In this document: positions 1 through 64,000 of the stretch, in pieces | Layout: the number at the start of each line of letters is the position of its first letter | Position numbering within the stretch: the first letter of the stretch is position 1 | Assembly: GCF_026339875.1 (NCBI RefSeq) | Contig: NZ_JAPEPZ010000001.1 | Coordinates: forward strand, 9,486,001 to 9,550,000 | Length of the DNA: 64,000 bases | Direction: 5' to 3' | DNA from: Streptomyces sp. NBC_01571 | GTDB lineage: Bacteria > Actinomycetota > Actinomycetes > Streptomycetales > Streptomycetaceae | Translations under genes and position numbers: made by a program | Notes under the pieces: generated by a model | The model's database searches: none | What the model was told of the DNA's origin: nothing | What the model saw: only the letters and a program-made list of their open reading frames with translations

Positions 1-1
1 C

Positions 2-841
2 GACTTCGTGATCCTCAACTGGCGGGCCGTGTGCGGGCAGTGCCGGGCCTGTCTGCGCGGGCGGCCCTGGTACTGCTTCAACACCCACAACGCCAAGCAG
101 AAGATGACCCTCACGGACGGCACCGAGCTGTCCCCGGCCCTGGGCATCGGCGCCTTCGCCGAGAAGACCCTCGTCGCCGCCGGACAGTGCACCAAGGTCG
201 ACCCGGCCGTCTCCCCGGCGGTCGCCGGACTGCTCGGCTGCGGTGTGATGGCGGGGATCGGCGCCGCCATCAACACCGGAAACGTCGGCCGGGGCGACTC
301 CGTGGCCGTCATCGGCTGCGGAGGCGTCGGCGACGCGGCGATCGCGGGGGCCAGGCTGGCCGGCGCCGCGAAGATCATCGCCGTCGACATCGACGACCGG
401 AAGCTGACCACCGCCTCGAAGCTCGGCGCGACGCACACCGTCAACTCCACCTCGACCGACCCCGTCGCGGCGATCCAGGAGCTGACCGGGGGCTTCGGCG
501 CCGACGTCGTCATCGACGCGGTCGGCCGCCCCGAGACGTACAAGCAGGCGTTCTACGCCCGTGACCTCGCGGGCACGGTCGTACTGGTGGGCGTCCCGAC
601 CCCGGAGATGAAGCTGGAGCTGCCGCTGCTCGACGTCTTCGGACGCGGGGGAGCCCTCAAGTCGTCCTGGTACGGCGACTGCCTGCCGTCCCGCGACTTC
701 CCGATGCTGATCGACCTGCACCTCCAGGGTCGCCTGGACCTGGAGGCGTTCGTGAGCGAGACGATCGCGCTGGACGAGATCGAGGCCGCCTTCGAGCGGA
801 TGCACCACGGCGACGTGCTGCGCTCGGTGGTGATGTTCTGA
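2..841 (+). CDS. S-(hydroxymethyl)mycothiol dehydrogenase, 5' partial
   Basis: This is a zinc-dependent medium-chain alcohol dehydrogenase that oxidises the mycothiol-formaldehyde adduct in the cytoplasm, using NAD. The reading frame is open from the window edge, and about 80 N-terminal residues (catalytic zinc site) lie outside. Visible are the four-cysteine structural zinc loop (C-G-Q-C-R-A-C, then a Cys after W-Y) within the first 25 residues and the nucleotide-binding G-C-G-G-V-G turn near residue 105 of the fragment. The C-terminus is intact. The stop codon overlaps the start of the next gene by one base, which suggests an operon and translational coupling with the metallo-hydrolase. The family assignment is strong; the exact substrate is inferred from family and partner gene. 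Confidence 0.9.
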
Positions 842-1470
842 TGACCGCGCGCATCGAACACCTCGTCACCTCGGGCACCTTCTCCCTCGACGGCGGCACC
901 TGGGACGTCGACAACAATGTGTGGATCGTCGGGGACGACCACGAGGCGATCGTCATCGACGCCGCGCACGACGCCGACGCCATCGCCGAGGCGGTGGGCG
1001 ACCGGCGGCTGCTGGCCATCGTGTGCACCCACGCCCACAACGACCACATCGACGCCGCGCCCGCCCTCGCCGAGCGCACCGGCGCCACGATCTGGCTCCA
1101 CCCGGACGACCTGCCGCTGTGGAAGCAGACCCATCCCGACCGGCTGCCCGACGCCTGGCTGCAGGACGGGCAGGTGATCGAGGCGGCAGGCGCCGATCTG
1201 ACCGTCCTGCACACGCCCGGCCACGCCCCCGGCGCGGTGTGCCTCTACGACGCGGGGCTCGGCACGGTGTTCACCGGCGACACCCTCTTCCAGGGCGGTC
1301 CGGGAGCCACCGGCCGCTCCTACTCGGACTTCCCGACCATCGTCACGTCGATCCGTGAGCGTCTGCTCGGCCTGCCGGGCGACACCGTCGTCCGCACCGG
1401 GCACGGCGACTCGACCACCATCGGCGCCGAGGCGCCGCACCTGGAGGAGTGGATCGCGCGCGGCCACTGA
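841..1470 (+). CDS. MBL-fold metallo-hydrolase, partner of mycothiol dehydrogenase
   Basis: A 209-residue glyoxalase II-like metallo-beta-lactamase-fold hydrolase. The metal-binding H-x-H-x-D-H motif is at residues 64-69 (T-H-A-H-N-D-H), with further ligands H128 (T-P-G-H), D147 (T-G-D-T) and H188 (R-T-G-H). Its ATG overlaps the TGA of the upstream dehydrogenase. Genes of this type commonly follow the mycothiol-dependent formaldehyde dehydrogenase, so it probably hydrolyses an S-acyl (S-formyl) mycothiol product. That role is inferred from context and from glyoxalase II chemistry. There is no signal peptide, so it should be cytoplasmic. Confidence 0.88.
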   Translation: MTARIEHLVTSGTFSLDGGTWDVDNNVWIVGDDHEAIVIDAAHDADAIAEAVGDRRLLAIVCTHAHNDHIDAAPALAERTGATIWLHPDDLPLWKQTHPDRLPDAWLQDGQVIEAAGADLTVLHTPGHAPGAVCLYDAGLGTVFTGDTLFQGGPGATGRSYSDFPTIVTSIRERLLGLPGDTVVRTGHGDSTTIGAEAPHLEEWIARGH

Positions 1471-1602
1471 CGCGGACGCGCCCGAAACCTGACAGAAGAT
1501 GTCCGGCTTCCACGTCACGCTCGTAGCGACCCATCGGTGAAGCCACCGCTGGGCACTGCGAACCCGTACGAACGCAAGAACGTACGAACATGGAGGTCGG
1601 AC

Positions 1603-2565
1603 ATGTCAGGGCCGCTGGAAGGCAAGGTCGCACTGGTCGCGGGCGCCACCCGGGGAGCGGGGCGGGGGATCGCCGTGGAACTCGGCGCGGCCGGCGCCAC
1701 CGTCTACGTGACCGGGCGCAGCACCCGCGAACGGCGCTCGGAGTACGACCGCCCCGAGACGATCGAGGACACCGCGGAGCTGGTGGACGCGGCGGGTGGT
1801 GTCGGTGTCGCCGTGCCCACCGACCACCTCGACCCCGTGCAGGTCGAGGCCCTGATCGCACGCGTCGACGACGAACAGGGCCGGCTCGATGTCCTGGTCA
1901 ACGACATCTGGGGCGGCGAGAAGCTCTTCGCGTGGGACGCCCCGGTCTGGGAGCACGACCTCGACAACGGACTGCGGCTGCTCCGGCTGGCCGTCGAGAC
2001 GCACGCCGTCACCAGCCACCACGCGCTTCCCCTGCTGCTGCGCCACCCCGGCGGCCTCGTCGTCGAGATGACCGACGGCACCGCGGAGTACAACCGGGAC
2101 ACCTATCGCGTCTCCTTCTTCTACGACCTCGCCAAGGCGTCGGTCCTGCGCATGGCGTTCGCGCTGGGACACGAACTGGGCCCGCGCGGCGCCACCGCGG
2201 TCGCGCTCACCCCGGGGTGGCTGCGCTCCGAGATCATGCTCGAGACCTTCGGTGTCACCGAGGAGAACTGGCGCGACGCGACGGAGCGTGTGCCGCACTT
2301 CGGCATCTCCGAGACGCCGTTCTACGTCGGCCGTGCCGTGGCCGCGCTGGCCGCAGACCCGGGCGTCGCGCGCTGGAACGGGCAGTCGCTCTCCAGCGGG
2401 CAGCTCGCCCGGGTGTACGGCTTCACCGACCGCGACGGCAGCCGCCCGGACGCCTGGCGCTACATGGTCGAGGTCCAGGACGCGGACGGACCGGCGGACG
2501 GGACCGACGGGGTGGGCGACGGTGGCGGCCCCGACGCCCAGGCGGTCGTCGAGACCTATCGCTGA
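1603..2565 (+). CDS. SDR family oxidoreductase
   Basis: A 320-residue short-chain dehydrogenase/reductase. The N-terminal nucleotide-binding motif A-G-A-T-R-G-A-G-R-G is at residues 13-22. The catalytic Tyr-x3-Lys is Y174/K178 (F-Y-D-L-A-K). The usual N-N-A-G after beta-4 is replaced by V-N-D-I-W-G-G, and the usual catalytic Ser position reads M-T-D-G. The C-terminus is longer than a classical SDR (about 250 residues) and ends in an Asp/Gly-rich tail. The ATG at 1603 is chosen because GGAGGTC lies just upstream; an in-frame start at 1537 would add 22 residues unlike an SDR N-terminus. Substrate unknown. Confidence 0.85.
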   Translation: MSGPLEGKVALVAGATRGAGRGIAVELGAAGATVYVTGRSTRERRSEYDRPETIEDTAELVDAAGGVGVAVPTDHLDPVQVEALIARVDDEQGRLDVLVNDIWGGEKLFAWDAPVWEHDLDNGLRLLRLAVETHAVTSHHALPLLLRHPGGLVVEMTDGTAEYNRDTYRVSFFYDLAKASVLRMAFALGHELGPRGATAVALTPGWLRSEIMLETFGVTEENWRDATERVPHFGISETPFYVGRAVAALAADPGVARWNGQSLSSGQLARVYGFTDRDGSRPDAWRYMVEVQDADGPADGTDGVGDGGGPDAQAVVETYR

Positions 2566-2782
2566 CACCCCCGCGCCGGCGTTCCGGGAGGGCCTGCCAT
2601 GTGCCCCGGGAGTACGGGGCCGCTCCCGCCCGAACCGCTCCATCTCCATCACGAGGACGGTCGACGCGCGGGCCTTCTCCACCACGGCCGGGATGCCCGG
2701 GAGCAGGAGCGCCTCACCGGCGGGTCTCCGGTGGGCGCACGGCGTCTGTCCGCACGACGACCACGGCAGTACCTTCGCTGCC

Positions 2783-3595
2783 ATGACTGCCACGACTGCC
2801 ATGAGGCGCTTCGAAGGACACGGGGTTGTGATCACGGGCGCGGCCCGCGGCATCGGGGCGGCCACCGCCCGCCGGTTCGCCGACGAGGGTGCCCAGGTGC
2901 TCCTCGCCGACGTGGACCTGCCCGCGGCGGAGAAGACGGCCGCTTCCATCCGCGAGGCGGGCGGGCGGGCCGAGGCGTACGTCTGCGACGTGGGTGACCG
3001 CGCGTCCGTCGAGCGAGCCGTGGAGCACGCCGCCCACACCTTCGGCTCACTGGACGTCCTGGTCAACAACGCCTACGGATGCACCCCCGACGAGCCGCTC
3101 TTCGAGGACGAGCCGGACGAGGTGTGGGCCCACGACCTCGACCTCACCCTGACCGGCGCCTACCGGTGCTCCCGCGCGGCGCTCCCGCACCTGGTGGCCT
3201 CCGGCCGCGGCGCGATCGTCCATATCGGCTCCGTGAACGGCATCCAGGACTTCGGCAACCACGCCTACAGCGCCGCGAAGGCGGGGCTCATGTCCCTGAC
3301 CCGCACGCTCGCCGGTCACGCCGCGCCCCGGGGGGTACGCGTCAACATGGTCGCGCCGGGGACGGTCCGCACCACGGCGTGGGAGGGGCGCGACGACGAC
3401 CTCGCCGTGGCCGCGGAGCTCTACCCGCTGGGGCGGGTCGGAGAGCCGGACGACGTCGCCGCCGCCGTCGCCTTCCTCGCTTCCCGTGACGCGTCCTGGA
3501 TCACCGGGACCACCCTGTGCGTGGACGGGGGGCTGTTGGCGGTCAACACCGGTTTTCGCAACGCGCTGCGACGGAGTGCGAAAGGGGCGGAGTAG
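2783..3595 (+). CDS. SDR family oxidoreductase
   Basis: A 270-residue classical short-chain dehydrogenase. T-G-A-A-R-G-I-G forms the cofactor site near residue 17, N-N-A-Y-G the beta-4 motif, S150 (I-G-S-V-N-G) and Y162/K166 (Y-S-A-A-K) the catalytic residues. An acidic residue pair after beta-2 (A-D-V-D-L) favours NAD(H) over NADP(H) by family rule. The start is taken at ATG 2783; ATG 2801 is a possible alternative that leaves the fold intact. It follows another SDR by 217 bp without obvious coupling. The C-terminal tail past the V-D-G-G motif is typical. Substrate not predictable. Confidence 0.88.
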   Translation: MTATTAMRRFEGHGVVITGAARGIGAATARRFADEGAQVLLADVDLPAAEKTAASIREAGGRAEAYVCDVGDRASVERAVEHAAHTFGSLDVLVNNAYGCTPDEPLFEDEPDEVWAHDLDLTLTGAYRCSRAALPHLVASGRGAIVHIGSVNGIQDFGNHAYSAAKAGLMSLTRTLAGHAAPRGVRVNMVAPGTVRTTAWEGRDDDLAVAAELYPLGRVGEPDDVAAAVAFLASRDASWITGTTLCVDGGLLAVNTGFRNALRRSAKGAE

Positions 3596-3624
3596 GGGGT
3601 GGTGTCCGCGGGGAGGTGTCCCCC

Positions 3625-3669
3625 GGGTGCATCGGGTGCATCGGGTGCATCGGGTGCATCGGGTGCATC
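3625..3669 (+). repeat. Five perfect tandem copies of a 9-bp unit
   Basis: The unit GGGTGCATC is repeated five times without mismatch, followed by a partial sixth copy. It lies between two convergent genes, 30 bp past the SDR stop. A unit length divisible by three keeps all six frames open but no supported gene crosses it. It looks like a replication-slippage minisatellite. Confidence 0.95.
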
Positions 3670-3729
3670 GGGTGTCCCGTACGCCTCCGTTACCGTCGGC
3701 TATGCCTCGTACGCCCTGGGTGTTCGGTG

Positions 3730-4314
3730 TCAGGGGGTCTTGTGCCCCCACCGCGGTCCCACCTGCTCCCACGCGCGGGCCCACTCGTCGTAGCGGCGCC
3801 GGTCGAGCCGCCAGCGGGCGAGGCGGCCGCCGGCGAACACCAGGCTGCCGAAGGCGATCGCGGCACCGGTGCCGAGGGCTCCCGCCTCGGCGGACGCCGT
3901 GCCCGGATCGGGAGGCTGGGTGGTGAGCCGTCCCTGGTGATCCAGCCAGACCACGACCTTCGACCCGGCGGGGTGTCCGGCGTTCACCAGCGTCCGGCCC
4001 GTGTGGGTGGCGCCGTCCGGACCCGTCCAGCGGACCGTCGCTCGGACACCGTCGTAGACGGGGCCGTCCCCTGTCGGCAGTGTCCGGGCCGTGTTGTCGA
4101 CGAGGACGGCCGGGACCGGGTGCCGTTCGTGCCGCAACCGGGCGAAGGACGCGTCGGCGGTTTGGGCGGCCACCAGACCGACGAGGGCGCCTCCCACCAG
4201 GATGACCGTCCAGACGGCCAGCACGATCCAGGCTTCGACGACATCCTCGTGCCGGCGCAACGGATTGCTCCGCCACCGCCAGCACCACCGCTTCGTACGC
4301 CGTGTCCTGTGCAT
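3730..4314 (-). CDS. Rv1733c-family membrane protein
   Basis: A 194-residue protein with two hydrophobic segments, near residues 28-50 and 145-165, flanking an extracytoplasmic domain of about 95 residues. The central stretch contains a Trp-Thr-Gly-P-D-G-x-x-x-x-G-x-x-x-V-N-A-G-x-x-A-G-type pattern and a W-L-D-x-x-G motif seen in Rv1733c-like proteins of actinobacteria. The basic N-terminus faces the cytoplasm by the positive-inside rule. Function of the family is unknown; the Mycobacterium member belongs to the dormancy regulon, but nothing here shows DosR control. Confidence 0.8.
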   Translation of the reverse strand: MHRTRRTKRWCWRWRSNPLRRHEDVVEAWIVLAVWTVILVGGALVGLVAAQTADASFARLRHERHPVPAVLVDNTARTLPTGDGPVYDGVRATVRWTGPDGATHTGRTLVNAGHPAGSKVVVWLDHQGRLTTQPPDPGTASAEAGALGTGAAIAFGSLVFAGGRLARWRLDRRRYDEWARAWEQVGPRWGHKTP

Positions 4315-4830
4315 CGCCGCACCTCCTCGTCGTGCCTACGGCCAGGTGACGCCCGGGGAGCGAGGGGTGGCGGGGCCGACCGGACGGATCACGGGGCCGT
4401 CCGGCCCTCGTTCGCACACGGGGGCCGTTCCGTCCCGGCCGGCAGGGGCCTCGTGGGGCCCGCCCTGGGAACGGGGACCGATCGGCCCGTGCGCGCCACG
4501 GGCGCGAGGGGCCGGTGAAGGGATGTCAGGGCCAGGCGCCGGGGCGGGAAGGGCCCCACCCGCTTCTCGCGGGTCCTGATTGTGCGGTGCACGGCCGCCG
4601 ACCGCTTCTCCGCGTCCTTCCCGGGTCCTTCCCGTCCTCTCCAGGACAGCACGTGCGGCACGGAACCGCCAGGGCCGATCGGCCCCGGCCCCCTGTTCCG
4701 TGACCTCGCCGACCCCTCGTGAGCAGGCGCGGCACCGCCCGGGCCGCCGACGATTCCCGCCCAGGACGGCAGGAGCGTGAGCGTCACCGGTCGCGAGGGC
4801 GCCCCCCGTCGTCCTGCGCGATCCCCGGTG
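4315..4830. other. 516-bp intergenic stretch without a supported gene
   Basis: It separates the start of the Rv1733c-like gene from the end of the small secreted-protein gene. Open frames here have poor third-position bias and no family features. A short imperfect hairpin around 4557-4575 could end the transcript coming from the right, but it has no U tract. Confidence 0.5.
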
Positions 4831-5109
4831 TCAGTCGTCGCCCTCCGAGCCCTCCTCGGCCTGGTGCGCCGCCACGAGGGCCTCCACCATGTCCACGGCA
4901 CTGCCCTCGTGGTCGCTGCCGGCCGTTCCACTGCCCTGCTGGACGTTCGCGGCCCGGTCCACCTCGAGGATCGAGTCGGCGTGCGAGTTGTCGAGCACGG
5001 TGATGAAGATGTCGCCCGCGGCCGCCGGTGCCGCCACGGCACCCAGCAGGGCCACGGCCAGTACGGAGGCCGTGCCCAGCCGCCGTGACGGGACGCACGG
5101 CGGTGTCAC
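4831..5109 (-). CDS. Small secreted protein, unknown function
   Basis: A 92-residue protein beginning at GTG 5109. Its first four bases (GTGA) contain the stop codon of the preceding isocitrate-lyase-family gene, so the two are very likely translationally coupled. Residues 1-31 form a signal peptide: basic start, hydrophobic A-V-L-A-V-A-L-L core, and an A-A-A-G cleavage region. The mature part is about 60 residues, acidic, Ser/Gly/Asp-rich, without cysteines, ending in E-G-S-E-G-D-D. I recognise no family. The coupling is the main evidence that it is a real gene; a function in the phosphonate locus is not shown. Confidence 0.55.
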   Translation of the reverse strand: MTPPCVPSRRLGTASVLAVALLGAVAAPAAAGDIFITVLDNSHADSILEVDRAANVQQGSGTAGSDHEGSAVDMVEALVAAHQAEEGSEGDD

Positions 5110-5969
5110 GCGCCCACGCCCTGGGGCTCAGGCCGAAGGCGCGCGATGTTGCGCTCCAGCAGCTGGGTGGCGGTCGCGACGCCGACACCGTTCGTCGTGT
5201 CCACCACCGGGAGCCGGCCGTCCGCCGCCCGGAGGTCGGCGAGCGCGGAGTGCATCGCCTGGTGGGCCGCGAACAGACACGGTGTGCTGTAGATGGCGAC
5301 GTCCACGCCGAGTTCGGACAGCTCGCTCAGGGAGAGCCGGGGCGACTTGCCGCCCGCGATCTGGTTGAAGAGCAGCGGCTTGTCACCGACCACCTTGCGG
5401 ATCCTCCGGATCCATTCCACGCTGCGCACGCCGTCGACGAGCACCACGTCCGCGCCGGTCGCGGCGAGCGTCTCGGCCCGGTGCAGGATGTCGTTCTCGT
5501 CGGTCGCGTCCGTGCGGGCCACCACGACCATGTCCTGCCGGGTCGCCAGCACCATCTCCAGCTTCGCGAGGTACTCGGACAGCGGCAGCACCTGCTTGCC
5601 GTCGGCGTGGCCGCACCGGCGCGGCCGCTTCTGGTCCTCCAGGATCACCCCCGACGCCCCGATCCGCTCCAGTCCCTCCACCACATGACAGGCGACCTCG
5701 GGATCGACGTACCCGTCGTCGATGTCCACCAGCAGATGGTGCCGGGGGAACGCGCCCCGCAGCCGCTGGACGAACGCCACCATGTCCGGCCAGGCGATGA
5801 ATCCGATGTCCGGCAGCCCGTAGTACGAGGCCGCGAAACCGAAGCCGGAGACGAACATCCCGTCGTAGTGCTCGGCCGCGATCGACGCCGAGTACATGTC
5901 GTGCACGCCGATCAGCGGAGTGGTCCCCGGTCCGGCGATCTGCTCCCTCAGCCTCTTCCCGTAAGTCAA
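5106..5969 (-). CDS. Isocitrate lyase/PEP mutase superfamily enzyme
   Basis: A 287-residue TIM-barrel enzyme of the PEP mutase/isocitrate lyase superfamily. Mg-binding acidic residues are in V-D-I-D-D-G-Y (D82, D84, D85), and E111 starts the gate loop E-D-Q-K-R-P-R-R-C-G-H with C119 and H121. The Cys-Gly-His resembles the K-K/R-C-G-H of C-C lyases such as methylisocitrate lyase. The Asn-Ser signature of true PEP mutases is absent, so C-C cleavage of a 2-hydroxy or oxo acid is more likely than C-P bond formation; substrate unknown. TTG 5969 is chosen: AGGAAGG precedes it by a good distance and the length fits the family, whereas an upstream ATG at 6119 adds unrelated sequence. It is divergent from the oxygenase fusion and coupled downstream to a secreted protein. 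Confidence 0.82.
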   Translation of the reverse strand: MTYGKRLREQIAGPGTTPLIGVHDMYSASIAAEHYDGMFVSGFGFAASYYGLPDIGFIAWPDMVAFVQRLRGAFPRHHLLVDIDDGYVDPEVACHVVEGLERIGASGVILEDQKRPRRCGHADGKQVLPLSEYLAKLEMVLATRQDMVVVARTDATDENDILHRAETLAATGADVVLVDGVRSVEWIRRIRKVVGDKPLLFNQIAGGKSPRLSLSELSELGVDVAIYSTPCLFAAHQAMHSALADLRAADGRLPVVDTTNGVGVATATQLLERNIARLRPEPQGVGA

Positions 5970-6269
5970 CGTCCGGTTCCTTCCTGGGGGTTGAACATGG
6001 CGGGCGGAACGGGCCGTCGCGACACGACACCCCTTTGCCAAGACAAAAGGATCTCTATATCGATACGGGGCCCTCCCCTTGGGCGGGCTTTGCTCACCCC
6101 AATGGCGCAAGCGGTTCACCGGAGAAACGTCACTCGTCCCCCGTCCGGTCGCCGGATGCCCTCGCCTGCTCGTTCATCCACGCGCAAGCCGCGCGTCACC
6201 CCCCGCTCAACTGCGACTGAGACCTTCACGGCATCGATAAAGTTGGCTATACAACTTAGGGAGAGAGTG
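5970..6269. promoter_or_regulatory. Divergent promoter region of the phosphonate-type locus
   Basis: 300 bp between the lyase-family gene and the oxygenase fusion. It is locally AT-rich compared with its surroundings around 6040-6066 and 6230-6258. The heptamer ATCGATA occurs twice, at 6059-6065 and 6233-6239. Both promoters must lie here, but I could not fix -10/-35 boxes with confidence. Confidence 0.6.
6240..6257. promoter_or_regulatory. Candidate GntR operator overlapping the ribosome-binding region
   Basis: Perfect 6-bp arms AAGTTG and CAACTT around the 6-bp centre GCTATA. It ends 12 bases before the ATG of the oxygenase fusion and abuts the GGGAGAGAG ribosome site. Position and symmetry suit a repressor site for the neighbouring GntR/UTRA regulator. 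The link to that regulator is inference. Confidence 0.5.
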
Positions 6270-7946
6270 ATGACCAAGTCACCATCAGTCACCCGGCCGT
6301 CGGCCGAGGAACCCGTCGTGGAGGACATGCCGCTCATGTGGCTGCGGGACAACTGCGCCTGCGCCCGGTGCCGGGACCCGCGCAACGGCCAGAAGCTGTT
6401 CCAGATCACCGAGCTGCCCGCCGGCCTCGCGCTCGGCGCGGTCCGGCGCACCGCCGACGGCGTCGAGGTCGACTGGGCACCCGACGGCCACCGCTCGGAG
6501 TACTCCACGCGGTGGCTGACGGACAACCGGCCCGGCACCGGTACCGACGACGGCCCCGGGGACCGGCGTGGCGAGACGGGCAAGACACTGTGGACCGCCG
6601 CCGACCTGGACGGCCTGCTGCCCGAGGCCGACTGGGCGGACTACCTGGGCGACCCGGTCGTCAAGGCCCGCGTGCTGGACTCGGTCCTCGGGCTCGGCTT
6701 CGCCCTGCTGCGCGACGTTCCCTGCCGCGCGGGCCAGGTGCTCGAGGTGGCGGAGACCTTCGGCTACGTCCGCGAGACCAACTACGGGCGGCTGTTCGAC
6801 GTACGGGTCGAACCGGACCCCAACAACCTGGCCTTCACCGGCTCGCGCATCACCCCGCACACCGACAACCCGTACCGCGACCCGGTCCCCACCCTCCAAC
6901 TGCTGCACTGCCTGGCCAACTCGGCGACCGGCGGTGACTCGGGTCTCGTGGACGGATTCAAGGCCGCCGCGCTGCTGCGCGCCGAGGACCCGGAGGGCTT
7001 CGCGGTCCTGACCCGCACCCCCGTGCCGTTCCGTTTCGGTGACGCCCGCACCGTACTGGAGGCCGAACGGCCGCTGATCGACGTGGACGGCCGCGGACGG
7101 ATCCGCGAGGTGCGCTTCAACAACCGCTCGATGTCCACCCTGCGGCTGCCCGTCGACGAACTGGAGGCGTTCTACCGGGCCTATCGGAAGTTCGCCGAGA
7201 TCACTCTGCGCCCCGAACTCCAGCTGGACTTCCGGCTCGCGCCCGGCGACTGCCTGATCTTCGACAACGTCCGGCTGCTGCACGCCCGCACCGCCTTCGA
7301 GGAGAGCGGCGCCCGTCACCTGCAGGGCGCCTACGCCGACATCGACGCGCTGGCCGGCACCCTGGCCGTCCTGCGCCGCGAACGGGACGCGGCCGGTGCG
7401 GAGTTCCTGGACGGGCTGTCCGACCTCTTCGCGGGCGAGGGCGCGGGCGCCTACCTGGGCGAGCCGGTGACGATGGCGCAGCACATGCTGCAGGCCGCCG
7501 CGCGAGCCCAGGAGGCGGGAGCGTCCGACGCGCTGGTGGCGGCCGCCCTGCTGCACGACGTCGGCCACTTCCACGGCCCGATCACCGGGGAGGACCTGAT
7601 GGCGGGCACCGACAACCGGCACAGCCACACCGGGGCGGACCGCCTGGCCGACTGGTTCGGTCCCGAGGTCACCGAGCCGATCCGGCTGCACGTGGCCGCG
7701 AAGCGGTACCTGTGCGCGGTCGAGCCCGAGTACTTCGGCCTGCTCACCGAGGCTTCCGTGTACACCCTTCAGGTGCAGGGCGGTCCGATGTCCGCGCCCG
7801 AGGTCGCCGAGTACGAGGCGAATCCGTACGCGGCGGACGGCGTCGCGGTGCGCCGCTGGGACGACGAGGGCAAGGACCCCGAGGCGTCGGCCCCCGACTT
7901 CGCGCACTTCCGGCCGCTGCTCGCCGCGCTGCTGCGGACCGCCTGA
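6270..7946 (+). CDS. Fused TmpA-like 2-oxoglutarate oxygenase and PhnZ/TmpB-like HD oxygenase
   Basis: A 558-residue bifunctional protein. Residues 20-80 are a gamma-butyrobetaine-hydroxylase N-terminal zinc module (C29, C31, C34, H74). Residues 120-370 are a TauD/TfdA-type Fe(II)/2-oxoglutarate fold with H197-x-D199, H338 and 2OG-binding R349. Residues 385-558 are a PhnZ-type mixed-valence diiron HD domain: Y395, E398, H405, H429-D430, H451, H474, K478 and R-R-W-D-D (D531). In known systems such enzymes are separate: the first hydroxylates a 2-(tri)methylaminoethylphosphonate at C1, the second cleaves C-P to give an amino acid (glycine betaine or glycine) and phosphate. The GBBH-like first half points to a TmpA- rather than PhnY*-type substrate (inference). 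ATG 6270 follows GGGAGAGAG. Confidence 0.85.
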   Translation: MTKSPSVTRPSAEEPVVEDMPLMWLRDNCACARCRDPRNGQKLFQITELPAGLALGAVRRTADGVEVDWAPDGHRSEYSTRWLTDNRPGTGTDDGPGDRRGETGKTLWTAADLDGLLPEADWADYLGDPVVKARVLDSVLGLGFALLRDVPCRAGQVLEVAETFGYVRETNYGRLFDVRVEPDPNNLAFTGSRITPHTDNPYRDPVPTLQLLHCLANSATGGDSGLVDGFKAAALLRAEDPEGFAVLTRTPVPFRFGDARTVLEAERPLIDVDGRGRIREVRFNNRSMSTLRLPVDELEAFYRAYRKFAEITLRPELQLDFRLAPGDCLIFDNVRLLHARTAFEESGARHLQGAYADIDALAGTLAVLRRERDAAGAEFLDGLSDLFAGEGAGAYLGEPVTMAQHMLQAAARAQEAGASDALVAAALLHDVGHFHGPITGEDLMAGTDNRHSHTGADRLADWFGPEVTEPIRLHVAAKRYLCAVEPEYFGLLTEASVYTLQVQGGPMSAPEVAEYEANPYAADGVAVRRWDDEGKDPEASAPDFAHFRPLLAALLRTA

Positions 7947-7958
7947 TCAGGCGGTCCG
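7935..7958. terminator. 24-bp perfect palindrome shared by two convergent genes
   Basis: Two exact 12-bp arms meet at position 7946/7947, so the stop codon of the oxygenase fusion lies inside the hairpin. It sits between that gene and the convergent GntR gene and would fold identically on either transcript. No U tract follows, as is common in Streptomyces. Confidence 0.6.
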
Positions 7959-7990
7959 TCGCCGAACCTCCCGGCCGGGCGGAGGTGCGC

Positions 7991-8776
7991 TCAGGTGTCG
8001 CCGGCCGGGCGGCGGGCCAGCGAGCCGGAGGCGGCCGAACTGTGGACGGTGAACGCCACGGTGTCCGGCAGGTACCGGTCGTCGGACCATTCGATCGGAG
8101 TGCCTGCCGGGTCCGTGCTGCACCGCCGTTCGCGCAGCAACGGGCCGCCGGGCCGGCAACCGAGCAGCCGGGCGTCCTCCGCGTCGGCCGGACACAGGTC
8201 GATGGTGTGCTGGGCGTCCGCGAACAGCACACCCCGTTCCTCCAGGGCCACCGTGTACGACACGGTGTCCGGCGGCAGTTCGGCGACCAGTTCACCGACG
8301 GCCGGCGGGAAGACGGTGCGCTCCACCATCGCGGGCCGGCCCGACAGCGTACGAAGCCGACGTACGTGGTGGACCTCGGTTCCCTCGGCAAGGCGCAGTT
8401 GTGCGCACTCGGTCGCGTCGGCGGGCCGGGTCTCCGTGGCGATCATCAGGCCGCCGGGTTCCTCGCCCATCGAGCGTGCCCAGCGGGTGAAGCTGAGCAG
8501 TTCGCCGAAACTCTGCGGCCGGGGCATCCCGATCACGACCCGTCGGGTACCGCGCCGCGAGGCGACCAGCCCCTCGGCCCGCAGCAGGGCCATCGCCTGA
8601 CGGACCGTGCCCCGGGAGACGCCGTACCGTTCGGCCAGCTCGCCCTCGGCGGGCAGCCGTCCGCCGGAGCCGTATCTGCCCTCGCCGATCTCCCGGCCCA
8701 GGTCCGCCGCCACCTTCCGGTACAGCGCCTGGTCCTTCGCCGCGCGTTTCCCGGTCCCGGCCGCGCCGTCCGTCAC
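7991..8776 (-). CDS. GntR family regulator, HutC/UTRA type
   Basis: A 261-residue regulator. An N-terminal winged helix-turn-helix (residues ~18-85, with L-P-A-E-G-E-L-A-E-R-Y-G-V-S-R-G-T-V-R) is followed by a UTRA ligand-binding domain (~100-245) as in HutC, FarR and PhnF. It starts at GTG 8776 preceded by GGAGAGA. It is convergent with the oxygenase fusion, 45 bp away. UTRA regulators of the PhnF type control phosphonate use in several bacteria, so this is the likely sensor of the locus. The effector and the palindrome at 6240-6257 as its site are inferences. Confidence 0.85.
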   Translation of the reverse strand: MTDGAAGTGKRAAKDQALYRKVAADLGREIGEGRYGSGGRLPAEGELAERYGVSRGTVRQAMALLRAEGLVASRRGTRRVVIGMPRPQSFGELLSFTRWARSMGEEPGGLMIATETRPADATECAQLRLAEGTEVHHVRRLRTLSGRPAMVERTVFPPAVGELVAELPPDTVSYTVALEERGVLFADAQHTIDLCPADAEDARLLGCRPGGPLLRERRCSTDPAGTPIEWSDDRYLPDTVAFTVHSSAASGSLARRPAGDT

Positions 8777-9414
8777 CGTGTGTCTCTCCGTCCTGCCCTG
8801 CCGCGGCCCTGCTCGACCGGGCGGCGGATGTGCTCCGACCAGGGAGCCTAGCCGGGTTCGCCTGGGTACGGCCGACCTCCGCCGTCACCCGCTCCTCGTC
8901 GTGCGGTAGGGGGACACGCGGCCCGGGCTCCCTTCCGTCGGTTCCGCCCGTCGGACACCGGCGGGCCGTGTCCCGGCACGCGGTACGGGCGACCGCGGAT
9001 GCGGTGATCGCTTCCGGGTTTCGCGGGCACATGGGAATTCGGGGGCACACGGAAAGAGGCACGGGACGGCCGTACGGACGGAGGCACGGAAACAGACCGT
9101 GAATCCGCGTCACGGATCCCGCGGCGAACGTGGGCCGCGGGTCAAGGCCGAAGCCGGGTCCCGAGTGAGCTCGTACCCGGCGGTCGACCGGGGGAGAGGT
9201 GGAGAAGGAGGGTGACCGGGCACACCGCCCACGCCGACGTCACCGCCGCGACCCGCCGGGTTCTCGGCGGCTCGCGGCCACGACGCGCCCCGCGGGACAG
9301 GATCGTGCCGCGCACGGAGCCGGTGGGGCGGCCGACGCGACCCGAGGCCGAGGGGTCGTGGCCACCCGCCCCGGTGGCGACGGCGCACGGACTCGGAGAG
9401 GAAGACGAAGGCTG
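8777..9414. other. 638-bp stretch without a confident gene
   Basis: It contains the promoter of the GntR gene at the left. A 67-codon frame from GTG 9212 to 9415 has AAGGAG almost touching the start codon and an Arg/Pro-rich product of no recognised family. It overlaps the next small frame by TGATG, so a coupled leader is possible but not convincing. Confidence 0.4.
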
Positions 9415-9528
9415 ATGGAACAGCCCCGCTCGGCGGCCGACCGGATCACGCAGGCCGTGACCCCGTACCGTCTCGTCACCCGGGCGCACTTCAGCGCCCA
9501 CGCGCACCGGAGCCCTCATGTCCGCTGA
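9415..9528 (+). CDS. Possible 37-residue leader peptide before the BrkB gene
   Basis: ATG 9415 overlaps the stop of a preceding weak frame, and the stop at 9526-9528 overlaps the start of the BrkB gene (9518). The product is basic and His-rich at its end, without a membrane segment. Only the overlap arrangement supports it; it may be a chance frame. Confidence 0.25.
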   Translation: MEQPRSAADRITQAVTPYRLVTRAHFSAHAHRSPHVR

Positions 9529-10432
9529 CCCCCGTCCGGACGGCCTCGCCGACGCCGGCCCCCTCCGGGCGGCCCGCCCGCCCGCGTTCCGGCCACCCGC
9601 CGCCTGGTGGCCGGCGCTGCGCCGCACACCGGTGTCGATGTGGAACGACGACGTCTCCGACTGGGCGGCGGCGCTGACCTACTACGCGATCCTGACCGTG
9701 CTCCCCGCCCTGCTGGCCATGGTCATCGCGTTCGGTCTGATCAGTCCGGACACCGCGGAGCAGTTCACCGAGCACGTCACCTCCCACGCGCCCGCGCAGT
9801 CCGGTGCCGAACTGCACGGTGTCCTGGCCGGGACCCTGCGCGAACGTTCGGCCGCCTGGACCCTGCTCGTCACGGGTTCCGCGAGCGCGCTGTGGTCGGC
9901 CATCAGCTATCTCGCCGTGTTCCGCCGCGCCTTGCACCGCATGCACCAGGTCAAGGACTCGCGTTCCGCCTGGCGCACGGCGCACCGCATCGTGCTGACC
10001 GCCCTCACGCTGCTCGGCCTGCTGGTGGTCAGCGCCCTCCTGCTGCTCCTGACCGGGCCCGTCGCCGAGGCGCTGGGGCATGCCTTGGGACTCGACACCA
10101 CGGCGGCCGTGGCCTGGAACCTGCTGCGCTGGCCGCTGCTGCTGTGTCTCGTGGTGGTGCTGGTGGTCGTCGTCTTCCACGCGGGCCCCCCTCCCGCCCG
10201 CAGGCGGAGTCTCAGCCTGCCCGGGGGAGTCCTGGCCGCCGGCCTGTGGCTCACGGTCTCCGCGGGCTTCGCCCTGTACGCCTCGGCACTGAGCAACTAC
10301 AGCAGGCTGTACGGCTCGCTGGCCGGTGTGGTGGTCTTCCTGGTCTGGCTGTGGCTGTCCAACCTCGCCCTGCTCGCCGGAGCGCAGTTCACCGCCGAAC
10401 TCGCCAAGGCGGCTCCCGAGAGTGCCCGCTGA
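9518..10432 (+). CDS. YihY/BrkB-family inner membrane protein
   Basis: A 304-residue integral membrane protein of the BrkB (formerly RNase BN) family. Residues 1-40 are a Pro/Ala-rich cytoplasmic extension. The family signature A-A-A-L-T-Y-Y-A-I-L-T-V-L-P at residues ~50-63 begins the first of about six transmembrane segments. The conserved S-x-Y-x-x-L-Y-G-S-L-A-G-V motif and a W-L-W-x-S-N segment are near the C-terminus. Transport function has been proposed for the family but is not settled. The start ATG lies within the end of a short upstream frame. Confidence 0.88.
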   Translation: MSADPRPDGLADAGPLRAARPPAFRPPAAWWPALRRTPVSMWNDDVSDWAAALTYYAILTVLPALLAMVIAFGLISPDTAEQFTEHVTSHAPAQSGAELHGVLAGTLRERSAAWTLLVTGSASALWSAISYLAVFRRALHRMHQVKDSRSAWRTAHRIVLTALTLLGLLVVSALLLLLTGPVAEALGHALGLDTTAAVAWNLLRWPLLLCLVVVLVVVVFHAGPPPARRRSLSLPGGVLAAGLWLTVSAGFALYASALSNYSRLYGSLAGVVVFLVWLWLSNLALLAGAQFTAELAKAAPESAR

Positions 10433-10693
10433 CAATATGTGACTTTGGTGTGTAGATATCGTTGTATCCGTGTGACCGCTCGCCATGACTCCAGCCCGCA
10501 GCAGCTGGTTCTCGCCGCTCTCCTCGGCGCCTACTGGCTGGACTCGCCGCCGCAGTACCACGGTCGGCACACGCAGCGCGCCGACGGCCCGCAGCCCGCT
10601 TCGAGGACGGAGACGACGCGGCCGCCCCGACAGGAACGCGACGGGCCGCCCACGGGGAGCCCGGGGCGATAGCCGGGCCGGAGTGTCGTTTCC

Positions 10694-13102
10694 TCAGAGA
10701 CCGAGGGTGAACCAGGTCGTCTTGCCCTCGTCGGTGGGCCGTACGCCCCAGTCGTCGGCGAGGGCGCGTACCAGGATCAGGCCCCGTCCCGACTCCGCGT
10801 CCTCGGGCGCCAGGCGCGGCTGGGGAAGATGCGGGCTGTGGTCGCTGACCTCGACGGTGAGATCGGTCGCGGTCCGGCACACGTGCAGGCGGATGGGGCC
10901 CTGGGCATGCTGCACCGCGTTGGTCAGCACCTCGGAGAGCAGCAGCCGGGCGTCGTCCGCCAGGGCGGCGCAGTCCCAGGAGGTGAGGGCCTTGCCGAGG
11001 AAGGCACGGCCCTCGGGCACGGACTCGGGGACCGCGGGCAGGCCGGTGGTGACAGCGGCCAGGGGCGCGTCGGGGAGCCGGGCCAGCAGCAGGGTGACGT
11101 CGTCGTTGTGGCTCTCGGGGTCGGGCAGGAGTGCGGTCAGCACGTGGTCGGCCGCCGCCTCCAGGTCGGGGGCGGTGGTGAACAGCCGGCTCAGCGTGGT
11201 GGTGAGCTTCTTGAGTTGGTCCTCGATGTCACTGCCGGGGGTTTCGATCAGCCCGTCGGTGTAGAGCACGAGCGTCGCGCCCGGTGGGATGACCACGCTG
11301 GACTGCTGGTAGAGGACGCCGCCGACCCCGAGCGGCGCGTTCACGGGCACCGGGAGCGGACGGGCGCCGTCGCCGGGGGTGGCGACGAGGGTGGGCAGGT
11401 GACCGGCCGAGCAGATCGTCACCTCGCCCGCGTCCGAGGCGATCACCAGATAGCAGCAGGTGACCAGCTGGTCCGGCACGTCCAGGTCGGTGACACAGGT
11501 GTCGAGGGCCTGCATGAGCTGACGCGGCTGCATACCGGTCTTGGCCAGGGCGTGGGCGGCGGAGCGCAACTGTCCCATGACGGCCGCCGCTTCCAGGCCG
11601 CGTCCCATCACGTCGCCGATCAGGACTCCGACCCGGCCGGCCCCGAGGGGGATGAGGTCGAACCAGTCGCCGCCCACCCCCGCCCCCTGGGTCGCGGGCC
11701 GGTAGCGGCTGGCGGTGGGGAGACCGGGGATGGCCGGAGGGGTGCCCATCAGGCTGCGCTGCAGGGTCAGCGCGATGTGCCGCTGCTGCTCGTAGAGGGC
11801 GGTCAGCTCGGCCTCGGCACGCTTGCGGTCGCCGATGTCCCGTACGATCGCGCACGCGCCGACGACCGTGCCGTCCGCCGTCCGGGTCGGCCACAGCGTG
11901 ATGTCGACGTCCAGCAGGTCACCGGAGCGGGTGAGCCGTAACGTCTCGAAGTGCTCGACCTTCTCCCCGCTGCCCAGCCGCTCCATGAGGGCGTCGATCT
12001 CGTCCCGGTGCTCGGACGGAGCGAGCACGGACACGTGCCGGCCCATCACCTCCTCCGGGACGTAGCCGTACAGCCGTTGCGCGGCGGCGTTCCAGTACGT
12101 GATGTCGCCGTCGAGGGTCTTGGCGAGGATCGCGTCCTGGGAGGACTCAACGAGCCCGGCCAGCTCGTTGATGCGTTCCTCGGCGGCTTTGCGGTCGCTG
12201 ACGTCGCGGACGGCGGCGGAGAGGAGGAGGCCGTCGGTGGTTTCGAGGGGGGAGAGGCTGATCTCGACGGGGAATTCGGTGCCGTCCTTGCGGAGGCCGT
12301 TGAGTTCGAGTCCGGCGCCCATGGGGCGTACCTGGCGGTTGTTGGCGTAGCCGTTGCGGTGTTGGGTGTGGTGGGTGCGGAAGCGGCCGGGGACGAGGAT
12401 TTCGACGGGGTGGCCGAGGAGTTCTTCGCGTCGGTAGCCGAAGAGGGATTCGGTCTGTGCGTTGACGAGTCTGATGGTGCCGGTGTCGTCGACGATGACC
12501 ATGGCGTCGGGTGCCGCTTCCAGGAGCCCCCGGAACCGTTCCTCGGCGGCTTTGCGGTCGCTGACGTCGCGGACGGCGGCGGAGAGGAGGAGGCCGTCGG
12601 TGGTTTCGAGGGGGGAGAGGCTGATCTCGACGGGGAATTCGGTGCCGTCCTTGCGGAGGCCGTTGAGTTCGAGTCCGGCGCCCATGGGGCGTACCTGGCG
12701 GTTGTTGGCGTAGCCGTTGCGGTGTTGGGTGTGGTGGGTGCGGAAGCGGCCGGGGACGAGGATTTCGACGGGGTGGCCGAGGAGTTCTTCGCGTCGGTAG
12801 CCGAAGAGGGATTCGGTCTGTGCGTTGACGAGTCTGATGGTGCCGGTGTCGTCGACGATGACCATGGCGTCGGGTGCCGCTTCCAGGAGCCCCCGGAACC
12901 CCTCCTCGGCACCCGTGGGCGCTGCCCCGTCCAGCAGGGCCCCGCACCGGCACGGTTCCTGGAACACTGCACCGGCGGTCCGAGTTGAATGCGATCCGAC
13001 GAAGTCGCCCATGTCCGCCCCAGGTGTGCTGTTCGCTCTGAATCGGGCCATCCCAGCGGAATGGGGCGGAGGCCGCCCCGCCATGTCGGTTACTGGCTTC
13101 AC
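10694..13102 (-). CDS. PAS-PAS-PAS-SpoIIE phosphatase-HATPase regulator
   Basis: An 802-residue RsbU-type signalling protein. Two identical PAS domains (residues 69-189 and 190-310) are followed by a third, divergent PAS (~311-430), a SpoIIE/PP2C phosphatase (~455-665; G-D-W-F-D-L and I-G-D-V-M-G-R-G carry metal-binding Asp residues) and an RsbW-like HATPase (~675-800; E-V-L-T-N-A-V-Q-H-A). Such proteins link signal sensing to anti-sigma/anti-anti-sigma switching. The start may be 13102 or the internal ATG at 13012, whose product begins M-G-D-F-V-G; the upstream 30 residues are not domain-like. No sigma factor gene is adjacent. The PAS pair uses CTC and GAA more than the flanking CTG/GAG-rich parts, suggesting a separate origin. 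Confidence 0.9.
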   Translation of the reverse strand: MKPVTDMAGRPPPHSAGMARFRANSTPGADMGDFVGSHSTRTAGAVFQEPCRCGALLDGAAPTGAEEGFRGLLEAAPDAMVIVDDTGTIRLVNAQTESLFGYRREELLGHPVEILVPGRFRTHHTQHRNGYANNRQVRPMGAGLELNGLRKDGTEFPVEISLSPLETTDGLLLSAAVRDVSDRKAAEERFRGLLEAAPDAMVIVDDTGTIRLVNAQTESLFGYRREELLGHPVEILVPGRFRTHHTQHRNGYANNRQVRPMGAGLELNGLRKDGTEFPVEISLSPLETTDGLLLSAAVRDVSDRKAAEERINELAGLVESSQDAILAKTLDGDITYWNAAAQRLYGYVPEEVMGRHVSVLAPSEHRDEIDALMERLGSGEKVEHFETLRLTRSGDLLDVDITLWPTRTADGTVVGACAIVRDIGDRKRAEAELTALYEQQRHIALTLQRSLMGTPPAIPGLPTASRYRPATQGAGVGGDWFDLIPLGAGRVGVLIGDVMGRGLEAAAVMGQLRSAAHALAKTGMQPRQLMQALDTCVTDLDVPDQLVTCCYLVIASDAGEVTICSAGHLPTLVATPGDGARPLPVPVNAPLGVGGVLYQQSSVVIPPGATLVLYTDGLIETPGSDIEDQLKKLTTTLSRLFTTAPDLEAAADHVLTALLPDPESHNDDVTLLLARLPDAPLAAVTTGLPAVPESVPEGRAFLGKALTSWDCAALADDARLLLSEVLTNAVQHAQGPIRLHVCRTATDLTVEVSDHSPHLPQPRLAPEDAESGRGLILVRALADDWGVRPTDEGKTTWFTLGL
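12174..12900. repeat. Perfect tandem duplication of a 363-bp PAS-coding unit
   Basis: Positions 12174-12537 and 12537-12900 are identical by base-by-base reading. The unit encodes exactly 121 residues and preserves the frame. Mismatches begin immediately outside both borders. Complete identity at silent positions indicates a recent duplication or ongoing conversion. Confidence 0.95.
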
Positions 13103-13643
13103 AACGGCCGAATCTGTCCGGCGGTGTTACGTCCGCTGACCGTCTGCCGCCGCAGTCGTCTCCCAGTCGGTGGGGCGGCTGACCGACCCGTGTGTCCGGA
13201 CACGCACCGCGCCCGGGCCGGCGGGTGACGTGAGGGCGTGGGCTGAGGGTGGGGGTCCGCGCACGTCCTGCCGCTGGGAGGCGGTGGCCCGCCGGGTTCG
13301 GGGTGGGTGTGGGGTGGACAGGTGTTCGGGGTGTCGCTGGGTTGGACGCATGGGTGGGGCGGCGGTTGTTACTCACTTTCGAGTGAGAGGTGGGGTGACG
13401 CGGAGGTGACGGTTGAGGTAATTGCCGTTAATTTGTGGGGATTTCGTGTCAATGTGGGGATATCGGGCGATAGGTGTATATTACAGGCGAGAGTCATGGT
13501 CGTGTTGTCGGTAGGTAATGCCGTGCGGGTGGTGGGCTCGGGTGCCGTGGTGGGGCGGGAGAGTGTGGTTCTCGGCCAGCGGGCCGGGACCCAAACTCGC
13601 GGATCCTGATGTGTGGTCCGCCCGTTCCCTCTAGGGGGCGTTC
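13103..13643. promoter_or_regulatory. 541-bp divergent upstream region with an AT-rich part and UUCG hairpin
   Basis: It lies between the PAS phosphatase gene (leftward) and the lamin-tail protein gene (rightward). At 13372-13387 a 6-bp stem CTCACT/AGTGAG closes a TTCG loop. From about 13410 to 13490 the DNA is markedly AT-richer, with TATATT at 13477-13482 as a possible -10 element for the lamin-tail gene. No convincing coding frame is present. Confidence 0.5.
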
Positions 13644-14624
13644 GTGTCTGTTTCGCAGTCTGTGATGGTTCGTCGTGCTGCCGCGGCTGCGGTGGCTGCC
13701 GGTGTGGTGGTGGGTGTGGCGGCGCTGCCGGCGTCGGCGGACCAGGGGCGGCTTCCGTTTCGTGCGCAGGTGCAGATCGGCCAGGTGCAGTACGACTCTC
13801 CGGGCTGGGACTCGGGGAGCAACGCGTCGCTGAACAAGGAGTGGGTGGAGGTGACGAACACGGGCCGTTACGGGGTCAACCTGAACGGCTGGACGCTGTC
13901 GGGCCGTGACGGCCGCGCGTACGTGTTCCACCTGCGCCTGGGAGGCCGTGAGACGGTGCGGGTGCACACGGGAGTGGGGCGCGACGCGGGCCGGAACGTG
14001 TACCAGGACCGTCGTAGCTACGCCTGGGACAACCGCGCGGACACCGCGACGCTGCGCAACGACCGTTTTCGTGTGATCGACGTGGTGACGTGGGGCCGCG
14101 GACCCATCGGCGGCCACGTGCTTCCCGGTCGTCACTTCGGTCGCGGCCACGTGCTTCCCGGTCGTCACAACGGTCGCGGCCACGTGCTTCCCGGTCGCCA
14201 CAACGGCCGTGGGCACCACCTGCCGGTCGGTCACGGCCACGTCTTCCCCGGTGGGAACAACGGCCGTGGCAACGGGCTGCCGGTCGGTCACATCGGCCGT
14301 GGCAACGGGCTGCCGGTCGGTCACGTGGGTCGTGGTACCGAGCTGCCGGTCGGTCACATCGGTCGCGGCAACGGGCTGCCGGTCGGTCACGTGGGTCGTG
14401 GTACCGAGCTGCCGGTCGGTCACGTGGGTCGTGGTACCGAGCTGCCGGTCGGTCACATCGGTCGTGGTACCGAGCAGCCGGTCGGCCACATCGGCCGTGG
14501 TACCGAGCAGCCGGTCGGCCACATCGGCCGTGGTACCGAGCTTCCCGGCGGTCACATCGGTCGCGGTACCGAGCTGCCCGGCGGCCACCTGGGCAACGGC
14601 GGTCACGGCCTCGGCGGTCACTGA
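13644..14624 (+). CDS. Secreted lamin-tail-domain protein with Gly/His repeat tail
   Basis: A 326-residue exported protein. The signal peptide spans residues 1-32 (two Arg, an Ala/Val core, A-S-A cleavage). Residues ~36-150 match a lamin-tail (LTD) fold: E-W-V-E-V-T-N-T-G near residue 72, L-N-G-W-T-L-S-G after it, and V-T-W-G at the end. From about residue 151 to the C-terminus it consists of ~15 units of 11 residues, G-R-G-x-x-L-P-V-G-H-[IV]. The start is GTG 13644 after AGGGGGCG. LTDs in bacteria occur in secreted nucleases and cell-surface proteins; the repeat tail has no known function. A strong terminator follows, so it is probably monocistronic. Confidence 0.85.
   Translation: MSVSQSVMVRRAAAAAVAAGVVVGVAALPASADQGRLPFRAQVQIGQVQYDSPGWDSGSNASLNKEWVEVTNTGRYGVNLNGWTLSGRDGRAYVFHLRLGGRETVRVHTGVGRDAGRNVYQDRRSYAWDNRADTATLRNDRFRVIDVVTWGRGPIGGHVLPGRHFGRGHVLPGRHNGRGHVLPGRHNGRGHHLPVGHGHVFPGGNNGRGNGLPVGHIGRGNGLPVGHVGRGTELPVGHIGRGNGLPVGHVGRGTELPVGHVGRGTELPVGHIGRGTEQPVGHIGRGTEQPVGHIGRGTELPGGHIGRGTELPGGHLGNGGHGLGGH
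14093..14618 (+). repeat. 33-bp coding repeats of the lamin-tail protein
   Basis: About fifteen tandem units encode an 11-residue G-R-G...G-H module. The last ten are nearly identical at the DNA level, alternating between units with N-G-L-P-V, T-E-L-P-V, T-E-Q-P-V and T-E-L-P-G. The opposite strand is also open through the repeats as a by-product of composition. Confidence 0.92.
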
Positions 14625-14674
14625 CACCACCGACAGGCGGACGCGGTAGGCGAACCCGTCCGCTCGCCTCCTGG

Positions 14675-14715
14675 AGGGCGTGCCACCGACCATCGGTCGG
14701 TGGCACGCCCTTTTT
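14675..14715 (+). terminator. Strong rho-independent terminator
   Basis: A 17-bp perfect stem (left arm 14675-14691, right arm 14695-14711) with an ATC loop is followed by a run of T (14711-14715). It lies 51 bases after the lamin-tail gene stop codon and is the clearest intrinsic terminator in the window. Confidence 0.93.
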
Positions 14716-15029
14716 GTGCTGTACCGACACCCGAAAAGCACTTAAAGAAGGGCAATCGCGACTCATGCTCCATGTCGGTCATGGAGGCGACGGGAACGGG
14801 GGTTCGCCTCTGCTCGACGACCCGAGGCATACTTCATCGACGACTGGAGCGGGTCTGCTCCCGCGCCCCCGAGGTTCATCGCCGCACCGGGAGGGGGCGT
14901 TCGATTCCGACGGTCAATGTCACCGTTTCGTCGCAGCCTGATCCGCCGCGCAACGCAGGTGCGCCGACGCGTGTCTAGCAGACAGAACACCGAAGGAATC
15001 GCCAGGACATGCAGAGGGAAGGGCCCGCC
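14716..15029. other. 314-bp region upstream of the L,D-transpeptidase
   Basis: It must hold the promoter of the transpeptidase gene. No coding frame with family features is visible and I could not identify promoter boxes. Confidence 0.4.
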
Positions 15030-15725
15030 ATGGGTGACGTACGCAGACGGGGAGCCGTCGCGCTGGGGATCACCGGACTTGTCGCACCGCTGGCACTCGC
15101 GCTGGGCACGGCGCCCGCGCAGGCCGCCAGCTGCACGACGCAGACAGGTCCGTATCAGAAGCAGGTGGAGAAGTTCCTCGGCCGCCCGGTCGACGGCAGG
15201 CAGTCCACCGCCGACTGCAAGGCGACCCAGGCCTTCCAGACCAAGCACGGCATCACCCCGAACGCGGGGTACGCGGGACCCGTCACCTGGGGCGTGATGG
15301 ACCTCATGAACAAGCAGAAGGCCGTCGGCACCAAGCCCAACAAGGACGGCAAGTGCCCGGTCAACAAGGGCCGCATCGCCTGCGTCAACCTCACGCTCCA
15401 GCTCAGCTGGATCCAGGACGGCAGCAGGCTGGTCTACGGCCCGGTGCCCGTCCGTACGGGGCGCGACGGCTACGAGACCCGCACCGGTCTGAAGAAGATC
15501 TACTGGCGTGACCTCCACCACGTGTCGAGCATCTACAACGTGTCGATGCCGTACAGCCAGTTCTTCGACGGCGGCCAGGCCTTCCACTCGGTCGGCGTCT
15601 CCATGTGGAACCCGCCGGGCTCGCACGGCTGCGTCAACATGACCTCGGCCACCGCCAAGAAGTACTGGTCGCTCCTGAAGAACGGCGACGACGTCTTCGT
15701 GTACGGCCGCAAGCCGGGCACCTGA
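15030..15725 (+). CDS. Secreted L,D-transpeptidase (YkuD)
   Basis: A 231-residue exported enzyme that would form 3-3 crosslinks in peptidoglycan outside the membrane. A signal peptide (~1-35, ending A-Q-A-A) is followed by a peptidoglycan-binding-like region (~40-95) and a YkuD domain. The catalytic motif H-S-V-G-V then S-H-G-C-V-N-M has nucleophile C201. The start at 15030 has AGAGGGAAGGG just upstream; ATG 15009 would add seven residues. The gene is monocistronic, with a hairpin between it and the convergent oxidoreductase gene. Confidence 0.9.
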   Translation: MGDVRRRGAVALGITGLVAPLALALGTAPAQAASCTTQTGPYQKQVEKFLGRPVDGRQSTADCKATQAFQTKHGITPNAGYAGPVTWGVMDLMNKQKAVGTKPNKDGKCPVNKGRIACVNLTLQLSWIQDGSRLVYGPVPVRTGRDGYETRTGLKKIYWRDLHHVSSIYNVSMPYSQFFDGGQAFHSVGVSMWNPPGSHGCVNMTSATAKKYWSLLKNGDDVFVYGRKPGT

Positions 15726-15758
15726 CCGCGCCATGAGCCGGGCGGCCGGCCCGGCCGC

Positions 15759-15784
15759 GAGCCGGGCACCCGCGTGCCCGGCTC
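15759..15784. terminator. Bidirectional hairpin between convergent genes
   Basis: An 11-bp perfect stem (15759-15769 with 15774-15784) around a CCGC loop lies between the transpeptidase stop (15725) and the end of the Gfo/Idh gene (15800). It would serve transcripts from both sides. Confidence 0.65.
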
Positions 15785-15799
15785 ACCGAGGACCGGGCA

Positions 15800-16984
15800 T
15801 CACGCCTCGGGCGCGTTCCCGAAGTCCGGGATCTCCAGCCTGACCCCGCCCTGACGCGCGGACTCGTGCGCGACGATGCCCGGCAGGGTGTAGCGGGCGG
15901 CGACCCACGCGTTCACCGACGGCAGTGTCCGCGTGTTGACCGCGGTCACGAAGTCGTCGGCCAGGAAGTGGTGGCTGCCCTCGTGGCCGTTGTGGAGATG
16001 GTCGAAGGCACGGGGCAGCCGCGCCCGGTCATGGACGGGCGCCGATCCGGACGTGAACGCGGCCCGCAGCGCCGGCGCGATGTGCTGGAGCGACGGGTCG
16101 TCGGGCGCCAGCGTCGGCTCCAGCAGCTCGGTGATGTCCCGCACCCCCTTCTTGTCCTGCCAGAAGCTCACCGTGGCGAGCTGCTCCATGCTGGCGTCGG
16201 TGCCGAAGAACCGGAAACGCGATTCCCGGATGTGCGAGGGATAGCCGACCCGCCGGAACTCGTTCGTACGGAACGAGCCGCCGCCCGCCACCTCGAACAG
16301 CGCGGTCGCGTTGGAGAAGTCGTTGCCGAACTGGCTGATCTCCTTGTCGAAGACCCCGTCCCCGCGTTCGTCGCGCACCCCGATCGCGGACACGCTCAGC
16401 GCGTGCGTCCGCCAGGCGCCCAGCACCCCGCCCACCGAGTGCGTCGGGTAGAGAAGCGGGGGATAGCTGGCGGTCGCCTTCCAGTTCTCGCCGCCGCTGT
16501 ACCGGTACGCGTCGTAGAACCCCAGGTCCATGTCGTGGACGTAGTCGCCCTCCGCGTAGAACAGGCGGCCGAAGGCACCCTCGGCGATCTGGTTGCGGGC
16601 GTGCACGGTAGCCGGGTTGTACTGGCTGGTCTCGCCCATCATGTACGTCAGGCCGGTGGCCCGTACGGCGTCGATGATCGCCGCGATCTCCTCCGTGGAG
16701 ACCGCCATCGGCACGGCGGAGTACACGTGCTTGCCGGCGTTCAGCCCCTGCAGCACCAGGGGGCCGTGTGTCCAGCGCTGGGTGAAGATCGCGACCGCGT
16801 CCACGGCCTTCGACTCCAGCATCGCCTCGTACGAGGGGAAGGTGCCGGACAGTCCTTCGGCGGCGGCCAGCCGCTCGGCCCGCTCGGGCAGGAGATCGGT
16901 GACGTGGACCTCGCGGACGCCCGGGTGGGCGAGGAACAGTCTGGCGAACTGCCCGGCGCCGACGATGCCGAGGGAGAACGTCAT
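15800..16984 (-). CDS. Gfo/Idh/MocA family sugar oxidoreductase
   Basis: A 394-residue NAD(P)-dependent dehydrogenase. The N-terminal Rossmann motif G-I-V-G-A-G-Q-F-A is at residues 6-14, and the conserved E/K-x-P position of the family reads G-K-H-V-Y-S-A-V-P-M near residue 92, so the usual catalytic Glu-Lys-Pro is replaced. The C-terminal alpha/beta domain includes a Y-P-T-H-S-V-G-G substrate-site motif. It is the last gene of a leftward operon with the ABC sugar importer, 13 bp after the solute-binding protein gene, so it probably acts on the imported sugar or its oxidised derivative. Confidence 0.85.
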   Translation of the reverse strand: MTFSLGIVGAGQFARLFLAHPGVREVHVTDLLPERAERLAAAEGLSGTFPSYEAMLESKAVDAVAIFTQRWTHGPLVLQGLNAGKHVYSAVPMAVSTEEIAAIIDAVRATGLTYMMGETSQYNPATVHARNQIAEGAFGRLFYAEGDYVHDMDLGFYDAYRYSGGENWKATASYPPLLYPTHSVGGVLGAWRTHALSVSAIGVRDERGDGVFDKEISQFGNDFSNATALFEVAGGGSFRTNEFRRVGYPSHIRESRFRFFGTDASMEQLATVSFWQDKKGVRDITELLEPTLAPDDPSLQHIAPALRAAFTSGSAPVHDRARLPRAFDHLHNGHEGSHHFLADDFVTAVNTRTLPSVNAWVAARYTLPGIVAHESARQGGVRLEIPDFGNAPEA

Positions 16985-16997
16985 GAATGCGTGTCCT

Positions 16998-18341
16998 TTA
17001 TTGGTCGAGAATCAGGTTGATCTGGCCGTTGGTCCTGCTCAGCCCGCTCACGGGTGCGTGGTTGGCGTAGATGTCCTGCATCGCGGGGTGCATGAGTGCG
17101 AAGACGTCCGCCGCGTAGTCGGTGATGGGATAGGAGAAGGTCGTGAAGTCCTTCCTGTCGGCGACCGGCCGGGTGAAGGCGGTGACGTCGATGCCCTTCT
17201 GCCGGTAGGCCGCGACCGCGGCCCGGGTGCCGTCCGAGGTGGCGGGGAAGACGATCCCGTACCGCCCGACCGTGCGCTGGCACGCGTCCGAGGCCAGATA
17301 GGCCACCCACTTCTCGGCGCCCTTCTTGTTGCGGGCGTTCTTGGTGACCGAGTCGGCGAGGCCGTTCATCATCGTCGCGCGCTTGCCGGTGGGGCCGACG
17401 GGAGTGAGGGCGGTGCCCGGGTCGAGGCCCTTGGAGCCGTAGTACGTGGAGATCATCCACGCGCCGTCGAAGGCGGCCGCCGCCCGGCCCGAGGCGAGCT
17501 GGGCGTTGGGCGGGTTCGCGCCCTCGCTGTAGTCGGTGAACGGCGCGAGGTATCCCTTGCGGGCCAGACCGAAGTACCACTTCACGACGGACTGGAAGGT
17601 CCCGCTGTCGTAGCGGTACCTGGTTCCCCACCGCTTCTTGTCGGTGTAGGTCCAGCCGGCCGAGCCGGTGAAGGGGCTCCACTGGGTCTGGCCGTCGCCG
17701 TCGCCCGCGCCGCCGGTGGCCAGCCCGTACACCTTGACGTGGTGCTTGTCGAAGCCGGGTTCGTCGCCGCGCCTGCCGTTCTCGTCGACGGTGAGGTGCG
17801 CGACGGCCTTCTCGAAGGTGCCTCCGTCCCGCGGGTTCCAGGAGAGGCTGTTGAGGTCCCGCGCGGACAGGCCGGCCGCCCCGGTCATCTTCTGGTTGTA
17901 GAAGAGCGCCACGGTGTCCCAGTCCTTCGGGGCTCCGTAGCGACGGCCGTCCTGGCCGGTCCAGTTGGCGGCCAGCCCCGACTGGTAGGAGGAGTTCTCG
18001 ATGCCCAGGCCGTCGAGCGGCTCCAGCACCTTGAGACCGGCGAACTGCCCGAACTTCTGTATGTGGTCGGTGAACACGTCCGGCTGGGTGCCGGCGATGA
18101 AGCTCGCGGTGAGCTTGGTCCAGTAGTCGTTCCAGCCCAACTGGGTGATGTCGACACGGAGTCCCGGGTTCTCCTTCTCGAAGTCCTTCGCGCAGGCCTG
18201 GTAGGCGGGCAGTTGGTTGGCGTCCCACAGCCAGTACGTCACCGTGTGCGCGGACGACCCCGCCGCACCGCCCTTCGCGCACCCGCTCACCAGGGACAGC
18301 GCCAGCGCCCCGGTCAGCGCCACGACCGTACGAAATCGCAT
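16998..18341 (-). CDS. ABC transporter sugar-binding lipoprotein
   Basis: A 447-residue extracellular solute-binding protein (family 1, carbohydrate type). The N-terminal lipoprotein signal ends in L-V-S-G-C (Cys at residue 21), which anchors it to the outer face of the membrane. The body contains W-L-W-D-A-N and aromatic-rich stretches usual for oligosaccharide binders. ATG 18341 follows AAGGGGACGGG. It lies ten bases after the permease gene in the same operon. As usual in Streptomyces there is no ATPase gene; a shared MsiK-type ATPase elsewhere is expected. Ligand not predictable. Confidence 0.92.
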   Translation of the reverse strand: MRFRTVVALTGALALSLVSGCAKGGAAGSSAHTVTYWLWDANQLPAYQACAKDFEKENPGLRVDITQLGWNDYWTKLTASFIAGTQPDVFTDHIQKFGQFAGLKVLEPLDGLGIENSSYQSGLAANWTGQDGRRYGAPKDWDTVALFYNQKMTGAAGLSARDLNSLSWNPRDGGTFEKAVAHLTVDENGRRGDEPGFDKHHVKVYGLATGGAGDGDGQTQWSPFTGSAGWTYTDKKRWGTRYRYDSGTFQSVVKWYFGLARKGYLAPFTDYSEGANPPNAQLASGRAAAAFDGAWMISTYYGSKGLDPGTALTPVGPTGKRATMMNGLADSVTKNARNKKGAEKWVAYLASDACQRTVGRYGIVFPATSDGTRAAVAAYRQKGIDVTAFTRPVADRKDFTTFSYPITDYAADVFALMHPAMQDIYANHAPVSGLSRTNGQINLILDQ

Positions 18342-18351
18342 GCCCGTCCCC

Positions 18352-19269
18352 TTACTTGATGCCGGTGAAGCCGACCGAGCCGACGATCCGCCGCGCGAAG
18401 ATCCCGAACAGCACGAGCATCGGGAGCGCCGCGACGAGCGTCGCCGCCATCAGCCCCGACCAGTCGGTGCCCGTCTGCGGGGTCTGTGCCCGGAAGACGT
18501 CCAGGGCCACGGTCAGCACGCGTGAACTGTCGCTGTACGACACCATCAGCGGCCAGAAGTAGTCGTTCCAGGAGGTGATGTACGTCAGCACGGCCAGCGT
18601 GAGGACCGGGGTGGACGCCATCGGCAGCAGCACCCGGAAGAAGACCCGCACCTTCCCGGCGCCGTCGAGCAGAGCGGCCTCCTCGACCTCAGGAGGCACG
18701 TTCATGAAGAACTGCCGCAGGAAGAACACGGCGAACGGCGTCATGAACATCGTGGGCAGAGCGATCCCCAACAGCGTGTCGATCAGGCCGAGTTGTTTGA
18801 TCAGCACGAAGTTCGGCAGCAGGGTGAAGATCGCGGGCACCATCAGCCCGGCCAGGAAGAGACCGAACACCCTGGCCCGGCCGCGCCAGCGCAACCGAGC
18901 GAAGGCGTAGGCGGCCATGGCCGAGAAGAGGATCTGACAGACGGTGACCAGGGTGGACACGACGAAGGAGTTGAGGAGGTAGCGCCAGAACACCAGCCCG
19001 CCGCCCGAACCGCCCTGTGCGATGGCCTCCTTGGTGGACTGCAGGCCCAGGGCCCGGGCGAAGCCGCCGCCGGTGAGGCCCACCGGCAGGGGGTTGCCGG
19101 GGTCGGCGGCGAGCGCCGCGTCGGAGGAGAGCGCGGTGCGCAGGATCCAGTAGAACGGCAGCAGGGTGACGAGCACGAACGCGCCCATCGCCGCCCAGGC
19201 GGCGGCCCGTCCGAGGGTGAGTCGGCGCCGGGCCGGCCGTAGCGGCGTCATCGTTGCCATCGCGGTCAT
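18352..19269 (-). CDS. Carbohydrate ABC transporter permease (MalG type)
   Basis: A 305-residue inner-membrane permease with six predicted transmembrane segments. It carries the EAA-loop E-E-A-A-L-L-D-G-A-G that contacts the ATPase, and the MalG-type ending. The start is ATG 19269 with GGGAGAG just upstream. It is the second permease of the importer, 14 bp after the first. Confidence 0.92.
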   Translation of the reverse strand: MTAMATMTPLRPARRRLTLGRAAAWAAMGAFVLVTLLPFYWILRTALSSDAALAADPGNPLPVGLTGGGFARALGLQSTKEAIAQGGSGGGLVFWRYLLNSFVVSTLVTVCQILFSAMAAYAFARLRWRGRARVFGLFLAGLMVPAIFTLLPNFVLIKQLGLIDTLLGIALPTMFMTPFAVFFLRQFFMNVPPEVEEAALLDGAGKVRVFFRVLLPMASTPVLTLAVLTYITSWNDYFWPLMVSYSDSSRVLTVALDVFRAQTPQTGTDWSGLMAATLVAALPMLVLFGIFARRIVGSVGFTGIK

Positions 19270-19283
19270 GACGACTCTCCCGC

Positions 19284-20246
19284 TCAGCCGAGGTCGGTGT
19301 GGCCGGCCCGGGTGAGCCGGTACTGGACGAAGGTGATCGCGCTCAGCACGACCAGCAGGGCGACGGACATCGCCGAGGCGTAGCCGAACTGGAAGCGGCC
19401 GAAGGCGGAGCCGTAGATGTAGTACTGGAGCACGTTGGTCGCGTTCGCCGGGCCGCCCGCCGTCGTGACGGCGACCGTGTCGAAGACCTGGAACGAACCG
19501 ATCACGGTCATGATCAGTACGACGGCGAGCACCGGCCTCAGCAGCGGAAGGGTGATCCGCCAGAACATCCGCCACTCGCCCGCCCCGTCGACCTTCGCCG
19601 CCTCGTACATGTCGGCCGGGACGGCCTGCAGCCCGGCGAAGAGCAGGAGGGCGGTGTAGCCGACGTGCCGCCACACATTGATCAGGGCGATGGTCGGTAT
19701 CGCCCAGGTCTCGTCGGCCAGGAACGGGACGCGGCCGAGCCCGAGGCCCTGGAGGATCTCGTTGCCGATACCGAGCTGCGTGTCGAGCATCCAGAGCCAG
19801 ACGATGCCCGCGACGACGTTCGACACCAGGTACGGGGTGAGGACGACCGCGCGCAGCACCGAGGAGCGGGTCAGGCGCTGCAGCAGCACGGCGACGGCCA
19901 GCGCCGTGACCGTCTGCACGCCGATGTTGATGAACACGTACTCGACGGTGACCCACAGCGAGTCCCAGAAGATCGGGTCGTTGACCATCCGGACGTAGTT
20001 GTCGAGCCCCACCCACTCGGCGGGCGTGAGCAGGTTGAAGCGGGTGAAGCTCAGATAGATCCCGCGCAGTGTCGGCCAGAGCAGGAACACCAGGAAGCCC
20101 AGCAGGGCCGGGGCGATGAACAGCGCCGCGAGGGGGCCGTCGCCCCGCCCCTCGCGCTCCCGGACCCCGCGGACCTTCGACGCGGACTGCGGCCCCGCGA
20201 CGCCGCGCGGCGGCAGACGCGACGGAGGGCTGGAGGCGACGGTCAT
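19284..20246 (-). CDS. Sugar ABC transporter permease (MalF type)
   Basis: A 320-residue inner-membrane permease. A cytoplasmic N-terminal tail of ~38 residues precedes six transmembrane segments, and the EAA loop reads Y-E-A-A-K-V-D-G-A-G. ATG 20246 is chosen because GAGGGAG lies seven bases upstream; an upstream ATG at 20309 would lie inside the operator. It is the first gene of the leftward sugar operon (importer plus Gfo/Idh), probably transcribed from the region shared with the ROK gene. Confidence 0.92.
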   Translation of the reverse strand: MTVASSPPSRLPPRGVAGPQSASKVRGVREREGRGDGPLAALFIAPALLGFLVFLLWPTLRGIYLSFTRFNLLTPAEWVGLDNYVRMVNDPIFWDSLWVTVEYVFINIGVQTVTALAVAVLLQRLTRSSVLRAVVLTPYLVSNVVAGIVWLWMLDTQLGIGNEILQGLGLGRVPFLADETWAIPTIALINVWRHVGYTALLLFAGLQAVPADMYEAAKVDGAGEWRMFWRITLPLLRPVLAVVLIMTVIGSFQVFDTVAVTTAGGPANATNVLQYYIYGSAFGRFQFGYASAMSVALLVVLSAITFVQYRLTRAGHTDLG

Positions 20247-20287
20247 CGGGAGACTCCCTCGGCTGCGACTCATCCTCGGGTCACTTA

Positions 20288-20302
20288 CTTTCGAGCTGAA
20301 AG
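20288..20302. promoter_or_regulatory. Candidate ROK-repressor operator
   Basis: Arms CTTTC and GAAAG flank a 5-bp centre (GAGCT), 42 bp from the permease start and about 110 bp from the ROK start. ROK repressors of actinobacteria commonly bind CTTTC...GAAAG palindromes. Position between divergent regulator and operon supports the call. Confidence 0.65.
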
Positions 20303-20410
20303 AATCCATTCGTCAAGGGTCGCGCACACTTCTGTGCAAGACCCGAACGGCGGCCTAGAGTGCGGCTGTTACTTCCAGGGCAAAAGGAATCTTGGGGGAG
20401 TCCGACGCTC

Positions 20411-21571
20411 ATGACCACACCTGCCGCCAGCTGGCTGCCGCTGAGTCCGGGGGAACGGGCCGTGGCGATCGAGGTGCTCGTGCACGGACCGCTGTCGCGC
20501 AGCGAGATCGCGCGCCGGCTGAACCTCTCGGCGGGCAGCCTCACCCGGCTGACCAAACCCCTGATCGAGACGGGCCTGCTGATCGAGGCCGCCGGATCGG
20601 GGGAGGGGGCCGAGGTGCGCCAGGGGCGCCCCTCGCAACCCCTGGACATCGTCGCCGAATCCCGCACGTTCACCGGGTTCAAGATCACCGAAGACAGGGT
20701 CTACGGGGTCCTCACCACCCTGCGCAGCGACATCGTGGCGCGCCACGACCGCCCGCTCACCACCCACGATCCGGCCGAAGTCGCCGACCTCCTGCGGGAG
20801 ATGACCGAGGAGTTCGCACACGCCCTCCCGGCGCCGGCCGGTATCGGCATCGGCGTCGGCGGCCGGGTCGAGAAACGGGCGGTCGTCGTCGAGTCCGCCT
20901 TCCTCGGCTGGACCGACGTCCCGCTGGCCGAACTCGTCCGGGAACGCACCGGTCTGCCCGTGGTCGTCGAGAACGACGTCGCCGCGCTCGTCGAGGCCGA
21001 GACCTGGTTCGGCGCGGGCCGTGGCCTCGACCGCTTCGCGGTCCTCACCATCGGCGCCGGGATCGGCTACGGCCTCGTCCTCGGCGGCAGACGGGTGCCC
21101 TCCCCCGAGGACGGCCGGGGCATCGGCCGCCGGTGGTTGGTGAACCCGCAGGGCCCCCTCACCCCCGACGGCGAACGCGGCAGCGCCGTCTCGCTGCTCA
21201 CCATCCCCAGCATCCGCTACCAGGTCCGCGCCGCCACCGGGCAGGAGGCGACGTACGAGGAGATCCTCGCCCGGGCGGCCGCGGGTGACCCCCTGTCAGC
21301 TCGCGTCGTCGACGAGGCGGCCCGCGCGCTCGGCGTTCTCGTCGCGCAGATCGCCAACTTCGCCATGCCCCAGAAGATCCTGCTCGCCGGAGAGGGCGTC
21401 GGCCTCGTCGACGTGGCGGGCCGCGTCGTCGACGAGACCGTCCTCGCCCACCGGCACCCACTGGCCGGTTCGGTCGACCTGGAGACGAAGGTGTCCGACT
21501 TCCACGACTGGGCGCGCGGAGCCGCCGTGTTGGCGATCCAGGTGCTCGTGCTGGGATCGGCCGACGAATGA
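20411..21571 (+). CDS. ROK family transcriptional repressor
   Basis: A 386-residue regulator. An N-terminal winged helix (residues ~15-75, with S-R-S-E-I-A-R-R-L-N-L-S) is joined to a ROK sugar-kinase-like domain with A-G-I-G-I-G-V-G-G and A-G-I-G-Y-G motifs. The zinc motif that most ROK proteins carry (C-x-C-G-x-x-G-C) is missing: the region after G-I-G-R-R-W reads N-P-Q-G-P-L-T-P-D-G with no cysteine. It is divergent from the sugar importer operon and presumably represses it until sugar binds. ATG 20411 is preceded by GGGGGAG. Confidence 0.88.
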   Translation: MTTPAASWLPLSPGERAVAIEVLVHGPLSRSEIARRLNLSAGSLTRLTKPLIETGLLIEAAGSGEGAEVRQGRPSQPLDIVAESRTFTGFKITEDRVYGVLTTLRSDIVARHDRPLTTHDPAEVADLLREMTEEFAHALPAPAGIGIGVGGRVEKRAVVVESAFLGWTDVPLAELVRERTGLPVVVENDVAALVEAETWFGAGRGLDRFAVLTIGAGIGYGLVLGGRRVPSPEDGRGIGRRWLVNPQGPLTPDGERGSAVSLLTIPSIRYQVRAATGQEATYEEILARAAAGDPLSARVVDEAARALGVLVAQIANFAMPQKILLAGEGVGLVDVAGRVVDETVLAHRHPLAGSVDLETKVSDFHDWARGAAVLAIQVLVLGSADE

Positions 21572-21654
21572 GTGATCAGGTTCACGGTCCGTATTGTCGC
21601 CGGGTGTACCTTTACTCACATCGCCTTCACGCCAGGGCCCGTATGCTTCACACC

Positions 21655-21831
21655 ATGTCCACCACTCCTGAAAGCGACTCCGTGCGCTCTGCCACCGATG
21701 TCAACGAGGAGATCCGGGCCCTTTGGTTCCGCGCCGGCGGGACGCTGAACGGGGAAGAGCGGCGGGAGTACCAGCGGCTCGTCCTGGAGTGGGCGGAGGC
21801 CGCCCCTCCGTCGCCCACACAGGCGGCGTGA
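21655..21831 (+). CDS. Small conserved-looking protein, unknown
   Basis: A 58-residue acidic protein. The sequence I-R-A-L-W-F-R-A-G-G-T-L, then E-E-R-R-E-Y-Q-R-L-V-L-E-W, suggests an amphipathic helical pair; the C-terminus is Pro/Ala-rich. ATG 21655 is used; ATG 21643 would add four residues. It lies 83 bp after the ROK gene and is probably independent of it. I do not recognise a named family. Confidence 0.6.
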   Translation: MSTTPESDSVRSATDVNEEIRALWFRAGGTLNGEERREYQRLVLEWAEAAPPSPTQAA

Positions 21832-21861
21832 CCCCGCTCGGCCGCCCCGCACCACGGTGAC

Positions 21862-21890
21862 GAACGGGGGCCCGGGTCCCGGACCCGTTC
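21862..21890. terminator. Hairpin between convergent genes
   Basis: GAACGGG (21862-21868) pairs with CCCGTTC (21884-21890), and the enclosed GC-rich segment can pair further. It lies between the small protein gene and the convergent protease gene. No long T run follows. Confidence 0.5.
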
Positions 21891-21906
21891 CCCCTTCGCC
21901 CCTGCC

Positions 21907-23283
21907 TCAGCCCCAACTCTGCGAGTACTGCCGCCGATAGCGATTGCGGTCCTGCTCCGTACGGATGTACCGCGTGGCGACCAGCGCGATGATGCTGCCG
22001 GCGATGACCAGCAGCCCCGGACCGATGTTCTGCGGGTCGGTCAGCCGGTCGAGGAGCGACACCGAGTCGCCGGACCCCACCGCCTGGACCGAACCCGGAG
22101 CAACGGAGCCCGGCGCGACGGCGGTTCCCCGCGAGGCCGCCGGTGCGGGGGAGTTCTGGGCGGTGGCACCGGACGCCCCCCGGGCGCCCGGCCCGGTCAG
22201 CTTCACCGCGAGCGCGGTCATCGCCTTGGTGATCGGCTGGAAGAACGTCGTACCGCCCGAGGTGCAGTCCCCGTTGCCGCCCGACGTCACACCGAGCGCG
22301 ATGCCCTCGGAGAACAACGGCCCCCCGCTGTCGCCCGGTTCGGCGCACACATCGGTCTCGATCAGACCGGTCACCGTGCCCTCGGGGTAGTTGACCGTCG
22401 CGTTGAGCCCCTTCACCCGCCCGTCGTGGAGCCCGCTCGTGCTGCCGCTGCGAAAGACACGTTGCCCGACGGTCGCGTCTGCGGCCCCGAGGATCTGAAC
22501 CCCTTTGCCGCCCCCGATCGCGACGACGTTGTTGCCCGTGTCGTTCTCGCCGTTGTTGTACTGGATGAGAGAGAAGTCGTTGCCGGGGAACGCCGTGGTG
22601 ATCGTCTGCCCCAGCTGTTTGGTGCCCTGGTTGTCGGCGAACCAGACGGAACCGGCCGGCCCGCAGTGTCCGGCCGTGAGGATGAACTCGTTCTTCCCGT
22701 TGGTCACGTTGAAGCCGGCCGAGCAGCGCCCGCCGGTCGAGAACATCGGCTGCGCTCCGTTCAACCGGGTGGTGAAGGTGCCCTGGGTGCGCTCCATGCG
22801 GACCGAACTCCCCATGCTCCCGGCCAGCTTCGTCATCCGCGACCAGTCGGAGGCGGAGACGCTGCTGTCGGCCCGCACCACCACCTCGTTGTCGACGTAG
22901 TCCATCGCCCAGGCGGTGCCGGCCACCCGCGGCGCCGACTTGAGCGCCTGCGTCACGGACTTCAGCTCCTGCATGCTGTGCCGCACGACCTTGGGACGGG
23001 CACCCGCTCTCTCCACCTCGGCCGCCGCGGTCGAGTCGGTCACCGCGACCACGGGACGGCCGTCGTCGGCGATCCAACTGCCCGCCGTACGTGCGGTACC
23101 CAGGCGCGACACCAGGCCGGCGCCCTTGTCCGCGGCGAGCCGCGCGGCACTCTCCGGCGCACGCGACGAGGCGGACGGCTCGCTCGCCATGGCGTGCGTC
23201 ACCATCAGCCCACCGCAGAGGAGCCCGCCGACGGCCGCGAATCGCGCCCCCCGTCGGAAGATCCGTCGTCGTGCGTGCCTCAT
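21907..23283 (-). CDS. Membrane-anchored streptogrisin-like serine protease
   Basis: A 458-residue S1 (chymotrypsin-fold) protease. A signal sequence (~1-33) and a pro-region (~34-185) of alpha-lytic-protease type precede the catalytic domain, with H206 (T-A-G-H-C), D236 (G-N-D-F-S) and S319 (G-D-S-G-G-P). After a Pro/Ala/Ser/Gly linker, a transmembrane segment near residues 418-437 (G-L-L-V-I-A-G-S-I-I-A-L-V-A) and a basic, Arg/Tyr/Gln-rich cytoplasmic tail end the protein. Ordinary streptogrisins are released, so this one should remain attached to the membrane. Function may be surface processing rather than nutrition (inference). Confidence 0.9.
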   Translation of the reverse strand: MRHARRRIFRRGARFAAVGGLLCGGLMVTHAMASEPSASSRAPESAARLAADKGAGLVSRLGTARTAGSWIADDGRPVVAVTDSTAAAEVERAGARPKVVRHSMQELKSVTQALKSAPRVAGTAWAMDYVDNEVVVRADSSVSASDWSRMTKLAGSMGSSVRMERTQGTFTTRLNGAQPMFSTGGRCSAGFNVTNGKNEFILTAGHCGPAGSVWFADNQGTKQLGQTITTAFPGNDFSLIQYNNGENDTGNNVVAIGGGKGVQILGAADATVGQRVFRSGSTSGLHDGRVKGLNATVNYPEGTVTGLIETDVCAEPGDSGGPLFSEGIALGVTSGGNGDCTSGGTTFFQPITKAMTALAVKLTGPGARGASGATAQNSPAPAASRGTAVAPGSVAPGSVQAVGSGDSVSLLDRLTDPQNIGPGLLVIAGSIIALVATRYIRTEQDRNRYRRQYSQSWG

Positions 23284-23546
23284 GCATGGGCTCCCGAAGC
23301 CGTACGGCGCGGTGTCACCACCGCCGGGACCCCGGTCGTGGGCCCTCCTTCCATACGTGCGTCCGCGCCACCGCGTTCACCGCCGGCCGGGTCCACGGTT
23401 CACATCGTGTGTCCCGCCCCGTCCACCACGGCGACTTCGGGAGTTCGCCGACCGCCCGGCCGGCCTCGTAGTGACCCCCACGCAGCACGAGTTCAACGGC
23501 CGCGACCGCCCCGGCGGAGACCGTCCGGGCCTGCCATGACGCATCC

Positions 23547-24201
23547 ATGCGTGTGCTGATGCCGGTCCCCGACCGCGATGCAGACGTCACCGAAGTGGCC
23601 GTACCCTGGCGGATCCTCACTGACGCGGGGCACGAAGTCGTTCTCGCCACCGAGCGGGCGGCCAGCCGCCCGGCGGCCGACCCGCGGCTGCTCACGGGCG
23701 TGCTCCTCGGACAGCTGGGCGCCGCGGAGGAGCCTCGGCGTTACTACCAACAGCTCACCGAGGCAGCGGAGTTCACCGCAACCGTGTCCTGGGAGGACGT
23801 GGCCGTCGACGACTTCGACGGTCTGCTCCTGCCGGGCGGACACGCGCCGGGCATGCGGCAGTATCTCGGCTCCGCCGCGCTCCAGCGGCAGGTCGTTTCT
23901 GGGCCCTGGGGCGGCCCGTCGGAGCGATCTGCCACGGTGTCCTCGTGCTCGCCCGGCGCCTCGGCCGTTACTACCGGACCTATCCCGCCTACGTCGAGGA
24001 CGAGGTCAAGGCGGCCCTCGGCGACCCGGGTGCGCAGTTCTCCCGCGGCCCTCGCAGCCTCACCCGCCGCGGCACCGCCACCGACGACACCCACGCGTTC
24101 GTCGTCCAGGACGGTCCCTACCTCTCGGCCCCTGGCCGGGCGACGCCTACCTCTTCGCCCGCCGCTTCCTCGCCCTCCTGGACGGCACCACCGAACACTG
24201 A
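23547..24201 (+). pseudogene. Decayed DJ-1/PfpI (type 1 glutamine amidotransferase-like) gene
   Basis: The N-terminal part (23547 to ~23896) reads as a DJ-1/PfpI protein with D-D-F-D-G-L-L-L-P-G-G-H. The frame then changes: G-A-I-C-H-G-V-L-V-L-A (nucleophile elbow) continues from ~23897, and L-G-R-Y-Y-R-T-Y follows directly, so roughly 30 residues usual in the family are missing between them. A second shift, one base lost near 24126, is needed to reach G-D-A-Y-L-F-A-R-R-F-L-A-L-L and the TGA at 24199. Two frameshifts plus an internal deletion make it non-functional. Sequencing error could explain a single shift but not the deletion. Confidence 0.82.
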
Positions 24202-24316
24202 GGGCTGCCGCGTGAAGCCCGCCGGGCGGCCGGCGCGCACGGTGGAGCACCCTCGGGCGCCGCACCGCACCGCGCGCCGGCCGCGCCGCCGAACGCCGCC
24301 CGCCCGGCCGGGTGCC

Positions 24317-25663
24317 CTATCCGCCCGCGCGGGCGGCCACCGCCTCGGGGCTCAGATACGTGTCGGTGTGCTCGAAGTCCCGCAGGGTTCCCTTGCGTCC
24401 GGCGAGGAAGCCCGTGCGGACGAAGTCGTCGCCCGCGACCGCGTTGAGGAGCCAGTTGGCGCTCGTACGGAACCTGGCCGTGCCCGTGCGCAGCGCGTAC
24501 AGGTGGTATCCACGGGCCACGACCTGCGCGGGCACGCCCTTGAGGTCGATGCCGAGAGGCTTCGACACCGCGTCGTGTCCACCGAGGTCGACCACCAGGC
24601 CGAGATCCTTGTGCCGGTACGACGTGGTCGGCTGCCCGTGCAGCAGCGCCGTCAGGTTCTTCGCGGCGTGCCGGCCCTGCCGGGCTGCGTGCTGCGCGGT
24701 GGGCGCACAGTAGGAGCCGTCCCCCTTGGCGAGGTCGGGCACGGCGGCCGCGTCGCCCAGCGCGAACACCCCGTCCATGCCCGGCACCGTGAAGTCCGGC
24801 GCGGTCAGGATCCGGCCGCGTACGGTCTCGGCGCCCAGCGAGTCGACCAGTGGGCTGGCCGCGACACCGGCCGTCCACACCAGCGTCCGTGACGGCAGCA
24901 CCCGGCCGTCCGTCAGGGTGACCGTGTCCTCGGTGACCGAGGACACGGACGTCTTCAGCGAGATCTGCACCCCGCGCTTGCTGAGCATGCGCAGTGCGCT
25001 CGCTCCGAGCTTGTCGCCGAGCTCCGGCAGCAGCTTGGGGGCGACGTCGAGCAGATGCCACTGGATGAGGCGGGGATCGAGGCGCGGGTGGTAGCGCTTC
25101 GACGCGGCGGTGGTCAGGCGCTGCAGACAGGCCGCGGTCTCGGTGCCGGCGTACCCGCCGCCGACGACCACGAACTGCAGCCGCGTCGCCCGCTCGGCCT
25201 CGTCCGACGTGGCCGCCGCCAGGTCGAGTTGGGCGATGACGTGGTCGCGCAGGTACACGGCCTGGGCGAGCGTCTTCATGCCGCGTGCCTCGTCGAGCAG
25301 TCCGGGAATGTCGAAGGTGCGGGTCACACTGCCAGGAGTGAGCACCAGGTAGTCGTAGGACAGGTCGACGAGTTCGCCGGTGATCTTGCGGACGACGCAC
25401 ACCTTGGACCGGGGATCGACGCCGGCGACCGTACCGGGGACCAGCTCCGTGCGGCGCAGGATCCGGCGCAGCGAGGGTGCCACGGACTGTGGGGTGACGA
25501 CTCCGGAGGCGACCTGTGGCAGTAGTGGCAGGTAGAGCTGGTAGTCGGTGGGGCTGACCAGGGTGATCCGGGCGGCGCCCGGTCCGAGCGTGCGCTCGAG
25601 GCCCCGAGCGCACTCGACTCCGGCGAAGCCTCCGCCGACGATCACGATGTTCGGTGCGTCCAT
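24317..25663 (-). CDS. NDH-2-like NAD(P)/FAD-dependent oxidoreductase
   Basis: A 448-residue pyridine-nucleotide-disulfide-type dehydrogenase resembling type II NADH dehydrogenases. The FAD-binding G-G-G-F-A-G is at the N-terminus, the second dinucleotide motif V-V-G-G-G-Y-A-G-T-E lies near residue 170, and F-A-L-G-D-A-A-A-V marks the C-terminal FAD site. It would pass electrons from NADH to quinone at the inner membrane face. ATG 25663 is chosen because the next upstream start (25831) adds 56 residues of non-family sequence. Monocistronic. Confidence 0.87.
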   Translation of the reverse strand: MDAPNIVIVGGGFAGVECARGLERTLGPGAARITLVSPTDYQLYLPLLPQVASGVVTPQSVAPSLRRILRRTELVPGTVAGVDPRSKVCVVRKITGELVDLSYDYLVLTPGSVTRTFDIPGLLDEARGMKTLAQAVYLRDHVIAQLDLAAATSDEAERATRLQFVVVGGGYAGTETAACLQRLTTAASKRYHPRLDPRLIQWHLLDVAPKLLPELGDKLGASALRMLSKRGVQISLKTSVSSVTEDTVTLTDGRVLPSRTLVWTAGVAASPLVDSLGAETVRGRILTAPDFTVPGMDGVFALGDAAAVPDLAKGDGSYCAPTAQHAARQGRHAAKNLTALLHGQPTTSYRHKDLGLVVDLGGHDAVSKPLGIDLKGVPAQVVARGYHLYALRTGTARFRTSANWLLNAVAGDDFVRTGFLAGRKGTLRDFEHTDTYLSPEAVAARAGG

Positions 25664-25887
25664 CCGTGATGCCTCTCTCCGTGTGCCGACACCGTGTCCG
25701 CCGCCCGCGAGCCAAGGCTCACACGGGTCGTCCCGGTCTGCCACCGCTGGGCTGCGGGGAGGACGGCCACGGAATTCTCTACCGATCAGTAATTTCGTCT
25801 TCCCCTTTCGTCCATCCTTAGGCACGATCATCGGTCGCGGCGATGGTCGAGGCTCCCTCGCCGCTCCGACGGGAAAAGGGGACGGGT

Positions 25888-26523
25888 ATGACTGGACGCG
25901 GTGTGGGTCGCCGGATCGGCGCGCTCTCGGCGGTCGTCGCGCTGGGCATCGGAGGGACGGTCACCGTCGCGGGGTCCGCCGCCGCGGCCCCGGCGCGGAC
26001 GACGGTCGCCGCGACGCAGGCTGCCGACGTCGACTACGCCACCTGGCAGCAGGACGTCCGGGCGGTGCTCGACCAGGCGGTGCCCTACGTCCAGCAGCGC
26101 ACCGCGAACGCGGCCGGGCAGAAGCTGGCCCTCGTCTTCGACATCGACAACACGTCGCTGGAGACGGACTTCCACCCCTGGTACCAGCTGCCCACGCCGG
26201 CCGTGGCGCCGTCGCTCGACCTCGCCCGTTACGCGCGCTCACGCGGCGTCGACATCTTCTTCATCAGCGCGCGTCCGGGCATCATCGCCAGCGAGACGAA
26301 GTGGAACCTGACGTCGGTCGGCTATCCGGTCTCCGGTCTCTACACGCGTGACCTGCCCGACCTGTTCGACGAGGTCAGCGCCTACAAGACCGGCAAGCGG
26401 GCGCAGATCGAGTCCCTGGGCTACACCATCATCGCCAATATCGGCAACAACGACTCCGACCTCGTCGGGGGCCACGCCGAGCGCACCTTCAAGCTGCCCG
26501 ACTACGACGGGCAACTGTCCTGA
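25888..26523 (+). CDS. Secreted HAD-family acid phosphatase (class B-like)
   Basis: A 211-residue exported phosphomonoesterase. A signal peptide (~1-34, A-A-A-A-P cleavage) is followed by the HAD motif I F-D-I-D-N-T with D85 nucleophile and D87, motif II F-I-S-A-R, and motif III N-I-G-N-N-D-S-D. ATG 25888 follows AAAAGGGGACGGG. It lies 24 bp before the PPOX gene on the same strand. Family assignment is firm; substrate range unknown. Confidence 0.88.
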   Translation: MTGRGVGRRIGALSAVVALGIGGTVTVAGSAAAAPARTTVAATQAADVDYATWQQDVRAVLDQAVPYVQQRTANAAGQKLALVFDIDNTSLETDFHPWYQLPTPAVAPSLDLARYARSRGVDIFFISARPGIIASETKWNLTSVGYPVSGLYTRDLPDLFDEVSAYKTGKRAQIESLGYTIIANIGNNDSDLVGGHAERTFKLPDYDGQLS

Positions 26524-26547
26524 GCCCCGATTGCCTAGACTCCCCGC

Positions 26548-26934
26548 ATGGACGAGACAAGGCTCGACACGCTCGGTTCGGGCAAGTTCCTTCTCATCAC
26601 GAGCTACCGGAAGAACGGTACGGGCGTCCCGACGCCCGTGTGGGTGGTCCGGGACGGTGACGCACTCGGTGCCTGGACCGGCGCGAACTCCTGGAAGGTG
26701 AAGCGGATCCGCAACCGGCCGGACGTTCTCGTGGGCCCCTGCGACGTACGCGGCAACCCGACCGGTGAACAGGTTCCCGCCACGGCGGAGATCCTTGATC
26801 AGACCGCGACGGCGCGCTACCGAGGGCTGGTCGCCCGCAAGTACGGCATTCTCGGCCGTCTCACTCTCTTCGGCAGCCGGCTGCGCCGGGGCCGGGAGGG
26901 CACGGTCGGAGTACGCATCTCCCTGACCCCGTGA
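26548..26934 (+). CDS. PPOX-class (F420-type) oxidoreductase
   Basis: A 128-residue split-barrel flavin/F420-binding protein. It has the family pattern K-F-L-L-I-T-S-Y-R-K-N-G-T-G-V-P-T-P-V-W-type strand pair, S-W-K-V-K-R-I-R-N-x-P, and a C-terminal Y-R-G-L-V-A-R-K-Y-G helix. Members in mycobacteria and Streptomyces reduce substrates with F420H2; the actual reaction here is unknown. It follows the acid phosphatase by 24 bp and may be co-transcribed. Confidence 0.85.
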   Translation: MDETRLDTLGSGKFLLITSYRKNGTGVPTPVWVVRDGDALGAWTGANSWKVKRIRNRPDVLVGPCDVRGNPTGEQVPATAEILDQTATARYRGLVARKYGILGRLTLFGSRLRRGREGTVGVRISLTP

Positions 26935-27103
26935 GGGTGGGACGTGGGCCCGGGCGGCGCCGGGCCCACGTCCGCGGCGTCGTCCCGCGTGGTGCGGCCC
27001 CGGAGCCGGGCACGGGGGCGGCAGGCCCGTACGCTCAAGTGCCGTGTGTCCGCCGTGCACGCCGGGGCGATCGGCACCTCCCGTGTCGGTGCACTGCGGC
27101 ATG

Positions 27104-27502
27104 ATGACCGCCGTGAACTCCGAAGAACTGACAGACGTCTGGCAGCGGCTTCTGGCCGACCCTCAAAAGTCGTGGGTGCTGTTCGAGCACGGCACGTGTG
27201 TCGTGCTGACCGCTCCGGACGGAGAGCTCGCCGAACAGGCCACCGAGATCCTGAAGGAGTTCGGCCCGTCGCACGCCGGTTCTCCGGCAGGAGACTTCGG
27301 CGTGATCGATCTCAAGGACGCCGACGGATGGGTCGTCACCGGGCACCACAACGACGTCCTCACCTATGTCGGCCCCGCCGAGCCTCACGACCCGTCGCAC
27401 CTCGCTGTCGGGGTGTTCGGACGTGCCAAGCGCCATCGGGACGGCACGGAACTCCACGTCGTCCACGTCGAGGACAGGCGAGGCTCGACGGACCCGGCGT
27501 GA
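27104..27502 (+). CDS. Hypothetical protein
   Basis: A 132-residue cytoplasmic protein, acidic, with one Cys and several His (G-H-H-N-D, E-L-H-V-V-H-V). No membrane segment or signal is present. The pattern suggests an alpha/beta fold with an N-terminal helix (E-E-L-T-D-V-W-Q-R-L-L). ATG 27101 or 27104 and GTG 27113 are all possible starts. I do not recognise the family. Confidence 0.65.
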   Translation: MTAVNSEELTDVWQRLLADPQKSWVLFEHGTCVVLTAPDGELAEQATEILKEFGPSHAGSPAGDFGVIDLKDADGWVVTGHHNDVLTYVGPAEPHDPSHLAVGVFGRAKRHRDGTELHVVHVEDRRGSTDPA

Positions 27503-27635
27503 ATACCCCGCTTCACCGTCCGTGGGCCGCCGGGGCGTATCGGCTCCAGGGTCCGCGCTTCGGTGACCACGCTGCTGGTCGTTGGCGTTCCTGTCGGGGT
27601 AACGGAGGGCCTTCGCGACGACGGAGGCGGCTGGG

Positions 27636-28955
27636 GTGGGATCTGTGACGGAAGTGGCGAAGGATTTTCAGGAAGCCGAGCCGGTGTCGGAGCCGGACGG
27701 TCCGGGCCTGTGGCGTCAGCGGGATTTCCTGCTGCTGTGGAGCGGGCAGACGGCCAGTGAGATGGGCTCGGCGGTCACCCAGATCGCGCTGCCGCTGCTC
27801 GCGGTCGTCGCGCTCGACGCGAGCACGCTCGAGGTCGGGCTCCTGACCGCCGCCGCCACGGCGGCGTTCGCGCTGATCGCGCTGCCCGCGGGGGCGCTGG
27901 TGGACGGCGGTGCCAAACGTTCCGTCATGATCGTCTGCGATGTTCTCCGCCTGGTGATCGTGGGTTCGGTCCCGGTGGCGGCGGCGTTCGGCGTTCTGAC
28001 GATGGCTCAGCTGTACGTGGTCGCGGCGGCCGCGGGTGTATGCACGGTGTTCTTCGACGTCTCCTACCAGAGTTATGTGCCGTCGCTGATCCGCACCGAG
28101 GATCTGATGGCCGCCAACGGCAAGCTCGGGACGACCCAGGCGTTCGCGCAGCTTGGGGGCCCGGGTCTCGGCGGTGGCCTGGTCGGGGCGTTCGGCGCGG
28201 CGGGGGCGATGACGGCCGACGCCGTCTCGTACGCGATCTCGGTGCTGTCGATCCTCGGGATCAGGAAGCGGGAGGAGCCGCCGCCGGCCCGGACGGCGGA
28301 CGAGCCGTTGCGGCGCCGGATCACCGAGGGGCTGAGGTTCGTCTTCGGGCACCCGATCCTGCGGAGGGTCGTGGCGTGCACGGGCACCGCGAACCTGTTC
28401 TCCGGGATGAGTTCGGCGCTGGTGATGGTCTTCCTCGTCCGGGTGCTGCACGTGCGCCCCGCGCTGACCGGGCTGATCGTGGCGGGCGCGGCCGTCGGCG
28501 GGATGGCCGGGGGCGTGTTCGCCGGCCGGCTCGCCAAGAGGATCGGCTCGGCGCGGATCATCTGGGTGTCGTCGCTGGTCCTCAGCGCGCCGCAGGTCAT
28601 CGCGGCGGCGGCCTGGCAGGGCTGGGGAGTGCTGCTGTTCCCGCTGGGCTGGGGCATCGCGTACTTCGCCGGGATGGTCTACAACGTCGCGCAGCTCAGC
28701 TACCGGCAGTCCGTGACGCCGCCGGAGCTGCTGGGCCGGATGAACGCGGCCGTCCGCTGGATCGTGTGGGGCACGTTGCCGTTCGGGGGCATCCTCGGCG
28801 GGGTGCTCGGCTCGCTGATCGGCGTACGTCCCACACTCTGGGTGGCGTTCATCGGCACCTGGGCCGCGGGCTGGTTCGTGTACTTCTCCCCGCTCCGCCA
28901 TATGCGGGATGTTCCCCGACCCGTGCCTGTGCCGGGTCCCGATGTCCCGAGCTGA
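27636..28955 (+). CDS. MFS transporter, EntS-like
   Basis: A 439-residue inner-membrane exporter with twelve predicted transmembrane segments. The N-terminal half contains W-S-G-Q-T-A-S-E-M-G-S-A-V-T-Q-I-A type sequence found in the enterobactin-exporter-like MFS_3 group, and the loop after TM2 reads G-A-L-V-D-G-G-A-K-R. GTG 27636 has GGAGG eight bases upstream; GTG 27645 is an alternative. No siderophore genes are adjacent, so the substrate is open. Confidence 0.87.
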   Translation: MGSVTEVAKDFQEAEPVSEPDGPGLWRQRDFLLLWSGQTASEMGSAVTQIALPLLAVVALDASTLEVGLLTAAATAAFALIALPAGALVDGGAKRSVMIVCDVLRLVIVGSVPVAAAFGVLTMAQLYVVAAAAGVCTVFFDVSYQSYVPSLIRTEDLMAANGKLGTTQAFAQLGGPGLGGGLVGAFGAAGAMTADAVSYAISVLSILGIRKREEPPPARTADEPLRRRITEGLRFVFGHPILRRVVACTGTANLFSGMSSALVMVFLVRVLHVRPALTGLIVAGAAVGGMAGGVFAGRLAKRIGSARIIWVSSLVLSAPQVIAAAAWQGWGVLLFPLGWGIAYFAGMVYNVAQLSYRQSVTPPELLGRMNAAVRWIVWGTLPFGGILGGVLGSLIGVRPTLWVAFIGTWAAGWFVYFSPLRHMRDVPRPVPVPGPDVPS

Positions 28956-29115
28956 CAGGGAGCGCGGGGCCGTCGCGCCGCCCGGCGCGACCCGACGGCG
29001 TGACCCGCCAGGTGGTTCCCGGAGGCCAAGGCTTCCGCCCACTTCCTTCGGCGACTCGACCGAGGTCCTGGCCGACGGGCCGTCAACCGGGCCGGCCAGG
29101 GGCGGGCCGGCCAGG

Positions 29116-29146
29116 GGCGGACCGGTCGGGGGAGGACCGGTCCGCC
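29116..29146. terminator. Bidirectional terminator hairpin
   Basis: A perfect 12-bp stem (29116-29127 with 29135-29146) and a 7-base loop lie between the MFS gene and the convergent ATPase gene. Direct GGGCCGGCCAGGGGC repeats precede it. Confidence 0.65.
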
Positions 29147-29178
29147 GCCGTCGGCCCCGTCCGCGGCCCCGACCGGCC

Positions 29179-29805
29179 TCAGCCCTCGCGCCGGTCGTCG
29201 AGGCGGAGCGTCAGGCCGGGCCAGTGCTCGGCCCACCGCGCCAGGTCGCCCGCGGTCAACGACCATCGTGCGCGCAGGACTCCGTCCGGCAGGAAGCGGA
29301 CGCAGGTCCCCGTGGTCCCGTCGGTCTCGACGGGGTCCAGACCGGTCACCGGGACGCCGTGTTCATAGCGTCGGCTCCAGGATCCGTTGAGACGGCGGTT
29401 GGTATGAATCAGCCACTCGCTGAGCGCCGCGACGACGGACATGCCGCGACGCGGATGCTCGTCCGGAAGCCGTTCCGCCTCCGGGAGGTCGAAGAACCGA
29501 AGGTCCTTCGTGGCCATGACCGGCTTCTTCACCACCTGGCCGTGCTCGTCGACGCGTGTGTCGGTGCCCCGTCCGTCGTCCTTCACCGACACGGAGCCGT
29601 CGGCATGCAGCGTGACGACACAGCGTCCGCCGCCCCCACTCGCCGCCTCGTCGGCGGCATAGGCGACGACCTCGAGAACAAGGTGTCCTGGCCCGCCCGG
29701 CGCGAACTCCGTGGACCGCTCGCGGATTCCACGGAGATGGTCCACGTCCACGGAACCGGCCCAGTCGTGCGTGGTGTTGACCCAAGAAGCCCTTGATCCA
29801 TCCAT
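29179..29805 (-). CDS. GyrB-like GHKL ATPase domain protein
   Basis: A 208-residue protein matching only the N-terminal ATPase part of DNA gyrase B/TopoVI-type proteins. Motifs visible: H-L-V-L-E-V-V-A-Y-A-A-D-E-A (N-box region), D-D-G-R-G-T-D-T-R, and H-P-R-R-G-M-S-V-V-A-A-L-S (glycine/lid motif), then R-R-Y-E-H-G-x-P-V transducer-like sequence. In gyrase the N-box reads E-V-V-D-N; here the Mg-coordinating Asn is Tyr, so ATP hydrolysis is doubtful. It has no topoisomerase (TOPRIM) part. Stand-alone proteins of this kind occur in Streptomyces, with unknown role. Its start codon almost touches the truncated pectate lyase. Confidence 0.75.
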   Translation of the reverse strand: MDGSRASWVNTTHDWAGSVDVDHLRGIRERSTEFAPGGPGHLVLEVVAYAADEAASGGGGRCVVTLHADGSVSVKDDGRGTDTRVDEHGQVVKKPVMATKDLRFFDLPEAERLPDEHPRRGMSVVAALSEWLIHTNRRLNGSWSRRYEHGVPVTGLDPVETDGTTGTCVRFLPDGVLRARWSLTAGDLARWAEHWPGLTLRLDDRREG

Positions 29806-30498
29806 CCGGCAAGTATCGAGAACGCACCGATCGGCTTCGGCGCCGGCACCTCCGGCGGCGGAAGTGCCTCCGCCGTCACCGTCACCACCCTGGACGCCTT
29901 CGAGACGGCCGTCACGGGCAGCACGGCCAAGGTCGTACGCGTCAGCGGACTGATCTCGCTCGGCGGACAGGTCGACGTCGGCTCCAACACCACGGTCCTG
30001 GGCGTCGGTTCGTCGTCCGGGTTCACCGGCGGTGGGCTGCGCCTGAAGAAGGTGACCAATGTCGTCGTCCGCAACCTGGACATCAGCAAGCCGGTCGCGC
30101 CGTCCGGCGGCGTCACCGTCCAGGCGTCGACGAAGGTGTGGATCGACCACAACTCCTTCTCGGCTGACCGCGACCACGACAAGGACTACTACGACGGGCT
30201 GCTGGACATCACCAAGCTGGTGCGCAGTTGCGGCAACTGCTCCACGCAGTACAAGCGCACGATCGTGGTCAGTGACGTGGACGTGACCGCGTCCGGCAAG
30301 CCCGTCGTCGGCATCAACCAGAACTACGGTGACACCGCGACACTGACCAAGGTCCGCATCCACGGCGACAGCAGCAAGAAGATCAAGCCGTGCGTGCGCT
30401 ACCAGGGCAACAGCACGGGCGCCGAGCCGACCGGGACCGGCAGCGGCGCCGACCGCACGTACTGCCGCTACGCGGGCTCCGACATCACGTACAGCTGA
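29797..30498 (+). pseudogene. 5'-truncated pectate lyase (PL1)
   Basis: The frame encodes the mature part of a family-1 pectate lyase: V-R-V-S-G-L-I-S near the start, V-V-V-R-N-L-D-I, the W-I-D-H-N-S-F-S signature, D-Y-Y-D-G-L-L-D-I and a C-terminal Y-C-R-Y-A-G-S-D-I-T-Y-S. A stop codon at 29794-29796 and the lack of any start before GTG 30052 leave no signal peptide or N-terminal strands. The 5' end is cut off exactly where the oppositely oriented ATPase gene begins. An in-frame GTG at 30052 would yield only 148 residues without the beginning of the beta-helix. Confidence 0.8.
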
Positions 30499-30564
30499 CT
30501 CGCGAGGGCGGCTGAACGGGCCTGCTCCGCACGGCGGTTCGTTCGGCCGCCCGGGTACGGGGTG

Positions 30565-31032
30565 TCAGCTCCGGCTCCGGTAGGGCCCGTCGACGAGCTG
30601 GAACACCGGCTGGCTGCGCACCGGGTCCTGGGCCGTGGTGAGTTGGACCCGGTCTCCGCTGTGCACGTCGGTGGCCGGTCCCGTGACCCTGCCCCGGACG
30701 GTGAAGCCCTCGGCCATCTCGACGAGGGAGACGTTGCGGGCGGCCGGGGTGTTGCGGTGGACGACGGTGGCATGACGGACGACACCGGTCCCCGTGCTCG
30801 CCTCCGTCCGCAGGTCGCTGCCGGCGCAGACCGGACACAGGAGGCGCTGGTACATCGCGCTGCCGCACCAGCGGCAGCGCTGGAAGAGGAGGGCGTCCGC
30901 GGCCGAGGTCCCGTGCGACGCGGAGTCGGTGCCGAGGACGGCGGCACCCGGCATGGTGCCCTCGGGTCCGGTGTCGAGCACGTCCGTCGAGGGCCGCGGA
31001 CCCGGATGAAGGGCGATTCCTGGGTGGTGCAC
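30565..31032 (-). CDS. Zn-ribbon/OB-fold (DUF35-like) protein
   Basis: A 155-residue protein. A four-cysteine zinc ribbon, C-R-W-C-G then L-C-P-V-C, lies at about residues 62-80, followed by an OB-fold half (V-V-R-H-A-T-V-V-H-R, V-E-M-A-E-G-F-T-V-R-G-R-V). DUF35 proteins accompany thiolase or hydratase-type acyl-CoA enzymes and hold their active sites; no thiolase is present here, so the partner must be elsewhere. GTG 31032 follows AGGGAGATGACATC. A perfect palindrome shared with the neighbouring TetR promoter lies 68 bp upstream. Confidence 0.78.
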   Translation of the reverse strand: MHHPGIALHPGPRPSTDVLDTGPEGTMPGAAVLGTDSASHGTSAADALLFQRCRWCGSAMYQRLLCPVCAGSDLRTEASTGTGVVRHATVVHRNTPAARNVSLVEMAEGFTVRGRVTGPATDVHSGDRVQLTTAQDPVRSQPVFQLVDGPYRSRS

Positions 31033-31099
31033 GATGTCATCTCCCTGCGCTCGGCCGGAGTCGAAGGTGCCCGGATCGCCGCGCACGAGCCACAGGTTA

Positions 31100-31114
31100 T
31101 GGCACTCAGTGCCA
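31100..31114. promoter_or_regulatory. TetR operator upstream of the Zn-ribbon gene
   Basis: Perfect 15-bp palindrome TGGCACT-C-AGTGCCA. A degenerate copy (GGCACTCGGTACC) follows at 31123-31135, and a close copy precedes the TetR gene at 32072-32086. Confidence 0.7.
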
Positions 31115-31315
31115 CCCGTAAAGGCACTCGGTACCCTCAGGTGGAAACGGGCATTCCTCGGCCGCGCCCGATCGGTCCCGTTCGGACGGTTCCGTCCAGG
31201 CAGTTCCGTCCGGACAGCCCCGCGCCGGCGGTCCCTGTCCCGACTGTTCGGCTCGGCCCGTCCGGCCGGTCGGCCCCGCCGGCCCGGTCCGATCACTCCC
31301 GTGCGGCCGGTCCGC

Positions 31316-32041
31316 TCAGTCCCGTCCGAGCGTGGACTCGATCTCTCGCACCACGCGCCACAGGGGCGCCCCGCGCCGGGAGATGACGACGACCACGTCC
31401 TCCTGCTCCTCGGCCGGAGCGCCGGCGGGAGGGGTACCGAACACGGCCTGCACGTGTCCGAGCGCGTGGTTCACGGCGGTGTCCGCGTCGCCCTGCCCGG
31501 CCGAACGCAGCCATGAGCGCAGCGCGTTGTTGTGCGCGGCGACCACGGCCGCGGCGATCACGTCGGCCCGCAGGGCGCCGTCGGGCCGGCCGTCGAAGCG
31601 CCCGCGCAGATACTCCGCGAGGGCACGCTCGTAGCGCCAGACCACCGACAACTCGTAGGCGCGCAGACCGGGCACCTTCTTGGTGAGGCGGTAGCGCTGT
31701 ACGGAGAAGGTCGGGTTCTCGGCGTACATGCGCAGCACGAGCCGGGCCGCGTCGCAGACCCGTCGCACCGGCTCGTCCTCGTCGGTGCCGTCGGCGAGGA
31801 AGGCGGTCATGTCGGCCAGACAGCGCTCGTGGTCCGGGAAGACCACGTCCTCCTTGGACGGGAAGTAGCGGAAGAAGGACCGCCTGCCGACCCCGGCTAG
31901 TGCCACGATGTCGTCGACCGTGGTCTGCTCGTAGCCCCGCTCGGGGAACAGCCGGAAAGCCGCCGCGACCAGCGCGTCCCGCATGGGGGGCTTCGCCGTC
32001 GTCGTGTCGGCGGTGTCGCTGCGCCGGGGTCCCTCGCTCAT
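31316..32041 (-). CDS. TetR family regulator
   Basis: A 241-residue regulator. An N-terminal Ser/Thr/Asp-rich tail (~20 residues) precedes a TetR helix-turn-helix (V-D-D-I-V-A-L-A-G-V-G-R-R-S-F-F-R-Y-F), then an all-helical ligand domain. ATG 32041 is chosen; upstream in-frame sequence to 32128 would overlap its own operator. A copy of the TGGCACT palindrome lies 31 bp upstream, so autoregulation and control of the Zn-ribbon gene are likely. Effector perhaps an acyl-CoA, judged only from the target. Confidence 0.87.
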   Translation of the reverse strand: MSEGPRRSDTADTTTAKPPMRDALVAAAFRLFPERGYEQTTVDDIVALAGVGRRSFFRYFPSKEDVVFPDHERCLADMTAFLADGTDEDEPVRRVCDAARLVLRMYAENPTFSVQRYRLTKKVPGLRAYELSVVWRYERALAEYLRGRFDGRPDGALRADVIAAAVVAAHNNALRSWLRSAGQGDADTAVNHALGHVQAVFGTPPAGAPAEEQEDVVVVISRRGAPLWRVVREIESTLGRD

Positions 32042-32071
32042 GGACGGGAACCTAGCATCGCGCGGACGTGA

Positions 32072-32086
32072 TGGCACTCGGTGCAC
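32072..32086. promoter_or_regulatory. TetR autoregulatory operator
   Basis: TGGCACT-C-GGTGCAC, matching 13 of 15 positions of the perfect palindrome at 31100-31114. It lies just upstream of the TetR gene. Confidence 0.6.
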
Positions 32087-32239
32087 AGACCTGGGGAACC
32101 GGGTGCCCTCCCGTGGGGAAGGTGCCATGTGCGCTCCGGACCCGAAGGTGCGTCGGTCGCGGGATCGACCGGCTGTGCCTGGCGCCGCCGCGACCCGGTG
32201 CGTCCTTCGCCGGAGGGTGCCGGGGTGCCTGGCGCGCCG

Positions 32240-32460
32240 CGCAGGAATGACGTGTTCCTGATGCGGTCGGCCACGCCGTCGGTGTCCGGGTCGACCACGC
32301 CGCCGGCTCCCACGCCGAACGGCGGTGGGCCGACCCCGCCCGGCGACCTCGCGGAGACCGGTGGCGGGACACGCTGCCGATCGCCGCCGGCGCCGCCGCT
32401 CTCCTCGCGGCCGGTGGAGCGATCACCGTGATCACCCGCCGTCGGCGCCCGGCGCGCACC
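32240..32460 (+). pseudogene. Remnant of a sortase-anchored (LAETG) surface protein
   Basis: A Pro/Thr/Gly-rich stretch leads to L-A-E-T-G at 32348-32362, the sorting signal used by Streptomyces class E sortases. After a one-base shift at about 32366-32368 the expected hydrophobic segment (T-L-P-I-A-A-G-A-A-A-L-L-A-A-G-G) and a T-R-R-R-R cytoplasmic tail follow. No exported N-terminal domain is present upstream. Frameshift plus missing body indicate a decayed fragment. Confidence 0.65.
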
Positions 32461-32591
32461 GCATCCCGACCCCGGCGTCGTCGCACCGCGGTGACGCGTC
32501 GACGGGCCCTGGTATTCATCAAGTGCGTGCATACCGGGGCCCGTTGCGCTGTGCCGGAGCGGCGCGCGCCCGGCGCATCCGCCCGGGTGGC

Positions 32592-34052
32592 TCAGGCCTC
32601 GACCGCCAGGTGCTGCTCGGGGGCGCCGGCCGTGGCCGCGTTGTCGCCGCGGTCCGTGACGGCGCGGACGGCCGGGATGGCGGCCGCGATCACCGCCGCG
32701 ACGACGGCGACGCCGCCGCCGATGATCAAGCTGGTGCGGAAGCCGTCCTCGGAGGCGAAGGTGTAGCCGCCCAGCGTGGTGGTCATCTGGGCGAGGACGA
32801 CTCCGATCACGGCGGCGCCGACGGACGTGCCGAGGGAGCGCATGAGCGTGTTGAAGCCGTTGGCGGCGGCGGTCTCGGAGAGCGGCACCGAGCTCATGAT
32901 CAGGGCGGGCATCGCTCCGTAGGCGAGGCCCACACCGCTGTTGACCACGATGCCGACGAGCATCAGGCCCCAGGCGGTGCCCATCAGGGTCAGGGCCAGG
33001 CCGTAGCCGGCGGCGATGACCAGTACGCCGGAGATCAGTGTGAACTTCGGTCCACGGGCGTCGGTGAGCTTTCCGCCGAGCGGGGAGACGATCATCATCA
33101 TGATGCCGCCGGGCGCCATCCACAGGCCGGCGGCGAGCATCGACTGCCCCAGGCCGTAGCCCGTGGCCTCGGGGAACTGCAGCAGCTGCGGCATGACCAG
33201 CATGCTGGCGTACATCGCGCAGCCGACGAAGACCGAGGCGAGGTTGGTGAGCAGCACCCGCGGCCGGGCGGTGGTGCGCAGGTCGACCAGGGGGTCGCGG
33301 GTCCGCAGCTCCCACACCCCCCAGCCGAGCAGCACCACGACGGCGGCGACGAACAGCCCGACGGTGGTGGCCGAGCCCCAGCCCCAGTCGGCGCCCTTGG
33401 AGACCGCGAGCAGCAGGCAGACGAGTCCGGCGCCGAGACCGAGTGCGCCGGGCAGGTCGAAGCGCTGCCCCTTGGCGCCGGCGGGGATGTCGGGGATCAG
33501 GAACCAGACGAGCGTCGCCACCACCGCGGCCATGACGGCCGCGCCCCAGAAGAGCACCCGCCAGTTCGCGTACTGGGCGACAGCCGCGGCGATGGGCAGG
33601 CCGAGGCCACCGCCGATGCCCATGGAGGCGCTGACCAGCGCGATCGAGGAGCTCAGCTTCTCCTTGGGGACCACGTCACGCAGGAGGGCGATGCCGAGCG
33701 GGACCATGCCCATGCCCATGCCCTGGAGACCGCGTCCGAGGATCATGGGGACGACCGAGGAGGACAGCGCACACACCACCGAGCCCACGATCAGCGGTAC
33801 CGAGCAGGCGAGGAGCATCCTGCGCTTGCCCAGGAGGTCGCCCAGGCGTCCCGAGACCGGCACGAACACGGCGGCCACCAGGAGGGTGGCGGTGATCACC
33901 CAGGCCGCGTTCGACGAGGTGGTGTCCAAGAGCTGCGGCAACTCCGCGATCAGCGGCGTCACCAGGGTCTGCATGATCGCTGCCGTGATGCCTGCGAAGG
34001 CCAGGGTGGCGACCACGCCGCCCGAGCGGCTTGATGCCTGGGTGGCATCCAT
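32592..34052 (-). CDS. MFS drug-efflux-type transporter (DHA2, 14 TM)
   Basis: A 486-residue inner-membrane protein with about fourteen transmembrane segments. It has the DHA2-type motif G-R-L-G-D-L-L-G-K-R-R after TM2, and G-R-G-L-Q-G-M-G-M-G (motif B) in TM4. ATG 34052 has GAGGAG upstream. It is divergent from a MarR gene, with two palindromes in between, an arrangement typical of MarR-controlled drug exporters. Substrate unknown. Confidence 0.9.
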   Translation of the reverse strand: MDATQASSRSGGVVATLAFAGITAAIMQTLVTPLIAELPQLLDTTSSNAAWVITATLLVAAVFVPVSGRLGDLLGKRRMLLACSVPLIVGSVVCALSSSVVPMILGRGLQGMGMGMVPLGIALLRDVVPKEKLSSSIALVSASMGIGGGLGLPIAAAVAQYANWRVLFWGAAVMAAVVATLVWFLIPDIPAGAKGQRFDLPGALGLGAGLVCLLLAVSKGADWGWGSATTVGLFVAAVVVLLGWGVWELRTRDPLVDLRTTARPRVLLTNLASVFVGCAMYASMLVMPQLLQFPEATGYGLGQSMLAAGLWMAPGGIMMMIVSPLGGKLTDARGPKFTLISGVLVIAAGYGLALTLMGTAWGLMLVGIVVNSGVGLAYGAMPALIMSSVPLSETAAANGFNTLMRSLGTSVGAAVIGVVLAQMTTTLGGYTFASEDGFRTSLIIGGGVAVVAAVIAAAIPAVRAVTDRGDNAATAGAPEQHLAVEA

Positions 34053-34107
34053 AGAGGGCTCCTCGTACTTGTCTGCGGTAGCTGTATGCGGAGGGACGGT
34101 ATGCATC

Positions 34108-34140
34108 ATACATTGGACATGTATTACACACATTGAATGT
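34108..34140. promoter_or_regulatory. Two MarR-type operators
   Basis: ATACAT-TGGAC-ATGTAT at 34108-34124 and ACATT-G-AATGT at 34130-34140 are both perfect palindromes with the same ACAT/ATGT core. They sit in an AT-rich block 56-88 bp upstream of the MFS start, fitting repression of the exporter by the MarR protein. Confidence 0.7.
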
Positions 34141-34201
34141 AGGCTGCATATCTGCGTGAGACGGTGCGACGGAGGGTCGAGGCGGCGTGCGAGGCCGGCG
34201 C

Positions 34202-34252
34202 GCCGGACCGACGGGAGTGCCGGACCGACGGGAGTGCCGGACCGACGGGAGC
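34202..34252 (+). repeat. Three tandem 17-bp repeats upstream of the MarR gene
   Basis: The unit GCCGGACCGACGGGAGT occurs three times (last base changed in the third), followed by a degenerate fourth copy running into the MarR leader. Function unknown; it is too GC-rich to be part of the MarR operator. Confidence 0.85.
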
Positions 34253-34285
34253 GTCGGACCGATGAGAGAGGAAGGCGGCGGGCAC

Positions 34286-34780
34286 ATGGTCAGGTCCACG
34301 CGCGACGTCGAGTACGAGCAGATGCTGCTCAGCCGCCACGCGCTCGTGCGGCACAGGAGGACCCGGCGCGAGGGCGGACTGGAACGCAGCGCCTACATCC
34401 TGCTGAGCCGTATCGGCGTCCAGGGGCCCATGTCCATCAGCGAGTTGAGCGACGCCTTCGGGCTCGACGCCTCCACGCTCAACAGACAGACCCGCGCGGC
34501 CGTGCGCTCCGGCCTCGTGGCCCGCATCCCCGACCCCGACGGCGGGATGGCCCGCAAGTTCCGCCTCACGGAGACGGGCGCACGCCTGCTGAACGAGGAG
34601 CGCGCCCGCAACGTCGAGAGCCTGGACCGGGTGATGGCCGCCTGGTCGGACGGCGACATCGCCGGATTCGCCGCCTACCTCCAACGCTTCAACACCGACA
34701 TCGAAAGACTGGGCGGCCGTCCCTGGCCGCGCCCTGAGGCTCCGTCGAATCCGTTCGACAGCGAGCGCCGCGCCGGATGA
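34286..34780 (+). CDS. MarR family regulator
   Basis: A 164-residue winged-helix regulator. Helix-turn-helix residues I-S-E-L-S-D-A-F-G-L-D-A-S-T-L-N-R-Q lie near residues 50-67, followed by the wing (D-P-D-G-G-M-A-R-K-F-R-L-T). The start may be ATG 34286, after GAGAGAGGAAGG, or ATG 34262. It is divergent from the MFS exporter it probably represses. Its own mRNA leader contains 17-bp repeats. Confidence 0.87.
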   Translation: MVRSTRDVEYEQMLLSRHALVRHRRTRREGGLERSAYILLSRIGVQGPMSISELSDAFGLDASTLNRQTRAAVRSGLVARIPDPDGGMARKFRLTETGARLLNEERARNVESLDRVMAAWSDGDIAGFAAYLQRFNTDIERLGGRPWPRPEAPSNPFDSERRAG

Positions 34781-35437
34781 CGACCATGCGATGACAAAAG
34801 CATCTCACCATCCGATGAATGGCTTATTCCGTGCATACATGGACATGACATCGGCACGCGACGGTCGGTGAACACCGCGGGGGCGGACATGGGCGTGGAC
34901 GACGCGATGGTGCGTGCGCTGGGCACGGTGGCGAACTGGTTCCTCCTGGCCGTCGCGGCCCTGATCGCGCTCGGGGTCGTACGCAACGCGTCGGCACTCC
35001 TGCATCGCGTACGCCCGGGGCCGGATCCTGCCGCTCATCCTGCTGCCCGAGCATCCGGCCGAGGAAGACGGCACCGCGGCACCGAGCGCGCACCTCACCG
35101 CCCATCCACCCCGCCGGCCCCGCGCCTGCGACCGCCCACCGCGCCCCGACCCGCCGGCCGGCCCCGCGTGCCGGGCCACTGACCGCCGACACCGCACCGG
35201 GCGCGGCCGGTCCGGTCCGGCCGACCGCCAGTCGTCGAGCAGGGCGGGAATCCACCTGCCCGCGATCCCCGGGCCCGGCCGGCCCTCCGGGGACACATGG
35301 CGCGACCGCCGTCGGGGCACCGGCACGGACCGGTGCCCCGACGGCGGTCGGCTGCTCGACGGACGCGGGGCCGAACCGGCCTCGCCGTCGATGACGAGGA
35401 AATCGTGCTCGGGCGCGTTCCTCGGACGTGCCGTCGC
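34781..35437. other. 657-bp region with one doubtful small membrane frame
   Basis: A frame from GTG 34868 shows one transmembrane segment (N-W-F-L-L-A-V-A-A-L-I-A-L-G-V-V) and good third-position GC until about 35000. After that the good bias moves to another frame (L-P-L-I-L-L-P-E-H-P-A-E-E-D), suggesting a frameshifted or decayed gene. The remainder is not coding-like. Confidence 0.4.
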
Positions 35438-36616
35438 TCAGCCGGTCTTCGACCGGCGCGACCGGCTGAACCGGCGCATGAGCGGGGCTTCGACCGTGGA
35501 GTAGAGCACCCACGAGAGCAGGACCGTGACGGCGGCGGTGCCGAGCAGCATCGCGAAGCCGGCCGTGTTGGAGTACATCTGCTGCGTGCCGAGCGCCTTG
35601 CGCAGCCAGGACAGCGCCGTGTAGTGCAGCAGGTAGAAGGCGAAGGAGATCTCGCCGAGCCAGACCATCGTGCGATTGCGGAACAGGGTGAAGCGGCCCT
35701 CGATGTCCGCGGTCGCCGTGGCCGCGATCAGCAGCACGATCGGCAGGATCATCGTCGCGCGCTGGCCGTACAGGTAGGGCACGTGGAAGGTCAGCACGTA
35801 TCCGCCCACCAGCAGCAGACTCGACCAGACCATGCCGATGTTGCGCCAGCGCCCGTGCTTCACCGCGAGCGCCACCAGGATGCCGAGGGCGAAGTCGACC
35901 ATGCGGACCGGGGGCAGTACGTAGGCGAACCAGTACTGCGAGACCGAGAGGACCTGGCCACTGGGCACCAGCGGGGTCTTCGGGAACAGCGCGTACGCCA
36001 GCGCGGGGGTGGCCACCACCGCGGCGATCGCCCCGGCGATCCAGTACTTCAGGCGACGGGGGTCGACACGCCGGAACACGTGCAGCAGCAGCGGGAAGCA
36101 GAGGTAGAAGACGGCTTCCACCGCCAGGGACCAACTCGGCGAGTCCACACTGAAGTTGGTGAAGTAGCTGGGCACCCACACCTGGACCATGAAGAGGTTG
36201 GCGACGGCGACGCGGGTGGAGGTGTAGGAACCGGCGAACAGCAGCATGGCGAGGGCCCAGGCGACCACGTAGATCGGGTAGATCTTGACGAACCGGCGCC
36301 GCCAGAACGCCGTCGTGGTGTCGCTGTCCCGCGCCGACCAGGTCAGTACGAACCCGCTGAGCACGAAGAAGAACGCCACGCCGAGTCCGCCGGACTGCCC
36401 GAACCAGTCGGCCAGACGGTACTCGGTGCGGTCGTCGGCCAGCAGCCGCAGCGGGGGGATCGGCAGGAAGGCGTGGTGGGCGAACACGGCGAGCGCGGCG
36501 GGGAACCGCAGGCCGGTGAGCGACGGCAGCCGTGAGGGGCGGGGACGTCTCGGCTCCGCGGCGGCGCCGCTCTCACCGGCCGGCGCGGAGCCGGTCAGAA
36601 CTTGATCAGTGGCCAT
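35438..36616 (-). CDS. Acyltransferase 3 family membrane protein
   Basis: A 392-residue integral membrane acyltransferase (O-acetyltransferase/OafA type). The signature L-T-G-L-R-F-P-A-A-L-A-V-F-A-H-H (catalytic His) is near residue 45, F-F-F-V-L-S-G-F-V-L comes next, and R-R-R-F-V-K-I-Y-P-I-Y begins the third segment. About ten transmembrane segments follow. ATG 36616 has GGAGATC upstream. It would acylate an exopolysaccharide, lipid or antibiotic; no biosynthetic cluster is adjacent to say which. Confidence 0.9.
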   Translation of the reverse strand: MATDQVLTGSAPAGESGAAAEPRRPRPSRLPSLTGLRFPAALAVFAHHAFLPIPPLRLLADDRTEYRLADWFGQSGGLGVAFFFVLSGFVLTWSARDSDTTTAFWRRRFVKIYPIYVVAWALAMLLFAGSYTSTRVAVANLFMVQVWVPSYFTNFSVDSPSWSLAVEAVFYLCFPLLLHVFRRVDPRRLKYWIAGAIAAVVATPALAYALFPKTPLVPSGQVLSVSQYWFAYVLPPVRMVDFALGILVALAVKHGRWRNIGMVWSSLLLVGGYVLTFHVPYLYGQRATMILPIVLLIAATATADIEGRFTLFRNRTMVWLGEISFAFYLLHYTALSWLRKALGTQQMYSNTAGFAMLLGTAAVTVLLSWVLYSTVEAPLMRRFSRSRRSKTG

Positions 36617-37127
36617 GGGATCTCCGTTGTCGGGCCGTTCTCGGGGAGTCCTGCGGTGTCCGGTCCCGCACGAGGGGGAAGGGACCGGGTCTGTACGGCG
36701 CACGGTGGTGAGGCTCGGCCGGTCGGGTCGTGCGTGTCGTCGCGTGGCGGCCGAGTCCGTCCGCCACCTCGCCCTACGGCGCTTCTCCGGTGGGGAGTTA
36801 CACCGTTTTTTGTACAGTCGCGGGCTAGTGGCGCACTCAAGAGCCAGAGGTGGACCGAGCCGGCCGGGGTGGTGTCGTACTCGACCCGGCCGCCGGGCCG
36901 ACCACGCGCGTCAACGGCCCGCGCGTCGTCGACGCGCGGGCCGGTCGGTGGTGCCTCGGTGACGCGCGGGCGCGTGAACCGTCAGCCGTCCCCTGTGCGG
37001 CTGTCCCCCGGCGGTGAGCCGTTCGCCGGTCGTCGGCGGTCTCCCCGGTCGGTCGGGGTCACCGTCCTATGGCGCGTGGCCCCGACCGACCGCACCGTCC
37101 TCCGGCCCGGTGCGGGAGCGCGGTTGC
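36617..37127. other. 511-bp intergenic region
   Basis: It separates two leftward genes. Apart from the hairpin at 36915-36943 and an AT-richer GTTTTTTGTACAG-like patch near 36810 that may be part of the acyltransferase promoter, nothing is recognised. Confidence 0.45.
36915..36943. terminator. Hairpin downstream of the aldo/keto reductase gene
   Basis: A perfect 13-bp GC-rich stem (36915-36927 with 36931-36943) with a 3-base loop. It lies about 185 bases after the aldo/keto reductase stop on the minus strand; there is no U tract. Confidence 0.45.
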
Positions 37128-38210
37128 TCAGTAGCGGACGTCGCTCTGGACGAGCGGCGGATACACGGTGGAGGTGTGCCCGTCGACGGTGGTGCCCGCG
37201 AACTGCAGCATCGACCGCAGGGCACCGTGCATAGGTGCCGGGTAGTCCAGGTCCGGAGTGGACACCTCGTCCAGCCGTCGGAGCTGTTCGGGGGTGAGTG
37301 TCACTTCCAGGCCGGCGAGGTTGTTCTCCAGATGGTCGACGCGCCGGGCGCCCAGAATGGGTACGACGGTGCCCTCGCGGGCCCGCAGCCAGGCCAGCGA
37401 CACCGCCGCCGAGGTGGTGCCGAGTTCGTCGGCGACCTCCGCCACGGCGTCGATGACCAGGTACTCGTCCTCGCCGGGGCCTCCGACGAAGGCCGTACGC
37501 GCGGAGTCGGTGACCTGGGTGTCCCGCCGGTACTTGCCCGACAGGAAGCCGTTCTTGAGCGGGCTCCACGGCACCAGTGCCATGCCCTGGTCGAGCGCGA
37601 GCGGCGCGAGTTCACCCTCGACGGTGCGGGCCAGCAGGGAGTACTCGACCTGCAGCGCGATCAGCGGGCTCCAGCCCTTCAGCAGCGCCGTCGTCTGGGC
37701 CTGCGCGGTGACCCAGGCAGGGGTGTTGGAGAAGCCGATGTAGCGGATCTTGCCGGCCGTGACCAGGTCGTCGAGGGTGCGCAGCGTTTCCTCGATCGGG
37801 GTGTGCCGGTCCCAGTTGTGCAGCCAGTACAGGTCGAGATGATCGGTGCGCAGACGGCGGAGGCTCTCGTCGAGCTGGGCGATGATCGACCGGCGGCCCG
37901 CCCCGCCCCCGTTGGGATCGCCGGGGAAGAGGTTGGTGAAGAACTTCGACGCCAGCACGACGCGCTCGCGCTGTCCGGGACGCGCGGCGAAGAAGTCGCC
38001 GAGGATGCTCTCGGAGTGGCCGTTGGTGTAGAAGTTCGCGGTGTCGATGAAGTTCCCGCCCCGGTCGAGATAGGTCGCCAGGATCTTCTCGGACTCCTCG
38101 ACGCTGCATCCGGCGCCGCCGGGGTCCTCTCCGAAGGTCATCGCGCCGAGGGCGAACGGGCTGACCCGCAGCCCCGACCGGCCGAGGGTGACGTAGTGGT
38201 CGAGCGGCAT
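37128..38210 (-). CDS. Aldo/keto reductase
   Basis: A 360-residue NADPH-dependent TIM-barrel reductase. The catalytic tetrad is visible: Asp and Tyr in F-I-D-T-A-N-F-Y-T-N-G, Lys in L-A-S-K-F-F, His in W-L-H-N-W-D. Cofactor residues follow V-P-W-S-P-L and the C-terminal P-I-L-G-A-R-R. It resembles the YajO/Tas-type AKRs. Substrate unknown. No close partner gene. Confidence 0.9.
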   Translation of the reverse strand: MPLDHYVTLGRSGLRVSPFALGAMTFGEDPGGAGCSVEESEKILATYLDRGGNFIDTANFYTNGHSESILGDFFAARPGQRERVVLASKFFTNLFPGDPNGGGAGRRSIIAQLDESLRRLRTDHLDLYWLHNWDRHTPIEETLRTLDDLVTAGKIRYIGFSNTPAWVTAQAQTTALLKGWSPLIALQVEYSLLARTVEGELAPLALDQGMALVPWSPLKNGFLSGKYRRDTQVTDSARTAFVGGPGEDEYLVIDAVAEVADELGTTSAAVSLAWLRAREGTVVPILGARRVDHLENNLAGLEVTLTPEQLRRLDEVSTPDLDYPAPMHGALRSMLQFAGTTVDGHTSTVYPPLVQSDVRY

Positions 38211-38412
38211 GACGGTGCTCCTGTGGGTGTCGCGACGGATTCGGACTGCTCACCACCATCGAAACGCGAGCGGCAGGGGCCGGAGTAGGCCGATCCGCGC
38301 GGGTGCTTGCACGATCCTCTTCGCTTCGCCCCGACCGGGCCTGCCCAGCGGCGCCGGAAGGATTCCGTGGCGTGTGCGCACGTCCGCCGGCCCGCCGAGC
38401 GGGTCCGTCGCC

Positions 38413-38808
38413 TCAGCTGCCGCTGAGTATCGTGCGCGGCAGTGACGCGCCGCGGTGTTCGTTGCAGTCGGCCGGTGCCGGGTCGCCGGGGACGGGCCAT
38501 GCCTGGTGGGACTGCAGGGCGACGCTCACCAGGGTCAGGAGCAGATGGATGTCGGCGTCGACTTCGAGGCGTATGGTCACCCAACGTGAACCGGGCACCA
38601 TCCGGACCGCGGTCGCGCCCCTGAGGTGATCCTCGTAGCGGTGGATGGCACGGGCCGTCAGATGCAGGTCGACCTCGTGTTCGGAGTGGAAGTGCACGAT
38701 CTCGTCCCGGGCCGAGCGCAGTGCCCGCCCCGTGCCGCAGCTGGGCCGGGCCTCCGAGAGGTCCGGCCAGGCCGCCAGTTGCGTCATGGCACGCAAGGCC
38801 AACGTCAT
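38413..38808 (-). CDS. Luciferase-domain (DUF5519-like) protein
   Basis: A 131-residue cytoplasmic protein. The motif E-I-V-H-F-H-S-E-H-E-V-D-L-H-L-T, then P-G-S-R-W-V-T-I-R-L, resembles the small luciferase-family/DUF5519 proteins. Histidines could bind metal. The last 15 residues are untypical. Function unknown; the name reflects a similarity to a dinoflagellate luciferase domain, not light production. Confidence 0.65.
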   Translation of the reverse strand: MTLALRAMTQLAAWPDLSEARPSCGTGRALRSARDEIVHFHSEHEVDLHLTARAIHRYEDHLRGATAVRMVPGSRWVTIRLEVDADIHLLLTLVSVALQSHQAWPVPGDPAPADCNEHRGASLPRTILSGS

Positions 38809-38983
38809 GCCCCCATCATGACCAGCTCATCGCTCGGCCACCAGGACTTCGGGATGCCGTAACTGAGTTGTGGTTCGCGTGTATCGGTGCATATCGGGCA
38901 GAACGACGAGGGAATCGCGGGCGACGGGAGGGGCGTCGCTCGGGCCGGTCGAACGGGCGGTCACGCCCCCGGCGAGCGGAGCG

Positions 38984-39664
38984 TCAGGCCATCCAGAAGA
39001 ACACCGCGGTCATCCGCTTGTCCTCGATGGTGGTGCCCGCGTAGCCCGTGGCGCTGTGCATCAGGTTGGCGTTGTACAGCAGCAGCCGGTTGTAGCGATG
39101 CGGCACACGGACGTCCTCGACGAACGAGTCCGGCGGTACGAAGCGGGTCCCCAGCGCCTCGACGAGGTTGTTGTGGGGGGCCGCCACCACGTTGCCGCCG
39201 AGGCGGCCGCCGGGCAGGTTCTGCCGGTAGAAGCTCGTTCCGCAGTCCTTGGGCACGGCCGGGTTGAGATACAGCACCGCGGCGTACCGGCACAGCGCGC
39301 GGGAGTCGGTGTGCGGGCGCGGCTCACCCTCGTCCTCGCCGACCACCTGGATGCAGTTGTGGTTGAGGGTGGCCCCGGAGGCCGTCGCCTGCTGCCACAG
39401 CTCCCGCGCTCCGGTGGCCTTCTTCACCAGCCGCTCCACGCGGGCGAGTTCGCCCGGTTCGAGACCCGGCATGGTGCGCAGGCCCGGCCAGCTCTCCGAG
39501 GTGTACGGGTGACCCTTGACCCAGTCGTCCTTGGCGAGGCAACGGGCCCGGACGGCTTCCACGTCGGGGAGGACATCGTCGAGGACCCAGTAGTCCCGCT
39601 CGCGGGTCGGTTTCCGGTAGGGGAGAACGGGGAGGGCGGGAGTCCGTGGGGGGTGTGGGGACAT
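38984..39664 (-). CDS. DUF6445-like Fe(II)/2-oxoglutarate-type oxygenase
   Basis: A 226-residue protein with a jelly-roll oxygenase pattern: P-H-T-D (first His and Asp ligands), then after the strand C-R-Y-A-A-V-L-Y-L-N-P the distal His in N-A-N-L-M-H-S-A-T-G-Y, and K-R-M-T-A-V-F-F (Arg for 2-oxoglutarate). ATG 39664 is chosen over 39697 because the family begins near P-Y-R-K-P. Substrate not known. It stands alone. Confidence 0.75.
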   Translation of the reverse strand: MSPHPPRTPALPVLPYRKPTRERDYWVLDDVLPDVEAVRARCLAKDDWVKGHPYTSESWPGLRTMPGLEPGELARVERLVKKATGARELWQQATASGATLNHNCIQVVGEDEGEPRPHTDSRALCRYAAVLYLNPAVPKDCGTSFYRQNLPGGRLGGNVVAAPHNNLVEALGTRFVPPDSFVEDVRVPHRYNRLLLYNANLMHSATGYAGTTIEDKRMTAVFFWMA

Positions 39665-39785
39665 GCGGCAGACCATAGTGGCGGCGCCGGTCACCACAGG
39701 CCAAGGAGTTGGTCAACAATCTGTCAACTTCCCTTGGTCGCAGGGGAGTCGCGTGGCCCCGGCGAGCGGATCGACGGCGCGTACG

Positions 39786-42248
39786 TCACACCGGCGGCTC
39801 CGTCAGGGACTGCTCGGCCCAGATGATCTTGCCCTCGGGGGTGTAGCGGGTACCCCAGCGCTGGGTGAACTGGGAGATCAGGAACAGCCCGCGGCCGCCC
39901 TCGTCGGTCGTCTTCGGATGGCGCAGATGCGGAGCGGTGGCACCTCCGTCGGAGACCTCGCAGATCAGGGCGTGTTCGGCGATCAGGCGCAGCCGGACAG
40001 GACCCGGGGCGTGCCGGATGGCGTTGGTGACGAGCTCGCTCACCACCAGTTCGGTGGTGAAGGCCAGCGCGTCCAGGCCCCAGACCCTGAGCTGCTCGGC
40101 TGAGGCCTTGCGGGCCTGGGCGACCACCGCCGGATCGTCGGGCAGGTCCCAGGTCGCGACCTGCTCGGTCCCCAGCCGGCGGGTGCGCGCCATCAGCAGC
40201 GCCACGTCGTCGTACGGACGGGTCGGAACAAGATCGTCCACGATGGTCCGGCACAGCCCGTCCAGTGATCCCCGGTATCCCTCCAGCGCGCGTCGCAGAC
40301 GCTCCCGGCCCGCTTCCGGGTCCCGGCCGGTGCGGGGCGTGGCGATGAGCCCGTCCGTGTGGAGGCCGAGCAGACTGCCCTCCGCCAGGGTGAACTCGGC
40401 GGATTCGAAGGGCAGTCCGCCCACGCCCAGCGCGGGACCGCGGGGGAGGTCGGCGAACGAGACCGTGCCGTCGGGGGCGACGATCGCGGGTGCCGGATGT
40501 CCCGCGCCCGCCATGGTGCACCGCCCGCTCACCGGGTCGTACACGGCGTAGAGACAGCTGGCACCGACGGCCTGCATACCGCTGGTGAGCGTGTCCGCCC
40601 CGCTGCCCTCCTCCCGGGCGGCCCGGCTGACCAGGTCGTCCAGATGCGCGAGCACCTCCTCGGGGGGCAGGTCCAGATCGGCGAGCGTCTGCACCGCGGC
40701 CCGCAGCCGCCCCATGGCGGCGGCACCGTCGATGCCGTGGCCGGTCACCTCGCCCACGACCAGCGCCACCCTGGCCCCGGACAGCGGAATCACGTCGAAC
40801 CAGTCGCCGGCCAGCCCCGTCAGCACGTCCGCGGGCCGGTAGCAGGCGGAGACCTCCACGGCGTTCTGCTCGGGGAAGCGGTGCGGAAGCAGATTGCGCT
40901 GCAGGACGAGTGCCGCGTCGCGTTCGCGGGTGTAGCGGCGGGCGTTGTCGACGCACAGGGCGGCCCGGCCCACGAACTCCTCCGCCAGGCTCAGGTCCTC
41001 CTCGTCGAAGGGGTCGTGGCGCTGGCGCCGGAAGAACGTGGCGATGCCCAGGGTGACGCCCCGCGCACGGATCGGCACGATCATCACGCTGCTCAGCCCG
41101 AGATCGAAGAAGTGGGCGGGCTCGCGCCCCTCGTCCGCCGTGGCCCACTCCTCGGCCGACGGATCCAGCCGCTGCTCGCGCCACGACCGACCCTCGGCCA
41201 GACACCGGATCGGGGGAGAGCCCGCCTGGTACGTCGCCACCGCGCCGACGGGCACGGTGGTTTCGGGCACCCCGGCCCGGGTCGACTGCTGGCCGGCGCG
41301 CCGCAGCGGTACCGCGTCCGTGTCGTCCAGCGGACCGGCGGCCGGTTCGGCACCCTTGAGCACGGAGTCCAGCAGGTCCACGGTGGCGAAGTCGGCGAGG
41401 CCCGGCACGGCCACGTCGGCCAGTTCCTGCGCGGTCCGCGAGACGTCGAGACTGCGGCCGATGTGCTCCCCGGCCCGGTCCAGCAGGGCCAGCCGCCGCC
41501 GGGCACGGTAGCGCTCGGTGACGTCGACGACCGTGTAGTACACACCGATCGGACGGCCGTGGTCGTCGTCGAGCCGGACGAACGACAGGGAGTGCGCGGT
41601 CTCGCGATGCGGCGCGGACCGTACGCGGCCCACGTGCTCGAATCCGACCACCGGCTCACCGCTCCGCAGCACCTGGCGCATTCTCGCCTCCAGGGCCTCG
41701 GCGTCGAGCCCCGGCTGCACATCGGCGAGTCTGCGACCCAGCCGCCGCTGCGGCGAGCCGCCCCCGAACTGCTCCAGCGCCCTGTTCGACCACACGAACC
41801 GCAGCTCCGTGTCCACGATCGCGATGCCCACCGGCGAGCCCGCGTTCATCCGCTCCAGTACGGACCGGCTCATGTCCCAGCCGGGGCCGTCGGCGAGGTC
41901 GGCGAGCAGCACCACCCACCGCGTCGGCGCACCGTCCTCCCGCATCGGGACGGCCCGCACCATCACCCGGACCGCGTGGCCGTCCCGGTGCAGCGCGGAC
42001 AGCAGCCCGGTCCAGCCGCTGACGCCGCGGCACCGCCCGGCGTGCTCGGAGATCCGCGCCGCGTCCTCGGGGAGCAGCAGGTCGACGACGCGGTGGCCCA
42101 CCACCTCGGCGGGCCGGTATCCCAGCAGCCGCTCGGCGTCCGTGGTCCAGCTGGTCACCGTCAAATGGGCATCGAGCAGAAGTGGCGCGGCATCCGCCAC
42201 GTCGAAGCGCCGACGGGGCGGCACCTCTCGTTCCTCGCTCACGGCCAC
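39786..42248 (-). CDS. PAS-PAS-GAF-SpoIIE phosphatase-HATPase regulator
   Basis: An 820-residue signalling protein. Two PAS domains (~20-120 and ~135-245) precede a GAF domain (~260-430), a SpoIIE/PP2C phosphatase (~445-660) and an RsbW-like HATPase (~675-815; S-E-L-V-T-N-A-I-R-H-A). In the phosphatase core the usual G-D-V-x-G reads G-E-V-T-G-H-G, replacing a metal-binding Asp by Glu; the other acidic motifs (G-D-W-F-D, H-T-D-G-L, Y-D-D-V) are present. It is comparable in layout to the protein at 10694-13102 but not a close copy. Likely controls a sigma factor through an anti-anti-sigma protein. Confidence 0.9.
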   Translation of the reverse strand: MAVSEEREVPPRRRFDVADAAPLLLDAHLTVTSWTTDAERLLGYRPAEVVGHRVVDLLLPEDAARISEHAGRCRGVSGWTGLLSALHRDGHAVRVMVRAVPMREDGAPTRWVVLLADLADGPGWDMSRSVLERMNAGSPVGIAIVDTELRFVWSNRALEQFGGGSPQRRLGRRLADVQPGLDAEALEARMRQVLRSGEPVVGFEHVGRVRSAPHRETAHSLSFVRLDDDHGRPIGVYYTVVDVTERYRARRRLALLDRAGEHIGRSLDVSRTAQELADVAVPGLADFATVDLLDSVLKGAEPAAGPLDDTDAVPLRRAGQQSTRAGVPETTVPVGAVATYQAGSPPIRCLAEGRSWREQRLDPSAEEWATADEGREPAHFFDLGLSSVMIVPIRARGVTLGIATFFRRQRHDPFDEEDLSLAEEFVGRAALCVDNARRYTRERDAALVLQRNLLPHRFPEQNAVEVSACYRPADVLTGLAGDWFDVIPLSGARVALVVGEVTGHGIDGAAAMGRLRAAVQTLADLDLPPEEVLAHLDDLVSRAAREEGSGADTLTSGMQAVGASCLYAVYDPVSGRCTMAGAGHPAPAIVAPDGTVSFADLPRGPALGVGGLPFESAEFTLAEGSLLGLHTDGLIATPRTGRDPEAGRERLRRALEGYRGSLDGLCRTIVDDLVPTRPYDDVALLMARTRRLGTEQVATWDLPDDPAVVAQARKASAEQLRVWGLDALAFTTELVVSELVTNAIRHAPGPVRLRLIAEHALICEVSDGGATAPHLRHPKTTDEGGRGLFLISQFTQRWGTRYTPEGKIIWAEQSLTEPPV

Positions 42249-42472
42249 GGCGACCCTCTCCGCTTCCTGAAGGTGGTCCTACCCCGTATGTGCCCATTCT
42301 TCACGTCGTCCGACCGGGGCCGCGGGGAGCGGCCGGCGGCCGTCACGCGGGAGGACGGTCACCGGGTGCCCGTCGGCCGTCCGTCCGGGGCGCCCTTCGC
42401 TGAACTCCGGGGCCGACCGTCCCGTATCACTCCACGGGGATGGCGTGAGCTCGCGCGCGGAAGGAGAGCAGT

Positions 42473-43333
42473 GTGTCGACACCGCCCGAACCGGGGCAGC
42501 CCGCGAGGCGACGGGCGATCGAGCCCACCCATGTGCAGCGGCGCCGCCGGACGGAAGCACTGGCGCAGCTCATGAAGGAGGTGCGGGAGGAGCAGTACGG
42601 GGCCGATCCGGACGGCGGCTACGAGGTGGTCGCCGTGCCCGCCACCTCGGCGAAGGCCGTCTCGCCGGCTGCGGACGAGGCGACGGAGGAACTGCCGCCC
42701 GTACCGGGTGGCGAGGACTACGCCCGCGACGCCGGAACCGCGGGCGTCGCGCCGGGAGCCGCACGGCGGACCGGGCGCGCAGCCGACGCGGGGCCGGGGA
42801 ACGGGCGCGCACCCGACGTGGGGCCGGGGAACGGTCCCCGGCCCGCGCGGGGACGGCAGCCCGGGCCGGGGCGGCAGCCCACGCCCGGCCGCGAACACGA
42901 ACCCGGCGACGGGCACGCCGACGGTGCCGGCCGACGCCGGGCCGCCATCGCCCTGGGCGTGACGGCGGCCGCCCTCGCCGGCTTCGCCCTCGCGCTCCTG
43001 CTGCCCGGCGACCAGGACAGCCGCGCCCGGGCCGGACAGCCCGGAACCAGCTCCTCCGCGACAGCCGTCGCCCCGGCACCCTCCGGATCCGCCGACCCGG
43101 ACGGCACGGGCACCCTCCGTGAGGGGGACAGCGGCCCCGAAGTGACCGCACTGCAGCAGCGGCTGCTCCGCATCCCGGACGTGTACACGGGCGGCTCCAC
43201 CGGCGGCAGCTACGACGCCACGCTCACCGCGGCCGTCGCCCGCTTCCAGCTCTGGTACGGCATCCGGGGTGACGAGACCGGCGTCTACGGCGACGACACC
43301 CGCGCCGCACTGGAATCGCGTACGACGCCGTAG
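42473..43333 (+). CDS. Membrane protein with C-terminal peptidoglycan-binding domain
   Basis: A 286-residue protein. Residues 1-155 are cytoplasmic, basic at the start (R-R-R-R) then Pro/Gly/Arg-rich with P-G-x-G repeats. A single transmembrane segment is at ~160-180 (A-L-A-G-F-A-L-A-L-L-L), a Ser/Thr/Ala linker follows, and a PG_binding_1 domain occupies ~215-283 (L-R-E-G-D-S-G-P-E-V-T-A-L-Q-Q-R-L). GTG 42473 follows AAGGAGA. It could tether the membrane to the cell wall; the cytoplasmic half may bind a partner. Confidence 0.82.
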   Translation: MSTPPEPGQPARRRAIEPTHVQRRRRTEALAQLMKEVREEQYGADPDGGYEVVAVPATSAKAVSPAADEATEELPPVPGGEDYARDAGTAGVAPGAARRTGRAADAGPGNGRAPDVGPGNGPRPARGRQPGPGRQPTPGREHEPGDGHADGAGRRRAAIALGVTAAALAGFALALLLPGDQDSRARAGQPGTSSSATAVAPAPSGSADPDGTGTLREGDSGPEVTALQQRLLRIPDVYTGGSTGGSYDATLTAAVARFQLWYGIRGDETGVYGDDTRAALESRTTP

Positions 43334-43411
43334 ACCGTCGGAGCGCGCGTGAACCCCAGGACGGCCCGCCCTGGGAGCGCGGCGCCTCGCGGGGGCCGGC
43401 CGAGTTGGCCT

Positions 43412-43488
43412 GCGAGCCCGGGTCGGACGGAACGGCCCGCGAGCCCCGGGTCAGAGGGGCAGGCCGGCGAGCCCCGGGATCAGACGGG
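43412..43488 (+). repeat. Three imperfect GC-rich direct repeats
   Basis: GCGAGCCC(C)GGG(A)TC followed by GGACGG/AGAGG/AGACGG recurs at 43412, 43439 and 43467, between two convergent genes; the third copy overlaps the end of the hydrolase gene. Confidence 0.5.
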
Positions 43489-44463
43489 GAGGGCGGCGAG
43501 CCAGTCGATCAGGATGCGGTTGACGTCCTCGGGCCGTTCCTGCTGGATCCAGTGGCCGCAGCCCTCCAGCATGTGCGACGAGACCAGACCGGGCAGGGTC
43601 GTGGGGAACGCCGTGATCGCGTCGGCCAGCCAGGTGGTGGACGCGTCGAGGGCGCCTCCGACGAACAGCGAGGGCTGGGTGACGGGCGCGCCGTCGTGGT
43701 CGGCCAGGTCCTCCCAGTCGCGGTCCATGTTCCGGTAGCGGTTGAGCGCCCCGCTCGTCCCGGTCCGCTCGAACTCCTCCGCGTAGGCGTCGAGGGTGGA
43801 CTCGTCGAGCCAGTAGGGGAGACGCCCGGTGGGAAACCGGTCCCTCAGGGTTCCGCCGGGGCTCACGAAGTGCGGGTCCGGCGTGCCGGAGCCGGGCATG
43901 GTGTCGCCGGACAGTGCCGCGTAGAAGCCCCCGAGCCAGCCGCGGACGTCGGGCTCGATCTCGGCCTCGGCCCGGCCGGGCCGCTGGAAGTAGGAGACGT
44001 AGAACTCCTCGGGGCCGCCCATCCGCGCGAAGACGTCGCTGGGGCGCGGACCGCCGCGCGGGGTGTAGGGCACGCTGAGCAGCCCGACCGCGTGGAACAC
44101 GTCGGGGCGGACCAGCGCGGAGGTGGCGGCGATGGTGGCGCCCCAGTCGTGTCCGACGACGGTCGCGGACCGCTCACCGAGGGCGTGCACGACGGCGGCG
44201 CAGTCCTCCACCAGGTTCAGCATCCGGTACTCGGCCACGCCGTCGGGCCTGGACGAGCGACCGTAGCCGCGGACGTCCAGGGCGACCGCCCGGTAGCCGG
44301 CCGCGGCGAGCGCCGTCAGCTGATGGCGCCAGGAGTACCAGGACTCAGGAAACCCGTGAACCAGCAGGACCAGCGGGCCGGTTCCCTGCTCCACCAGATG
44401 GATCCGGCCGGCCGGCGAGGACACCAGACGGTGGGTGCGGTCTGTTGCGGACGACTTCGGCAC
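43480..44463 (-). CDS. Alpha/beta hydrolase, epoxide hydrolase type
   Basis: A 327-residue alpha/beta hydrolase. The oxyanion motif H-G-F-P-E-S-W-Y and nucleophile elbow G-H-D-W-G-A (Asp nucleophile) are as in soluble epoxide hydrolases. The cap contains Tyr residues (S-Y-F-Q-R-P; G-G-F-Y) that may polarise the epoxide, and the catalytic His is in E-G-C-G-H-W. GTG 44463 follows GGGAGGATCC. An Asp nucleophile rules out an ordinary Ser esterase; haloalkane dehalogenase is a less likely alternative. Confidence 0.87.
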   Translation of the reverse strand: MPKSSATDRTHRLVSSPAGRIHLVEQGTGPLVLLVHGFPESWYSWRHQLTALAAAGYRAVALDVRGYGRSSRPDGVAEYRMLNLVEDCAAVVHALGERSATVVGHDWGATIAATSALVRPDVFHAVGLLSVPYTPRGGPRPSDVFARMGGPEEFYVSYFQRPGRAEAEIEPDVRGWLGGFYAALSGDTMPGSGTPDPHFVSPGGTLRDRFPTGRLPYWLDESTLDAYAEEFERTGTSGALNRYRNMDRDWEDLADHDGAPVTQPSLFVGGALDASTTWLADAITAFPTTLPGLVSSHMLEGCGHWIQQERPEDVNRILIDWLAALPV

Positions 44464-44747
44464 GGATCCTCCCGGGACACTCCGCCTACGGTGGGTGCGA
44501 CCAGCGGGGCTCCCGGGGACCGGCCTCCCCGCGTCGGCACTACGAGTGATCATGCGGCGGTCGGCAGGGCGCGGCCCAGTCCTGTTGCCGATCCGGCAAA
44601 ACCGGGCCATCGCCGCGGCCTTCGAGCACCCTGGTGCCGTCGCCCGCTCGCAGCGGCGGGGCGACCGCCGCAGGCGTCACGCGGCGCCGTGGAAACCGGG
44701 CCTCGGCGCGGGGAGCCGTCCCGAGCGGGCGGCGTCGGGCACGCGGA

Positions 44748-45257
44748 TCACGCGGACCGCCCGGTGTTCTCCAGGTCCAGCAGCCGCTGCTTGCGCTCCA
44801 GACCCGCGGCGTACCCGGCGAGTGCGCCGCCGGCACCGATCACGCGATGACAGGGGCGCACGACGAGCAGCGGGTTCGCGCCGATGGCGGTGCCCACGGC
44901 GCGCACGGCCGCGCGTGACACCCCGATCCGTGAGGCGATCTCGCCGTAGCTGACCGTCGTGCCGTACGGGACGCCCTCGACGGCCTTCCACACCCGCCGC
45001 TGGAAGTCGGTGCCCGCCCCGCCGGCGTACTCGATGGCGAAGTCGGTCAGCCCGCCCTCGAAGTAGGAGTTCAGCTGCGCGACGATGTCCGTGAACGCTC
45101 CGTCGTCCCGCGTCCAGCCGTCCCGCACGACGGCACCGGCCTTCTGGCCGGGCATGGAGAGCGACACGAGCGCCGTGCCGCCCCTGGCGGTGGCCGACTC
45201 CTCACCCACGAGAAGCAGCTCGCCCAAGGGGCTGTCGATGGTCGTCCAGACCGTCAT
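44748..45257 (-). CDS. ogt: Methylated-DNA-protein-cysteine methyltransferase
   Basis: A 169-residue suicide DNA-repair protein removing O6-alkyl groups from guanine. The active site P-C-H-R-V has acceptor C136. Upstream Y-G-E-I-A and the DNA-binding helix with A-A-V-R-A-V-G-T-A (Arg finger) are present. It has the small N-terminal domain of Ogt but no Ada regulatory domain. No alkylation-repair partner is adjacent. Confidence 0.93.
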   Translation of the reverse strand: MTVWTTIDSPLGELLLVGEESATARGGTALVSLSMPGQKAGAVVRDGWTRDDGAFTDIVAQLNSYFEGGLTDFAIEYAGGAGTDFQRRVWKAVEGVPYGTTVSYGEIASRIGVSRAAVRAVGTAIGANPLLVVRPCHRVIGAGGALAGYAAGLERKQRLLDLENTGRSA

Positions 45258-45531
45258 CGGAGGTGTCCTTTCACGCGTGCTCCAAGCGGTGCGAGCACCG
45301 CTTCACCTGCCATGTTGCCGTGTTCCCCGCACGGCGTCCGGCGGGATTCGGACATCTAACCGCAGGCTGCCACCACAGCCTGCGCCGGAGCGGCGCCGGC
45401 CGGCCCCTTCGTCCCCGGCACGATGTTCGCCAGGCCGACACGCGCCCTGCCGCCCACGCTCACCTGCTTCACCGTCTTCCGGAGGAGGCTGGCGCAGCGA
45501 CCGGCGACCTCCGGAAAGAAGGGCTGATCAC

Positions 45532-47364
45532 GTGTATCTCCCCTACCAGCGCGGCCGGTTGCACGATCTCCCGGACGACCCGGCCGCGTACGACACCGTT
45601 CTCGCCGCCGTCACCGAGGAGGCGTTGGCCCGCCTCACGCCGGACGGCAGCCTCGAACACCCCGCAGCCGTCGACGACATCGGCGACACCTCGCTCGGCG
45701 TCACCTCGCTGCTGGCGCTCGCCTGGCAGCGCACCGGGGACCCGCGCCTGCCGGACGCCGTCCGCCGCAGCCTCGCCTTCCATCTGCGCGAGCGCGTCTT
45801 CACGCGGGACAACCCCGGTTACCCCAACCTGAGGGTCCGTGACTCCGGTCTGCCGTACGCCCGTTACGTACTGGAGGAGGGTGCCCACCCCATCGGCGAC
45901 TGGCCGAGCACGGTGTGGGCGCTGCTCCAGGCGGTCAACGTGCTGGACCTGTCCGAAGGGCTCGTCGACGACGCTCAGCACGGCGAACTGCGGGACGTGG
46001 CACGGGGATACTGGCGCCGGCTGACCGAGGCGACCTTCTTCAACCCGCAGGAGGCCGGCAACCAGGCCATCGGCTGCGTCGTCGGCGGACTGATGCTCGC
46101 CCGCCGTCTCCCGGCGGCGGAAGGGGAGTCGGTCCGGTCACACGCGATGCGTCTGTACACCGACGAGATCCGGGCCCGCCGCGTCCGCGACCGGGGAGCC
46201 CTCCTGCTCCCGGAGCACGGCGGAGCCTACGACAACAACTACGGACCGATCTCCCTGTCCTTCCTCGCCCAGGCCCACCGGGTCAGCGGCGAGCCGGTCT
46301 TCGCCGAGGACGGCGACACGCTCGCCCGGTACCTCGACGCACGGCTGACGGCGGGTGGCTTCGACCTCGGCGGTCCGCGCTACAGCGAACAGCACTGCGG
46401 CTTCGAGGCCGTTCTCGGCCTGCGCCGTTTCGGCGGCCGGATCGGGTCCGACCTCGGCCGCTACCGGGGGGACACCCGCTGGGGACGGCACGCGACCGGG
46501 CCGGACGGCGCCGTCGACGGCCACTTCGCCTTCATGCTGGTCTGGCAGATCCAGGACACGGCCCGGTGGTACCGCACGCCCAGGACGGCGCCGGTATGCC
46601 ACCAACTACGCGCGGGCACCGTCTCGGTGGCGTTCGACGACCGGATGACGCCGTCCCTGGTCGAGGCGGCGGGCACCTATCTGCTGCCCGCCGCCGTGAA
46701 CCGCCAGCACGGCTTCGGGCCGGTCGTCGACGGCTTCCTCCTGGCCCGCCCGATGGGCGCGGTGCGGGTGCGCGACCTGGAGAGCGACGGACTGACGGCC
46801 AAGCTCGTCAGCAAGCCCGTCGTCACCCGGGACCACGTCCTGCGCCACGTCAGGTCGCTCTACGTCACGGACGGCACCAGCCTGTGGACGACGGTCGTCG
46901 TCGAACGGCTGGACGGGGACCCGTACCTGCTTGCCGGAATGCCGTACGCCGCCGACGACGGCGACCGGGTCCGCAGGGTCGCGGCGGCGGACGTGGCGTC
47001 CGCCGGCACCCTCCGGCTGACGCACCCGCGGGCCGAGGGCGCCGACCGCTTCGACGCCCGCGCGCGGACCACCCAGGAGGAGGCGGCCTTCGTCCTCGCC
47101 GCCGACCCCCGGGTCTACGGCAACCCCGACGAGGGCTGGCGCCACCTGGTCGCCTCCACGGCGTTCGAGGCGGGGCCGGCTCCCGGCGCCCCGGAGGACC
47201 TGCACGTCTTCGCTGTGCGCTACGGCTCCCCGGGTCCCTTCGCCCCCGTCGTGGAGCACGCGCCCGAGGGGCTGACGATCCGCACCGAGGCGTTCACCGC
47301 ACTGATCGGGAATCCGGCGGGCGATGCGCGGGGGGAACCCGGGGCGCGGGTCCGGAGGCGGTGA
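45532..47364 (+). CDS. Large cytoplasmic protein, possible alpha-toroid carbohydrate enzyme
   Basis: A 610-residue protein without signal peptide. The N-terminal ~330 residues look like repeated amphipathic helices with W-x-x-L-Q-A-V-N and G-G-A-Y-D-N-N-Y-G (an aromatic/Asn-rich motif possibly in a carbohydrate active site). The C-terminal ~280 residues are beta-rich with V-S-V-A-F-D-D and repeated W-T-T-V-V-V-E-R style strands. The alpha/alpha-toroid plus beta-sandwich order recalls polysaccharide lyases and heparinase-type proteins, but I do not recognise the family. GTG 45532 follows AAAGAAGGG. Its 3' end overlaps the convergent kinase gene by 71 bp. Confidence 0.75.
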   Translation: MYLPYQRGRLHDLPDDPAAYDTVLAAVTEEALARLTPDGSLEHPAAVDDIGDTSLGVTSLLALAWQRTGDPRLPDAVRRSLAFHLRERVFTRDNPGYPNLRVRDSGLPYARYVLEEGAHPIGDWPSTVWALLQAVNVLDLSEGLVDDAQHGELRDVARGYWRRLTEATFFNPQEAGNQAIGCVVGGLMLARRLPAAEGESVRSHAMRLYTDEIRARRVRDRGALLLPEHGGAYDNNYGPISLSFLAQAHRVSGEPVFAEDGDTLARYLDARLTAGGFDLGGPRYSEQHCGFEAVLGLRRFGGRIGSDLGRYRGDTRWGRHATGPDGAVDGHFAFMLVWQIQDTARWYRTPRTAPVCHQLRAGTVSVAFDDRMTPSLVEAAGTYLLPAAVNRQHGFGPVVDGFLLARPMGAVRVRDLESDGLTAKLVSKPVVTRDHVLRHVRSLYVTDGTSLWTTVVVERLDGDPYLLAGMPYAADDGDRVRRVAAADVASAGTLRLTHPRAEGADRFDARARTTQEEAAFVLAADPRVYGNPDEGWRHLVASTAFEAGPAPGAPEDLHVFAVRYGSPGPFAPVVEHAPEGLTIRTEAFTALIGNPAGDARGEPGARVRRR

Positions 47365-47995
47365 CCTCGGGTCCCACGACCAGATCGGCACGGTCCCGCG
47401 TCGCGGCGACCAGATCGGCGTTGCGCTGGTCCGTGCCGAGCACCCAGTCCACCGCGGTGTCGTGGTCCTTGCCGAACTCCTCGTGGCGGGCGACGAGCCG
47501 GCGTACGCGTTCGGTCTCGTCGAGGTCGCAGAACCAGACCTCGTCCAGCCGCGACCGTACGCGCTCCCATGCCGCGTCGCGCAGGAGGAGGTAGTTGCCC
47601 TCGGTGATGATCAGACGGGCGGTGCGGGGGACCGGGACGGCGCCCGCGATCGGCTGCTCCAGGGTCCGTTCGAAGCCCGGCGCGTAGACGATGGCGTCGT
47701 CCTCCTCCTCGTCGCGCAGCCGGCGCAACAGTGCCGCGTACCCCGCCGCGTCGAAGGTGTCGGGTGCGCCCTTGCGGTCCCGGCGGCCCAGGCGCTCCAA
47801 CTCGACGTCCGCGAGGTGGAACCCGTCCATCGGCACGTGCGCGACCCAGCGGGAGCCGTCGCCGTTCAGCTCCCGGACCAGGCGCTCGGTCAGCGTCGTC
47901 TTGCCCGATCCGGGACTCCCGGCGACGCCGAGGATCGCCCGCCGGCCCGGACGGACGAGGGACGCGGCCCGCTCCAGAAGGTCGTCGAAGGTCAT
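47294..47995 (-). CDS. P-loop nucleoside/nucleotide kinase family protein
   Basis: A 233-residue kinase resembling uridine kinase/pantothenate kinase-like proteins and FrcK. The P-loop G-S-P-G-S-G-K-T-T is at residues 26-34. D-G-F-H-L-A is the acceptor-substrate motif, R-K-G-A-P-D-T-F-D-A comes next, and the lid has R-V-R-R-L-V-A-R-H. ATG 47995 overlaps the preceding DUF6191 gene by ATGA, so the two are coupled. Substrate may be a sugar, nucleoside or pantothenate; it cannot be told by eye. Confidence 0.87.
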   Translation of the reverse strand: MTFDDLLERAASLVRPGRRAILGVAGSPGSGKTTLTERLVRELNGDGSRWVAHVPMDGFHLADVELERLGRRDRKGAPDTFDAAGYAALLRRLRDEEEDDAIVYAPGFERTLEQPIAGAVPVPRTARLIITEGNYLLLRDAAWERVRSRLDEVWFCDLDETERVRRLVARHEEFGKDHDTAVDWVLGTDQRNADLVAATRDRADLVVGPEVTASGPAPRVPPAHRPPDSRSVR

Positions 47996-48309
47996 GAGCG
48001 GCGCCCCGGACGCACGACCGTCGTGCCGGTGTTCAGATCGACGGTCGTACGGTGCGCAGGCGCCCCGTCCTCCTCGTCGTCCCGCATCACCAGCGCCGAC
48101 TGCCGTTCCTTGAGCTCGTGCTGCTTGCCCGGCGAAAGACTCGCGTGCAGTTGCTCGAAGCCGGTGGCGGACATCTGGCCCTGCCGCGCGCCGTTCCGCC
48201 ACGGCAGGAGGCCGGCCCGTCCGGCGCGCAGCAGCGCCTGGTCGGCGAAGGCCGTGAGGGTCGGTACGACGACGAGTCCCGGCAAGGTCATGAAGACGGC
48301 GAATCCCAT
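47992..48309 (-). CDS. DUF6191-like small membrane protein
   Basis: A 105-residue protein. One hydrophobic N-terminal segment (M-G-F-A-V-F-M-T-L-P-G-L-V-V-V-P) is followed by a charged cytoplasmic part with K-Q-H-E-L-K-E-R-Q-S and T-T-V-D-L-N-T-G-T-T-V-V. ATG 48309 is used because upstream sequence is not membrane-like. The stop overlaps the start of the kinase gene. Function unknown. Confidence 0.7.
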   Translation of the reverse strand: MGFAVFMTLPGLVVVPTLTAFADQALLRAGRAGLLPWRNGARQGQMSATGFEQLHASLSPGKQHELKERQSALVMRDDEEDGAPAHRTTVDLNTGTTVVRPGRRS

Positions 48310-48420
48310 GCCACCAGTATCGGGCGCGGAGGCGGGAAGCGGCCGCCCCGGCTCCACCGGGGCCCGCGCCGACCTGGGTGACGGGTGCGGCCGGCGCCGG
48401 TCCGGCGGCACCCTGGCACG

Positions 48421-52525
<4,105 letters not shown>

Positions 52526-52575
52526 GACGTCTCCCGGTGGTCGTTGCACCGGGACCGTCGCCCGGCCCCGGGGCC

Positions 52576-52959
52576 TCAGTTTCGCGTGGCGCCGCTGTCC
52601 GTGAGTGCGTGGGTGACCGCTCGGACGCTGCGGGCGATATGACTGAGCTGCAGAACTTCGGCAGCGTACATCTTGATGGTGTGCTCGATCACCGACTCGT
52701 GCAGGCCGAGGGCGGGCAGCTCGGAGCGGGCGGTCTGCAGGGCCGTGCGGGCGACGCGTATCTCGTGCTGCACCTGGATCTGTGCGTGGCGGGCGAGCAG
52801 AACGGGGTGCTTCATCAGGGTCGGATAACTCGCGTAGCGGGCCGGCACCAGTTCGCGCAGCCACTTGGTGGCCGATCGCTCCCAGTCGAAGCTGCCGGGG
52901 GTCTTGACCTGGCACGGCCAGTCCGAGGTGATCGGTGAATACGTCAGGGCCATGTTCAT
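52576..52959 (-). CDS. Hypothetical protein, all-helical
   Basis: A 127-residue cytoplasmic protein. It has an aromatic N-terminus (S-D-W-P-C-Q-V-K-T-P, S-F-D-W-E-R-S-A-T-K-W-L) followed by helices rich in His/Gln/Arg. The start is ATG 52959 or 52953. I think it is conserved in Streptomyces but cannot name a family. An AT-rich block with a palindrome lies upstream. Confidence 0.65.
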   Translation of the reverse strand: MNMALTYSPITSDWPCQVKTPGSFDWERSATKWLRELVPARYASYPTLMKHPVLLARHAQIQVQHEIRVARTALQTARSELPALGLHESVIEHTIKMYAAEVLQLSHIARSVRAVTHALTDSGATRN

Positions 52960-53316
52960 CGCTTCCGGGTCACGTCGGCGGCAAGGGTGGTCAACGGTTC
53001 TGGGGCGGCCCCGGTCCAGGGGAAAGGCCGGGGCCGCCACCGCGGGCCCCGTTCGCACGGAGCCCGTCCGATCACCCGGAACCCGTTGCGGGTAGGAGCG
53101 GACGGCCCCGGATGGTCGTAGGACGCGACCCGGAGGCCTCCTGGTCGCGATCCGCGAGCAGTATTTATATATACCGGCAGTTACGCAAGGACATGAAAAA
53201 ATTCATGCGCGATATGGGGCGATAGGTCCCGTGATGCCGTGGTGACGCGCGGTGGGGGAGGGGGTGTCAGACCCTTGGGTGGAGGGCCGGAAGGGCTCAG
53301 GTCTTCCGTGCGAAGG
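52960..53316. promoter_or_regulatory. 357-bp region with an AT-rich island and palindrome
   Basis: Around 53161-53210 the base composition drops sharply in GC (TATTTATATATA followed by A runs). CATGAA-AAAA-TTCATG at 53192-53207 is a perfect 6-bp-arm palindrome. It is the upstream region of the hypothetical gene at 52959 and also lies behind the RpiR gene end, so it may be a regulator site. Confidence 0.5.
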
Positions 53317-54240
53317 TCAGTCCTTCAGGAAGAACTGATGCTGTTCGGCGATCTGCTCGTACTCCTCCAGGCGGGCCTGCGTCCGCTCCGGATCGGCGTC
53401 GGTCATGGCCTGGAGCAGTGCCGCCGACATCACCACGGGCGCGGCGTACGAGTCGAAGACGAGCCGGGAGCCGGTGCCGACGGTGAAGGTGATGTCGGCC
53501 TCGTCGGCCAGCGGGCCGAGCGCCAGGTCGGTGATCAGGGCCACCTTCAGCCCGGCGCTGCGCGCGACCCGCACCGCGGTGAGCGTCTCCTGTGCGTGCC
53601 GCGGCATACCGAACGCCAGCAGCCAGGTGCCGCCCGCCTCGCGCGACTGGAGCAGCGCGTCGTAGGCGACGCTTCCGCCCCGGGTCACCACCCGTACGTC
53701 GGGGTGGACGCGGCGCGCCGCGTAGGCGAAGTACTCGGCCAGCGACACCGAGATGCGCAGCCCGAGAACCGTCAGCGGTGTCGACCGGGAGAGCGCGCGG
53801 CCGAGTTCGATCACCTGGTCCGGGTCGGCGAAGTCGCGCCGCAGGTTCTCCAGGTTGTCGATCTCCACGTCCACCGCGGCCTGCAGTTCGTTGCCGCGGT
53901 CCTCGGTCGGCGCGCCCGGGGTGCTGCCCAGTGTGCTGAGCGCGATGGCCTGGAGCTTCTCCCGCAACGCGGGGTAACCGCTGAAGCCGACCGCTGCGGC
54001 GAAGCGGGTCACGGACGGCTGGCTCACCCCTACGCGCTCCGCGAGGTCGGTGATCGACAGGAAAGCGGCCTCGGTGATGTGCTCGATCAGGTACTGGGCG
54101 ATACGGCGCTGCCCCGGCGAGAGCCGCGGCCCGTCGAACAGTTCCCGGAGCTGGGACGCGGGCGCCGCGCCCGCCTCCGGAGCCGTTTTTCCCGACGTGA
54201 TCGCGGACGCCTGCGCGCGTGCCTGCTGCGGCGATGGCAC
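53317..54240 (-). CDS. MurR/RpiR family transcriptional regulator
   Basis: A 307-residue regulator. The N-terminal HTH_6 domain (~30-105; I-T-D-L-A-E-R-V-G-V-S-Q-P-S-V-T-R-F) is followed by a SIS sugar-phosphate-binding domain (~140-290; T-R-G-G-S-V-A-Y-D-A-L-L). GTG 54240 is chosen because AAGGAGG lies seven bases upstream; GTG 54264 would contain that site. It is divergent from a GH88/105-type hydrolase, so it probably senses a sugar (uronate) phosphate and controls that gene. Confidence 0.88.
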   Translation of the reverse strand: MPSPQQARAQASAITSGKTAPEAGAAPASQLRELFDGPRLSPGQRRIAQYLIEHITEAAFLSITDLAERVGVSQPSVTRFAAAVGFSGYPALREKLQAIALSTLGSTPGAPTEDRGNELQAAVDVEIDNLENLRRDFADPDQVIELGRALSRSTPLTVLGLRISVSLAEYFAYAARRVHPDVRVVTRGGSVAYDALLQSREAGGTWLLAFGMPRHAQETLTAVRVARSAGLKVALITDLALGPLADEADITFTVGTGSRLVFDSYAAPVVMSAALLQAMTDADPERTQARLEEYEQIAEQHQFFLKD

Positions 54241-54440
54241 CGATGTGCCTCCTTCATGTCCCACGAGGATTCAACATAGCTCACGGACCGTGCACACCAG
54301 GGCATGGATGACCACACGCAGTAGCTCACCGCACGCGGGGAGGGGCGCGGCGCAGGGTCGGACACCGGGTCGGCGACACCGTCCGGCGGGTCGGCGGACC
54401 GCATGACGGCGGTCTCGCCACCTGACGATCGTACGTGGAT

Positions 54441-54460
54441 GTGAACTCGGTTCGGTTCAC
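54441..54460. promoter_or_regulatory. Candidate RpiR operator before the GH88/105 gene
   Basis: GTGAAC (54441-54446) and GTTCAC (54455-54460) flank an 8-bp centre, 80 bp before the hydrolase start in the divergent promoter region. Confidence 0.5.
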
Positions 54461-54539
54461 GCCAAGTTGACGAGCAGCCATGGACAGTGCGCGAGGCGGG
54501 AGTTGAGGATGGGAATCCCCATCCGTAGGAGTTGTTCAT

Positions 54540-55706
54540 ATGCGTAGACGACACCTGCTGGCCGGCGGCACCGCTCTCGCGGCCGCCGCCTCGCTCCGCC
54601 CCGTTCTGACGACGCCCGCGCGGGCCGCCGGGACCGCGGTGCCGCCGAGGGCGGGGGACGCGCCACCGCTGCCTTCGAGGAGCGAGGTCGTCGCCGTCCT
54701 GCGGCGCGTGGCAGACCACTGGATCGCCGCGCACACGGACCCCGGCGACAACGGCTGGGCCAACGCCACCTTCTTCAGCGGGCTGCTCGCCCTCCACCGC
54801 CTGACCGGCGACGCGCGCCACCTCGCGTACGCCCGGTCCTGGGCGGACCGGCACGCCTACGGGCTCAACAGCGGGGTGACCACACGCCACGCGGACAACC
54901 AGTGCGCCGGGCAGGCCTACCTGGACCTGTACGAGATCGAGCCCGAGGAGCGGAAGCTCACCGCGATCGAGACCTCCCTGCACCGCATGGTCTACACCGA
55001 CCAGCCGGACAAGAACGACGACTGGTGGTGGGACGACGCCCTCCACATGGCCATGCCGCCCTTCGCCCGCCTGGGCGCCCTCCGCCGGGACCCGCAGTAC
55101 TGGCGGAAGCTGTACTCCCTGTACGACCACACCAAGCGCGCCGAGGGCGGCCCCGGCCTGTACGACACCGCGACGGGCCTGTGGTACCGCGACGCGCGCT
55201 TTCTCCCCGGGGGCATCGTCTCGCCCTCGGGCCGGCCCGTCGTCTGGTCGCGCGGCAACGGATGGGTGGCGGGCGGTCATGTGAAGACCCTCAAGGCGCT
55301 GCCGTCGACGGAGCGTCACACCGCCGAGTACCGCGACACGCTGACGCGGTTGGTGTGGGCCGCCGCGGCTGTGCAGCGCGGCGACGGTTTCTGGAACGTC
55401 AACCTCGCCGACGCGACCCATCTGCCCGGCCCCGAGACCAGCGGCACGTCCTTCCTCCTGTACGGCACCTCGTACGCGGTCGGCGCCCGTCTGGTCGACC
55501 GGGACACCTTCCTCCCGGTGGTGGCCCGCGCCTGGAACGGCCTCGTCACCACGGCCGTGCACCCCGACGGCTTCCTCGGTTACGTCCAGAACGTCGGCGA
55601 CCGCCCGGAATCCAGCCAGCCGGTCACCTACGACAGCACCGCGGACTTCGGCGTGGGCGCCTTCCTGCTCGCCGGCACCGAACTGGCCCGGCTCACCACG
55701 CCCTGA
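54540..55706 (+). CDS. Exported GH88/GH105-like unsaturated uronyl hydrolase
   Basis: A 388-residue protein. A twin-arginine-like signal (M-R-R-R-H-L-L-A-G-G, Ala-rich core, cleavage near A-R-A-A) precedes an alpha/alpha-barrel. Motifs: H-A-D-N-Q-C-A-G-Q-A-Y, the D-D-W-W-W-D-D-A-L-H-M-A loop with candidate catalytic Asp, W-S-R-G-N-G-W, and Y-G-T-S-Y. This is the pattern of YteR/YesR-type unsaturated rhamnogalacturonyl hydrolases that trim oligosaccharides released by pectin lyases. AGGAG precedes the ATG. A Tat route implies folding before export. Confidence 0.82.
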   Translation: MRRRHLLAGGTALAAAASLRPVLTTPARAAGTAVPPRAGDAPPLPSRSEVVAVLRRVADHWIAAHTDPGDNGWANATFFSGLLALHRLTGDARHLAYARSWADRHAYGLNSGVTTRHADNQCAGQAYLDLYEIEPEERKLTAIETSLHRMVYTDQPDKNDDWWWDDALHMAMPPFARLGALRRDPQYWRKLYSLYDHTKRAEGGPGLYDTATGLWYRDARFLPGGIVSPSGRPVVWSRGNGWVAGGHVKTLKALPSTERHTAEYRDTLTRLVWAAAAVQRGDGFWNVNLADATHLPGPETSGTSFLLYGTSYAVGARLVDRDTFLPVVARAWNGLVTTAVHPDGFLGYVQNVGDRPESSQPVTYDSTADFGVGAFLLAGTELARLTTP

Positions 55707-55840
55707 CCGCCCGCGGAGCGGCACCCCGGCGTGGCACGTCCGGAACGGACGAACGCATCGGCGACAGCCGAGTGCGGCGGCGGCAGCCGTCGCGAGGCCG
55801 GGGTGCCGTCGCTGTCGTCGGGGGATGACAGACTGATCAC

Positions 55841-56824
55841 ATGGACGAGCGTGAATTCGGCAGGTCAGGTCAGAAGGCATCGGTCATCGGTCTCGGCACG
55901 TGGCAGCTGGGCGCCGACTGGGGCGACGTGAGCGCGGCGGACGCCAAGGCGGTGCTGGAGACGGCGGCGGAGTCCGGGGTGACCTTCTTCGACACCGCGG
56001 ACGTGTACGGCGACGGACGCAGCGAGCAGACGATCGCGTCCTTCGTGAGCGGCCGCCCCGACCTGCATGTGATGGTCGCGACGAAGATGGGCCGCCGGGT
56101 CGAGCAGATCCCGCAGAACTACGTCCTCGACAACTTCCGCGCGTGGAACGACCGCTCCCGGCGCAATCTCGGTGTGGACCGCCTCGACCTGGTGCAGCTG
56201 CACTGCCCGCCGACCCCGGTCTACTCGTCGGACGAGGTGTTCGACGCGCTGGACACCCTGGTCGAGGAGGAGCGGATCGCCGCGTACGGAGTGAGCGTCG
56301 AGACCTGCGACGAGGCGCTGACGGCGATCGCCCGCCCGAACGTCGCGAGCGTCCAGATCATCCTCAACCCGTTCCGCATGAAGCCCCTGCGGCAGGTTCT
56401 TCCCGCCGCCCGGGAGGCGGGCGTCGGCATCATCGTCCGTGTTCCGCTGGCCTCCGGTCTGCTCTCCGGCAAGTACACGAAGGACACGGTGTTCGCGGCC
56501 GACGACCACCGTACGTACAACCGTCACGGTGAGGCCTTCGACCAGGGCGAGACCTTCTCGGGCGTCGACTTCGTGACCGGCGTCGAGGCGGCGGCCGAGT
56601 TCTCCGCCCTCGCCCCGGAAGGCTGCACCCCGGCCCAGCTGGCGCTGCGCTGGATCATCCAGCAGCCCGGCGTCACCACGGTGATCCCGGGCGCGCGTTC
56701 CCCCGAACAGGCCCACGCCAACGCGGAGGCCGCGAAGCTCCCGCCGCTGTCGCGGCAGACACTGGACGCGATCGACGAGCTCTACGACCGCCGGATCAAG
56801 GAGCAGGTGGAGAGCCGCTGGTAG
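55841..56824 (+). CDS. Aldo/keto reductase
   Basis: A 327-residue NADPH-dependent TIM-barrel reductase. Tetrad: D and Y in F-F-D-T-A-D-V-Y-G-D-G, K in A-T-K-M-G, H in Q-L-H-C-P-P. G-A-R-S-P-E-Q forms the cofactor-binding end. It is not closely similar to the reductase at 37128. It sits 134 bp after the GH88/105 gene and may be independent; a hairpin terminator follows. Confidence 0.9.
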   Translation: MDEREFGRSGQKASVIGLGTWQLGADWGDVSAADAKAVLETAAESGVTFFDTADVYGDGRSEQTIASFVSGRPDLHVMVATKMGRRVEQIPQNYVLDNFRAWNDRSRRNLGVDRLDLVQLHCPPTPVYSSDEVFDALDTLVEEERIAAYGVSVETCDEALTAIARPNVASVQIILNPFRMKPLRQVLPAAREAGVGIIVRVPLASGLLSGKYTKDTVFAADDHRTYNRHGEAFDQGETFSGVDFVTGVEAAAEFSALAPEGCTPAQLALRWIIQQPGVTTVIPGARSPEQAHANAEAAKLPPLSRQTLDAIDELYDRRIKEQVESRW

Positions 56825-56849
56825 TGGGCCGCGAGAGCCCCGACCGGGG

Positions 56850-56892
56850 ACGCCGATCGCCGGCCCGCGGCACCAGGGCCGGCGGTCGGCGT
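56850..56892. terminator. Bidirectional terminator hairpin
   Basis: A 17-bp stem including one G-T pair (56850-56866 with 56876-56892) and a 9-base loop lies between the aldo/keto reductase and the convergent DUF2238 gene. Confidence 0.7.
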
Positions 56893-56962
56893 TCGCCGTT
56901 CGGCGTGTCCGGAGCGCGGACGGGTGACGTACCGCCCGTGGGCCCGGCACCGGACGTCCAGG

Positions 56963-57664
56963 TCACCGGACGTCCATCCCGAGCCCTCCGCTCCGGAGCG
57001 CGTCGAGCTGCCGGTCGTGCGCCCGGCCGAGCAGCAGGACGGACAGCGTGGCTCCGATCAGCGCGCAGAACATGTCCCACTGGGTGTCCCACACGTCGCC
57101 CTGGGTGGCCAGGAAGGCGTCCGCCGAGTGGCCGCCGATGACCGCGGCCGCCCACTCGAACATCTCGAAGAGCGCGCTGAAGGCCAGGCACGCGCACACG
57201 GTCAGCGGTGCGAGCCAGCGACTGCCGCACAGCGGTGAGGTCCGGCTCAGCACCTCCCGCACCAGGATGGCGGGCACGAACCCCTGCATGAGGTGACCGA
57301 ACCGGTCGTACGGATTGCGGGAGAGCCCGAGCAGGTCCCGCACCCAGTCGCCCACCGGTACCTCCGCGTACGTGTAGTGGCCTCCCCCGGCGAGGACCAG
57401 CGCGTGGGCCGCCAGCAGGCAGCACAGCAGGTTCGTGAGCGGGAAGCGGCGCCGGAACAGGACGGCGAGGGGCAGCCCGAGCGGCACCCACACGGTCTCC
57501 AGCAGCCAGGTCGTCCGGTCGTGCGGGTTCCAGGCGGAGACGGCCAGACCCGCGACGACGAGCGCGACGAGCGCCGTCGGCAGGACCCGCCGCCCGGCAC
57601 CGGGCTGCGGCGGCCCCTCGGACGCCGGGCGGCGGGTGAGCGAGGAGAGGTGAAGTCCGTTCAC
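56963..57664 (-). CDS. DUF2238 family membrane protein
   Basis: A 233-residue integral membrane protein with about six transmembrane segments. Signature sequence N-P-Y-D-R-F-G-H-L-M-Q-G-F-V-P-A, F-E-M-F-E-W-A-A-A and the D-x-W-D-T-Q-W-D-M motif of the DUF2238 (YjdF-like) family are present. GTG 57664 has AAGGAG upstream. Function of the family is unknown. Confidence 0.85.
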   Translation of the reverse strand: MNGLHLSSLTRRPASEGPPQPGAGRRVLPTALVALVVAGLAVSAWNPHDRTTWLLETVWVPLGLPLAVLFRRRFPLTNLLCCLLAAHALVLAGGGHYTYAEVPVGDWVRDLLGLSRNPYDRFGHLMQGFVPAILVREVLSRTSPLCGSRWLAPLTVCACLAFSALFEMFEWAAAVIGGHSADAFLATQGDVWDTQWDMFCALIGATLSVLLLGRAHDRQLDALRSGGLGMDVR

Positions 57665-57775
57665 GGGTGGGCTCCTTGGTCCGGGTCGCCCCATCGTGCT
57701 GGAGCGGCGGAGCGAGGGCATGAGTACGCCTACTCACCCGGGGCGGGAGGACGAGATGCGGCGGCGGTCGAAACC

Positions 57776-57820
57776 ACGAATATGTTCGTCACGTACTTGT
57801 TCGCAACGAACATGTTCGTT
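57776..57820. promoter_or_regulatory. Operator cluster before the TetR/monooxygenase operon
   Basis: A perfect 16-bp palindrome AACGAACATGTTCGTT at 57805-57820 overlaps TGTTCG-CAA-CGAACA at 57798-57812. A third, ACGAA-TATG-TTCGT, lies at 57776-57789. All share the ACGAA/TTCGT half-site, eleven bases upstream of the GTG start, so the TetR protein almost certainly represses its own operon here. Confidence 0.8.
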
Positions 57821-57831
57821 ACCTTGAAGGG

Positions 57832-58572
57832 GTGACAGCACACCCCGCACCCCGCCCGAGCCGTCGTGAGCGACCGGCGAAACCAGCCCTGACCAGGGAA
57901 GGCATCATCGGGACCGCCGTGGCGCTGATGCGTGCCGAAGGTCTCCGACGGGTCACCATGCGCCGCCTGGCACAGGAGCTCGACACCGGCCCGGCCTCGC
58001 TCTACGTCTACGTACGCGACACCGCGGAACTGCACGCGGCGGTGCTCGACGAGCTTCTCGGCGCCGTCGACCTCGGTCCGGCCCGCGCGGACGGCGACTG
58101 GCGCGACCGGCTCGTCCAGGTGCTCACCTCCTACACGGCCGTGCTGTTCGAGCACCCGGGCCTGGCCCGCTCGGCCCTGGTGTCCCGCCCGTTCGGCGAC
58201 CGCTACCTGGACCTGCTGGACGCACTGCTCTCCCTGATGGACGAAGGCGGCATCCCCCGGGCGCGAGCGGCCTGGGCGGTGGACCTGCTCCTGCAGTTCG
58301 CCACCGCGACCGCCGCCGAATACGCCCCCGGGGAGAAAAACGCCGTCGACTCCCAGGGCGACTCCGAGGGCGAATGGGCCGCGCTCGCCGCCGCATTGCA
58401 CGGCGCCTCCGGCGAACGGCATCCGCACGTCACCGCCGCGGGCGCCGAACTGCTCTCAGGGCCCGGTGAGGCGCGTATGCACTGGGGCTTCCAGGTGCTG
58501 ATCAGCGGAATCCTGCACACCCCGAGGCACGGGCCGTCCGACACGCCCCGGCCGTCCCTCCCGAAGGAGTAG
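57832..58572 (+). CDS. TetR family regulator (TetR_C-type)
   Basis: A 246-residue regulator. The helix-turn-helix (V-T-M-R-R-L-A-Q-E-L-D-T-G-P-A-S-L-Y-V-Y) is at residues ~42-62, and the C-terminal helical domain is of the type in tetracycline-repressor relatives (R-D-T-A-E-L-H-A-A-V-L-D-E-L-L-G). The GTG start lies eleven bases after the operator palindromes. The monooxygenase gene follows by only 4 bp, so they form an operon; the effector is probably a substrate of that enzyme. Confidence 0.9.
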   Translation: MTAHPAPRPSRRERPAKPALTREGIIGTAVALMRAEGLRRVTMRRLAQELDTGPASLYVYVRDTAELHAAVLDELLGAVDLGPARADGDWRDRLVQVLTSYTAVLFEHPGLARSALVSRPFGDRYLDLLDALLSLMDEGGIPRARAAWAVDLLLQFATATAAEYAPGEKNAVDSQGDSEGEWAALAAALHGASGERHPHVTAAGAELLSGPGEARMHWGFQVLISGILHTPRHGPSDTPRPSLPKE

Positions 58573-58576
58573 CGAC

Positions 58577-59752
58577 ATGTCGATCCATCACCCCATAGCC
58601 GTCGTAGGCGCCGGTCTCGGCGGCCTCACACTCGCCCGCGTGCTGCACCGGAGCGGCATCGAGACCGCGGTCTTCGAGCTCGACGCCTCACCCACCGCCC
58701 GCGCGCAGGGCGGCATGCTGGACATGCACGAGGCATCAGGGCAGGCCGCGCTGCGTGCCGCCGGTCTCCACGACGCGTTCCGGGAACTCATCCACCGCGG
58801 TGGCGAGGCCATGCGCATCCTCGACAAGTCGGCCGTCGTCCACATGGAGAACGACGGCCAGGGCGGCGGACGGCCCGAGGTCGAGCGAGGGGCGCTGCGC
58901 GACCTCCTGCTCGGCGCGCTGCCCGCCGGCGCCGTCCGCTGGGGCGCCAAGGTCACCGGCGTACGGACGCTCGACGACCGCGGGCACGAGGTGACGCTCG
59001 CCGACGGGGAGACGTTCACCGCCGATGTGCTGATCGGTGCCGACGGCGCCTGGTCGAAGGTCCGCCCGCTGGTCTCGGACGCCACCCCGGTCTACTCCGG
59101 CCTCTCCTTCGTCGAGGTGCACCTCCCCGACGCCGACACCCGGCACCCCGCGGGCGCCGCCCTCGTCGGCCAGGGCATGATGTTCGCCCTCGCCGACGGC
59201 AAGGGCCTCCTCGCCCACCGCGATCCCGGCGGCTCGCTGCACGTCTACGTCGCCCTGCGGACGTCCGCCGACTGGGCCACCTCGGGACCCATCGACTTCA
59301 CCGCGACCGCGGCGGCGAAGGCGGCCCTGCTGAAGCACTTCCCCGACTGGGACGAGCGCCTGCGCGCGCTCGTCGCCGACGCGGACGGCGAGCTCGTGCC
59401 CCGGCCGGTCCACGCGCTGCCGGTCGGCCACCGCTGGGACCGCACGCCGGGCGTCACCCTGCTCGGCGACGCCGCGCACCTCATGTCCCCCTTCGCCGGT
59501 GAGGGCGCCAACCTCGCCATGCTCGACGGTGCCGAACTCGCGACCGCCGTCGCCACCCACCGGGACGACATCGAGAAGGCGCTGGCGGTGTACGAGGAGG
59601 CGCTCTTCGTCCGCAGCGAGGCGGCGGCGGCCGAGTCCGCGGACAACCTGGAGCTCTGCTTCCAGCCGGACGCGCCGCGCCCCCTGGTGGACCGCATGAT
59701 CCAGTATCAGGGCCGGGCCCAGGCCCAGTCGGTGTCCGGATCCGAGTCCTGA
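58577..59752 (+). CDS. TetX-like FAD-dependent monooxygenase
   Basis: A 391-residue class A flavoprotein monooxygenase. Residues 7-18 form the FAD motif V-V-G-A-G-L-G-G-L; the D-G motif (L-I-G-A-D-G-A-W-S-K-V-R) is near residue 150 and L-L-G-D-A-A-H-L-M-S-P-F-A-G-E-G-A-N near 296-312. The M-S-P-F-A-G-x-G ending of that motif and the G-G-M-L-D-M sequence near residue 49 recall Tet(X) tetracycline-inactivating enzymes. Aromatic hydroxylation of another compound is equally possible. It is cotranscribed with a TetR-type gene. Confidence 0.85.
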   Translation: MSIHHPIAVVGAGLGGLTLARVLHRSGIETAVFELDASPTARAQGGMLDMHEASGQAALRAAGLHDAFRELIHRGGEAMRILDKSAVVHMENDGQGGGRPEVERGALRDLLLGALPAGAVRWGAKVTGVRTLDDRGHEVTLADGETFTADVLIGADGAWSKVRPLVSDATPVYSGLSFVEVHLPDADTRHPAGAALVGQGMMFALADGKGLLAHRDPGGSLHVYVALRTSADWATSGPIDFTATAAAKAALLKHFPDWDERLRALVADADGELVPRPVHALPVGHRWDRTPGVTLLGDAAHLMSPFAGEGANLAMLDGAELATAVATHRDDIEKALAVYEEALFVRSEAAAAESADNLELCFQPDAPRPLVDRMIQYQGRAQAQSVSGSES

Positions 59753-59781
59753 TCCGAGCCCTGATCCGAGACGCTTCGACC

Positions 59782-59823
59782 GGTGCCGGTGCCGGTGCCG
59801 GTGCCAGTACCGGTACCGGCACC
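59782..59823 (+). repeat. Hexanucleotide microsatellite (GGTGCC-like)x7
   Basis: Four perfect GGTGCC units are followed by three one-base variants, between two convergent genes. The preceding bases contain CCTGATCCGAG twice. Slippage-prone but non-coding. Confidence 0.85.
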
Positions 59824-59837
59824 GACGGCGATCCGGC

Positions 59838-60947
59838 TCATTCTCGCGGCGCCGCGCCCCGAAGCGCCGTGATGCAGGAGCCGATCGCCTGCTGGAGCTC
59901 CTCCAGCCGCTGCACCATGTCGTCCTCGTAGATGTCGTCGGCGTCGTCGAAGGTCAGCTCCTCGAAGACCCTCGTGGCCCGCTGCAGGCTGTTGTAGAAC
60001 TTCGTGCGGCGTTCCTGGACCCGCAGTTCGGGGTCCGCCTCGACGGTCTCGACGACCAGACCCTTCATCGTGTCGTAGGCCTCCGTCGCCCACTCGCCCG
60101 TGTCCTCGCCCTCGTCCAGCTCGTCGAGGAGCGACAGATGGCGCTCGGCCTCCGAGCGGAGCTCGGCCGGCGCGTCGAGGGTCTGCCCCGCCGGGGTCCT
60201 GATCTGCCCCTTCTCGGCGATCTGGCGGACGTAGCCGATCCGGTCGGCCGCCCTGGTCTCGGTGGCCACCGCCTTCTTCAGTTCGTCGGTCCGGGCGATG
60301 TCGCGGGCCAACTCGGCCTGCAGCGCCGGGTCTTCCTTCACCCGGTCCAGGAGCGCGGTGCGGGCCGCCTGCGCCGTCGAGGGGTCGGCGAGGATCGCGG
60401 CCCGCAGCGCGGTGGGATTCTCGGCGACCTCCAGCGCCTTGGTGGGGCGGATGCCCTCGGCCTGCGCCGCCTCGGCGATGGCGGTTCCCCGTTCGGAGGA
60501 CGCGCTGGAACGGGAGACGTAGTACGTCAGCCACGCGTCCGCGCCCGGCAGTTCGATCTCCTCGCCCGGGACGAGAACCTCGAAGTGCGGGACGAGGCCG
60601 TCGTCGGCCGCCTTGTCCCACGCCTTGTAGAAGCGCATCACCCGCTCGGGTGAGCAGGCGGCCAGCTCGGCGAACTCCTTCGCGGACACCTTCGCGGTCT
60701 CGTCGGCGGACTGCCCGCCGGGACGCACACTGCGCGCGACCTTGAGGGCGAAGGCCCAGCCGCCGGTCCGCGCGTAGGCCCCGAAGTCACGCGCATCACG
60801 AGAGACGGCGTCGTCCTGCGCGTCACGGGAGACGGAGTCCTGCGGGTCGCGTGAGACGGCGTCGTCGTCCTGCGCTTCGCGTGAGACGGGGACCTGTGCG
60901 TCGGGGCGCGCGGCGGATTCGGCGGTCGGGACGAAGGTTGCGGTCAC
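59838..60947 (-). CDS. Hypothetical protein with N-terminal acidic repeats
   Basis: A 369-residue cytoplasmic protein. Residues ~20-55 contain four copies of a V-S-R-[DE]-[AP]-[QR]-D module. The rest is helical and highly charged: an F-A-L-K-V-A-R-S-V segment, then a possible helix-turn-helix-like part (K-V-S-A-K-E-F-A-E-L-A), an Ala-rich region and coiled-coil-like C-terminus (V-Q-R-L-E-E-L-Q-Q-A). I do not recognise the family; the layout slightly recalls ParB/KorB-type or phage-regulatory proteins. It is divergent from the graspetide precursor. Confidence 0.65.
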   Translation of the reverse strand: MTATFVPTAESAARPDAQVPVSREAQDDDAVSRDPQDSVSRDAQDDAVSRDARDFGAYARTGGWAFALKVARSVRPGGQSADETAKVSAKEFAELAACSPERVMRFYKAWDKAADDGLVPHFEVLVPGEEIELPGADAWLTYYVSRSSASSERGTAIAEAAQAEGIRPTKALEVAENPTALRAAILADPSTAQAARTALLDRVKEDPALQAELARDIARTDELKKAVATETRAADRIGYVRQIAEKGQIRTPAGQTLDAPAELRSEAERHLSLLDELDEGEDTGEWATEAYDTMKGLVVETVEADPELRVQERRTKFYNSLQRATRVFEELTFDDADDIYEDDMVQRLEELQQAIGSCITALRGAAPRE

Positions 60948-61174
60948 CGGGAACTCTCCAAGGTAAGTGCGGAGTTAAGATCACAGAGAATGAAGCTTTG
61001 GCCGTAGGTTGGGCCGGATCAAGCAGACACACAAGCAACAACGGAATCAAGTAAGCCTGAAACGACGCGATGTGACGCTGTTCACCCCGATGTGGCGCAA
61101 AGTGATGAATTCCTTACAGTCATCACACGTAGGGGAGGGGGCAGTACATCGTGAGACCGGCGGGAGGATCCATC

Positions 61175-61366
61175 GTGCGACCGTTCACCCTCAACTACGC
61201 CTTGCCCACAGGGCATTCGGCCGCTGTACCCCCGTACCACTTCGACGTGTCCCTGCAACTGAACGTGCTGCCGGACGGTCGGCCGGCCGTCAGCGACCGC
61301 GCTCTCCTCATGGCGACCGGTACGACGACATCCACCGCCGGTTCCCAGACGCACTTCGACGACTGA
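61175..61366 (+). CDS. tgmA: Graspetide (ATP-grasp-modified RiPP) precursor peptide
   Basis: A 63-residue precursor. The leader (1-46) has P-F-T-L-N-Y-A, then Y-H-F-D-V-S-L-Q-L-N-V-L-P-D-G-R-P-A, the recognition motif typical of the SAV_5884-type targets. The core ends T-T-T-S-T-A-G-S-Q-T-H-F-D-D, with Thr/Ser donors (T48-T54, S57, T59) and acidic acceptors D62/D63. Macrolactone (ester) links between side chains would be made by the maturase. GTG 61175 is chosen because GGGAGG lies seven bases upstream; GTG 61151 would add eight residues. The maturase gene starts 15 bp after the stop. Confidence 0.88.
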   Translation: MRPFTLNYALPTGHSAAVPPYHFDVSLQLNVLPDGRPAVSDRALLMATGTTTSTAGSQTHFDD

Positions 61367-61381
61367 CGGCCACCCACCGCG

Positions 61382-62323
61382 ATGACGGTACTGATTCTCA
61401 CGGCGGAGCAGGACGTCACCGCCGACATGGTCGTGGCCAGGCTGCACGAACAGGGCGTGCCCATGGTGCGCCTGGACCCCGCCGACGTGCCGGGCAGGGC
61501 TGTCCTGTCCGCGGACTACGCGCACGGCGACTTCGACGGCTACCTCTCGGTCAACGGCCATGTGCTCAGCATGGGCGGCCTCCGATCCGTGTGGGTGCGC
61601 CGCCCGGGCGAGCCCGCGGCGCACGCGCCGGAGCCCTCGCCCTGGCTGACCGCGGAGACCCGGCAGGCGCTGTTCGGGATGCTCTACTCCGCCTCGACCC
61701 GCTGGATGAACCACCCGCGCCGCGCCGAGCAGGCCCGGCACAAGCCCTGGCAGTTGAGGGTGGCGCACAGCAGCGGGTTCGCGGTGCCGCCGACCGTCAT
61801 CACGACAGCGCCGCGGGTGGCCCAGCAGTTCGTCGAGGAGTACCGGCAGGTGGTGGTCAAGTCCGCCTCCGGGCCTCCGCCAGGCGAACCCCGGGTGGCA
61901 CTGCCCACCACCCTGATCGGCCCCGACGCGGACTTCTCCGGTGTCGCGGCCGGACCCGCGCTTCTTCAGCAGTACATTCCCAAGCGCGCCGACATCCGGC
62001 TCACCTGCATCGGGGACCGTCTCTTCGGCGCCCGAAAGACCGCGGTGGCGGGACAGGTCGACGGACGCTTCGGCGAGACCGGGCACGTCTGGGAGCCCGT
62101 CGCGGTGCCGGGGCGCATCGCCCGTTCGGTGCAGGAGTACACGGCCTTCACCGAACTCGCCTACACGGCCTTCGACTTCGCCGAGGACGAGGAAGGGGTG
62201 TGGTGGTTCCTCGAGGGCAACCAGGGCGGCCAGTTCGGCTTCATCGAGCTGGAGACCGGCCAGCCCATCTCCGAGGCGGTGGCGCTGTGGCTCTCCCAGC
62301 GAAGACCGGCGGACCGCCGCTGA
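61382..62323 (+). CDS. tgmB: ATP-grasp ribosomal peptide maturase
   Basis: A 313-residue ATP-grasp enzyme of the MvdD/TgmB type. An N-terminal pre-ATP-grasp domain (~1-110) is followed by the ATP-grasp fold: V-V-V-K-S-A-S-G (ATP-binding Lys), L-Q-Q-Y-I-P-K-R-A-D-I-R-L-T-C-I-G, and the metal-binding F-L-E-G-N-Q-G-G-Q end. It phosphorylates precursor carboxylates and joins them to Thr/Ser hydroxyls. Directly follows the precursor gene. The methyltransferase that usually accompanies this subfamily is not found next to it. Confidence 0.9.
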   Translation: MTVLILTAEQDVTADMVVARLHEQGVPMVRLDPADVPGRAVLSADYAHGDFDGYLSVNGHVLSMGGLRSVWVRRPGEPAAHAPEPSPWLTAETRQALFGMLYSASTRWMNHPRRAEQARHKPWQLRVAHSSGFAVPPTVITTAPRVAQQFVEEYRQVVVKSASGPPPGEPRVALPTTLIGPDADFSGVAAGPALLQQYIPKRADIRLTCIGDRLFGARKTAVAGQVDGRFGETGHVWEPVAVPGRIARSVQEYTAFTELAYTAFDFAEDEEGVWWFLEGNQGGQFGFIELETGQPISEAVALWLSQRRPADRR

Positions 62324-62458
62324 CCGCGGTCGACCTTCACCCGCTCGCCGGACCCCGGCGGCGCGGGCCGGGTACGGGACCCCGGCGGCACGGGCCGGAC
62401 ACAGAACCGGACAAAGGACCGGGCGCGGGCGTGGCGGGTCGGCTGTCGTGATCCGGGA

Positions 62459-64000
62459 TCACTCCGCCGTGTACGTGAACGTCCGCAGGAACGTGTCCAG
62501 CGCCTGCTGGTTGGCGGCCGTGTCCCAGTCGTCCGCCGGGGTCGTCCACCGCAGGGAGAACCCGCGCTGGTCGTCGACGAGGAAGCCGCGCCCGAACGTG
62601 CGCTCCCGGACCCCGTCGGACGTGGAGAGCCACTCCATGTCCGCGCCCTGGTAGCCGCGGTAGTCGACGGAGCGGATGCCGCCCAGCCGCTCGTAGCCGA
62701 TGGAGTCGCCCCGCAGGGAGGTGTCCACCTCGTTCCAGACCGCGACCGGGTCCGGGGCCAGCCGGGTGCTGTAGGTGACGGTCAGGGCGCGTGGGTCGCC
62801 GCTGGCGCCGAGCAGGACACGGTAGGACCGGTCGGCGGACCGCTCGGTCCGCAGGGGTGCCCAGCCCTTGGGGAGGTCGATGCCGAAGCCCTGGGGTGCG
62901 GTGAAGCGGAAGAACCCCGCCGGCGGATCCGGTCGTTCGGTGCGGGACGGGGACGGGGACGGGGAAGTGGACGGCGACGGGGACGCCGAGCGGGACGCCG
63001 AGGCCGAGGGGGTCCCCCGGGGGTCCGTGCCCCCGGCGGTGGGAGCGGGGGAGGCGGCCGGCCGGCCGGGCGCGGAGGCGGACGGCGCGGAGCCCGACGC
63101 GGACGTGCCGCGCTCGGACAGCCCGCCCGCCGCGGCGAGACCGGCGAAGCAGACGACCGTCACGGCCAGGGCTCCCCCCAGCAACACCGGTCGGCTGACG
63201 GGCCGTCCGCCGCGCAACCGTCCCGGGCGGGCGCCTTCGAAACCGGACTCCTCGAACAACGGCAGCGTCCCGGTCGGCTCCGAGTCGTCGAGCTCCGCCT
63301 TGAGGATGCGCGTGAGCGCCTCCCGTACCACCGACTCGGGCACCCGCTCCACGGGATCCCGGCGCAGGAGCCCCTGGATGGCCGGGCCGAGCGGCCCGGC
63401 GTTGAGCGGGGCCCGGATGGGCAGCCGCTCCACGGCGCGGAACGTCGCCTCGAGACTGCCCCGGTCCCGGATGACCGGCCGGCCCTCGACCATCTCGTAC
63501 ATGATCGCGCCCAGTGCCCACAGATCGGTGGCCGGTCCGCCGCCCTCACCGCGGGCCTGTTCGGGCGAGGCGTACGAGGGCGCCGTGACGCGGGGTGCGT
63601 CGGTGGCTCCCATCAGTCCGAATCCGCCCACCGTGATCCCGCCGAACTCCTCCACCCACACCTGCCCGGGACTCAGGTCGCCGTGCGTGAAGCCCTCTTG
63701 GTGCGCGGCGCCCAGGACCTCGAGCAGATCGAGCCCGATGCGGGCCGTCCTGACGTGGTCCACGGGGCCGTGCGCGAGGAGTGTGCTCAAGGGGACGCCC
63801 GCCGGCCTCGCGGTGACGGTCCACAGGAACTCGTCGTCCTCGATGACATCGACGACGACGGCAACCCGCCCGGAGCAGACCATCCCCAGCGCCTCGGACT
63901 CACGGGTGATCCGTACGGCGGTGCGCAGCCCGGCCTCCTCGCGCAGGTGGTCCGGGCGCCGTGAGCGGGTCAAGGTGACGAGTCGTCGGGACTCGACGTC
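62459..64000 (-). CDS. Membrane pseudokinase (Ser/Thr kinase-like), 5' partial
   Basis: The frame is open to the right edge, so the start (and Gly-rich loop) lies outside; at least 513 residues. Kinase-like part: where VAIK is expected the sequence reads L-V-T-L-T, the catalytic loop is H-G-D-L-S-P-G-Q-V (Asp kept, Lys and Asn lost), and DFG reads G-F-G. APE-like A-P-S-Y-A-S-P-E-Q and D-L-W-A-L-G are intact. A transmembrane segment (L-L-G-G-A-L-A-V-T-V-V-C-F-A-G-L) and a Ser/Pro linker lead to an extracellular domain of ~150 residues. Likely unable to phosphorylate; it may bind or scaffold. Confidence 0.82.
   Translation of the reverse strand, partial: DVESRRLVTLTRSRRPDHLREEAGLRTAVRITRESEALGMVCSGRVAVVVDVIEDDEFLWTVTARPAGVPLSTLLAHGPVDHVRTARIGLDLLEVLGAAHQEGFTHGDLSPGQVWVEEFGGITVGGFGLMGATDAPRVTAPSYASPEQARGEGGGPATDLWALGAIMYEMVEGRPVIRDRGSLEATFRAVERLPIRAPLNAGPLGPAIQGLLRRDPVERVPESVVREALTRILKAELDDSEPTGTLPLFEESGFEGARPGRLRGGRPVSRPVLLGGALAVTVVCFAGLAAAGGLSERGTSASGSAPSASAPGRPAASPAPTAGGTDPRGTPSASASRSASPSPSTSPSPSPSRTERPDPPAGFFRFTAPQGFGIDLPKGWAPLRTERSADRSYRVLLGASGDPRALTVTYSTRLAPDPVAVWNEVDTSLRGDSIGYERLGGIRSVDYRGYQGADMEWLSTSDGVRERTFGRGFLVDDQRGFSLRWTTPADDWDTAANQQALDTFLRTFTYTAE

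Follow-up and report, generated by a model that had tools for sequence, protein, structure and literature searches.

A fused TmpA-TmpB-type oxygenase of Streptomyces, a candidate bifunctional phosphonate-cleaving enzyme with a probable GntR operator

The window is a stretch of 64,000 nucleotides from Streptomyces sp. NBC_01571 (contig NZ_JAPEPZ010000001.1, positions 9,486,001 to 9,550,000). It contains one frame in which a TmpA-type 2-oxoglutarate oxygenase is followed by an HD-domain oxygenase of the TmpB/PhnZ type. A palindrome ends 12 nt 5' of the ATG of the fused gene, and a convergent gene for a GntR regulator lies downstream. The features are as follows.

6240..6257, no strand: palindrome AAGTTG-GCTATA-CAACTT, a perfect inverted repeat and probably the operator for the nearby GntR regulator
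6260..6265, + strand: GGAGAG, probable ribosome-binding site, from reading the sequence
6270..7946, + strand: fused TmpA-TmpB-type oxygenase, 558 aa, one frame, from profile and structure comparison
6327..7385, + strand: N-terminal half, residues 20-372, GBBH-like N-terminal domain and TauD/TmpA 2-oxoglutarate oxygenase (NF049936, PF02668, PF06155, N186/N285/R286)
7341..7433, + strand: junction, residues 358-388, modelled as a single unbroken helix (AlphaFold2, pLDDT 83.7, pTM 0.65)
7401..7931, + strand: C-terminal half, residues 378-554, HD-domain oxygenase of TmpB/PhnZ type (TIGR03276, NF049941, 13/13 positions)
7991..8776, - strand: GntR-UTRA regulator, PhnF-like, convergent (PF00392, PF07702)

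Relatives of the locus were taken from the 80 best matches listed for the window protein (GTDB), referred to here as the best-matching loci. Two other genes of the window were considered as partners and rejected. The divergently oriented gene at 5106-6119 on the reverse strand encodes a member of the isocitrate lyase/PEP mutase superfamily, its best score being to methylisocitrate lyase (140.4 bits against a cut-off of 354.4). PEP mutases carry the motif EDKxxxxxNS. This protein has EDQKRPRRCGH, which we take to be lyase-like (CGH-type), and a relative in only one of the 80 best-matching loci; a phosphonate-linked PEP mutase was rejected on this motif and sparse conservation. At 8-841 there is a mycothiol-dependent formaldehyde dehydrogenase, cut by the window edge (544.5 bits, cut-off 512.9), with a hydrolase of the metallo-beta-lactamase fold next to it (region 8-1470). 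Demethylation of betaine gives formaldehyde, and the dehydrogenase is a suggestive neighbour, but no relative of it was found in the DNA around the 80 best-matching loci.

Two repeats were also observed in the window. A short tandem repeat with a 9-nt unit, GGGTGCATC, is present at 3600-3720. The reverse-strand frame at 10694-13102 encodes 802 aa and, judged by eye, contains PAS-like sensor repeats; a unit of 121 residues occurs twice in it with identical protein sequence and 362 of 363 DNA letters the same, and is a very recent tandem duplication.

The N-terminal half matches the TmpA equivalog NF049936 over residues 20-371 with 427.6 bits, above the cut-off of 400. The sequence-only reading had placed an active site at H197, D199, H338 and R349 and zinc ligands at C29, C31, C34 and H74. 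Both assignments were borne out: the first set is equivalent to H202, D204, H347 and R360 of gamma-butyrobetaine hydroxylase (GBBH), and the second is common to GBBH and DfmD. The phosphonate ligands of TmpA are N187, N287 and R288, according to a paper on DfmD (PMC9296572). In our alignment their equivalents in the window protein are N186, N285 and R286; the numbering of the 6npb chain is apparently offset by six. The N-N-R triad is present in 25 of 28 TmpA-type rows (the window and 27 loci picked from the 80), the exceptions being H-N-R in L057 and N-S-R in L070 and L080. Among the best database relatives NNRS is found in 120 of 120, and the chosen motif of each half in 119 of 120, P0031 having no exact copy of the A-half motif. 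Residues Y172, F176, F189 and Y355 form an aromatic cage, at positions assigned from human GBBH. An N-methylated aminoethylphosphonate had been put forward as the likely substrate, and the TmpA score, the cage and the triad are all consistent with this.

In the tree of the A half the window falls within a well-supported actinobacterial clade of 17 rows. The fork through which this clade adjoins the characterised TmpA clade lacks resolution, and GBBH and DfmD, which serve as outgroup rows, sit on very long branches that meet. The CCCH zinc site is retained in 17 of the 17 rows, whereas characterised TmpA has A, D, T and K in its place. The site is degraded in characterised TmpA, in its relatives and in the gammaproteobacterial fusions, which suggests that structural zinc was lost in these lineages.

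The C-terminal half scores 201.4 bits both against TIGR03276 and against the TmpB equivalog NF049941. The first falls short of its cut-off of 214.6, which no match in 296 genomes of the same phylum reached; the second falls short of 300, and the C half is therefore filed as TmpB-like and not as TmpB. It is closer to TmpB (164 bits) than to PhnZ (97 bits). The PhnZ-type residues noted in the earlier reading were found to be intact: at 13 of 13 positions that we selected for comparison, the letters are the same as in PhnZ and TmpB. The ligands H...HD...H...H...D and a YxxE loop (Y395xxE398) are present. This loop is a feature common to PhnZ and TmpB (PMC8177086). Both halves are 42-43% identical to characterised TmpA and TmpB, and the profile matches together with the complete catalytic ligands agree with the proposal that a TmpA-like and a TmpB/PhnZ-like enzyme share one chain of 558 residues. 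The C-half tree is weakly resolved: strong support is given to 7 of its 41 inner branches, and 19 are drawn open. The agreement of the phylogeny with the earlier reading is only loose: the A half adjoins characterised TmpA, but the fork between them and the C-half tree lack resolution.

The palindrome upstream of the fused gene recurs in relatives. Of 79 related loci, 24 have the exact 18-mer 5' of the gene and 55 match at least 14 of its 18 letters there. The latter level was reached by 16 of 395 random segments taken from these loci, and true sites may be present in some of the segments. This upstream scan excluded sites less than 30 nt from the domain start; those of L009 and L068 appear only in a separate scan. 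With arms of six nucleotides, AAGTTG-N6-CAACTT, there are 51 sites in the 1.27 Mb of the 79 loci. They occur at most 200 nt before the oxygenase domain in 40 loci and at most 250 nt before the gene for a transporter binding protein in 10 loci, with none elsewhere; six permuted-arm controls gave none each. Arms of five nucleotides give 83 sites, four of which lie outside the regions upstream of an oxygenase or transporter. Of the 79 loci, 51 have such a site ahead of the oxygenase (42 of the 50 fused and 9 of the 29 split ones), and 26 of 42 have it ahead of the transporter. The organism's own genome has the six-nucleotide-arm site twice, once at 6240-6257 of the window and once elsewhere; the reversed control was not found there. 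In L031, the window's nearest neighbour in the tree, no such palindrome was found ahead of the gene. The regulator itself scores 108.4 bits against the PhnF model TIGR02325, below the cut-off of 156.8, and a GntR-UTRA relative is nearby in 60 of the 80 best-matching loci and was not found in 20. The GntR protein probably binds the AAGTTG-N6-CAACTT palindrome, as judged from the position of the site.

Transport genes resembling phosphonate systems occur together with the oxygenase: a gene for a transporter binding protein is present in 42 of the 80 best-matching loci. No transporter relative adjoins the fusion in the close relatives L001-L004, and none was found among the scanned neighbouring frames of the window. 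In L011 the ATPase is nearest to PhnT2 (400.4 bits, cut-off 457.7), the binding protein is nearest to a 2-aminoethylphosphonate model (58.6 bits, far below its cut-off of 310) and the permeases are nearest to polyamine and molybdate models; as these matches lie below their cut-offs, any substrate named for the transporter is a guess. The organism's own genome encodes a binding protein 66% identical to that of L011, about 7 Mb from the fusion, in a set with a PhnT2-like ATPase (397.8 bits) and a second PhnF-like regulator (129.4 bits, cut-off 156.8). In this set (L090, 3164-10851; about 2.446-2.454 Mb of the contig) the binding-protein and ATPase genes are divergent from the second GntR gene, a related palindrome, AACTTG-TCTGAA-CAAGTT, lies between them, and genes of HAD and nitrilase type lie beyond. 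This set may constitute a second phosphonate regulon. In the organism's own genome no match to PhnJ, a C-P lyase family, was found.

The two halves are in one frame in 50 of the 80 best-matching loci and in two frames in 29, split pairs being common; in these counts distant split pairs are under-sampled because the loci are the best 80 listed matches. The C half was not found in L073, and L040, one of the 29, is interrupted inside its A half. In 15 of the 29 split loci the two genes overlap by 4 nt at stop and start. The N domain predominates in the VIA-align match list for the fused protein. Across 394 genomes of the class, the organism's own included and with at most three candidates scored per genome, a whole-length match in one place was found in three and adjacent separate A and C matches in nine. 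Among 392 genomes of the genus there were 16 matches at E 1e-80 or better, six whole-length and ten to the A half only, a limit that hides matches to the C half.

The fused state is polyphyletic. A tree built with IQ-TREE comprised 77 rows, 51 fused (including the window) and 26 split, after L073, L040, L056 and L076 had been dropped as C-less, partial or doubtful. It shows seven changes between the fused and split states, at least four of which are forced by well-supported branches, and fused and split forms of Streptomyces and other Actinobacteria are interleaved in it. The topology test rejects a tree in which all 51 fused rows form a single clade (AU p = 4.6e-37), and with it one fusion event for all of them. 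Two smaller groups were defined after the tree had been seen: for the 48 fused rows without L049, L050 and L055 a single clade is rejected (p 1.5e-6), and for the 45 Streptomycetaceae-type fused rows, including the window, it is not (p 0.33). Further fused forms are found in Catellatospora (L038), a Streptosporangiaceae isolate (L044), Kutzneria (L046), gammaproteobacterial MAGs (L049, L050) and an Acidimicrobiaceae MAG (L055), the last adjoining the characterised TmpA clade. The origin of the fused form in bacteria is scattered and probably repeated; the state changes may represent several fusions, or fusion followed by later splits. One TmpA-TmpB pair (L062, 7902-9641) is on a contig labelled Nocardioides marinus and groups tightly with Leisingera and Rhodobacteraceae rows, which suggests a recent transfer or a mislabelled genome.

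The junction between the halves differs among fusions. It is a continuous helix in the window model, whereas in the model of the gammaproteobacterial fusion P0126 (pLDDT 82.6, pTM 0.51) it is a loop, with pLDDT below 50 at residues 380-384, and a rigid helix was therefore rejected as a general feature of the fusions. At pTM values of 0.65 for the window and 0.51 for P0126, neither model fixes the placement of the domains. The spacing between the YAD and YxGE motifs in fused loci ranges from 33 to 44 residues and is mostly 34 or 35; a spacing of 40 is shared by the window, L005 and the five fused relatives nearest to the window. With a helix in one model and a loop in the other, channelling between the active sites has as yet no structural support. 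The hydroxy intermediate that fusion might channel had been called unstable. This is not supported, since PDB titles show PhnZ and TmpB with hydroxy substrates bound (4mln, 4n71, 6npa), and an intermediate that has been crystallised in these enzymes is not evidently unstable. According to a review, (R)-1-hydroxy-aminoethylphosphonate is also the substrate of another enzyme, PbfA (PMC10574752).

We therefore propose, with a probability of roughly 0.75, that the best explanation of the locus is a bifunctional phosphonate-cleaving enzyme under probable PhnF-like GntR control. The Fe(II)/2-oxoglutarate N half would hydroxylate a quaternary aminoethylphosphonate at C1; 2-trimethylaminoethylphosphonate is the likeliest substrate. 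The C half, a mixed-valent di-iron HD oxygenase, would then use O2 to cut the C-P bond, releasing phosphate and glycine betaine. The PhnF-like regulator probably binds AAGTTG-N6-CAACTT and keeps the gene repressed as long as neither the phosphonate nor a product of it is available. Relatives carry this site also in front of an ABC transporter, which probably imports the phosphonate.

The same two-step chemistry could instead serve a different natural substrate: aminoethylphosphonate (AEP), its monomethyl or dimethyl derivative, or a quaternary phosphonate other than the trimethyl compound. The window's clade adjoins that of characterised TmpA and TmpB instead of falling inside it, which makes the substrate an inference; the third cage position is Phe189 in the window, as against Tyr in TmpA and GBBH, and the associated ATPase is nearest to a 2-aminoethylphosphonate model. 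We nevertheless regard a different substrate as rather unlikely, given a TmpA score above the equivalog cut-off, the aromatic cage and the NNR triad. TmpB is, moreover, far more specific to its own substrate and poor on hydroxy-AEP, as described in PMC11203657.

It is highly improbable that the N half is a hydroxylase of gamma-butyrobetaine or another betaine, joined to a functionally unrelated HD protein. The CCCH zinc site does resemble that of GBBH and DfmD and is absent (ADTK) from characterised TmpA, and several sources label relatives as gamma-butyrobetaine dioxygenase. The score against that model (TIGR02409), however, is 356.9 bits, below the cut-off of 414.75, and the Arg of the phosphonate triad is replaced by Ala in human GBBH, while the DfmD triad is S-P-T. 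The association with a transporter, the common operator and the retention of every compared oxygenase residue in the HD half also argue against it. An assembly artefact, or the decay of one half, has next to no likelihood: split relatives exist and L040 is interrupted, but the frame matches the organism's own genome at 100% with no internal stop, the Fe and di-iron ligands do not vary across 40 fused rows, and the conserved fused relatives (50 of the 80 best-matching loci listed) refute such an artefact.

The preferred reading, a bifunctional phosphonate-cleaving enzyme, has several known counterparts. TmpA hydroxylates trimethyl-AEP, and TmpB then forms phosphate and glycine betaine (PMC10574752). 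The TmpA and TmpB of Leisingera caerulea (PDB 6npb, 6npa) share with the window protein both folds, the catalytic ligands, the NNR triad and the YxxE loop; they are encoded by two genes, have ADTK and belong to a different clade, whereas the window has one chain and CCCH. PhnY*/PhnZ follow the same reaction logic from separate genes. It had been stated that the known pairs are separate genes, which is true of PhnY*/PhnZ and TmpA/TmpB; the same review, however, describes PhnY and PhnZ fused as PhoF in the fungus Fonsecaea multimorphosa (PMC10574752). By this description PhoF is bifunctional and, like the window protein, joins a 2-oxoglutarate oxygenase to an HD oxygenase of PhnZ type in one chain; its N half is described as PhnY and PhoF acts on AEP and 3-aminopropylphosphonate, whereas the N half of the window protein is of TmpA/GBBH type. 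In Streptomyces and other Actinobacteria, split TmpA-TmpB operons have two genes, a GntR relative in many cases and the window-type operator in 9 of 29. GBBH and DfmD share the fold, the CCCH site and the Fe/2-oxoglutarate ligands, and lack the NNR triad. Many relatives are named in NCBI and UniRef for one half each, as 2-trimethylaminoethylphosphonate dioxygenase or phosphonate degradation HD-domain oxygenase. In the literature searched we found no account of a TmpA-TmpB fusion, although the key TmpA/TmpB papers possibly mention one, and no biochemical work on the window's clade.

A wider picture is speculative, and we hold it to be improbable as a whole: TmpA and TmpB would have been joined several times independently, in Actinobacteria and marine Gammaproteobacteria, the hydroxylated phosphonate would be passed directly between the sites, and the pathway would supply phosphate and the osmolyte glycine betaine in soil. 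What is new here is the TmpA-type bacterial fusion, its polyphyly, the uncharacterised clade and the operator; the enzymes and the analogous fungal fusion are already known. The TmpA/TmpB route, characterised in Leisingera, would thereby reach into a clade of Actinobacteria that probably has a regulator and operator of its own. Closely related fused and split pairs occur naturally, so that it can be measured directly how fusion alters flux through a pair of oxygenases. We predict that many proteins named for one half, for example as gamma-butyrobetaine dioxygenase, perform both steps.
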